DNA from: Planoprotostelium fungivorum
Taxonomy: Eukaryota; Evosea; Variosea; Cavosteliida; Cavosteliaceae
DNA length: 46,267 nt
Direction of reading: 5' to 3'
NCBI GenBank assembly: GCA_003024175.1
Contig: MDYQ01000215.1
Span: 1 to 46,267, forward strand
Position 1 is the first letter of the stretch. Each line of letters begins with the position of its first letter. The position numbers and the translations under genes were made by a program. This document shows positions 1-46,267 of the stretch, piece after piece. Under the pieces are notes generated by a model. It was given only the letters and a program-made list of their open reading frames with translations, had not been told where the DNA came from and made no database searches.

Positions 1-1031
1 TGTCAAGTTACGGACGGATTGACATGAATTACAAGTCTATGTGAAATGCAAGAAAACCCAAGTGGTCTGGGGCACTGAAGTACAGTCAGTATCATGGTAT
101 TTTCAAATTTATATCTTATCAATTGATTTGGATGTCATTTGTTTATCGCATGATTTGTCTTAATTTGACTATTTAGAAAAAAACCAGATTACAAATCTAA
201 TAGCTCAAAAAACAAGCACTTTTTTTTGCAACTACCCAATGTTTCCTTTTGATTTTCCAGCAATCTTACATTTCACAATGCCAAACTTCATCAAAATTGA
301 TACATGTTATGTTGTTTTGCAAAATCAGATGGTCAACTTTGATTAATCAGGTGATGGAACAAAATCAAAAGATATTTGCTAATTATCAGAGCCAATTGAC
401 AAATACAACAGACCGCGCATGTGCAGTCCTGATAAACCTCAATATATTAAAAAAGTTTCCAAAATCAAGGGAAAAAATCAAAAAAAATCACAGAAAATCC
501 CAATTTGTTACTCACTGCGCGTGCGCGGACAGCTCAATTTTGGCATATGTTTCTGTATTTTTGCATGCTTCATTGATAATTTATGTCATTTTTTGTCATA
601 TAATGTACCAACAAAGTTCAAACATGTAGATTACAGTTGATTTCAACAACTGAATTGAGAGTAAGTCAATTCTGACACAAGATTGAATTAGCAGTGCCCA
701 ACACCTGGCTGAGAGACAAACATTTCTGGACATAACATACATACTTTGTCATGTCCTTCTAAATTGCATTTTGCTTCACCATTTCTGCATAACAAATCAA
801 CAATGTTGTAAAACTTCTTTAATTACTACCACTTTGGCATTTGCAGATTCCTACGCATTCTTGTTTTTTCTCAATGGTCCAATAATTGCAATATGTGGTC
901 CACCTACCTCAGATCATCACCTTTGTTTTCTTCTGATGTTGTCCCTTAGACTCAGAACAGTTCTGTTTAGTTTAATTGCAATTTTAACACTCGTTTTTAA
1001 ATTGTAATTTAGAATTCACTGACTTTTGGTT
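1..1031. other. AT-rich region without a convincing gene
   Basis: This stretch is AT-rich, with A and T runs, and differs in composition from the gene-dense centre of the window. Open frames at 249-629 and 771-1007 have compositions typical of chance frames in AT-rich DNA. I see no splice-linked coding signal, tRNA or recognisable mobile element. It resembles the far right end of the window (45200-46267) in base composition. Confidence 0.5.
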
Positions 1032-1840
1032 TTATTCAGACATCGTCTTACTGTTGATGCTCTTGATGAATGCTGTCTGTTGCTGGTATAGGAGCATCAG
1101 AATCTGGTAGAGTTGACCAGGATATACTTTAAGGACAGGAGAGTCCAAAGTTCCTGTGCAGACAAATAGACCAGAGGATTGAAGAGTCTGCAGAACAACA
1201 CCATCATTGTTGGAGCCAACTCCAATCCAATCTTTTCCTACAGGAGGACAAAGAATGTGTCCCACTGTTCAATATCTTTTTTAAATCAAAATTAAAAATC
1301 AATATCCATCACTCACCTTCTGGTGACCAGCTATTGAAAGGCTTTCCATGTAGCCTTGTGGTGTATGGTCACCACATAAGAACCAAACAGTTCAATGAGT
1401 CTCTGTTTATAAAGAATGATTTCAAACCAAAGAAAGCCAAGGAGTTCCCTTTCAATGAATGTGCATTGAATGTGTTTCTTGGTTGCTGAGTTTTCTCTGA
1501 GATTTCTCCAAGTTTCCCAATTTGTCAGTGATGTCAAATGTTGGGCACAACAAGCCTCTTGTAATGCTGAGGGTCCAAAGCCACTGAATTCTTCTCACAG
1601 ATGTACAGGTCATGCAGAGCCAGAACACCAGACCACAGCCAGTGTTGGCAGGCTGATGAAAGAAGTAGTCCTTCCAAGCCTGGATGACCTCAGTGGGCTG
1701 ATAACATTTGTCTGAAAAAAAATATTAAAATTTAAGTTTTGAATTTAAAAATCAAAACACACCAACGCGTTGGTCGATATGATGTACCACAGCAGCCATT
1801 TGTCTATCCACTTTCATTGTGGAGAACTTTGGCGGTTGAA
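1032..1840 (-). pseudogene. Unrecognised spliced coding fragment, probably decayed
   Basis: Read on the minus strand, two intron-like stretches join coding-like segments. One, about 1690-1764, has a GTGTGT donor and a T-rich CAG acceptor, and precedes a segment reading KCYQPTEVIQAWKDYF. The other, about 1266-1315, has a GTGAGT donor and precedes GHILCPPVGKDWIGVG. The middle part (about 1330-1600) needs frame changes and contains in-frame stops, for example after LVVPNI. Either an unusual exon structure is missed or the gene is degraded. I do not recognise the family; a transposon-derived gene is possible but unsupported. The stop of the last segment is at about 1032-1034. Confidence 0.3.
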
Positions 1841-2199
1841 TACAAACTCTTCAAGATGGGGGTGGAACTGTTACATATTAGAATTGATGATGTTGATGAT
1901 GATGTCATCAAACATCTCCAGAAGAGGACCTCTTCACCGTCCAAAACACTCACATTCAACAGGGCCAGGCAGCGAAGAGGTAGCGACTTCATCTACCAAT
2001 GGGTGGTGCTGTGAAGTTGACTCCATCAGAGGAGATCTCTCTGATGATGATTAGTGATAATGCAATGAGAAGATGTTTGAAATATTGAAATGGTGATATC
2101 ACACAATAATATCTCACGTTGAGAACTCGTCATAGCAGCCAGATGATCTTCAGCATCTTTTCTTCCTGTATGATATGAGATTGTGTGGATTGAAAAAAA

Positions 2200-4350
2200 T
2201 TGGTCAGATTACCTGACACATCGCTCATCGAGGAAGATCCGGCGTTCGATTCCTCGGCTCTGCCTGATGATATGAGCCAATATCATAAAATGGATCATGT
2301 CGATTCAACAACAATGAACTCACTCGTTGACGTAGCGGGACCATCGCGTTGCTGTTCCGCACCATCCGAAGTACTTAAAACATCTGTATCACAAATGAGA
2401 TAATGAGTGGAATCGGGACAGGTACGAACGTACCAGAAGAACGGCGTCGTTCTAATCCAGAGTATTCCGACTCGACGGCGACATCTGAATGACCTCAGAA
2501 TCGAATGAAGGAGAATGGATGATTAAAACCATCGATTTCCTCACCAGACAACACTCGAGAGTCGTTCGGATCCCCACCTGTTGGGATTCCTTGACTCTGG
2601 GTGCCTGTCGGGCATCAGAAATGTAAATCACAACCTGGAGATCGCTCGCTCGTTGAGGTGTCAATAATTAGCACCCGAAGAAGGGGTCTGAATCAATTGA
2701 GAGCTATCCTCGGCCTCAGTTCCAGTCATTGACGCTACGTTATCGAAGGTCGCGAAGTGTAATTTTAAAAATAGACTTGAAATTTCGTTTATTGTTGTGA
2801 TTTTCAACCGATCGAGGGTTGAATGTCCATTATGATAGACCCCCGTAGCTACGTTGCGATGGACACCTCACTGTGCTGACTCGGTCCGATCGCATTCCCA
2901 CATAATGTGAAATCACATGTGAGTAATCACGTAGTTGAATTGTACTGCTCGGCACTACGCGGATGGCGTAGCTGTGTCCCCCCTTGATACCCATTTGTTG
3001 CAACATAATTCAATGGAGAATGAGATTATGAGTGATTCTGACAACATGGATAAAGATTACATCACTCGACACCAGACGACTCTCTCTCCATGAATGATTC
3101 ATCATAAATCTATGGGAAGAAGGCAAAGATGCCATGATTCGAATAGTGTCTATTTTTAGTATCACCGCGTTTTCGTCATCTGATCACACCTCCCATCCAT
3201 CTGAAAGAACAGATGAGTTCTATTGACGATCCTGGCACATCGATATACGCGCGAACATCTGAGCCTATTCCGCCGAACGATGATATCCACCTGTGGGAGG
3301 ATCATGGTGATTACATGACATGTAAACGAAAATTGAATGCTCGCCCAAAGACGTACTTTTACTGTTGATTGAAGGTGAGCGTACAAAGGGAGGTTAATTG
3401 CGTTATACTTTGGCAGCTGTTACGTTTAGTTTCATTTTAATTTTAATTTTTAATATTTTTCTCAATCTTATGCATTCTGCAGGTGAAATCTACTGGGTTG
3501 GATGTGTGTATCAAACCGATCGACAATTGATCATGTTGAACCATGTGAAGAACAGAAAGCCATCTCATCTATTGGTTGATGGGCAGAAAGTCCCTGGCCT
3601 GAATGATCTGATGCAACGATTGAGTTTCAGAGAGCAACAGGCAAGCAAGTTCCAAACAACATCCATGCCATCTGATGACATTGCGGATAGCACTGCAGAT
3701 GAAGATGTGTCATAAAAATTATTATAAATTATCAGATGACAATCTATTTGATCAGATTGCTTCAGGACCGTCGTCTTGTGTCTGTGAGGATGAGCCAGAT
3801 GATGAGGACCACGACTTCACTGAGCCTGCTATCCCACATGTGTTGTCTATTCCAGAGATCATTGAGCAACACAAGAAGATTCAATTTTATTGGAAAGTCT
3901 CATCAGAACCTCAAGTATGGATTCCACAACGGTGTACTCAAGCTTTGCAGCAGGTGTGATAATCTATGCGATTTTTAATTTCTAAAAGTGCAACATTTAC
4001 ATCTCAGGGACCTCTCTAAGGGATCATGTGGTTCACATCTGATCAGTGCCTCCATCATTACGTCAAACCACGTCACTCTCTACGTCCACCATCGTGGCAA
4101 CGCGGCCCAATACGTCTGTCAGCCTGACGAATTGCACCATGAAACACGGCTCCATCGACATCACTTATCCCTCCATCAGTATTTTGGCGGGAGACGACAT
4201 CATAGATTTGAAGATCTCAGTCATGGTAGAGGGTAACGCAAGTACCATCTGGAAGAACAACAGATGAGGGCGGTGTCTCATCCACCTGACGTGGCCAGTT
4301 TCCGTGGGGTGTACCGCTACATTGCTTATGGGATAGATTTGAGAGACTAA
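2200..4350 (+). other. Unresolved plus-strand coding fragments, no family recognised
   Basis: Several plus-strand pieces look coding but do not assemble cleanly. These are a segment at about 2212-2400 (acidic, Ser-rich); an exon from 3481 reading EIYWVGCVYQTDRQLIML, preceded by an intron-like 3373-3480 (GTGAGC to CTGCAG); an acidic segment at about 3765-3920; and a piece ending at 4347-4349 (VASFRGVYRYIAYGIDLRD, stop). In-frame stops upstream of 3373 and frame changes near 3715 and 4235 keep me from proposing one protein. It could be a fast-evolving gene or a decayed one. The alternative frame at 4046-4267 has a secreted-protein flavour but lies in the same DNA. Confidence 0.25.
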
Positions 4351-4422
4351 TCCGCCTTAACTTTCTCTGTATCGTGTACAATGATCAAGTAATTCACATG
4401 GTAAGATGATTGATGTATTGTC

Positions 4423-4913
4423 CTAGTAAATAGGCTTCTCTTCGAGGTCTGGATCGATGACGGAAGAATCTTCACCAGAGCCACAAAGCTCACATTCCAT
4501 GTTGAACTTTTGTCTATTCTTCACGACCTACCGAACAATCAGAAGAGCGAGTGTTATGAGACTCACCTTGAAATTGTACTTGTGTATCGATATCTGATGA
4601 TCGCAATCTGGACAGATGTCTGTAATATTCAGTAAGGGTGACCAAAACAATGGCTTACGATTGAACTTGATCTTCTCCGTGATGTCTGTCTCCTCCTGCT
4701 CTTTATCTCTGGCTACAGGCATGTTGAATTTTCCACATGCGGCACACCTAGGGAATGAGAATAGCTCTAATGATTAACTGCACGTACCCTTTATAATTCG
4801 GGACATAAGCTCCTGTCGAGAAACATGTGGTCCCCTTCGTAAAGTTAGTGCTGAATGTATGAGCGCAACGCAACTCGATCCGGTGTCTCCTCCAGTAAAC
4901 AATCACCACACAT
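4423..4913 (-). CDS. CHURC1: Churchill-like zinc protein
   Basis: This encodes a small zinc-binding protein of the Churchill family; in vertebrates Churchill is a zinc-finger regulator of developmental signalling, and its role in protists is unknown. Five exons on the minus strand (4913-4875, 4834-4788, 4747-4659, 4619-4567, 4527-4423) give 110 aa, against about 112 aa in vertebrates. The four introns are only 39-40 nt. The protein starts MCGDC. It keeps the RGTTC motif, the GCAACGKFN segment, CPDCDHQISIHKYNF, and the C-terminal CELCGSGEDS followed by DPDLEE. These are the Cys/His zinc-ligand positions of the family. The start is fixed by the MCGDC N-terminus. The first intron joins CGA to GGG, rebuilding the family's RGTTC. 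The CDS length is divisible by three. Confidence 0.93.
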
Positions 4914-5187
4914 TGATTATTTGATTATTCGAGCTGGTGGGTGATGTGTGATCTTGTAGAATGGCAAATTGGACAAATCCCATAGAATTGCGACCAACCC
5001 CTTCACTCTTCTCAACCTTCAATCGCACACGCGCAGTCGCAGCGAAAACGGAACAGACATCATCTTGACTCTGGGAAGCCACTAATTGTACGAGTTACTC
5101 ACGGAGATGAACGTTAAGGAGTTCAGATAAATGTGTCCAGGGCCATACAACAATAGAACCATCATGTACACATCATAAAAAGGTCGT
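4914..5187. promoter_or_regulatory. Spacer between COX11 3' end and Churchill start, likely Churchill promoter
   Basis: The 274-bp gap lies upstream of the Churchill start and downstream of the COX11 stop, both genes being on the minus strand. It contains GGGTGATGTGTGATC at about 4939-4953, whose complement resembles the ACATCACATCA motif found in two divergent promoters of this window. No ORF is supported here. The promoter role is inferred from position. Confidence 0.35.
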
Positions 5188-6042
5188 CTATTGCTGTTTC
5201 GATTTATAAAAGGTGTAAGATAGCGTGATGTCGTTCGTGTTCCTCAGAGAGGGATCATCCACATAGGCGGGATCGATATAGAAGAAGACAGGCAGGTCGA
5301 TCTCTTCTCCTGGTTCCAACCTTTGCTCCTCGAAGCAGAAACATTGAATCTTGTTGAAATAAGGCGCAGCCTGTCTCAGTGAGTTCACGCGAGAGAAGAA
5401 AGAGTCATTTACCTTCGCGGGTGTGACATTATAAGTGGACACCCCGATGATGGGCTCTTCTGTCGGATTCTTCGCTGTGTAGAAGACGAGAGCGGATTCA
5501 CCGGGGGTGACGACTACTTGTCTCTGTTGGGGCAAGAAGCTCCACTGCATGGTGCTGCTGCGTGGGGATCAGCACGAATGAGGTGGGTCACGTGACGGGA
5601 TCACCTTCTCTCTGCAGAAAAGAAGACGCGGATGTCTCTCTCGATTCCATCTCGTCTTCTCTCAGTGAGGTCGGCCACTGTCTTTCTATCCTTGACGGCA
5701 CCACCGTAACCGGTGGCCTCGCAGAAAACTCGGTAGAGGGGAACAGCCGCATATGAGGCTCCTAGCACGGCCACCATGGTGGCCACTATCTTCAAAGCCA
5801 GTGTCTTGTTGTCATCCTCGCCTTTACCAGCTCCGCCCCCTCCTGTCCATCCACTTTGTGTCTCCTAAATCACTTGAGCACCATGATGGAGGAATATGAG
5901 GCACCTGTTGCTTATTTCCCTCACCGCCACCATTGCTGTATTGACGTCTGCCGGTGAAAGTTCTCATGGGTGACCACTTAGGAATGTAACGAGTCTGGTT
6001 CCATTGTACAGTCTTTCCAATTGTGCGAAATAGTGGTGTCAT
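5188..6042 (-). CDS. COX11: Cytochrome c oxidase assembly protein COX11
   Basis: This is an inner-membrane mitochondrial copper chaperone that delivers copper to the CuB site of cytochrome oxidase subunit 1. Four exons (6042-5905, 5864-5605, 5557-5413, 5370-5188) encode 241 aa; introns are 40, 47 and 42 nt. The N-terminus is basic and Arg/Ser-rich, as expected for a mitochondrial presequence. A single membrane helix follows (residues about 70-90: ALKIVATMVAVLGASYAAVP), then the conserved YRVFCEATGYGG. The soluble domain carries the copper-binding KIQCFCFEEQ and PVFFYIDP motifs and ends with a TLSYTFYK segment. The last intron is a multiple of three with no stop, so a simple ORF caller would wrongly include it as 14 extra residues. 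MED21 starts 93 bp away, divergently. Confidence 0.97.
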
Positions 6043-6135
6043 GATGCTCGTATGTGATGTGATCCAGTCCAGGTGATGTTCGGGTTGTAGTGCAATTTTA
6101 ATCGGGACATCACATCACATCACATCGCACCAACC
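6043..6135. promoter_or_regulatory. Shared divergent promoter of COX11 and MED21
   Basis: Only 93 bp separate the two ATGs. The segment contains GTGATGTGAT at 6054-6063 and, on the other side, four tandem ACATC/CACAT units at 6107-6126 (ACATCACATCACATCACATC). The two are reverse complements in core sequence, so each gene has an ATCACATC-type element pointing the same way relative to its own start. A related ACATCACATCACC lies in the divergent promoter at 8205-8217. The regulatory role is inferred. Confidence 0.45.
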
Positions 6136-6603
6136 ATGTCTTCCGATCGTCTCACAGAGCTTCAGAATCAGATCAGTGAACTGACCTTCAAGTTCTACAC
6201 TTTTCTCGGCATCATACAGAGGGACTCTCCCTCGGTTTCACTCGATACTCAGCTCAATCACCCACCAGACTCCAGCGAAGAAGACCTTCTCAAGTTCGAC
6301 ACACAGACGAAAGATTTTGCCGTTCAGATCGCCAAATCTTCACGAGCCATTCACGACGTGAGATACTCTTCAGACTTTCCCACTCAATCATCTCAGCTCA
6401 TCCAATCGCTACCCGGTAGTTCTTCGACGGAAGAAGAACAAGTGAAGGAGATGGAGAGATTAGAGGAGGAGAATCAAGTGGAATCAGACAAGCTGAAAGA
6501 GAGAGTCGATAAGGCAGAAGAACAATTGAACAAGATCCGAGAGGTTCTGTACCTCATCTCCAGAGATCGCTTCGCAGATGGATTATTAAACAACGGAGAC
6601 TGA
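6136..6603 (+). CDS. MED21: Mediator complex subunit 21
   Basis: MED21 is a core middle-module subunit of Mediator; it pairs with MED7 and bridges activators to RNA polymerase II. The gene is a single exon of 155 aa, near the family size (about 144 aa in human). The N-terminus DRLTELQNQISELTFKFYTFLG matches the family pattern DRLTQLQ..., with the IQRDSP continuation. After a variable loop comes a long coiled coil from about residue 100, with EMERLEEENQ followed by a heptad-rich stretch, as in MED21. The lack of introns is unusual in this window. Its stop lies 9 bp from the convergent HAP40 stop. Confidence 0.88.
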   Translation: MSSDRLTELQNQISELTFKFYTFLGIIQRDSPSVSLDTQLNHPPDSSEEDLLKFDTQTKDFAVQIAKSSRAIHDVRYSSDFPTQSSQLIQSLPGSSSTEEEQVKEMERLEEENQVESDKLKERVDKAEEQLNKIREVLYLISRDRFADGLLNNGD

Positions 6604-6612
6604 TACATCTCT

Positions 6613-8161
6613 TCATTTATTCGCCACCGAAGCCAATCGAAGAGAAGCGTTCAACTCTTCGATGATCATGAGAACGAGTGTGTTCTGCTGTCGAGTCATC
6701 CAAGGGTGGAGTTCTCTCTGTACAGCCATCACCATTTCTACGTCTTGCCTCTCGACTTGCTCCTTTTTCATCGTCAGTCCTTTTCGTGTCGATGATCGCT
6801 TACGATGAGAGTTTCAAACAGTTCGATGATGAGACGAAACGTGTTCGTTGTCACTCCATTTGCGGTGGCATCCCTCTCTAATTTAGACACAAAGTCCCTC
6901 GACTGTTGAAAATCTCCCTACGTTCAATTTCAACTCCAACATATCGAGACAGATCTCACCTGAAGGATGAGGACGAGTATGAGAGAGACTTTAGCCTCCA
7001 TCATCACCTGTTCGTGTCAGCATCGAAGAGGGAAGAGATAGAACTCACCATGGTGTAAACCGATCGAGCATTCTTCGTGATAATCTCTTGGAAGATTCCA
7101 GACGTTCGAACGGGTGTGACAATGAGGCTCCCACTCTCACTATAATACACGAAATCAGAAACGATTGAGAGGAGAAGAATATTCGGGTCATTTCAATGTG
7201 ACGAATGCGATGAAAGAGATGAAAGGATGTACCTCACGACGAGAGTGTTGGTGGGTGTGTCGGTGGATATCTCTGACGCTAATTTCATCATCCAAATCAA
7301 GTCGGAGCAAGTGTTCCCGTAGTCTCCTGATGCGTTGAGGTGAAATGTTATGAATGAATGACGTACTCAACAGGATGTTGCACTCGACCGATTTCTCCAG
7401 TGAATTAATTGCACTTTACACGCGAGTGAGTGCCGGTGAGTCACGTTCTCTCACCATAGTCCACTGTTCTCTTGTTGTAATTCGGCTGCGGTGTGGAAAT
7501 AATCTCTCGCCTCTTCGTTCTTACCCAGTTCCTGACGATGATCAATTCAGGAGAGTTGAAATCTTGTCACCTTGCAGAACCCTGCCATTTCAAAATAGAG
7601 AGCCGCAGAAATAGCGGGCTTATTTAATCTTTTGTACACCTTGAGAGAGATGAATGAGAGCGGGAGAATGGATGATACGTACTGAGATGGCCAGGTGATA
7701 GCAATCAACGGCTTCAGAGAAATCTTCACCGAAGGACAAGTATCCATATTCTGATCGTTCCATCTCTCTCTGCCAAAAGCTGAAGCCTACGGGATCATGT
7801 CAATCAAGATGGTTGTTGATGAATCGAGTCACCTGCATCAGAGAAGGCGACCGCTTCCAGAGTCAAGTTCTTCAATGCCTCTTCACATCTGAAGGTTGTC
7901 AATGGACGTGGTGTCTAGGTCGGGAGTACCTTGCCACCGCCTTCAGACAGAATCCGATGTATGGTTGACTTTTACTCTGTCGCTTCAATGAATTCACAAG
8001 ATCATTGATCTCTTCTGAGCACTCTGCATAGTTAGGCTTTCGAAGGATGCTCCTGATTTGAATGAGTTTTCTTGTCGCGTCATCACCGACGTCAATCACT
8101 TCTTCTTCAATTTGGTGTATATCTTTCTGTAGCTCTCCACAAAATCCTCCTTGCTGCTCAT
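6613..8161 (-). CDS. F8A1: HAP40/F8A-like huntingtin-associated protein
   Basis: This is a homologue of the 40-kDa huntingtin-associated protein (factor VIII intron-22 protein), an alpha-solenoid that binds and stabilises huntingtin. About 12 short exons on the minus strand, separated by introns of about 39-80 nt, give roughly 350 aa (human 371). The first exon encodes EDFVESYRKIYTKLKKK. After a 47-nt intron it continues LRKPNYAECSEEI, matching the human segment with LRKPN. Further matches are AVARCEEAL, a TPR-like segment around FHTAAELQQENSG, CNILLRDY, and a C-terminus reading ELHPWMTRQQNTLVLMIIEE, which parallels the human end. The human Pro-rich insert is absent. The start is the ATG whose frame gives this N-terminus; an overlapping longer frame crosses the first intron without stops and is misleading. 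Confidence 0.9.
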
Positions 8162-8243
8162 CTTCGGCTGACCTGAATTTATTTCTTTTGTGGATTTATT
8201 TCAGACATCACATCACCAAATCATTCCGAAACCCATCACAATC
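8162..8243. promoter_or_regulatory. Divergent promoter between HAP40 and the small membrane protein
   Basis: The 82-bp gap carries a T-rich stretch and ACATCACATCACC at 8205-8217. This repeats the core of the COX11/MED21 divergent promoter. The regulatory role is inferred from position and recurrence only. Confidence 0.4.
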
Positions 8244-8592
8244 ATGTCCCTCTCCATCAGAATCGTTCGATCAGCCATGAATACATTGAAAGGAACATCC
8301 ACTCGGAAAGGATGTGCGATCAATCTGGGTTCAATCAACAGTGGTATCGCCAATAGCTTCTGTGTCACCCCACATGCAACCATGTCATTCAATAGGGCAG
8401 CTCTCTCTGAATCACTGGGACTGAAAGATGTAGAGTCCTCCGGCGCCTTTCGTTCACACGCGTGAGATCATCACATCCCAACATTCTCTCTTATGGCTAT
8501 ATAGATTCAGTAGCGCCGCTGGATCGTTCGTCTCTGTGATCATTACCTTCATAGGAGGTGTTCTTACCATCATGCTCGATCCGGGCAGGTAA
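8244..8592 (+). CDS. Small probable mitochondrial single-pass membrane protein
   Basis: Two exons (8244-8461 and 8505-8592) encode 101 aa. I do not recognise the family. The first 75 residues are rich in Ser, Arg and Asn with few acidic residues (SIRIVRSAMNTLKGTSTRKG), like a mitochondrial targeting peptide, and end near HAFSSAAG. Then comes one hydrophobic helix (FVSVIITFIGGVLTIML) and a short DPGR tail. The intron is 43 nt. Right after the Arg codon sits a possible second donor (GTAAAG, from about 8589) with an acceptor at about 8631. Whether or not it is spliced, the protein ends ...DPGR, because the alternatives read AGG TAA or AGA TGA. A respiratory-chain accessory subunit is possible but unproven. 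Confidence 0.6.
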
Positions 8593-8924
8593 AGTATTCG
8601 TGTGTAGTGATCTGATTGTCTCTTCTAACAAGACTAACAGATGATGGGGGTTCAAAATCCCAGCGATCGCATTCGTTGCCATCACCAATCTCAACTGCAG
8701 GCGTAATTGATCTGATCATTCACAACCACCAATTGTTCATCAATAGAGATTGCTCGAAAGGATTCCAATCTATTGCTTCATTAGGATCTGTTGTGGTCAA
8801 TATATTGTTTGTCACACATCATCCATAGCATTAAAGATGGACGACACGTGTGAGGTGTGCCTACATATATCCGCGGACACAAAAAGCCTGCTGAATCCTT
8901 CGTCTATTTAATATTTCGAATTGG
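8593..8924. other. Convergent intergenic spacer
   Basis: This is 332 bp between the small membrane protein and the myosin 3' end. Short overlapping frames exist on both strands (8497-8694 minus, 8616-8828 plus), but none has a conserved motif. It probably holds the two 3' UTRs, plus a possible non-coding last exon of the upstream gene starting near 8632. Confidence 0.4.
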
Positions 8925-11900
8925 CTACAGAGGTGGGGGTGGGATGCCTTCCAAAAAAGGTGGAGGTGGCACATCATCATCCATGTGCGGAGGTGGAGGT
9001 GGCACATCATCACCCATGTGCGGAGGTGGAGGTGGCACATCATCATCCATGTGAGGAGGCGGCACGTCATCCACGTGCGGAAGTGGGGGTGGCACTTCAT
9101 CATCCGTGTGAGGAGGTGGAGGTGGCACATCATCATGAACGTGAGGGGGTGGTATGTCACCACTGTGATGAGGAGGTGGGGGTGGTACATCATCAGCTAC
9201 GTGAGGAGGTGGGGGTGGCACATCGTCCATAGGTGGCACGTCATCACTCATTGGGGGTGGAGGTACATCATCAACCTTGTGAGGGGGTGGTGGAGGTACA
9301 TCGTCACTCTCGGGTGGTGGAGGGGGTACATCCTTCTTGTGTTGTGGAGCATCGTCACCGCGGATTGGAGGGGAAGCCTCGTCCTTCTTCTCCTCTGACG
9401 TTTCCGTCTCTCTCTTCGGCTGAGGAGGTACCTATAGGTGTCACCCACTGTCATCCTCTCCTCTCCACCTCTCTCTCGTTGACACTGCTCTCCTTGGTCT
9501 GTGCGGCAAACGACAGCGTCGTCTGAGTGTCTGACGCTCCGACTGCCTTCGGTGCCGCTCTGGCTGTCGGAGTCCATCAACAATGGATCAAACAAACGAC
9601 TCACCTGACGAGTTTGATCGGAAGCGTCCACCACTCTTCTGAATCAATTCGTTCTTGAGAGTTCGAATGTGAGAGAGTGCCGTCGTCAGCGTGTTCTCCA
9701 TGGCGGTCAGCTTGTCGAGCGATATACCTGCGAGACGTCGGTCGATGCATCGTCCCTCCATCTCACCTGCCGTGTCGCTGAGACCCGTGAGTGCGGCGAG
9801 GACCATGAGCATGCCCAGATTGGGATCAACGGGGGAGGGTGTGATTCCGAAGTCCCTTCGGCTGACGGTGGGGCTCGGTATATCGGCCAGCGCCTCCGCT
9901 TCGCTTCTCATCATCTGTCCCTTCTTCTCTTTCTTCTCTTCTCTTCCCTTGCTCACTGCATTCTCTTTCAGAACGGACGTCTCGTCTTTACATTCACCTT
10001 GCTCCTCCGCGTCGATCTGTCTCTTGATCTCAGCCGCCTCTTTCGCCATCAACTTCATGGAAGAATACTTGACTCTCTGCACTCTCATTCGGATGATGGA
10101 TTGTGCCATGATGACAGACTTCTTCTTCCTCTCGTACCTACCACAGTCAGACTCCCTCTCCCTCGTCGTTCACCTCTTCTTGGCCAAGAAACCACGCACG
10201 CATCTCTGCATCTTCAGGGCGGCTCTCGTCTTCTTGGCCAGCATCCTGCCCAACCAACCTCTCACCACTCTCTGAATGGTTCCTGATCGAGATCATCACG
10301 AGCTCGTCACCTCTCGACGCACCTGCGGGGATGTGGAGCTTCTCGCTTCTCATGACTTCCAACTTTGTGTACTGTTCGCTTCGCAAGAAGACTTTGGTCA
10401 GGCCCAACTGACAGTCCTTACTGTCGAGGGACAGTTCTTCCAGTATGGCGGCCACTGCAGATCGGACGCTCTTTCCGTCCGACACTTTGATCTGCCGGAC
10501 GTCATCTTCTGGCGGGGTGTGATGATTCTTCACCTTTGGAAATACGATGCGGAATCTCTTGTAGAAGACATCGACTGGGATACGAATGGGATAACCCGAT
10601 CTCCTGATGCGAATGGTCTCTAAGACTCCGGCACAGTTGAGTTGAGACAAGACTTCTGGCCCGGTCAACACGTCAGGCTTCTTCGCCGCGTTGGGTTTGA
10701 TGCAACGGATCCAATGAGGTTCAGTTGAATTGATCAGTTTCATCAGATCGTCCAGCTGATCGTGTCAACCAGAGATGGACACGTCTCTTCACCTGATTTC
10801 TGAATTCTGATCCAACGGTCGTCTTCTTCTTCGACTCCTTCTTGCCCCCACGGCTCAACAGATTGGCTATGAACGGTACATTGCTGGTCTGAATGAGATC
10901 GACCAGATCGTCAGCCAGAGAGTCCTTGTTCTTTTCCAGGAATCCTGCCACCTGAAGCATCTTCAGTCGCGGTAGAAGTTACAGCAACGCACCTCGTAGG
11001 ATACACCACCGGCGTAGTGCTTGACGACGAAGGCGGATTGACTGAGTTTGGGCTTCTCGAAGTAAGAGTGTGTCGTGTGATTCGTGATCAACTTCTGCAG
11101 GAGAGTCTGATTCGTTGCCTTTGGAAAATTGCTCTCTTCGTCCAACAGAGAGATGATGCCTAACCTGTAGCCTCCGTCAGATATGGCATGTTACCGTGAT
11201 GACTCACGGTTTCTTCTCGATGAGGTCCAGACAGACTTGATTGTCTACGAAGTCGATCTTTGTGTAATCGATCTCCTCGGCCTAGATGATTTCAGCTATG
11301 ACACAGATGACATCCGATACTGACCAGACATGCCTCTTGCTCCCATTTGAACGTGTGACGATTGTAATGTTGCTGCAACTTTTCGTTGGCAAAGTTGATG
11401 CAAAACTGTTCGAAAGAGTTGACCTGCCGATCGTGAATCGAGACGCCCCGAAGAAGAAAGAACCTTGAACGCTTCGAAACCAAAGATATCCAATAGACCG
11501 ATGAACAGTTGAGGATCTTCTGATTCGAGGGACTGATTGATTCGATCGACCAACCAGTTAAAAGTCGCACCGTACAGTGCCTTACTCAGACCTACGTACT
11601 CTTCACCTACACCGAATCTCAATCGACTCACTGTCTCGATTGTCACAAGATTGCTGCATGTCCAGGGCAACGACGAAATATTCTCCCTTGATCATGTTCC
11701 TTCGGTTGACCAAGTTGAACTCCATCTTCTTCGTATCGACACCAAAGAGATCGGCGGCGAGGGACAAGATGGGACGATTCGATACGGTGGCAGTGTGCCA
11801 CGTCTTCGTCTCGTCCAAGAGAAAGTTGACGTTTCCAAGGTGAAGGATTCCGGCGACGACTCGCAAGATGGATCGCACCTGTCTCGAAATGAATCAACGA

Positions 11901-13292
11901 TTCACATCGAACGAGTGATGCACATGAAGAGATGATGGTGATGGTGATGATGATGATGATGATGGACGAGAGAGATGATGGATGAGATGAAGCTCGTTTC
12001 ACCTCAGCACTCTCCAGCCCAACGATGGAAAAGGCTTCTAATAGATCTCGAAAATTCTTTGATTCGTCTTCGTCATTGTCTCCCAGATCGTACGTACCTT
12101 CTTGTTCAACGAAATTTCCCTCAGTTCTCTCACCTGACTGTCTCAGATAATGGAAACTGTCTGCGGCCTGCAATCTCAATTGCTCTCTCAACTCTGCACT
12201 GGCTCCGCTCAACAGCTGCACTTGTGAGTAGACACATAGAGGACGAATGTGTCGTGCACCTGATAGAACACGTGGTAATTCCTCTCTCCGATGGCTTGCT
12301 TCGACACTCTGGACCTCTCCAACAAGTAGTTTGTGATCTGGGCACCTGTGAGGAAGCCACTCTGATCGAATTGAATCTGAAAATCGTTCAGTTTTGAGTC
12401 GAATAAAGTCACTGCAGCTCCACCTTGATGAACTTTCCGAATCGAGAGGAGTTGTTGTTACGCAGTGTCTTTGCGTTTCCAAAGGCCTCCAAGATGGGAT
12501 TAGCCTGCATGATGCGATTCTGAATGTTGCCCTCCGTCAACCTCTTGACACCTGCCACCTCCCCTGACCCTCTTCAGTCTCTTCTCTCGTCGTGGACTCA
12601 CCGAGGTACTTCATGAGATACTTTGTTGTCTCCGTCTTTCCTGCTCCCGATTCACCCGAGATGAGAACGGACTGGCTCGCATTATTCTTCAACAGTGAAT
12701 CGTATGAGGCGTCGGCGATGGCAAAGATGTGAGGCGGCAGGTCGTTCTCCAGTCCCCTCTTTCTGTCATCATCTTCAGTTTGAGGTGAAGATGATGGAGA
12801 ATTACCTGTACTGGTGGATGATGTCCTCTCCGTAGAGAGGTAACCTCTTGAATGGGTTGACGGCGATGACGATGGGACCGACATACGTGTAGACCTGTCG
12901 TTAGCTGAGAACGGTTGGAGTGATGGTCGGTCACCTGATTCTGTGCGTATCTTCCTCTGATATTGTGGAGTAAAGTGGACTCGTGGAGCTCGGGTAGCTA
13001 TCACGTCAGACATTATGTCTTCCCATATGTTTGTTTGAATCACCTTCAGCATGTCGTCGAGCAGTTCTAATGTGTTGCCAGTGGTGAGTGGATGAATTTG
13101 ACCTTCTTTGACACTGTGCTCGATCTCCTCACCATTGTCAACAGACATCACAATCAGACTCTTGGCACCAACTCCAGATATCTCTCCATACACCCAGGCA
13201 TCCTACACATCTCAATCTTCGTCGACCTCCTCGTATCTCACCTGAGGGTGATAAAAGAAGACGGGAAGACCGGGAACTAAAGCCTTCGACAT
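8925..13292 (-). CDS. Unconventional myosin with three IQ motifs and a proline-repeat tail
   Basis: This is an actin-based motor on the minus strand with about 20 exons and introns of 36-60 nt. The N-terminus ([17 protein letters not shown], then AWVYGEISG) is an SH3-like subdomain. The motor follows, with GESGAGKTE (P-loop), NNNSSRFGK (switch I), DIFGFEAF (switch II), [17 protein letters not shown], the actin-binding region near [19 protein letters not shown] and the SH1/SH2 segment [13 protein letters not shown]. The catalytic motifs look intact. The neck has about three IQ-like motifs (for example [16 protein letters not shown] and [12 protein letters not shown]). A coiled, acidic linker then leads to a tail of roughly 15 VPPPPPH-xDD units. 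There is no TH1, FERM or DIL domain. The class is unassigned. A CAT-rich microsatellite sits in one intron (11935-11966). Confidence 0.93.
8930..9345 (-). repeat. Coding minisatellite, VPPPPPH-DD repeats
   Basis: These are in-frame tandem repeats at the 3' end of the myosin gene, with units of about 21-36 nt. They encode VPPPPPH or VPPPPH followed by two or three Asp residues, and the last units read FLEGIPPPP before the stop. About 15 degenerate copies are present. On the opposite strand the same DNA reads as Trp/His/Gly-rich frames, which are artefacts. Confidence 0.9.
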
Positions 13293-13591
13293 GATGCGAT
13301 GTTTGGATCTGTCCCTCTCTCCTTGTGGCTACGATCCTCCTCTGGGTTCAGAGTTTTCTCTGCGACTCTGTCCGAGCGGAGATTTTACTGTGGCACTACC
13401 TTTTCCCCGAATGCCTCCCTCAATTTTCTGATTCAAGTGAAGGTGAGCCACAGATGGACACATTCACACGATCGTCGTGAACTGGATCGTTCATTCCCTG
13501 GTGTACGGATCCTGCCCTGCAGATTCAAAATTCGAAAGATATCTACAACGGAGTTTGCTGTGATGTGGATTGAGAACGATGCATCATCACG
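13293..13591. promoter_or_regulatory. Divergent promoter region between myosin and codanin-1
   Basis: This is 299 bp between two divergent ATGs. An open frame from 13299 runs through it into the codanin first exon in another frame; it has no recognisable feature and I treat it as chance. No TATA box is obvious. Confidence 0.35.
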
Positions 13592-16500
13592 ATGGGAGGA
13601 TATGAAACGACCATCTCAAATATCAAATCGAGAGGATGGCTGGCTGATCCTGACTTCAAATCGTGGCTGACATCACACAATCAAAATGATCTGTGGGACG
13701 GCTTCACACGCAGGCAATTTGCAGATCATTTTACGAAGGATATTCAGTATCGCCTTGATCATTACCCTAGGCATGCAACTGTAACTTCGGGTGAGAAAGC
13801 AGACCGTGAAGCATGTGATGAGCCTCTTCAGGTAACACCACTAAGCCAGCCGTGAAGGGAAACATTTGGACAGCACGACAGGTGAGTTTGTGAAGAGAGA
13901 GCAACAGACGAAAAGAAGTAGGTACAAATGAAGCCGTCAAACGCCCCTGGATACGATGAAGAGACAGAGAAAGGAATAGTAGAAGTGTATTGTTGCATGA
14001 TCACCACGGCTCTCCTCCCTCCATTATCCGAGATCTTCACCATCCTCCAACGATTAGATCCCAAGTTGGCGCATGATCTGAGAGGAGACGGCAGCCAATC
14101 TCCTTCTCCTCCATTCCATCCTCACCGTTTCACATGTCTCTGCGTCTCTCGACTATTACCCTTCATATTCACCTTGGGCGAGGGGGTAATTGCATTTCGA
14201 TATCATCTCTACCGTTAACTCCATAGGTCATGACACCACTGCACCAAAACGAATCGATGAAGATCTACGCACCACAAGCGGTAGAGGAATTGGGAATTTA
14301 CATCAAGAACAAAACCCTGACGAGACAGAGAGAGGGGACAAATGGTGCAGACTCTCAAGAGCAAGGTGAAGAAAGCCACTCTTCTTCCATCACGAATGAC
14401 ACGGAGAAGGAAGTGGAGCGTTTCACTCTCCACAGATCTACATGAGTGCTCCTTACAACACCATCACTGATTCTAGGAATCACATCGGTTTGGGGTGAGT
14501 CATCGAATGGAGCATATCGTCATCAGAACAGGAACGATGAACTGTTACTCTACAACAACAGAGAGAAAGTCAGGGACGCCTTCTTCGCTCTCTTGCGAAG
14601 AGCTACGGAAGAGACGACCACCTTCACACAGAACGAGAGGGAGAGGTGAAGGAGATGGAGTGAGAGAGACTGATGCCTCTCAGAAAGAGACCGTCGATCG
14701 ATGAGGAGATCCTTCAGATGATGTCTCTCATGTCTCAGGGAAACTACCACTGGTTCAGTCGATTGTTCGTCAGTCAATTGTTTCAACCGAAGACGAAATA
14801 CAGAGAGGAGAGGGACAGAAAGATCGACAAGTTGGCGGCCAACGATCCCATCAAGTGAGGAGGAGGGGAGGAGAGAGAATGACAGAGACAGGATGAAGAG
14901 ATTAGAAGATCGAATGAGGGGAAGGGAGGACAACAGACAGAACATGAGAGGAGACAGACTGTACGACGCGTACACGGAAAATCCGGTAGAGCAGTTTCTG
15001 TCCAAGTTTCTGACCGTGACCAACAACTTCACTCTGAGTCAGATCATCCACGAGGGATTGAAGAGGGAGCTGCGAGTGCTACTGCAGAGCAAAGAGAAGA
15101 TCGAATCACACACGAATCATGTTGCGGCAGTCAGATCAGCCTCTCAGAGGATATTACACATCCACACACTCACCAGAGTGAGTCACCTCTTGCGATCGCA
15201 CTCTCTGACGCTGCGATAGATGATATGGAATATGGAGAGCGGACGATATTCCATGTTGGCCTCGAATTTTCATCAACACAGCACGATCATCAATGACATC
15301 ATCAAGTGAGATGACGTTCAACACGATGAAATCTGATACCACAGGTCACACAACGAGAGGCATCAAGAGGAGATCGACATGTGGTTGAAAGAAGAGAGAG
15401 AAAGGAAACAGGAAGAACTGAACACCAGCCGAGTGAGAGGAGAAGGGGATCCATCAATGACACGAAGCAGAGCGATCCACTTGCATATCTTGCCCTCTCC
15501 TGGAGAGAAGGGAAGACGCAATTGTACATCGAATGGATCACGAGATGGTGTGTCTTGGTGGAAGAGAAGAGTAAGCACATGATAAGAAAGACAAATTATT
15601 TCAACGCCATCGTTCGTTTCCTCGTGCACATCTACCGATCCATCTTCAGTGTCGATCGCCTCCCCTCCAGCCAGCAGACTTACATCGGATACTGCATCGA
15701 GTCCATGTTGAACAGCATGCAGGTGACCCTCCTTCCACCTCGTTTGCATTCTGACGTCTGTCACAGATCGATCCTCTCACCATCACCCCACTCGACGTCT
15801 CCTCCATCGATGACTCCGACCGAAAGACCAGTGAGATTTCATCGTTTCGCTGAATCGTCACACTTCTCAGAGGAAGATTGGGACGGAATCGTCACCGACG
15901 AATATTTCATCAACCACCACTGGCCACTCTTGCGTCAGATGAAGGGTGTCATGACTACGAACAATCTGAGCCATCGTCATCTCAACAGCCAGCCTCCCGT
16001 TCAGAGGGGGAGAACAGAGGGATCCAGGAGCAGGATCACACCGATATCTGTAGACACGAACGTTCAACCTGTGAGGAAGAAGGAGACGGCGATGAAGAGT
16101 GCACAGAGTCAGGTGAGAGACTGGAAGGTGAAGGAGAAGTGACGCCGTACAGTTGAGGCAGTGGTTCTTCTGGCAGAATCCAGAGTTGAAGCATTTGTGT
16201 CACTTTGTCGGAGATCAGATCGGGAGCAATGCATATCATCATTCCCTTCAATCTCTACCCACATACATCAAGGTGAAGATAGATCAGATCTAACGTCACA
16301 TTGCATCTAAATAGTGGAACAGAGACAGACAGAGGAATACATAGTGTGGAGAGAACTGAAAGAAGAAAACGAAGAAGGCGAAGAAGAAGAGATGATCAAG
16401 AGGCTACGGAGAGAATGCAGCAGAGATGTCATCGAAGCATTTTTGAGAAACATCGAAGAGTATTCCTCCCAGAGGATCCCTCAATCCATTCAGCTCATGA

Positions 16501-17855
16501 CTCCTCTGAGTATCCTCTCTTTTTCATCTTTCAATCCATTCTTTCCTTCACTCTTCAGACGCTGATTCCTCTCTCGTATCCATCGCCTGCGAGATGACAA
16601 TGGAGTACATCAGAGAGACTTACAAACAGCAGACAGAGAGGGTAATTCGTTTCGATGAGATGAACGTCATAAATACTGAAGATGGATCAGATTGCCAACA
16701 TGGGTGTGGAATTATTGGATTCATTCATCAAGAAGGAGAGCACGATGACCAAGAGAGAATTGTCCAATTTGGATCCGATCAAGGTAGACTGGATTCAGCT
16801 ATGAATATGACTGTAGGACAGTTGGAGAACAACGAAACACCCTTCAGCCACATGCAGTTGGCGATCAAGCAATTGAAGGACATGCAAGGTCATTCGATTC
16901 AAGGTGATCCACTGTCACATCTCAAACTTATGATGATTAGATTGCGGAAAACACCCATTGGTGAAGAAGAAAGCGATCAGGAGAACCATCGTCTCCTTAG
17001 CTTCCCTCTTGAATACGATATCCGTCGTGCAATCCAAGCCCGACTTAGACACGATCGGCGAGAGTGAGATCGATCCGCTCGCACTCGTATTGATTGAAAG
17101 ACAGAGCTCTACGGTACAGTCCTGCAGCATTTGGCTGTAGGAATATCTAATCGAGCTGCCGAACTCGTAATGGTCAGCGACCGCGACATCTCTTCTCTGT
17201 CCTTGCGAACGAAGGAAGAATCTCAAAGGCAGAGGAACATCGTAATGGTGTGCGCAAATCATCGCATCCATGAATGATCGAATGACAGAGAAAGTGTGAA
17301 CCGAATTGTGAAGAGGAGATGACATGGGAGGATGGAATCATCTTGATCGTCAACATCTTTAACATCTTGCAATCGTTAGATCCGGAACTGGTCGACATCC
17401 TTCCACAACACATGTTATCTAGCACCGTGTTGGATCGACTGAACGGCATACACGAGGAGGAGGGAAAAACAGTGAGACATTATTTGTACCACTGACGAAT
17501 ATCTGAATCGATTAGATCTTGCACAATACCCTCCATTGGATGATTTATCTTGTATATATGGATCTGATAAGCTACGCCTATTTCATTCAAACCATTGTAT
17601 CGACGTTAAACTACTTGAGAGAGAAGAACGTGAGAGTCAAATCTGCATGACACATCTCATCTTTTATAGACGAAGCTGATGGGCTTTGCTGCGGAATGGA
17701 TCGAACAGTATCTGAGAGATTTGGAATCTGTAGAGAGACAGAAGGGAAGAGACACAGAGATGACCAGGATCCCTCTCGTCGCCCTTTTGTATCAAATCAC
17801 GCCATCACCCACCGAAAGCGAAATCTTTCGTTCTCCAGGGGTAGTACTACTCTGA
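13592..17855 (+). CDS. CDAN1: Codanin-1 homologue
   Basis: Codanin-1 binds the histone chaperone ASF1 and limits delivery of histones H3-H4 to chromatin; in humans it works with CDIN1. About 20 exons on the plus strand give a protein of roughly 1,100 aa (human about 1,227). Matches in order: an N-terminal segment with FTRRQFADHFTKDIQYRL; EETEKGIVEVYCCMITTALL followed by IFTILQRLD (about 13960-14060); a segment with NREKVRDAFFALLR; WFSRLFVSQLF; NPVEQFLSKFLTVTNNFTLS; a helix with NAIVRFLVHIYRSIF (15595-15650); then LRQWFFWQNPELKHLCHFVG-DQIGSN (about 16155-16230), which mirrors the human FVAERIGSN region; and VSIACEMTMEYI. The C-terminal helices end at 17855. The family call rests on collinearity along the whole length. 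The human N-terminal ASF1-binding low-complexity part is shorter here. Confidence 0.85.
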
Positions 17856-17890
17856 TCAATACACGATCGATTTTGTAATCTTTTATACAT

Positions 17891-19960
17891 TCACTTCTTG
17901 TCCTCTCGCACCATCTTGAATACCCCCAGTTTCTGTTCTTCGGTCAGCGAGTGTTTGAACTCGTCACCCACCTCCAATCTCTCCATCTTCCTCTCTAATT
18001 CTGCCACGTCCTCTTCATCTCCCGAATCGATCTGAACGCTCAGTTGACGTCTCACCTTCACGACGTCCTCACCTCTCTCTCCACCGGTTGCACTGGATTC
18101 GGCTTCAGAGAAGAGAATACACTCAACAGATTCCTCTCGGCCAGCAGACCTGCACCGGGCCCCAGCCCATTCAGACGGCCGAATTCGTCACCTGATGTCG
18201 TCAGTCCACTCCATCGACTCGCTCGTAGGCCCACCGGAGGAATCACAAACGGAGAAGAGGAATTCTTGTACGTTGTGCTTCAGCGCGACGTTCAAGGAGG
18301 TCAGATGCTTGCGGAGAGCCACTGCGATCAAGGTTCCCCCTTTCGGACCCCTTCACGTATCAGCCGTGCTTCTCGTCATCACTCACTCCATCGTCGTCTC
18401 TTGGTCATCGCTGTTTGGGTAGACGTAATCTTTGATGAACTGTTGGTGTCCCTCGTTGGAAGAAGAGATTCCGGTGAGAATCATCAGGAGGGACACGAGG
18501 CCCTCCGGTGTGTTGTTCTTCTCGATCTGGCTCTCCAGCAGCCTCAGCAGTGCCTCTACCACTGTCTCGTCGGTATATCGACCTTGAATGCTCCTGGGTA
18601 TGTTGAGCACGCACAACAAGAAGGGTGACTGGTAGGGGGCATCCGATAGATCTCCTCTCGTCAAGACCCTCTTCAAGAGTGGAATCATTCTGTCCTACGT
18701 CAGAGAGGCTTTTCGAGTGAATCTGCACCTCTCCATCTCCATCTTCTCATCTGTCGATGGTTCTTCTGCTCCACCGACGCTGGCCAGAGGACCGAGATGC
18801 ATGGTCAGATTGAAGATGATCTTCAGGATGTCGTTCGACACGACTTGATCTGGATGTCCGCAGTTGATGTCCTTCTCCATCAACTGATGCACTCAATCTC
18901 CATGATCATCATCATCAGGACTCACCGTGATGTATGTGTTCAATGCTTTCGCTCTCTGAAATACCTCTTTGTTGTTCATGTTCACACTGCAGTGAAACAG
19001 GATGCGGTTGATAGGGAAAACTTCAGGAGGCATGGGAATCGCATCGGGTGCGATCGTCTTCAATTTATGCAGACTGTTCTCTATCCCTTCGTTTCTCACG
19101 AACGTATCACGTGATTCTATGGACTTTCCCAACACATTCACCAGCAATTTGAGAGCTTCAAGCTGAATGGCAGTGCTGCCGGTGATTCTCTTGTCGACGC
19201 CAGCTAACTCCATCACGTACGGGATGGCCTGACGTAGTTCTCAATGAACTGGTCTCATTCTTAGCTTACTTGATGGACGGATTGCATTCCTTCTTCCTCC
19301 CTGCAACAGATGCGTAATGCTTCCAATAGAATGGCCTGATCTGTAGGATATCATTAACAGCTGACGAATCTGCATCACCTTGCCCCAGATCGTCCCTCCT
19401 AACACGAAGTAATTGGAAGAGTAGACTGACGAACGATTCTTTTACTTTGAGTCCATATCGATCTACGAATGATAATGAAGGTAAGATGTTAAGGATCAGT
19501 CTGAGTCTGGAGTTACGATGTGATAAGGATATCTGCATTCTGCCGATTGAAATGTCGGACAGATGCTATAACCGGAGATAAAGACAGTGTCGGTACTTCT
19601 TCCTGAGATCCAACTGCTTGAAGCACCTCCTTCATCACTTGAAAGTAATCTCCAGCCAATTGCTGTACATCTTCGCCGTTGTAGACGCTGTCGAGTCTCA
19701 ATCCTTTCTCCAAGATTCTTGGCTTGTATCGAGTGAAGAACAGGTGAACACAATACAGATCTATGATGCTATGCTTGATGTACGAGTCCAGGGACCCACA
19801 AGTACGAATTGCAATTATGTGACAGGTGGTTGGTAATACATAGACAAATGAGGGATCGAGTTTGACACCACCTCCCTTCTCAGCGCTTTTGAGAGGGCCG
19901 GTCAAAACGCACGTATTCACTATGCGAGACGAAGAGAACTCACGGGCATCGTACCATCTG
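17891..19960 (-). CDS. RIC8: RIC8-like G-alpha chaperone and exchange factor
   Basis: RIC8/synembryn folds nascent G-alpha subunits and promotes GDP-GTP exchange in the cytoplasm; it is an armadillo-type helical protein. Minus-strand exons match the family in order: EDVQQLAGDYFQ (about 19640-19680), YGLKVKESFVSLLFQLLR, QAILLEALRICCREEEGM, IQLEALKLLVNVLG, INRILFHCSVNMNNKEVFQ, NDILKIIFNLTMHLGP, TVVEALLRLLESQIEKNN, VALKHNVQEFLFSVC, GPGAGLLAERNLL, and the C-terminal LTEEQKLGVFKMVRE, which parallels the MTEEQKE segment of animal RIC8. The 3' end is firm (TGA at 17891-17893). The 5' end is not: the frame upstream of EDVQQL has no ATG, so a short first exon probably lies near 19940-19960 (an ATG followed by a GTGAGT donor). 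The neighbouring codanin gene converges, with 35 bp between stops. Confidence 0.85.
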
Positions 19961-20086
19961 GTAGCCCTATTGGAAGCGCTTATAACACTATACTGCGAAG
20001 CGCTTGATAATACCGCGAGCCGAATATTCGCGAGAGGGGCCCTTTGTGGTTCTGCGAAAGAAGCTCATTCTTGACGGCTCACAGAG

Positions 20087-21358
20087 ATGAGCAAGCTCTT
20101 CGTCGCCCTCTTAGCCCTCTTGTGCGTCAGCGCTGTCGCTGGAAAGTACCAGCTGTCTTTCGACTTTGGAAAGCAGAACTTCTTCGACAACTGGAACTTC
20201 TTCACAGGCAACGACCCTACTAATGGTCACGTGAAGGTGAGATGTTCTGTCGATCCTCTGGTGTGACCTGAAATAGTTCGTCTCTCAATCCGAGGCAAAG
20301 AGTGCTGGGCTTATCTCCACCAGTGGATCCAACATTTACATGGGTGTGGACCACACCAACAATGCCACCGACGGAAGAAGGGCTGTTCGTCTGCAGAGCA
20401 AGCAGGCGTGGAGCAGAGCTCTCTTTGTCCTTGTCCTGCCTCACATGCCAGGAGCTGCTTGCGGCGGTGAGATCGTATGTTCTCTTACACGTCCGTCTGA
20501 TCTCTTTCATAGTTTGGCCCGCCTTCTGGTCAAATGGACCCGGGACCTGGCCCTACGGGGGCGAAATCGACGTTCTGGAGGTAAGCACTCTTCTCCTTCA
20601 AAATCTGATCACGAGGCAGGGAGTCAACAAGCTGGGAACCAATCAGTACACCCTCCATACTGGTCCTAACTGCCAGATGCCTGCCTCAAGAAACATGACT
20701 GGAAAGTGGGTCCAGAGCAACAACTGTGACAACACCATGACCGCTTCAGGAGGCGGCGGTGCCGGTTGCGCTGTCGGTGACCAGGATGGAACTTTCGGTT
20801 CTGCCTTCAATAAGAGAGGTGAACATCCGTCTCACTATTACATCATCATCATCAATTCCGCGATCATCTTGCACCCTTCATCACATGCTCAAGAGATCTG
20901 CAGGTGGTGGAGCCATAGCTTACGATATCCGTGACTCTGGTATCCGTGCTTGGACTTTCACCAAGGACACCTTGCCCTCCGATATCAGATCCGACTCCAT
21001 CGACACCGCTCAATGGCCTCAGCCCAACGCCTGTGAGAACATCTCTCGACCTCATCTCTTCATCTCCAACACGTTCCATGTCTAAAAGAAGTCACAGATT
21101 TTCCTTTCGGTAGCTCTTGCTCTGCCGACCACTTTGGCGCTCAGACTCTCATCTTCGACGTGAGACACTGCATCCTCTCATTCCATGTCTGATCAACTTC
21201 AGATCACCTTCTGCGGCGACTGGGCCGGAAGCAACTGGGTCTACAACACTCAAGCTGCCTGCCCTGGCTCTTGCAAAGACTTTGTCTCCTACAACCCCAA
21301 AGCTTTCAGCAACACGTACTGGACCATCGAGAGTCTGAAGGTCTACCAAGGAAACTGA
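20087..21358 (+). CDS. Secreted GH16 endo-beta-1,3(4)-glucanase
   Basis: This is a glycoside hydrolase family 16 enzyme expected to cut beta-1,3/1,4-glucans outside the cell. Seven exons (20087-20236, 20277-20466, 20513-20580, 20620-20818, 20904-21032, 21098-21159, 21203-21358) give 317 aa. Residues 1-19 are a signal peptide (LFVALLALLCVSAVAG). The catalytic signature GGEIDVLEGVN holds the nucleophile and acid/base Glu residues and is split by an intron after the second Glu. Other family features are WPAFWSNGP, NQYTLHTGPNC, GIRAWTF, ITFCGDWAG and TYWTIESLKVYQ. The pattern is closest to fungal laminarinase-type GH16. The second intron donor is the GTGAGA at 20467, not the later GTATGT, because only that gives CGVWPAFW. 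A role in digesting fungal or algal prey walls is an inference. Confidence 0.93.
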
Positions 21359-21744
21359 GTGATCATGGCGATCGCGTCCATAAACGATGCTGAATCATCT
21401 TTGTGTCGAGTGCATGATTTGAAGTACATCATATGAATGATAATCCAAGAGATCACCGTCGTACAAGGTTACGCTCCTGGTTTAAAACAGTCTGTTATCC
21501 ATAAGGTACCAGTACCATCATCGACTCCTGTTCTGAACAGGCCATATATGCTGAGTGACAGCCTTCCGATGTGATGGGTGAAGATCGAGATCTGGAAGTT
21601 GTCTCTATCAGATCTCAACTAAACATCTTTGAATTCTCATGGAAGGACAAACGTATCACGATGCGATGTTTTATCACAGTGCAGTGACCTGGCTGTCGTG
21701 TGTATCCATATAAGTAAATAGACAGGTGTATGATGTATTATTTT
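21359..21744. other. Convergent intergenic spacer
   Basis: This is 386 bp between the glucanase stop and the receptor-kinase stop. No coding frame with support, RNA gene or repeat is visible; it is likely the two 3' UTRs. Confidence 0.4.
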
Positions 21745-24700
21745 TCACTCCTCTTCTACATTAGAGACATTGAGAAAATGATCCGTCGAGGCGTATCGGT
21801 CGACCATGTGCGTTGCATCGACAGCATCATATCTAATTCCATCGTCCCTTGTCCACCCCTCTTTCTCGTACATTTGAGTGGCCGCTCCATCAGAAAGCCA
21901 GCTACAGATCTGAACAAAGTCGGGTCTCTCCTCTGGTGACGTCATCCACACTCCTGCATGAGATTCAACGAGATGGAATGCTCTCTTCTCACCCTTCATG
22001 ACGGCTTGCAGTATGGGTGCAGTGTTGTTTGGAATCGTCAATCTATCCACAGTAAGTTTCAGGATGTGTCGATGAATTGCACCTCTTATCGTTAAGGACA
22101 TCGATGGCAACTTCTACCATAGCCCTATCACCCCACGGCTCTTCACATGTCAAGATCTCCCAGACGACCACACCGAAAGAGAATGCTGGATGAATGTCAA
22201 TTGAACATCCACAGGATGCAGAGTCACCATCAGATTTGGTACTGTACTCTCGCTTCGAGATGGCTTCAGGCGCCATCCATTTCACAGGTCCGATAGTACT
22301 GGCCGTTGTGGAGGCAGTATCTTTGGTCTGTACTTGTCTGGACATACCAAAGTCGCTGACTTTCGCCTCGAGATGCTTTCTGAACAGAGTCAGGAGATGG
22401 ATAAATAGTCTTCTACTCACGAGAGAAGAATATTCCTGGCGGCGAGATCTCTGTGTATAATCTATTCAAGGTCAGTCGGAGAATATCGATGATTGACATA
22501 GGTACCTTCTCTTGATGTAGATGCAGCACTCCTTTGGCGATTCCGAGAATGATGCTGTCCTTCTTCTCTTGTGTGACATCGTTCTTGTGTGTCCCCAGGT
22601 AGTCCAGCAGACAGCCTCCCTCACAGAATTCTCTTTATGATTTTCAATCTCATCTATTGTATCACATCATTCGGTACTCACGTAACGATAGAGAGCGGAT
22701 CAGGAGGAAATGTGTATCCCATGAACAAGACTACGTTCTATACCATCGTCAGATACATCGCTATGTCGTCTTCTTCTCACTGGATGAGGTCTCATGCTTT
22801 GTACTAACGTCGCTTCATCCTATTCTTCGTCAGTCATTCGCGTGCGATCGGAAGATCACCAGGAAGCTCTGCATCTGGTCTGTGTTGATGTGCTCGCTTC
22901 GAACCTTTTATTTGTTATGGCACATCGAATGATATCCTCCGTCACCTGCTTGACAGCCACCGTATTACTTCTCCAGCTGGCCCTGTATACGACTCCATAT
23001 GCTCCCGATCCGATCATGACTTGTCCTTCTAGTTCGCTGAACGGAATCTAATCCCTCTCAGTCGATGACCTTTTCGATGAGATGTGCAGATATCTCACCA
23101 CACTCTTCAGGGTGGCGTTGTTGTTGATCTGTGTGAAATCCACCAACTCGAAGCTTGTCTTGTAGACTCGTCTCTTTCTCGTCAACAAGAGGACGATTAC
23201 TAGGATGAAGACGATGAAGACGACAACAGCGATGACGATTCCAGCGATGGCTCCTGAGGGAGATGAGACCATTTTACGTGTGATAAAGAGAAGAGTAATT
23301 CACCGGCAGAGAGTCCAGTCGAGGTGGAGGTAGCATCGGGCATGATGGAATCGGACACGCTAAGCAGAGTGATGTTCATCGAACTGTAAGCTGATGATCC
23401 CACTTGGTTGAGATAGGATACCACTCTCGATGATGATCCCTCGCTCGATTCTTCTATGATATCGTTATGGTTCGAAAATCGATGGGAGGATCACCAGAGG
23501 GAGGAGAGAAGGAGAGATCGACGATGACACTGCCTGATCGAGTTCTAGGAATCTGGATTCTATCCATGCTGATATCTGCGATCTTAGATATCGATCGGAT
23601 GAAAGATGCAGAATCGAAGGTGGAGACGTTCCCTACACAGTTCAGCTCTTTCATTCAGCGAGATCCCTCACCTGCTATTCTGATGCTCATTTCAGCCGAC
23701 TGGTAATTGTCCACTCGACACTTGGCTTGACACAGATGAGAAGCTTGGGCTGGTAGAGGGCATAAGAAAGTTTGATGGGTGAAACTACAATAAGAGAGAG
23801 AGGGGACGTTCGTCATCAGCATGGCATCCGTCAAGTTGTTGTAAGATAGATCTAGAGTAGATAGGGAGGTACAACCTGTGAGGTCAGGTACGGATCCGTT
23901 GATGGTGTTGTGACTGTGCGTGATTAAGGTCAAATGTCGTCCGAAAATGATCACCTCGCATCGAAATATTGTAGATTGAACAAGCCTACATCAATCGTTA
24001 GAAACATAGACCGAACGAGCATCATCGCTGAGTATCACCTGACAGAGAGGGAAGAGTAGTGATGAGATTATGACTGACATCCACAGAGGATAGTCCTCTC
24101 ATTCCATTCAGCGTCTTGATCTGTCCGTTGAACGCATTTCCTGTCATCCATTCAGTTTCTACTCAAGTAGGATGCCACGATATATCACCGCTGAGATTTA
24201 AACGAGTTAGAGAAGAGAGTGTGTCTAAAAAGCTGAGAGCTCCACTCAACGAATTGCTGCATTGCTCAGCAGATGTCGCGATTTAAATGATGATCACCTC
24301 GATAGATCGATGATTTGTGGATCTGATTTGAGAGGATGAGGTACTTCTCCCGTTAGCTGATTGTGAGACAGAGATAACACTCTCAAATTGTTTTGCTTCG
24401 CTGAATTGGTCTTAGATCTCACAATGGAGTATATCACGCACCCAATCCAGTGGGTATCGATCCCACCAATCGATTGTAAGACTTGAATATTGTCAGATGA
24501 TCAATCGAATGAATCATACTCACCAGATCGATGACCTGTAATCCCGTCGATCCACTGATGTCTGGTATGTTTCCGTTCAAGTTGTTGCCAGAAACATTCA
24601 GCGACATCAGATTGGGTAAGCTGAACACATCTTGCAGTCCTCCAGTCAGCTGATTGTTTCCCAGTGATAAAGTAGTCATCGAACTGAACAAGGGTGAATC

Positions 24701-27577
24701 AAAAATAGATCATCGTAGAGGGTCACCTGGATTTTGCAACTGAGTTGGGAATATCACCAATGAAGTTGTTGTTGTCCTTGTTATATCAGATATCATGTGA
24801 AGGGTGAGTGAGGACTCACAAAATTGAGTTGAATCATCTGAGGTAGACCCATGGCACCTGAGAGGGTTTAGACTACATCACCAGCGTCATCCTCTCACCA
24901 GGTGGAATCACTCCGCCGAACTTGTTATGAGATAGATCTGTCGAATTTTAAATATGATAGAGGATAGGAGACACACCCATGTACTGCAGTTGACTCAACT
25001 GAGCTAATCTCGATTCGAGAGAACCTGTCAATAGATTTCTGCTCACGTTGAGATAGGCCAAAGAGGACAGTCTGTCTCGTGTTGGATGATGTCATTGCTC
25101 GTCATCACTCACGATCCAATACTGTATTCTATATTTCCGGTTAGCTGATTTGAACTGAGATCGAGGTGATACAGTGGCATTGTTAGAGTATAACCCTGAT
25201 GTACATCAACATCAGAGGATGAGTAGACAACATACCGGTGGCATTCTACCTGTCAGTTGATTGTTGGACCAATCACCTGTAGATCATCAAATCGTGTTCA
25301 TATTGAGAAGTCCAGATTCAGTGCCGAAATTTCTCACAATAAGTCATGTAATTCCTGCGTTGATTCAGTCTCTGAGTCCATAGATGGTTTGATGATAAAC
25401 CCACAATCGATTGATGGAGCTGCAAGGACCCGAGAATTGATTGTATGATATGTCCAACAGCTGGATCTGAGGCATACTTGACATCCAAAAGACCGTACCA
25501 TTGAGATTATTCCTTTGTATCTGAAGCTTGAGCAAGCTGGAAGACAGAGATGGCATGGGACCGGACAGCTGAAAGGATCGACATGAGTGATGAGGAGCAT
25601 AGTGATGACGCACCTGATTGTCGTTTGCCCTTATTTGCAAGATCTGTGTGAGATTTGTGATGGACTGAGGAAAACCTCCCGTGAACTGATTGTAAGAGAA
25701 GTCGAGCACCCATAGCTTGGACATCAAACCGAATGCATCTGGAATATCACCCTCGAATCTGCTTGATCTGTCAGATTCCTTCTATCGATCATCATGCTTC
25801 TCTATACGTACCTATTTTGACCAAATTGTAGATATACAACGTTGGTGAGCTGAGATATCTTGGGGGATATGGTTCCGGTGAACTGGTTCGACACTAGATT
25901 GAGTTGGTACATTTCAGTGCATTCATACAGCTCATCGGGTATTGTTCCGTTGAGCTGATTGTATCCAACGATAAAATACTAAAAGAGTCAATAAGGGTGA
26001 CAATAGATGGACTCGCCATCAAAATCTTCAGATTCTTCACGTCAGGTGAGATCGAACCAGTAAGTTTGTTATTGTTCAACAGGAGGGTAGTCAACTTGGA
26101 TGATCTGTAGATGGATGGAGGGATCTCTCCAATGAAGCTTCCACCGTCAGTCACGTCATCTGTATCAACCTCACTTATTGGCATAGGCAGTGATCTGATC
26201 CAGATTGGGAAACTGATCCCAGATATCCTTCATCGCTATCAGTGAAAGAATGATCATCAATCTTACCGGAAGGGTACCATTGAAGCTGTTTCCAGATATA
26301 ACCAAGTACAGTAGGGATTTCAGTTGACCCAAGGAAGCGGGAATCGGGCCAGACAATTGATTATCCCCCATGGATATGAAGATCAACTGGGGCAATAGAT
26401 TCACCCACTCTGGAAAACCTCCTTCGAATGCATTGTAGTCGATATAGAAAAATTGCAGTGCTGCACGATCGATTCAGAGAGAGGGATTAGGAGATCAATC
26501 ACCGATACAGTTTCTGAGGTCAGGGATGGGTCCGTAGAAACTGTTCGAATAGATGTCGAAATGTATCAACTCGAGTGACATCAGCGTGCGCTCTGAATGG
26601 ATCGATCTTCACCTTCGGAAGTGTTATGACGCTCAGACCCATCTCGATGAAACTTCCATCAAAGTTATTGCTCCCCAGTTCTAAGTACTCCAGGTCGACC
26701 AAATCATCTGTTCTCCGTCAATTCATTTCATCGACTCCACATCTCTCACTCAATCGTGTGAGATTGATGTGAGTGAAACTGTTTCCGAACAATCCGAGGG
26801 CCTTCAACTTGGTCAGCTTCATCCAAGATTCCTGATAGAACGTCAGGTCACTCTTCTATTCCATCGATCTCACCGGTACGGGACCATATAGACGTCCATC
26901 ATATGTCGGTACACCCATGGAGAGACAGGTGAGATTGACCAGATTCCCCAGATCGTCTGGTAACACACCCAAGAAGCTGTGCCCGAAGAAGTCGACGTAT
27001 TCGAGGCGGGTCTTGGTGATCCAAGCTGGAAAGGGGCCAGTCAGGTGGTTTGAGATGGCAACAGGGGCGGTCAGCTCGATGCCTCCATTGCCTCCGAGAT
27101 CGAGGACGGTGAGATCTGTGGGGGATGAGCCAACGAGACACGAGGTGATGATTATGTGTGATGGGATTATTGTGGATGATGTAGGCAGACCAACTCACGA
27201 GAGAGACCAGAGAGATCGGGCAGCTGGCCCGTTAGGTTGTTGTCTGAGGATGATTAAAGATGACCTGATCGGACGGTGCTCACATAATCGGATCGCAGTC
27301 ACGTGTTCCTCTTCGTCACAGGTGATGCCATAGTAGCTGTTTCGAGATGGGTGAAGGCTTGTAGATGAATGAAATACCTGCAATAGCTAGCTGTTGTATT
27401 TTCCCAATGTGTGTTATTAATCCAGTGTTCGCCTATCCATCTTAGTCTGCATCCCCTCTCACGTTCATCACCTCCCAATTCGTCATATAGAGTCCTGAGG
27501 ATGTCCGCCTCTGCCTGAAACAGAGCTGTTGCTGATATACAGAATGTGAGAAGGAAACAGAGGCCGATCACTCTCAT
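21745..27577 (-). CDS. LRR receptor-like protein kinase (TKL type)
   Basis: This is a single-pass plasma-membrane receptor with many exons on the minus strand. It starts MRVIGLCFLLTFCISATAL, a signal peptide, followed by an N-terminal cap segment. An extracellular domain of about 20 leucine-rich repeats follows from roughly 27250 to 23600, with units such as ISMGDNQLSGPIPASLGQLK and LDFSYNQFTGGFPQSITNLT (the plant-like IP-type repeat). A transmembrane helix (GAIAGIVIAVVVFIVFILVI) lies at about 23165-23250, followed by a basic stop-transfer. The kinase domain has GSGAYGVVYRASW (P-loop), VAVKQ (Lys), IIHRDLAARNIL (catalytic loop), DFGMSR, WMAPEA, SFGVVVWEILTCEEPWG and a final MTSPEERPDF, so it should be active. 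Several in-frame introns are retained in naive frames. The ligand is unknown. Confidence 0.9.
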
Positions 27578-27962
27578 AGTGTTTCTTATTCGCCCTACCG
27601 TCCGTTATCTGAGTGCCAGAGGAGAGAAGGTGGGCAGGAAGGACTGCCCACAACCGCGGCACGAATGTGTCAGCACTGGATGAAAGTATCATGTCTCCTT
27701 AGCACCTTAAAATACTTCCTTTCGCAAGACGAAGCGAATGATTCGAACTGTTCCGCACTTTGTGCATTTCACCGTGTGGTCGCGCACAAGGCTGTCACAG
27801 CTTTATGCCCAAATACTTCGAGTTGGTAAATAGGTATTGATGCCAGATTGTTCTTCACGGCGCTTAGGTGGTGGATGGTCTTCTGTTCGTTTATGTGTTT
27901 GGTCTATATAGGCTCCTAAGCTTCAAGTTACAAGACAGTGGACACTATCTCACAGGATTAGA
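27578..27962. promoter_or_regulatory. Divergent promoter region with TATA box
   Basis: This is 385 bp upstream of both the LRR kinase and the small ORF at 27963. TCTATATAGG at about 27902-27911 is a good TATA-like box 50-60 bp before the plus-strand ORF start. GATTCGAAC at 27751 resembles a tRNA T-loop, but no clover-leaf forms around it. Confidence 0.4.
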
Positions 27963-28211
27963 ATGGAGATTTCTGTGGGATTTTACTTCTATGGCATGTT
28001 ACATCTTACCCTTTTCTCAATTGGTTACCTTCTTATCTTCCCTCTGAAAGTGTCATTCTTCATCTCAAAGCGAATCGCTCATCAGACGACAATATTCCGT
28101 CCCCCGCAGATCCACTCTCCAAACGGTACATCCGCTTCAGAGTCTGCCTTGGGGTTAAGGTCCCAGGAGGTCCTCGTTGGCCCATACTTTAAGATCCCAC
28201 ATACAGAATAG
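27963..28211 (+). CDS. Small hypothetical membrane protein
   Basis: An 82-aa single-exon frame with no family match. The first 35 residues are strongly hydrophobic (FYFYGMLHLTLFSIGYLLIF), which suggests a signal peptide or membrane anchor. The rest is basic and polar. A TATA-like box lies 52-61 bp upstream, and the stop is 11 bp from the end of the convergent DONSON gene. The evidence for it being real is position, promoter-like sequence and the hydrophobic N-terminus only. Confidence 0.35.
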   Translation: MEISVGFYFYGMLHLTLFSIGYLLIFPLKVSFFISKRIAHQTTIFRPPQIHSPNGTSASESALGLRSQEVLVGPYFKIPHTE

Positions 28212-28222
28212 CACGATACTCT

Positions 28223-29751
28223 TTATAGTAAGGAAACGTACTTCAACTCGAAAGACCCAGAACTCCTGCTCCATTTGACACTCTTCACAACCTAGAAGGG
28301 TAAGCATATCACAGCACTCCATCGACTTACCCGCTTGTCCGTCTGGTCCTTCAAGCTGATGTTAAACCCAGCTGAATCCTTCGAAGTACTGAAGGACATG
28401 TACATCTCTTCCTGATGTCTTACAAAGAGATCTACGATTGCATTCACGTGATACGGTAGAATCGGACCTACTCTCTTCAGAGCGAGTGGGGCAGAACGAA
28501 TCACCTTCTAATTCCAGGCAGTAGGTGTCCTCCATCTTGGTCGATCCATCTGGTGCGTTGAGAATCATCCAATTGAACGTCTCACCTTTCACTTTCCTCA
28601 CTCTCTTGGAGTAGTCGACGACGGTGATCTGATGGTTGGTCGAGTTGATGAAAGGAAAGGAAGAGTGGATGAATGGAAGCTCTCTCCCAAAGTCTTTTCC
28701 CTCGTTGATGTACTGGAACACCCCTTCTGCTGCCTCCGTCCCACAGAAGAGGAGAAGTGTGTTCGCATCTCTTCCTGTTTCACGTCAGATGAGAGAGAGA
28801 GACGTGAGTACCGATCTGCCCGGTGGACGTAGCGTGACGTCTGATGGGCGTGTTACTGTTGGACGGAGCGTCAGAGATATCCCTCTCGTTGACCAGAGAT
28901 GGATTGAGGGGTGTCGTGAAAGATATGCCTGTGGGTGTCAGGTGATCATCTCACGGCACACCTCACCGGCTCTCCTAAAGTGGTTGCGTACACTCCAAGT
29001 GGATCGACTAAGAACGACAGTGATGGTGTTCTCCTGTACAGAACCTCGAAAGATGGCGGACCACGTGGAGTGGGAGAAGTAGAAGGAGGTCATCTTGCCT
29101 GTCATCCAATTTCTGAACACGGAACGGAAGGCTTCCGTCCAAGATCGATTGCGGTGCTCGTAGAATTTTGAATTGGCCGCCTGCTCTTGTGATTGTGAGG
29201 ATTCCAAGACACTGTACGGATGAGCACTTGTCGTTCTATACACATCTATGTTACCTCGCGTGGAGGTGGCAAGTCTCGATGAAGTGATTGGGGATCTGGG
29301 GGAAGGAGGGATGAGAGTGAACGGATGTACAGTGCAGGAACTCCTCATAAATATCGTTCGTCACTTCTGGATCATCAGGAATCCACTGCAGTGATTGAGG
29401 GGAAGTTCAGTCGTCCTGCCTCACCTTGATGGGTTTAGAAGAGAAGATCTTGACGCGAGATTTGACGCTCATGTCTTCGGGATATGTCGCCACCCTCTCG
29501 TCTTGAGGGATGATGGGAGTGACGATCTCTTCACCTTCCAGAAGATCATGATCAGACTCTTCCTCCGCATTGCTGGGAAATAGATTGACAGCGACTGATT
29601 GACTCAATAGTACAGAAGTTCTGAGACGTTTTCGCGTTGGCGTTGATGTTTTGGACTTCTTCGGTGAAGGTGTGAAGGACTCGAATTTAGCGGCCCTTTT
29701 TCTCCTCAATGGTGACGAATAATTCTCATCTCCTGATGTATCAGACTCCAT
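28223..29751 (-). CDS. DONSON: DONSON replication factor
   Basis: DONSON is needed for replisome assembly and fork stability: it helps load GINS/CMG and guards stalled forks. Seven exons (29751-29425, 29385-29255, 29211-28967, 28928-28812, 28774-28505, 28467-28331, 28291-28223) encode 431 aa, somewhat shorter than vertebrate DONSON (about 566). The N-terminus is a basic, Ser/Thr-rich tail with a KRKR-like cluster, likely nuclear. The core matches the family: WTEAFRSVFRNWMTGKMTSF, the IFRGS segment, GISFTTPL (human IEFSLPL), NTLLLFCGTEAAEGVFQYIN, and GPILPYHVNAIVDLF (human GPIMPHSLHSL), then GFNISL. A segment near 29050 looks like an intron but reads through in frame and is needed to align. 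The CDS length is divisible by three. It diverges from MIS12, with 98 bp between starts. Confidence 0.92.
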
Positions 29752-29849
29752 CCTGTGATCTCTCTGATGTATGAAGATTGGATTTAAAAGTTTTGTAGAC
29801 GAGGAGATCAAAAAAGGTTTCGCGCGCACAATTAGCCGTTGGGTGATCG

Positions 29850-30737
29850 ATGGCGGGAAGCCCGGCCAAACGACCGAGATCGAAAGAGAGCGAGATGGTG
29901 AAGAAAGCGGAGAATCCAACACTGTTCGATTTCGATACCAATGAATTTCTTACACAAATAATTGATTCTTCACGGACACATCTGGAACATGTCTTGAGCT
30001 CAGCTGAAGATAGTATCAAGAACAACGAATTCTTGAAGGATGGAAACAGTCATCTGAGTATTGAAGAGGTGCCAACGACATCCATTATCAAATGTTAACG
30101 AGTATTAGGGCTTCGCTGCAGTATCCAAACATCTAGAAGGATTTCTAAAAGTCAATATCGGCAAGTTTGAGTCGTATACTTCGCGGAACATCTTCAAGGT
30201 ACCAGAGGAATGTCTGCCTGCAGTGACGGGGAAGAGCGATAAGGTGAGAGAGAGACGCTCTCCACGCTCAATGAGTACATAGAAGGAGAGGAAGATCATA
30301 CAGAAAGATGCAGAACTCGACGAAACGATGCAACAGATGCAGCGAAAGATCAATGAGGTGTGTTTAGATGATCCTAATTTTCGTTGAACCACCACAGCTG
30401 AATGCGAAACACACGACATTGGATGACGAGTTGAACAAAATAGAGGAGCACAATCAACTGATGTCGCGGTACAATGAAGAATTAGCCGTCGTACGAGAAG
30501 CTCTCGGACCTGATGGTGCTCCTCGATGACATGACGTGTGCTGAATATCTTTCAGCCAGAGAGAATGTGGCGCTGGTGCTGGAACGCAGGGACAAGTTGA
30601 AGACCATCATGAGCAAGATCAACATCAACACGGATGACCTACCAAAGGAGAAGGACGACAGCGAACACCGCGATCTCTCGGAGGAATCGCAGCCCTCTGT
30701 GACAGAAACAGAAACACTGAAGGGTCTGTTTCAATAG
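29850..30737 (+). CDS. MIS12: Kinetochore protein MIS12
   Basis: MIS12 is a subunit of the MIND/Mis12 complex that links inner-kinetochore CENP proteins to the Ndc80/KNL1 microtubule-binding layer. Five exons (29850-30068, 30109-30243, 30283-30357, 30398-30515, 30556-30737) give 242 aa, against 205 in human. Features are an N-terminal basic segment, LFDFDTNEFLTQIIDSSR, then VSKHLEGFLKVNIGKFESYT and IFKVPEECLPA (human: KFLCFMKGHFDNLF and LRIPSNILLPED), and a long coiled coil (ETMQQMQRKINELN and onward). The last intron donor is the GTGCTC at 30516, which is the only choice that keeps the frame. The stop lies 20 bp from the convergent NLE1 stop. Confidence 0.85.
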
Positions 30738-30757
30738 ACGACAAGATTTTATTCTCC

Positions 30758-32702
30758 TTAGTTCCTCCATCTGCAGAGAGTCAGTCCTGTGTGTGTGAAT
30801 GGAAAGACTCACATCTTGATTGTCTTGTCTTTTGATCCTGAAGCCACTCTCTGTCCATCGGGACTCCAATCTACAGAGAACACCTACAATAGAGTTAAGA
30901 TCGTAGTTCACACGATACAACAGATGAACTACTTTAGATGATGAACGGATGACCTACCTGATCGGCATGACCGGGCAGATCTTGTTTCAACTTCTTCGTC
31001 CTGACGTCCCAGACTTTCAGCGTGGAATCCTTACTTCCCGAGCAGATCAATCGACTGTCCGAACTCCAGCAGACTTGATACACGGCCTCCACGTGTCCTC
31101 TCATCGTACCCACAAAACTGTTCCCTTCAGCTCAGAGACTACTCCTCCTCCTCACTTTCCGTTGGCAGCGTTCCACAACTTGATGGACTTGTCGAAGGAA
31201 GCGGAAGCGAGCATCCGACCGTCCGGTGAGAAGACGACGACGTTGACGACCTGTTGGTGTCCCGTCATCCTCAGTACTGGCTTCTTGTTGTTCTCCGGAT
31301 CCCACAGGAAGAGCGTGTGATCGTCGCTGCCACTGCACAGCCTCTCTGAACCTCCCGTGGTGGCCACCACTTCGTCGTATCTCTTCTGTGCCCTCTTCTG
31401 TCCTGTTTCTCATCAGTCTCTCTCCTCTGTGTCTCGACTCACTCTCCGTCTTGTCTGATGCCACAGAACCCGTGTGATCGTATTGTCCGGTTCGGATGAC
31501 GTAATCGGTGTTGAGTGCGAGGGTGTTGACCCAGTGTCCGTGTCCATCTAACGTTCTCACCAATTTACCTGAACTGGCCTCCCACACCTACTATCCTTCA
31601 ACAAGGGTCGACATCATTCGACTGATGTGGAGTAGATGAGGGGAAGAGCTGAACGATGGAGAGGATGTTACCTTGATGGTACGATCTTGACTTCCAGAAT
31701 AGATGAGACCTGCACCACCCCACCGGATGCAAGTGACACTCATGGTGTGACTGGTCAATGAATGAATGACTCTCCCCAATACAATATCCCAGATCTTCAC
31801 ACTTCCGTCCTGCTTCATTCAGATTTCACCTCCTCACTCTCTCACCTTGGATGCTGAGGCTAGACGAGTGCAATCTGGATTCTGGTGGAGGGGTTCCCAA
31901 GCGATGGCGGTGACGTACTGTTTGTGAGACGACAAGGCTTGTCCAATCTGGGAGGATGAGATCGTTCTTCGTCAACACTCTCACCTGTTCTCCCGTCTTT
32001 GGGTCCCACAATCTGATCTCCTTGTCCATACCTGCTCCTGTCAATGTACAGAGTATTGAACCCTCTCACCTCCCGAAGCCAATTTTGTTCCGTCAGGGGA
32101 CCAGGAGACGTACAAGACCCAATTCTGTCATGGTGAGTGATGGAAAACGATATAAGAATCACTTTATGGCCCTTGCAGGTGTGTTGTGGAAGATTACTGT
32201 CCACGTCCCACAATCGAACGGTAGTGTCACCTGAGGCTGTGGCCAGCTGTGTACCATCCGGACTGAAGGAGACGCAGAGAACTGCATCATTGTGTCCTTC
32301 GATCGTGTTGCTGCACCGTGTGACAGAGCGGACACGGAAAACGGCCTGAGATGGTGAGATCTCGTTCCTGGGGCAGAGCTCACCTGAGGTTGATATCGAA
32401 TATACAACACTTCCTCTGTGGACACTTTCGTCTCGGCTATGGTTCCGGCCAGATCACCCGTGATCTCATTATCATTGACAAAGAACGAATAGGGTAGTTT
32501 TTCTTCCTGAATGATATCAATCGAAGAATAGGACGTGGTGATCCACATTTGACAGAAGATGATTGATTAGAGATTCCAGCTGTGTGGTCGATGCATTCGT
32601 TGGTAATTCCAACTGAGTTCCTGTGTCTTCACCCTCCCAGCTACGAAACTGCGCGATGACTGTGGTCATGTCTTCTTCCTTTTCTTCTGGAATTATCCAC
32701 AT
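30758..32702 (-). CDS. NLE1: Notchless/Rsa4 WD40 ribosome assembly factor
   Basis: Notchless (yeast Rsa4) is a nuclear pre-60S biogenesis factor. Its NLE/ubiquitin-like domain engages the AAA ATPase midasin (Rea1/MDN1), and its WD40 propeller sits on the pre-ribosome. The N-terminal domain includes [16 protein letters not shown] and [17 protein letters not shown]. Eight WD repeats follow, for example [35 protein letters not shown]-type EWEPL segments, [30 protein letters not shown] (the typical NLE1 signature), [19 protein letters not shown] and [10 protein letters not shown]. The end DKTIKIWRN matches the usual RIWRR terminus and is completed by a 42-nt terminal intron; the stop is TAA at 30758-30760. 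An alternative start is the ATG at 32669, giving [11 protein letters not shown]. Confidence 0.95.
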
Positions 32703-32821
32703 TTCTTCTGAGATTGTGATCCATTGTAGATGATACGAAATGCAACAAACAGATGTTAGAACTAGTGTTTCAATCTATTGTACCGAGGTTACAACAAAGA
32801 AGATCAACCTATTTCGTACAC

Positions 32822-33973
32822 ATGAGCTGGCTCTGGAAGACCGATAAAGGTGTTCCGTACATTTTGTATCAACCGAAACTCACGAATCGGAACAGGATGG
32901 AAGGAGTACTCAAAAGAAGATATCGAAGCGATTGAAGATCAGTTCAAGGTGCTTCTTTTCATTCGACGATTAATTCAGATTGAATTGTTGTCTAGAAGGG
33001 GAAGAAGAGATTCGATCTAAATGCGACATATGCAATTGACTTCAAGAACATGATCCAAGTGAGAAAAGATGATCCTACAAGACAAAGAAATATCAAGAGA
33101 GAAGGTCCTGCAGTAGAACCAAGAGGTAAGCCATTTTTGCTTTGTCTCTCACACACGACAGCACAAGACGAAGATCCGCGACCCGCTAAAAAGTAATCAT
33201 CGAGCTCTACTCAGTATGATCAATAATCCTGACACACAGCAGAGGTAAACAGACCAAGACAGAGAAGGTGGCGGAAGAACTACGGGTCAACCCAAAGAGA
33301 CTACAGAGAGATTTCAAGATCACAAAAGACGCAGAAGCGAAGGGCGTGGCTCCATTCACATGCGAGCTGATCGATGAAGATCTGTATCAGTGGGAGATCA
33401 AGTTGAGAGAATTCGACCCTTCCTCCGAATTATACAAAGAGATGTCCAAATACGAAAAGAAACACGGCATCGTGAGTTGTACACGTTAGATCGAGGCTCT
33501 AATTATTGATAGGATCATGTCACCATCAGACTCTACTTCCCTGGTGACTATCCCGTGAGAATTAGCATCCAAGAACATAATATTCTTGTCATCGAAGAGC
33601 ATGATCATCTCACCTTTGGAGAACATCATCTCATCGCATCACACAAAGGTGGAATAACAGTTTACAGTTGGAAGCTCCGTTCGTTCACATCGTCAGCCCA
33701 AAATTGGTCGGTGGTTTTGTGAGTGTAGAGCCCACGACGTTGACTGATGACCAGCAGATCTTCTCGGGTGGAATGTGTGCATCCGTGTTGATGCAGGGAT
33801 GGTCAGCGGGAATAGTCCCCGAGTCGCTCATCTTACAGATCAGAACACTGCTCCACGAAGGAAATCCACGCATTTACAACATGAACAAGATTGAATCTTG
33901 GAGTGAGAACGAAGCCAGGAGTGGATTTCAGTCGGCCAAACAGGCTCATGCCAATGACAAGAGCTTCGAATAA
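32822..33973 (+). CDS. WWE domain fused to UBE2Q-type ubiquitin-conjugating enzyme
   Basis: Eight exons (32822-32849, 32896-32948, 32996-33125, 33162-33192, 33240-33471, 33513-33554, 33668-33718, 33758-33973) give 260 aa. Residues 1-55 form a WWE-like fold: a Trp-x-Trp start (MSWLWKTDKGWKEY), then QFKKGKKRFDLNATYAIDF and MIQVR, ending with RQRNIKREGP. WWE modules bind poly/iso-ADP-ribose. Residues about 85-260 are an E2 of the UBE2Q group: KRLQRDFKITK, DYPLEAPFVHIVSPKLVGG, then GGMCASVLMQGWSAGIVPES with the catalytic Cys in GGMC. The exon linking the halves reads AQDEDPRPAKKNRGKQTK and splices in phase, so this is one protein rather than two. The in-frame ATG at 32753 is an alternative start. 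One intron is 113 nt, long for this window. The stop is 7 bp from the next gene's stop. Confidence 0.85.
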
Positions 33974-33980
33974 ATTCTCT

Positions 33981-35134
33981 TTAGTTGATCAACGGGGTTC
34001 TCTCATCGGTCGTAGGTGATCGTTCCTTCTCCTTCCTCCTTGCAAAGACTAGGGCGATGAGTACCAGAACCATGGCCATGGGTATTTGTTCAGAAACCCC
34101 AAAGTAGAAGACGATGAGCAGGATGTAGTACGGTGTGCTAGAGGAGTAAGGTGCCTGTGGGTATCGGTTGTGAATGACATTGGCCGCGGCGTGCAGAGCG
34201 AAGTTGACCGTACACACACCCACCAGCAGACGGAGCTGCTTCTGCGTTAGTAGAGGAACAGGATCATCACTCACTCGACGCAAGACGTAGTTCTTTCTTC
34301 GGCTGTGCTTGAGGGCGTGACGAAGCCTCTGGCTCAATAGAACCCCCCAGATGATGAAATTGACCACAAGGATGATCGCTAATGTAGAGATAAAAATGGC
34401 CTGCAGAGTAATATCTGTCTGTGAATATCTGGAGGACTCTGCTGCACAGATTTTAGCATTTATGTATGTAAGCGCAAATTCACATCTAAAGTGTGCAAAA
34501 TAGAAGCTGTAAGACAGAACCAGAGAGATAACAAGAAACTCAGTCAGAGCGAACAGATACCACAGACTCTGTCTCGATTGGACCTTACCTGTACCACTGT
34601 AGTACAGGTCGATTCTGATCTTCATTAGTCGATGCATGCACGATCACTTACATGTAAAAGAGGAGAACAAAATAGATTGTAAATTGTAGTATCTGTCTGA
34701 ATGAGAAAAAGACACAGCAGTTTCCCACCTCAGGAACATAGTCGACAAAGACTAACAGCCATAACTTGGGATAGATGTAGTTTTGAAGAGTTTCTTTGTG
34801 GTTGAGTGCGAACAGAAGCCATGATCGCTCTGTTTCTGGTCATGATTCGATCTCACAATATCACACACCGCAAAGAAAAAGCAGACTCAAAGCATAGATA
34901 ATCCGTGGTCTAATCTGAGCTTTTCGTAAATTCTGTAGTTGTGAGACAGAGAGGTGCATGTTCGAGACAGACCCTCACAAAGAAGACACGCAGGAGAAGG
35001 ATCAAACTGAAAATGGCTAACAGAATATATATCGATCCGAGAATATACCGAGTTAGAACACTTCTGGGGTCACCGTGGGGTGTGATGTCCCCCATCCTCC
35101 ATGTTGTTGTCTTTTTGTCGCCCCCTTTTCTCAT
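33981..35134 (-). CDS. Seven-TM protein, TOM1/THH1- and GPR137-like
   Basis: This is a multi-pass membrane protein on the minus strand with about five exons. After a short basic N-terminus come helices reading YILGSIYILLAIFSLILLLR, IIYALSLLFLC, YPKLWLLVFVDYVPE, ILQFTIYFVLLFYI, LTEFLVISLVLSYSFYF, LQAIFISTLAIILVVNFIIW and PYYILLIVFYFGVSEQIPMA. The loop LRKAQIRPRIIYALSLLFL and the VPEILQF helix resemble the THH1/TOM1/TOM3 and GPR137 group of vacuolar/lysosomal proteins. The C-terminus DERTPLIN contains an acidic dileucine-like sorting signal. The family assignment is tentative; that it is a 7-TM protein is well supported. The start could be the internal ATG giving MGDITPHGD. A 20-bp inverted repeat overlaps the first codons. 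Confidence 0.55.
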
Positions 35135-35745
35135 TGTAGTTCAGTCAATTATTCGCAGGGGAAAAGAGCGACAAAAAGACAACAACAACAATGAGAAAGA
35201 ACTTATTGCGGTCCAGCGAGACAACAGCTTCAAGTGTTCGATATGTTAGTCATTAGGGTCGTAGCTGTGATGTGCGTGTACTGTCCATAAGGATATCCTC
35301 ATCCATCCTCGAGTTTTCTTGGTTCGTTTGGGTGCGCAGCTCACTCCGTTCGTTCCGTACCAGAGCGTGCACTTGGAAAGTTCTCAAGCTCCTCCTCTTT
35401 CTTGTGGTCTTAAATTTGTAGGTTTCTGGCGGGTAAGCTCTCTAACAATTCTGTCAAGTGGGAGCGGCGTTATTGGCTCTGTTAGCTACATTCTGCTCGT
35501 AACAAGAGCGGCAAGCATTAAAAAATTCACCTGATCTCAGATGACAGAATCAATGCTGATGAGATTAGAGAACAGTTCATCGATAAAATTGGCTCTTCAT
35601 CGAAGATGGCGGAGAGAAATTGATGAGATCCAATCTCCTTGCTCTTCGTTCATCTATTCTCTGGCTGAAATGACATCAAAAGTATGGGTTGTGTTCCCTC
35701 ACCTCGACAATCATCGATCGTCTTCATTGATGTCGTCAGTCGTAA
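35135..35745. other. Unassigned region with possible exons
   Basis: A plus-strand frame after a good acceptor (CACCTGATCTCAG, at about 35538) reads SDDRINADEIREQFIDKIGS before a stop near 35622. On the minus strand, a GTGAGG to TTTCAG segment at about 35683-35720 looks intron-like. The DNA is too short on evidence to call a gene on either strand. The left part holds the promoter of the 7-TM gene and one arm of an inverted repeat. Confidence 0.25.
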
Positions 35746-35749
35746 CCGT

Positions 35750-36475
35750 TGAGAGCTGAAGAGAAGAGCCGATCACACCCCACACAAGAGTGAATGATCT
35801 CATATCCTTCATATCTTTTCCTTCGTCGACGTCTTACATGGAGACACAAGAGAGCACGGTGCTTGAAATTTGTTGTTGGCGATGCTGGGAATGATCAGGA
35901 GCAGGTGTAACAGACGAATAAAGTTCTTCACTCCTCTGAGGGGGCCGCGGTTTCTCCCAGTTCTCTATCTCGCGATGGTCCGGTTGGTGAAAAAGCGAAT
36001 AGAAAATTTGACTTTACCTGCACAGCTGTGATGTGATGGCTGCGGCTCGTTGAGGAATCCTCTACGGACTGCAGTGACTTCGGATGGGATACCCAGTTCA
36101 ACGTGACAATTGAGTCCGTCCAGTGCCCTCTGGTGGCAGGATTGAATTGGACTTATTCAATTCATCCACAGGTGGCGTTGACGTCCTGTTCTTTGATCCT
36201 CACCTATCTCCGAGTCTGACAATTCTTCAACTCCGCCTTTCTGATGCGATAATCTCACCTTATCTGAAGGTAAGATGGCGAAATACTTTATCACTCTTAT
36301 GATGTGTGCGGCGGGTTTTCTGTGGGGTAGCGCAGAGATCTCTGCTGACATTGTCATTGTGAGGCTTTGGACAACGGCAGGAATCTGATCGTACTCCTCC
36401 TGGAATGTCTTTGTCGATTTCTTCCTAGTTGATTCATAAAGGGACTCAAACTCGAATGAAGAAGGCCTTTTCTGT
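35750..36475 (-). CDS. Probable C-terminal extension of the RhoGAP protein
   Basis: Downstream of the SH3 stop, the minus strand keeps coding character in linked exons. These are FEFESLYESTRKKSTKTFQE and onward, ending in GGVEELSDSEI; a 52-nt GTGAGG intron (about 36156-36207); VQFNPATRGHWTDSIVTLN with TSRSHHITAVQ; another 52-nt intron; then RGPLRGVKNFIRLLHLLLII and a stop near 35795. If a 34-nt intron inside the SH3 end (GTGTCA to AAACAG, ending at about 36472) is spliced, all of this joins the RhoGAP protein in frame after FPSNY. Otherwise it is a separate gene starting at an ATG near 36512. The exact 3' end is not settled. Confidence 0.4.
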
Positions 36476-38717
36476 TTATGTATTGTCCCCTGTAACATTT
36501 GACACATAGTTGCTTGGAAAGAGACCTTTGTCTCCTGTCCTCTGTGATATCCCTTCCCACCACCCAGGTCCACCGGCTGTACCAGTCTTTGCTGTCACCT
36601 GGGACGGTTATTCCATTTCGATGACGTCAAGACACCTTGAGGTGGTCACCGACGGCCAATGATATCTGTGACGGTGCTATAGCCTCGTACTTGTATTTGG
36701 CCACCACCATCTCCTCCCCTCCATCCCTCAGCCGTCTTTCCAGCTCTACTATTCTCGCTCTAGCTTGAGCTAATTGTTGTCTCAACTGAACGTTCTCCTT
36801 CTGCAACTCGACCTCCCGCATCGAGACACTCTCCTCTTCTGCAAAGGATGATCTGCTGGTACTGTTTGACATCCCTTGGTTCTGTCAAGTTCAGTCGGCA
36901 TCTTATCCCTATCACTCACAGAGGCCACAGAACCCCTCCCCGTCAATAACTTTGCTATCTGCCTCACTTTCAGAGACTGTGTGTGAATGAATGGATTACC
37001 TTGGGAGAATCCATAGACAGGGGCATCTCCTGTACTCCTGTGCTGAGCTCTGCCGTGATCTCAAAGATCAACTCACTCCATGACTACTCTCGTCAATGCC
37101 GTATCACAGTCCCCTACCCACCGCACACTCCTCTGCGCTCCCAGCTGCGAACGATTCGACACCTCCATTGGACATGCTGAGAACGAAGCAGTGAGGCTTA
37201 TCTGCCGAATTCCCAATCAAGCAGTAATTGAGGTCAAGGATCTCCTTCTGAGATTTATCCTTCGGTTTACAGACGATGGCTTTCTGCCGCGTTAACTGAA
37301 TCGGTCATCTCTCTCGTTCCGTCTCCCTCTCACCTTCATCCACACTTCACTCCATCCACTCTTTCCTGCTCACGTCAGTCGGGCCTCCCCTCTCCCTCAC
37401 CTTTTCGGCTGAGCAGTCCCTCTTTGATGGTGGCATCGGACGCAAATAGTTTCAAGTTGAGCTTCTTGATCAGAGGTGCGTTCGATTGCTCGGGCTGACG
37501 CCTCGTGTTCAGAAGTGGCTGTATGATGGCTGTCTCTCTCAGTCCTCCTTCCACCGATTCCTTACCTTCTTCAGTGTCTCTCCTCTTGCTGATGGTGACT
37601 CCCACGTCTCTGAAGATTCGGGTATCCTCTGTGATGAACAGGACGACGACATCGTTGGCTGCCGATGAATCTCTCATCACCTTCATTGGATCGTGCCCCT
37701 TCAATCTGTGTGACGTTGAATCTAAGTGGAGTAGGAGAGCACACCTCAGCATGTTAGGCGAGAAGACAATGGCGAGGTTACTCGGCGTCATCTTGTTGAT
37801 TTCACTGAATTTGGCAACTCGGGATAAAAAGTTAGATATGAATCTACTCCTTTCAGTTTTTCTCTCCCGGACACGCACCTTAGGACGACCCGGTTGACTT
37901 CTGGTAACTGATGAACCAATTCGATGGCCCGTTGTACCTTCTTTTGGTGATCAGCCTCTGATGCCATTTGGATAAAGTCGTCATATAGCTCGTAGGTGAT
38001 GAGTGGCTCGGGTAGTTCCCTGAGGTACAACTTGAAGAGCCCAGCGACGGTGTGAGCGTCCGTCTCGGGCAGTGTGTCTCGTGCGTCCCTGGCAAAAGCT
38101 GGTTTTCCAAATTCGAAAACCTTCCCCTTATCGAACATTCTCTTGTAGTCCTCCAATTGAGACTGCACCCCCGACATCCGAAAGATGCCCTCCACGTCCA
38201 AGCCTATCTCGATGAGCAGACGATATAGAGATTGGTAGTAGGAAAGAGAGGTCACCGTAGTTATCCAGCCATGAGGTGGTCTTTCGCATGACTACAGGGA
38301 TGGGATTGATGGCCTCTCCGGTGTATCGACTGAGAAGAGGTGCCAGACCCACCCCAAAGACTTTCGTGTCACCTCCAGGAACGCATTTGTCTTGGATTCG
38401 ACTCAGCCAGTCCTGTACTGTGCTCTCCTCTGCGGGTGCCAGTACGTAGCGTGTCTTCAAATTCAATTCAAAGTTTCCCTTGGTCATCACGATGCTTCCC
38501 TTCTCTGTCCCCCCTTCAGCTTCACTCTCTCCATCTTCTCACCATCCAGGTGAACCGAATAGTATTCGCAGGGAATGATCCCACAGGGGCTCTTGTCTTC
38601 TTTCGATGCGTAGTACAACAGTACATTGTCTCTCAGTATCACGTTCCTCTTCTTCTTCGATGTCTTTCCCTTTGCATTCGCTGACGATTTATACATCACT
38701 CCTTCCTGCGAGACCAC
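36476..38717 (-). CDS. PH-RhoGAP-PH-SH3 GTPase-activating protein (core)
   Basis: This stimulates GTP hydrolysis by Rho/Rac-family GTPases. Domains in order on the minus strand: a first PH domain (GVMYKSSA to KTSKKKRNVILRDNVLLYYA, then SRIQDKC); RhoGAP from about 38260 to 37750, with GLDVEGIFRMSGVQSQLEDY holding the arginine finger in IFR, VAGLFKLYLRELPEPLI, VNRVVL, and KMTPSNLAIVFSPNML; a second PH domain (TIKEGLLSRKG, WSEVWMK, KPKDKSQKEI, ELSTGVQEM); a coiled coil (VELQKENVQLRQQLAQARAR); and an SH3 domain (AKYKYEAIAPSQISLAVGDH, GWWEGISQRTGDKGLFPSNY). Introns are 35-45 nt. The ATG used here may be internal, because upstream exons can splice into it in phase. TAA at 36476-36478 ends the simple reading. 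Confidence 0.85.
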
Positions 38718-38739
38718 TGTCAGTCAACAATGCATAGAG

Positions 38740-39608
38740 TACACGAACTGTACAGCGCACAAACGGGTCATGGTGGATGAGAAGCATCACCTTCTCACAG
38801 CCATCCGATGCTTCACTGTAACTGAGCTTGCTGAATAGAGACAAAGGCATCAAGACCAACATCCCCGAACCCGTTTGCAATAATTGTGTGGGGGCGAAAT
38901 TACAATTAAAACTGATGAGACGAGAGGGATCACAGAGAACTCGATCAGGCTGTACATCATCAATCCATTGAAACGAATGAAACCCCACCAAGTGCTTACA
39001 CACGACACTCTCTGTGATACCGAAACCTTTTCGAAGAGAGTATAAGGATTGACACAGAGGTGAAGCCATATCCACAGCCATCTCACGGATCTTGGAAGAC
39101 ATCTGGTGGAACTGGACCTCTTCAGTCTCAGGTTCTGCAACGGAGTATTACCCCTGAGGCAACTACGGCAGATATAGCGGAAGGTCTTCGCCAGTAATCC
39201 AACACTTCTCCCGCGATCACCTCCACAGTGTCCTTGTCTGAGATCACAACGGGTGGCTCATCGGAAGTCGCAGGTCTTACGATCTCCCTCTCATGGCACG
39301 CTTCTACGACCAATCTATAATCGTTGATCAACAGACAATTTTCGAGCTGATGTCAGTCGAAAGACTTAATGGGTCACCTGTGGTCGGATATATATTTGAT
39401 GATTTGTTCTTTCAGATCCGACGCTTTCATTGCGTGTTGCGATAAAATCCTCGTGGTGAGAGGATCTACCGCCTCAATTACACTCCCCTCTGCGACATGT
39501 TCTCTCGAACGAAGCGCTCTCGTATTGTCCAGGTCTATAGGAAGACGAACAACATATGCTATGTGTTGTTTAGATATGATTCGTCCACGCTCCTCACTCT
39601 TCAGCATG
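38740..39608 (-). CDS. Probable N-terminal exons of the RhoGAP gene
   Basis: Minus-strand exons upstream of the PH domain read MLKSEERGRIISKQH to MKASDLKEQIIKYISDH, a 65-nt intron, LVVEACHEREIVRPATSDEP with VEVIAGEVLDYW, then EVQFHQMSSKIREMAVDMAS and a stretch ending SKLSYSEASDG. From there a GTGAGA donor and an 80-nt intron can join in phase to LVSQEGVMYKSSA of the PH-RhoGAP part. The helical, charged character and the VQFHQMSSKIREM segment would suit a BAR-like domain, known in RhoGAP proteins, but the similarity is weak. Read alone without the last splice, the frame stops at 38689 inside the next gene's start, which argues for one joined gene. Confidence 0.45.
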
Positions 39609-39712
39609 CGGCTGTCCGATGCGGTGGTTTGCTTTTTCTGACGGGAGTTTGTATTATTTATGAATTCGCCGACAATATGCTGTGGCTTGTATGTTTCGGC
39701 TGAAAGGCAATC

Positions 39713-39837
39713 GGAGGGCTGGATGTTCGTCACCTTGGTCTACAAGATCCCCATGTTCAACACCATCTACATCGCTGCCATCACTGGTGCCTTTGGAACG
39801 AATGCATTCAAGGTACATCCACCCATCCTTACATCAC
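39713..39837 (+). repeat. Inverted duplicate of a carboxylesterase exon (pseudo-exon)
   Basis: These 125 bp are the reverse complement of 41437-41561 with a single mismatch (GTTCGTCACC here, GTTTGTCACC in the gene). The copy carries the end of an esterase exon ([19 protein letters not shown] and onward) with its donor GTACATCC and about 25 bp of intron. Homology stops abruptly at both ends. It lies 154 bp upstream of OSTC and is not flanked by other esterase exons, so it cannot code for an esterase. Confidence 0.92.
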
Positions 39838-39991
39838 ACCTATAGAGACGCATCATATAAAAAGGGAATATTATAGTGCATTTATCTAAAGGGTGGTGGC
39901 TAAGAGGCGCTTTGAGAATAGAGAATTTTGGATTTATTGATGGTATACAACGGGAACTTTCGCATTGACGTGGCTCAAAGTTTCATCGACC

Positions 39992-40482
39992 ATGTCTGCT
40001 CTGCTCGAAGCCCCGTTCCACATTATCCGCGTACCAAATGTGAGGCTGAAGGCAATCAACATCCCAAGACCTCACCCTATGGTCGTTTTCGCCGTTCTCT
40101 TCTTCTCGTACTTTTTGGTCATCTCTGGAATCATCTACGATGTTATCGTCGAACCACCTGCCATGGGATCAGAATTAGACCCAGTTACGAAGAAGGGAAG
40201 ACCTGTCGCCTTCTTAAAGTGGAGAGTCAACGGGCAATACATCATCGAGGGTCTCACTGCCGGCTTCATGTTTGGACTTGGAGGGCTCGGATTCATCTTT
40301 TTGGATCGCGCAAGTGGAGCCAAACTGGGAGATCAGGCGAGATACTTTTTGTTGGGAGCAGCTGCCATCTTCATCCTGGTCTCCTATAACCTCTCCATTA
40401 CTTTCATCAAGATCAAAGTTCCAGGTGAGTGATTTGAGATAGTTCATCTGATTAATTCTATACAGGTTACATGAGATCTTAA
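39992..40482 (+). CDS. OSTC: Oligosaccharyltransferase complex subunit OSTC
   Basis: OSTC (DC2; yeast Ost3/6-position adaptor) docks the STT3A-type oligosaccharyltransferase on the translocon for co-translational N-glycosylation in the ER. Two exons (39992-40424, 40466-40482) encode 149 aa, the same length as human OSTC. Three membrane helices are visible, with the family's strongest motifs: GIIYDVIVEPPAMGS, RPVAFL, RVNGQYIIEGL and GGLGFIFLDR. The tiny second exon adds GYMRS, paralleling the human C-terminal PGYLMG. A frame extends upstream to 39965, but MSALLEAPF is the family-like start. Confidence 0.95.
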
Positions 40483-40601
40483 CAAGTACCAAAGACGATT
40501 CTGTTCTCAATAAGAAAAATAAATCCTGACCGGGTAGATCTTTTTCAGTAGCTCCTCGTCATTCATGCAAGGTGCTGTAGAGAAACAGAAATCAAGCGGA
40601 T

Positions 40602-43005
40602 TTATTTGACGTCGTAGCCGATAGAGTCCCAAAAGTCACATACTGCCAAGAGTAAGTCGAGGAAGAGCGAGATGTGAGCGAAGAGGGAAAGAGTGAGTGA
40701 GTGAGTGAAGAGAAGAGTGAGTAAAGAGGGGAAGAGATGAATGGCGTGAGTGAGAGATGGTGAGAAAGAATACCGTTGGATTTGTAGTCGTCTTGGATGA
40801 TGGAGGGAATGGCAAACTCGACAGCCCTCCTTCCCTTTCCTGCATCTCCCGAAAACTTGGGCCAGTCTTCGCTGGGTACCCCATCCTTGGCAAAGTTGCC
40901 CCATGCGCTCTGCATGGTATCAGATAGACCTCTCTCAGAGGAGGTGAACTGAGGCAGAGTTCCAAAGACGTAAGGTAGCTCGGCTCCGTGGCAGACGTGG
41001 TCGTTGCAGAAGGTCATGTCACCCTGACTCGATCAACAGAGTCCTTCTCTTCTCTCACCATCAGCCATTTCGAGTGCTCTGTCTTGTGGTTGAATTCGTA
41101 CACGTACGTGTCCGTCTGATTTGCGACCACCTCGGCAAACTGGTTGATGGTCAGCAGGCTCGCATGAGAGGACACTTCCATCAGAAGGTATGGAGGGTGA
41201 TGGATAATAGGAGGTGATAGATAGTAAGAGGTGATAGATAATAAGAGGTGAAAGATAGTAAGAGGTGATAGATAGTAGGAGGTGAAAGGATGGGATGAGT
41301 GAGATGATGGATGATGATTACCCTGCGTGAAGGACAGGTGAAGATGGCATCCGTGACGAGTCTGGCAAATGCAGGTCTGCAGTCAGCAAAGGGATTGAGT
41401 GGTGGAGGGTACTTGCGTAAGACCTGTTCTCCGTGAGTGATGTAAGGATGGGTGGATGTACCTTGAATGCATTCGTTCCAAAGGCACCAGTGATGGCAGC
41501 GATGTAGATGGTGTTGAACATGGGGATCTTGTAGACCAAGGTGACAAACATCCAGCCCTCCTCTGCATTGCTTCCGATGATCTGCCCTCATCAGTGGTTT
41601 CCATGGTCTCCACTCACCAAGGGCACTTGATGGAATCGACCCGCATTCGCAGCCGTCAACACCTGATTCGATTATCCCTCCATCCCTCTTGCTTCCTCAC
41701 CTGTTCTGGAACCCAGTCGCCGTCCACCGTTGGATCCCTGCATGCGTGTTACACTTCTCTCATGTACTATACAGCAACGATATGGAGTGACATTCTCAGA
41801 GATGAAAGTCACCATGGGAGAGAGATGGTAGAGCCGTTGAGGTTGAGATGAGAGGGAAAGGGAGGAACAAACTTGGAGGCGGAGGTGATCTCCTCGGCCG
41901 TCTTGCTTCTGAGGCACTTCTCTCCTCCAAAGGTGCATCCCACCAGGGCTGAGAAGGTGTTACCCCACGTGGCAGCCACCTGTGCCAGTGAGTTCACTTT
42001 CTCATAAGGTGACTCACGAGGGGTGTCTTGAAAGATGTGGCCAGTGGATTGGACTGGATGATCGCACGATGAAACAGTCCCTTGCTGTATCTACTGATCA
42101 AGTGGGCTCCGATGGACATCCCTACCTTGTGTCATTCTCAGAAGACACAGACCACACTTGATCATCCATCGATGATGACAACATACCTCCAGCGGATTCT
42201 CCAAAGATCGTGACCTGTGAGGAGTCAGCAAAGAGGTTCAGTGGACAGCCTGATGAAAGAGGGTACCTTGGAAGGATCTCCTCCAAAATGGACGATGTTC
42301 TGTTGCACCCAAGTGAGTGCGGCATGCTGATCCATGAGGCCAAAGTTACCGCGGATGCTGCCTGAAGGGGTCAGCGGAGAGAGGAAGGTGAGTCGCACCT
42401 TTGACGAGCCATCCCAGAGGACCCAAACGATAGTTGGCGAGAACGACTACATTACCCGTTTTGGCTGCGAGGCGGGCGGAGTCATATACCTGAATGATGT
42501 TATTCAAGAATTGAAAGGGGTCTACGTACCTCAGAAGAGGCATCACCCATGGCGAATCCACCACCAGCGAGATAAAACATCACAGGAGAACCGCTGGCGT
42601 TTTTGGGTGAGAAGACGTTAAGAAACAGGCAAGACTCGGATGTAATGTTTGGGCAGAATCGAGCGGGTAGAAGACACCACTGACTCAATCAGACGATTTA
42701 GAGAAGATTGATGCAAACCTGAGGACACCCAGGTGCGTATTCTATGGTATTGAGTGTGTCGGTCCAGGATTGGATAGGTTGTGGTGCCTTCCAGCGATTC
42801 TATGTATACATCAATCGATCCGATATCAACGATACGGTCGTAAATGGTCACACACCGTACCGACGGGAGGCGCAGCGAAGGGGACACCCTTCCAGGCGAA
42901 GTGGTCTTCTCCTTCAACTCCCTTGATCTTACCATTGGTGGTTTCAACTACGGTCTGTAATCCCCAAGTCAAAGACAACAGAGAGAGGAATAGGATGGAC
43001 TTCAT
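40602..43005 (-). CDS. Secreted type-B carboxylesterase
   Basis: This is an alpha/beta-hydrolase of the carboxylesterase/cholinesterase family, similar in layout to the Dictyostelium crystal protein. It starts [17 protein letters not shown] (signal peptide) and continues [47 protein letters not shown] (oxyanion region), [30 protein letters not shown] and [17 protein letters not shown] (nucleophile Ser). The acid appears in AEEGWMFVT, and the His in [21 protein letters not shown] follows. The catalytic triad is complete. Two introns are swollen by simple repeats: 41175-41321 (147 nt) and about 40650-40773. One exon has a near-identical inverted copy at 39713-39837. The stop is TAA at 40602-40604. 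Confidence 0.92.
40680..40770. repeat. GAGT/GAGA-rich microsatellite in a carboxylesterase intron
   Basis: A GAGTGAGTGAGTGAGTGAAG run with related GAGAAGAGTGAG units sits inside the last intron of the minus-strand carboxylesterase. It expands this intron to about 125 nt in a gene whose other introns are mostly about 40-60 nt. Confidence 0.75.
41190..41290. repeat. AGAGGTGATAGATAGTA minisatellite in a carboxylesterase intron
   Basis: About five tandem copies of a 16-19 bp unit (AGAGGTGATAGATAGTA and close variants) lie in the 147-nt intron at 41175-41321. They are degenerate but clearly periodic. Confidence 0.8.
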
Positions 43006-43286
43006 CTTGTTGTCGCCTCTCGTTGTGCGCCGTCCCGGGGGACCATGCAACTCCGGTTCGGAGAAATAGATTTTCCGACCTGCAGTACTGACAACTGGGA
43101 AAAGTGCAGTGTCCTTTTCGTGCATCATAGTAAAAGCGGGTATTGTAGTCCATTTCTCTACAACTCTCCTTGCACTGAATGCTCACCTCCTGTGTTCTGT
43201 TTGGTAATCCTCTGCAAAACATTTGTAAGCGTTTGCGCGCTCTATACTTGCTTTATGCAGTCTGGGTGGAAATCTATACACACAAA
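43006..43286. other. Upstream region of the carboxylesterase
   Basis: Promoter-side DNA of the esterase. Frames on either strand (42944-43222 minus, 43045-43290 plus) lack motifs. CCGTCCCGGGGGACC near 43032-43046 is a GC-rich imperfect palindrome of unknown meaning. Confidence 0.3.
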
Positions 43287-43388
43287 TTAAGGACCTGCAG
43301 AGACCGGTCTCGACGCGGTACCTTAACGTGTCTTGCAATTGGGACACATTAACCTTAACGTGCAAGACGGTCTCGCGCAGGTCCTTAA
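43287..43388. mobile_element. MITE-like 102-bp element with terminal inverted repeats
   Basis: It begins TTAAGGACCTGC (43287-43298) and ends GCAGGTCCTTAA (43377-43388), perfect 12-bp inverted repeats. A palindrome GAGACCGGTCTC (43300-43311) follows the left arm, and CGGTCTCGC precedes the right arm. The interior has CCTTAACGTG twice (43321-43330 and 43353-43362) in different contexts. A six-base direct repeat CACAAA flanks it (43281-43286 and 43389-43394), as expected of a target-site duplication. It has no coding capacity. A non-autonomous DNA transposon or a regulatory hairpin are the two readings. Confidence 0.55.
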
Positions 43389-43484
43389 CACAAATCATAC
43401 AAAAGACACAATGAGGCAAAAGGCAGCGTATATGAATAGGCTGAGCTGAAATACAATCAATTTATTTGTGGCTCACAAGGCCGT

Positions 43485-44404
43485 TCAATTGTTCTTGAGG
43501 GTGTCCTTTGCTGCGTCAAGAAAGGCTTTGTTGATGTTGGAAGTGCTCAATCCCTCCTCTTAGACAAGCTTGCTGACCAGCACCCCCAGTTTGGCTGATG
43601 TAAGACATCTGTTCTCTCCAAGTGTCTCTGCCATAGTCCTTGGCCGCCTGTGCAAGATCTGCAGGAGTCTCAAAAGCTTTGGGAGGCATGTTTGGTGATG
43701 GTGAAGAGTATTTCAGTTGGAAACGACGATTGACCACTCTGTAGCATATGTTTCTGCCTGTGTCTGTGGTGATGAGAAACTTGGAAGTCTTTGATGTTGC
43801 CTCTGTCTGATTGTAAGAGAGAACATTGGCCACAGATGCCAGTGAGCTGAACACTCCAATCGCGGAATCACATCTCAATTCGATGTGGAAAATGCATCTC
43901 TTTGCCCTCCAAAAAGCATCAGTATCAGCCTAGAAACGGTGTTCTTATCCAGAATCACGATAGGACGATCAGACCCTTGACACTGGACTTTGTGTGGCTG
44001 GTTGTCACGTGACTGGCGTCTGGCTGAGAGGAGGAGAAGGTGGCACCGTTGAGAGGCTCTAAGGAGAGAATGGCTCGATTGGCAGCGGAAGAGAGGAAGT
44101 TGGACGTCCAGTTGACAAAAGCGGTACCCAAGATGGTGGAATCTAGAGTCGAATGAGATGACGATGAAGAGGTGAGATAGTGTGTCGTGTGTCGAAGAGA
44201 ATGTAGTCACCTGGGATGAAGGTGTAATTTCCTTGAGCAGCCTTGGCGATACCACTGAGCATCTTTGTGTTGATTCCATAACCGAATCCGAAAGTGGAGA
44301 CGGAGCCAGGGAAGGCATTCTTCTCGATGTATGCCCTCGTGGCCTCAGCTTCACCCTTTGGAGGACTCGTAGTGGGCTGGCCATCGGTGAGGAGGACAAC
44401 GGCT
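43485..44404 (-). CDS. Von Willebrand A-domain protein, 5'-truncated
   Basis: The minus-strand exons begin inside a VWA domain at AVVLLTDGQPTTSPP and continue STFGFGYGINTKMLSGIAKA, GNYTFIPDSTILGTAFVNW, ILSLEPLNGATFSSSQ, HTKSSVKGLIVLD, then a C-terminal part with CYRVVNRRFQLKYS, PKAFETPADLAQAAKDYGRD and, after a 55-nt intron, FLDAAKDTLKNN before TGA at 43485-43487. The layout resembles protist VWA proteins of the IFGFGY-x-YSFIPD type. The first exon shown starts with a normal acceptor, but the preceding about 130 bp contain no exon encoding the metal-site DxSxS motif. The gene is therefore truncated here, either really or by misassembly. Confidence 0.7.
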
Positions 44405-44430
44405 CTGTTTGAGATCAGCACGAGTCTCAC

Positions 44431-44445
44431 ACGAGATCATCTCGT
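44431..44445. repeat. Perfect palindrome at the truncation point of the VWA gene
   Basis: ACGAGATCATCTCGT is a 7+1+7 perfect inverted repeat, followed by CTCGTA...TACGAG (44441-44446 and about 44460). It lies where VWA coding similarity ends and base composition changes. Confidence 0.6.
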
Positions 44446-44530
44446 AGTTATGAGTTCTATACGAGAATAATATTCTTTCTAAACTTTTTGTTTCCGGAAT
44501 TTATCGCGATATCTCAAACAGATATCATAC

Positions 44531-45000
44531 ATGACACAGGCCTCTGTCGCGTCCACAGGTAACGACACCGTCCATTTGCCGTGGGCCACAATTCAAGCTA
44601 TCCACAAGGTAATAATATACGGCTCAATCAGACGCCTGTGTCTATATAGACATTAATGTGTGTTTACATTTTCTGACCGTCACACCAGATCTCGTCCCTA
44701 TCATCCTGTTGCCACCTCGAACATTCTCAAGGTAATTTCATACGCTCGAACTGAACGCTTGGCCTCTCGGTTTGCGTTGGTTCATCTTCATCATTCTGAC
44801 TCCTGGGTAGAAGATGACGGACCCCAATTTACCCACCATGCGAACTCGCATCAACGGTCTCGCCCTAACTCTGGCCGAGAAGACCTGGGCTCAGGATAAG
44901 CTGACAGCCAACCCAGACCTGGCTACCACGTGGACCCCTGAGACAGATATTGATCTGACAGCTTTCATCAAGCAATCTGCCACCCAGTCTGCCCACCTGG
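44531..45000 (+). CDS. Unrecognised spliced gene, 5' part
   Basis: Plus-strand exons are separated by intron-like segments: MTQASVASTGNDTVHLPWAT to the donor at about 44609, a GTAATA intron to about 44687, a short exon, then a GTAATT intron to about 44810. The clearest coding piece starts at ATG 44814: TDPNLPTMRTRINGLALTLA, then EKTWAQDKLTANPDLATTWT and onward to a GTGAGT donor at 45000. I do not know the family. The upstream exons do not splice to it in the same frame, so 44814 may be the true start. It runs into the AT-rich right end, where continuation is unclear. Confidence 0.35.
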
Positions 45001-45199
45001 TGAGTGTCGACCCTTCTTTATTCTCTTTATTCTCGTTGCGGTGTCCCCAGGGCCTCTATGGGGCTCTACGGGCCTCTCAGGCTCTAGCTTGCATAACGGC
45101 GGCCTTGGGGTCCGTTTTGGCTGTGTCTTGTGACCGTAGATTTTGTAGAAAATTTGTCTTTTGGATTTTGCTCACGTTGTGGTGGAAGGTCTAATACTA

Positions 45200-45472
45200 A
45201 ACTCCTGTTGTAGAGTCATTTCCCAAGGATGGATTTCCCTCTCTTGGTGCCTCTTGCTGTACAAAATCTACCTCTGTTTCTTCACATATTGGAGTTACTA
45301 TCACAGAGGGACTGTTCAACATCACAAAGGGTTTATCTAAGGAGGAGTCAACTGCCATATGGACAATATACAACACTCAGTACAAGGAGATGAATTATGG
45401 CTCAGAAAACAATATTACCATATATGTTTGTATTGTTATGACGGACATCTTGAAGAGCCTTGGCTCATTGGT
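45200..45472 (+). other. Isolated exon-like segment in AT-rich DNA
   Basis: After an acceptor at about 45213 (CTGTTGTAG), an open stretch reads SFPKDGFPSLGASCCTKSTS then TEGLFNITKGLSKEESTAIW and on to a GTGAGTGAAATG donor at about 45471. Codon content is protein-like, but no family is recognised and no neighbouring exon can be joined. It could be part of the gene starting near 44814 or belong to an inserted sequence. Confidence 0.25.
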
Positions 45473-46267
45473 GAGTGAAATGATGAGAACCTGAACATAA
45501 TAAGCCATTGCTGGCCAACTGATAACTTTGAACTCTGCAGTCCAGTGGGGAGACCCGAAAAAAAAAGTAGCAAAAGAGATATATGTGGATTGAGGTACTA
45601 TGGCAATCCTTCTGGACATCTGTGCATAGGTAGATAGGGGCAAGCTTGGGTAGTGTGGTGTCCCTGAGTCCATAGGGGGTGGGGGAGTTGACCCCTTGTT
45701 GAGAAGAATAAAAGGAGAGGTTTGGACTATTAATAGTAATAGCCTATCATATGTTTGTATAGCTTTTTAGCTTGTAGTCAAGCTATTTCTGCCATTTCTG
45801 AACAATCAATTTACCACAGCTTTGCTTTCAATTGCGCTGTCATGATTTAATTAATATGATAGAGGATATTGTAGCTGACCATGATGCCTATTTTACAAAA
45901 AATATGAACATATATTGTTTGTTTATCTTTCTTCTGCCATTCTATTTTAATCAACTAATCTATGTTAATACAGATTATTTTTGTCTCTCTACCCCCTCTT
46001 TTTTTCTTTGTCTTTCTCCCCCTTTTATTTTATTTATAACTTAAAGATGTTTTGAAAAATATATATATCCTTTACCATCAAATGCCAGACTGAATAAATT
46101 AGAGTTAAAGATGACATTACTTCATTTCTTTTTTTCTTTTTTCTTACACAAGTCGATGTATTACTTATGTTTCCATCATAGCTTGCCAATACAGATATGT
46201 GCATATGATATGCCTTCGAATTATTCTGACTGTTGCCAAGATTATAGAATTAGTATTGAGCCCTTTG
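45473..46267. other. AT-rich terminal region without genes
   Basis: It is strongly AT-rich, with T and CTTT runs and TATATATA. It has no supported coding frame, tRNA or repeat structure. It resembles 1-1030 in composition and contrasts with the gene-dense centre. Confidence 0.45.

Follow-up and report, generated by a model that had tools for sequence, protein, structure and literature searches.

Ubiquitylation that depends on ADP-ribose has so far been understood either as the work of an E3 that reads the mark, as in RNF146, or as DELTEX chemistry. A gene at positions 32822-33973 of a 46,267-nucleotide stretch of Planoprotostelium fungivorum DNA (the window) raises the question of whether the reader can also reside on the E2 enzyme. 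The gene appears to join an N-terminal WWE domain to a UBE2Q-type conjugating domain, a combination that is uncommon. We consider it probable, based on the analyses below, that this single gene encodes a UBE2Q-type E2 with an N-terminal ADP-ribose reader that steers the enzyme to ADP-ribosylated proteins. If a reader is indeed fused to a noncanonical E2, then an E2 can carry targeting information, which is normally the job of a separate ligase.

A predicted eight-exon gene with one open frame

The gene was rebuilt from sequence as eight exons on the + strand that form one open frame and encode one protein (Table 1). All seven introns begin with GT and end with AG, and their lengths are, in order, 46, 47, 36, 47 or 50, 41, 113, and 36 nt. 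The coding sequence including the stop codon measures 786 nt when exon 5 begins at 33240 or 783 nt when it begins at 33243, giving 261 or 260 residues, and residue numbers throughout refer to the 260-residue form. A preliminary description of this locus had proposed an eight-exon gene at 32822-33973 whose coding length and phase fit one protein, and at the level of the genomic sequence this observation is confirmed. The two junctions it singled out, 33125/33162 and 33192/33240, are both present in the rebuilt model, with 33243 as a second open acceptor for the latter.

Table 1. Predicted features of the WWE-E2 gene, in window coordinates
Feature	Positions	Strand	Content and basis
Exon 1	32822..32849	+	Start codon and first part of WWE; WWE profile crosses junction 1
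Exon 2	32896..32948	+	WWE; profile match
Exon 3	32996..33125	+	Remainder of WWE with Tyr39, Gln48, and Arg58; start of linker; matched on its own in the genome search
Exon 4	33162..33192	+	Charged linker; splice signals only
Exon 5	33240..33471 (acceptor also 33243)	+	End of linker and first part of UBE2Q-type E2; PDB match
Exon 6	33513..33554	+	E2; PDB match
Exon 7	33668..33718	+	E2, PFVHIVSP region; PDB match
Exon 8	33755..33973	+	E2, including the catalytic Cys (codon 33776-33778) and His253; stop codon; PDB match
WWE domain, aa 2-62	32825..33100	+	Pfam, 58 bits; introns 1 and 2 fall inside
UBE2Q-type UBC domain, about aa 101-254	33301..33952	+	Pfam and PDB matches; split by introns 5-7

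We infer the splicing of this gene from domain homology and splice signals. Introns 1 and 2 are supported because the WWE profile runs through only once both have been removed, and introns 5-7 because the UBE2Q match keeps its register only after their removal. Homology thus backs five of the seven predicted introns, and introns 3 and 4, which lie in the charged linker of about 38 residues between the two domains, rest on splice signals. A seven-exon model that keeps the 36-nt intron at 33719-33754 is open as well, but it places 12 extra residues between GGF and GGMC. Removal of this intron yields an ungapped alignment to UBE2Q1 and UBE2Q2, and we therefore took the intron as real. A further C-terminal exon was also sought by scanning single introns of about 27-160 nt that start within 33901-33990 and end in CAG or TAG. 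None of the 21 combinations keeps His253 and adds a later Trp.

Splice signals were judged against introns that homology predicts in further E2 genes of this assembly. The first set comprised 13 junction tests at 11 UBC loci, with a junction found in nine and none in four (L010, L015, L017, and L018). The second comprised nine tests in the UBE2Q-like paralogue described below, with a junction found in six and none in three. One junction in each set had two solutions, and the one ending in CTTAG (first set) or GACAG (second set) was used. The resulting 15 introns, which are a rough yardstick because they were picked by eye-guided patterns, range from 37 to 104 nt; their last three letters are CAG or TAG in 13 and AAG in two, and the last 30 nt hold YTNAY in 12 and the tighter CTRAY in six. 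The predicted introns of the WWE-E2 gene are 36-113 nt long, and all seven end in CAG or TAG. CTRAY is found in three of them, and YTNAY in all seven, although the latter is a loose pattern that about one third of random 30-mers hold by our own estimate and that overlaps the acceptor in intron 6.

One transcript or two

Intron 4 has a weak donor (GTAATC), and its 3' end carries a branch-point-like CTGAC followed by CACAG. Its donor also overlaps an in-frame stop codon: when the frame is left unspliced at 33193, it ends at TAA 33194-33196 and yields a WWE-only protein. This arrangement would suit two genes or transcripts, one for a short WWE protein and another, with its own start, for the E2. 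The genome is also compact: only 7 nt separate the end of a convergent neighbor's frame from the stop codon of the E2. Moreover, the E2 frame can be opened in 10 models that start at an ATG within 33000-33340 and use one intron of 30-130 nt, none of them unspliced.

Each group of these models has a drawback. The two that start at ATG 33216 use introns (33245-33299 or 33245-33308) that end in GAG and lack YTNAY, whereas CAG or TAG closes 13 of the 15 yardstick introns; the two AAG ends would show that other ends can occur, if those junctions are right. This ATG also lies only 19 nt past the WWE stop codon. Two further models start at ATG 33069, in another frame of exon 3, and join a donor at 33113 (GTAGAA) to the same acceptors, 33240 and 33243, as the fusion, so they require a start within the WWE exon in a different frame. 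The remaining six, from ATG 33050, are in the WWE frame and are shortened forms of it. We therefore consider two separate products quite improbable. The fused model appears to be the best among those compared, and a single gene is most likely as judged from sequence.

The convergent frame lies on the - strand at 33981-34643, within the interval 33974-34643, and encodes 220 residues with hydrophobic stretches, in keeping with compact gene packing. On the other side of the WWE-E2 gene, at about 31000-32700, WD40-repeat-like frames run divergently on the - strand. We take these to resemble Notchless/NLE1.

The WWE domain and its ligand pocket

The proposal that the N-terminal module is WWE-like was upheld by a search with Pfam profiles. 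The WWE family (PF02825) matches residues 2-62 over profile positions 2-67 of 67 with 58 bits (E 1.2e-15; cutoff 21.1). Three Pfam families match the spliced protein at E values up to 1 (WWE, UQ_con, and WWE_5), the last of them below its cutoff. Even the exon 3 piece alone passes the WWE cutoff in a six-frame search of the whole assembly (26.9 bits, C164:33002-33100). Among PDB chains, RNF146 (3v3l) matches with an E value of 2e-7 when the whole protein is the query and 1.8e-8 when the first 70 residues are used. The shorter query matches seven sequences at E values up to 1, of which RNF146 is the best; TRIP12 (6.4e-5) and DTX1 (0.0021) are also matched, as are, more weakly, the Deltex protein 2a90 (0.042) and HUWE1 (0.081).

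Alignment to RNF146 3v3l indicates that the pocket residues Gln48, Tyr39, and Arg58 are kept. We take their RNF146 counterparts to be Gln153, Tyr144, and Arg163, numbers that fit the numbering of Tyr107, Arg110, and Trp114. In a published comparison of WWE structures, adenine is touched by a conserved Gln, and the proximal phosphate by Tyr and Arg residues that are likewise conserved (PMC11269756). The same source attributes the iso-ADP-ribose preference of RNF146 to Tyr107 together with Arg110, Trp114, and Lys175. Trp5, Asp8, and Lys12 stand at the first three of these positions in the window protein and do not supply the RNF146-type iso-ADP-ribose contacts; Lys175 falls outside the 3v3l alignment.

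A similar pattern occurs in HUWE1 and TRIP12, which are reported to have Trp at the Tyr107 position and acidic residues nearby, to recognize the terminal ADP part, and to have been solved with ADP-ribose and ADP (PMC11269756). Because Trp5 and Asp8 replace RNF146 Tyr107 and Arg110 in this HUWE1/TRIP12-like manner, iso-ADP-ribose is a less likely ligand. If the domain binds, terminal ADP-ribose (mono or at the end of PAR) is likelier than internal iso-ADP-ribose. Thus, the earlier suggestion of ADP-ribose or PAR reading holds with regard to the Gln/Tyr/Arg pocket, and its iso-ADP-ribose component is weakened.

The replacement of RNF146 Tyr107, Arg110, and Trp114 by Trp, Asp, and Lys could instead mean that the domain no longer binds ADP-ribose and serves as a protein-protein interaction module. 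Several human WWE domains bind iso-ADP-ribose or ADP-ribose weakly (PMC11269756), which agrees with this view. However, the ligand-contacting Gln, Tyr, and Arg are all kept, and the Trp at the Tyr107 position is shared with HUWE1 and TRIP12, whose WWE structures contain ligand. Loss of binding therefore seems unlikely, and we proceed with the WWE domain as a putative ADP-ribose reader.

A UBE2Q-type E2 domain

The second half of the protein had been described as a UBE2Q-like conjugating domain with an intact GGMC catalytic Cys, and our searches agree. Pfam UQ_con (PF00179) matches residues 101-241 with 30 bits (E 4.6e-7), a margin of only 3 bits over its cutoff of 27. In the PDB, among the best 60 of 189 matches at E values up to 1, the top E2 relatives are UBE2Q2 (1zuo, E 1.3e-23) and UBE2Q1 (2qgx, E 5.3e-23), and the next E2 is Ubc13 (E 1.3e-7). 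Identity to UBE2Q2 is 30.8% over 156 positions, with a second count of 46 of 154 aligned positions. Judged by sequence comparison, the Pfam and PDB scores for both domains are far beyond chance. The predicted catalytic residue is Cys196, and an HPN motif occurs nowhere in the protein, as in UBE2Q.

Human UBE2Q1 and UBE2Q2 share with the window protein the E2 subfamily as judged by sequence, the absence of HPN, the Cys, the equivalent of His409, and the presence of an extra N-terminal domain (PMC10971424). In the human enzymes, that extra domain is an RWD, a kind of domain suggested to recognize substrates (PMC10971424). No RWD is found among the three Pfam families matched at E values up to 1 by the window protein, which carries WWE in its place. 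The human proteins further differ in having a longer tail, Tyr343, where the window protein has Phe, and Trp414, which the window protein lacks by register (PMC10971424).

These differences bear on catalysis, because UBE2Q1 and UBE2Q2 are reported to discharge ubiquitin without an E3; Ser, Thr, glycerol, and glucose serve as acceptors, and reactivity toward Lys is relatively low (PMC10971424). In that report, UBE2Q1 mutants of the triad Tyr343/His409/Trp414 still load ubiquitin, and all except Y343F fail to discharge it on a test peptide. Our alignment places Phe188 at Tyr343 and His253 at His409. By simple register, Ser258, five positions after the His, stands at Trp414; this position lies beyond the HMMER alignment, and the C-terminal tail is short. 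Residues of the closed conformation are also changed: Leu354, Tyr364, and Met371 correspond to Val199, Ile208, and Leu215, and Glu367 is kept as Glu211. The UBE2Q1 substitutions L354A and Y364A abolish discharge, and E367L and M371A weaken it markedly (PMC10971424).

Based on these residues, loading of Cys196 with ubiquitin is likely. Intrinsic, E3-independent discharge is doubtful because Trp414 is not kept by register. The idea that the E2 bypasses an E3 accordingly draws on the behavior of UBE2Q1 and UBE2Q2 (PMC10971424) and is set back by the apparent loss of a Trp that discharge by UBE2Q1 needs. The changes could also be taken to mean that the fusion is expressed with an inactive or non-transferring E2 domain and acts as an ADP-ribose-directed adaptor, given the absence of Trp414 by register, the replacement of Tyr364 by Ile, and the short C-terminus. 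Nevertheless, the Cys and the His409 equivalent have been kept in an otherwise diverged domain, and UBE2Q1 tolerates the change of Tyr343 to Phe (PMC10971424). We assign this adaptor role a low probability, and the E2 chemistry of the fusion is plausible, though not assured.

WWE, E2, and ADP-ribosylation genes in the assembly

The assembly (36.9 Mb in 471 contigs) contains 15 PARP matches and 10 PARG matches, and ADP-ribose would therefore be there to read. A search for the Deltex DTC domain in the assembly gave no matches; it was run without a positive control and is thus not evidence of absence. UBC matches number 46, and neither the window E2 nor a related gene on contig C362 is among them. 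The assembly holds 12 WWE matches, one of which is the window gene. Nine of the other 11 were inspected; the two left out, on C37 and C238, have scores equal to those of inspected loci. Going by their coordinates, WWE and UBC matches are always more than 5 kb apart (the closest pair, on C238, is separated by about 5.4 kb), in a scan that misses UBE2Q-type genes such as the window gene.

When the whole protein was searched against the assembly, eight matches were obtained at E values up to 10. The window gene itself accounts for five of them, in pieces; two more are an E2 on C46 and C238, and one (C362:51552-51863) falls in a UBE2Q-like paralogue, L005 (C362:50052-53363). This paralogue has GGSIC, an H-G-W tail, and His at the position of UBE2Q1 Tyr343, and its joined E2 region scores 44.1 bits with UQ_con. 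No WWE match occurs in this stretch, and 63 of 172 aligned positions are identical to the window E2. On this comparison, the window gene and the paralogue are two distinct UBE2Q-type genes, the former predicted to carry WWE where human UBE2Q1 and UBE2Q2 carry RWD. A DNA search of the assembly for a second haplotype copy returned one match, the window itself. Relatives of the fusion were also sought in viral contigs, where three stretches fit a pattern, none was confirmed, and no orthologue was found.

A proposed route and its relation to known systems

Both domains, the catalytic Cys, the pocket residues, the open spliced frame, and the PARP and PARG matches are read from the sequence, and we infer from these a transcript, ADP-ribose binding, ubiquitin loading, and a transfer step. 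In the proposed route, the WWE domain would bind ADP-ribose, more likely the terminal form, and an E1 would charge Cys196 with ubiquitin. The charged E2 itself would be brought to ADP-ribosylated proteins by its WWE domain, and would pass ubiquitin on at that site whether or not a RING E3 takes part. The preliminary interpretation as a whole is partly supported.

Several known systems resemble parts of this route. RNF146, HUWE1, TRIP12, and Deltex E3s have in common with the window protein the Gln/Tyr/Arg pocket of WWE and a coupling of ADP-ribose reading to ubiquitin; in contrast, their reader is on the E3 rather than on the E2 (PMC11269756). The precedent cited in the preliminary description, UBC-PARP fusions, is indeed described: such fusions, of the PARP6/8 type, are reported from a green alga and a moss as well as from fungi (PMC2964712, PMC4245714). 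They likewise place an ADP-ribosylation-related domain and an E2 domain in one chain, although that domain is a writer (PARP) rather than a reader (WWE). A looser link between E2s and ADP-ribosylation than these fusions is offered by bacterial MavL, which is reported to bind ADP-ribose and also to bind UBE2Q1; in the latter contact, a short segment of MavL meets the RWD domain, and ADP-ribosylation of UBE2Q1 was not detected (PMC8699189, PMC10951314). Within the part of the open-licence PMC literature that was surveyed, we found no WWE-UBE2Q or other WWE-E2 protein, and eukaryote protein databases may list one without comment.

The boldest reading concerns the acceptor. The WWE domain might bind terminal ADP-ribose while the UBE2Q domain puts ubiquitin directly on a nearby hydroxyl, possibly one of ADP-ribose, without an E3. 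DELTEX E3s are reported to put ubiquitin on ADP-ribose, and this product, a ubiquitin ester on ADP-ribose, is the one that the boldest reading predicts; however, DELTEX enzymes employ RING-DTC chemistry with a separate E2 (PMC12203941, PMC13270118). We regard such direct transfer as a distinctly slim prospect. If true, the ADP-ribose-ubiquitin hybrid mark that is now credited to DELTEX E3s could also be made by a route that needs only an E2. The 260-residue protein offers a means of asking whether UBE2Q chemistry can be directed to ADP-ribosylated proteins or to ADP-ribose itself.

Other WWE loci

Among the other WWE loci of the assembly, L027 (C468:59300-63900) is possibly one WWE-containing PARP gene: its PARP catalytic matches lie about 2.2 kb downstream of its WWE match and share that match's strand. 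At four more loci, a WWE domain lies at the C-terminal end of a long open frame: L021 (C48:1847-2062), L022 (C46:48997-49206), L023 (C384:65197-65406), and L024 (C68:42511-42720). The WWE domains of L021 and L022 score 48.8 and 46.2 bits, and at their N-termini both frames match the linker-histone H1/H5 domain (28.7 and 25 bits, respectively; cutoff 22.4). L023 and L024 resemble these two by eye. The presence of a linker histone and an ADP-ribose reader in one chain looks unusual.
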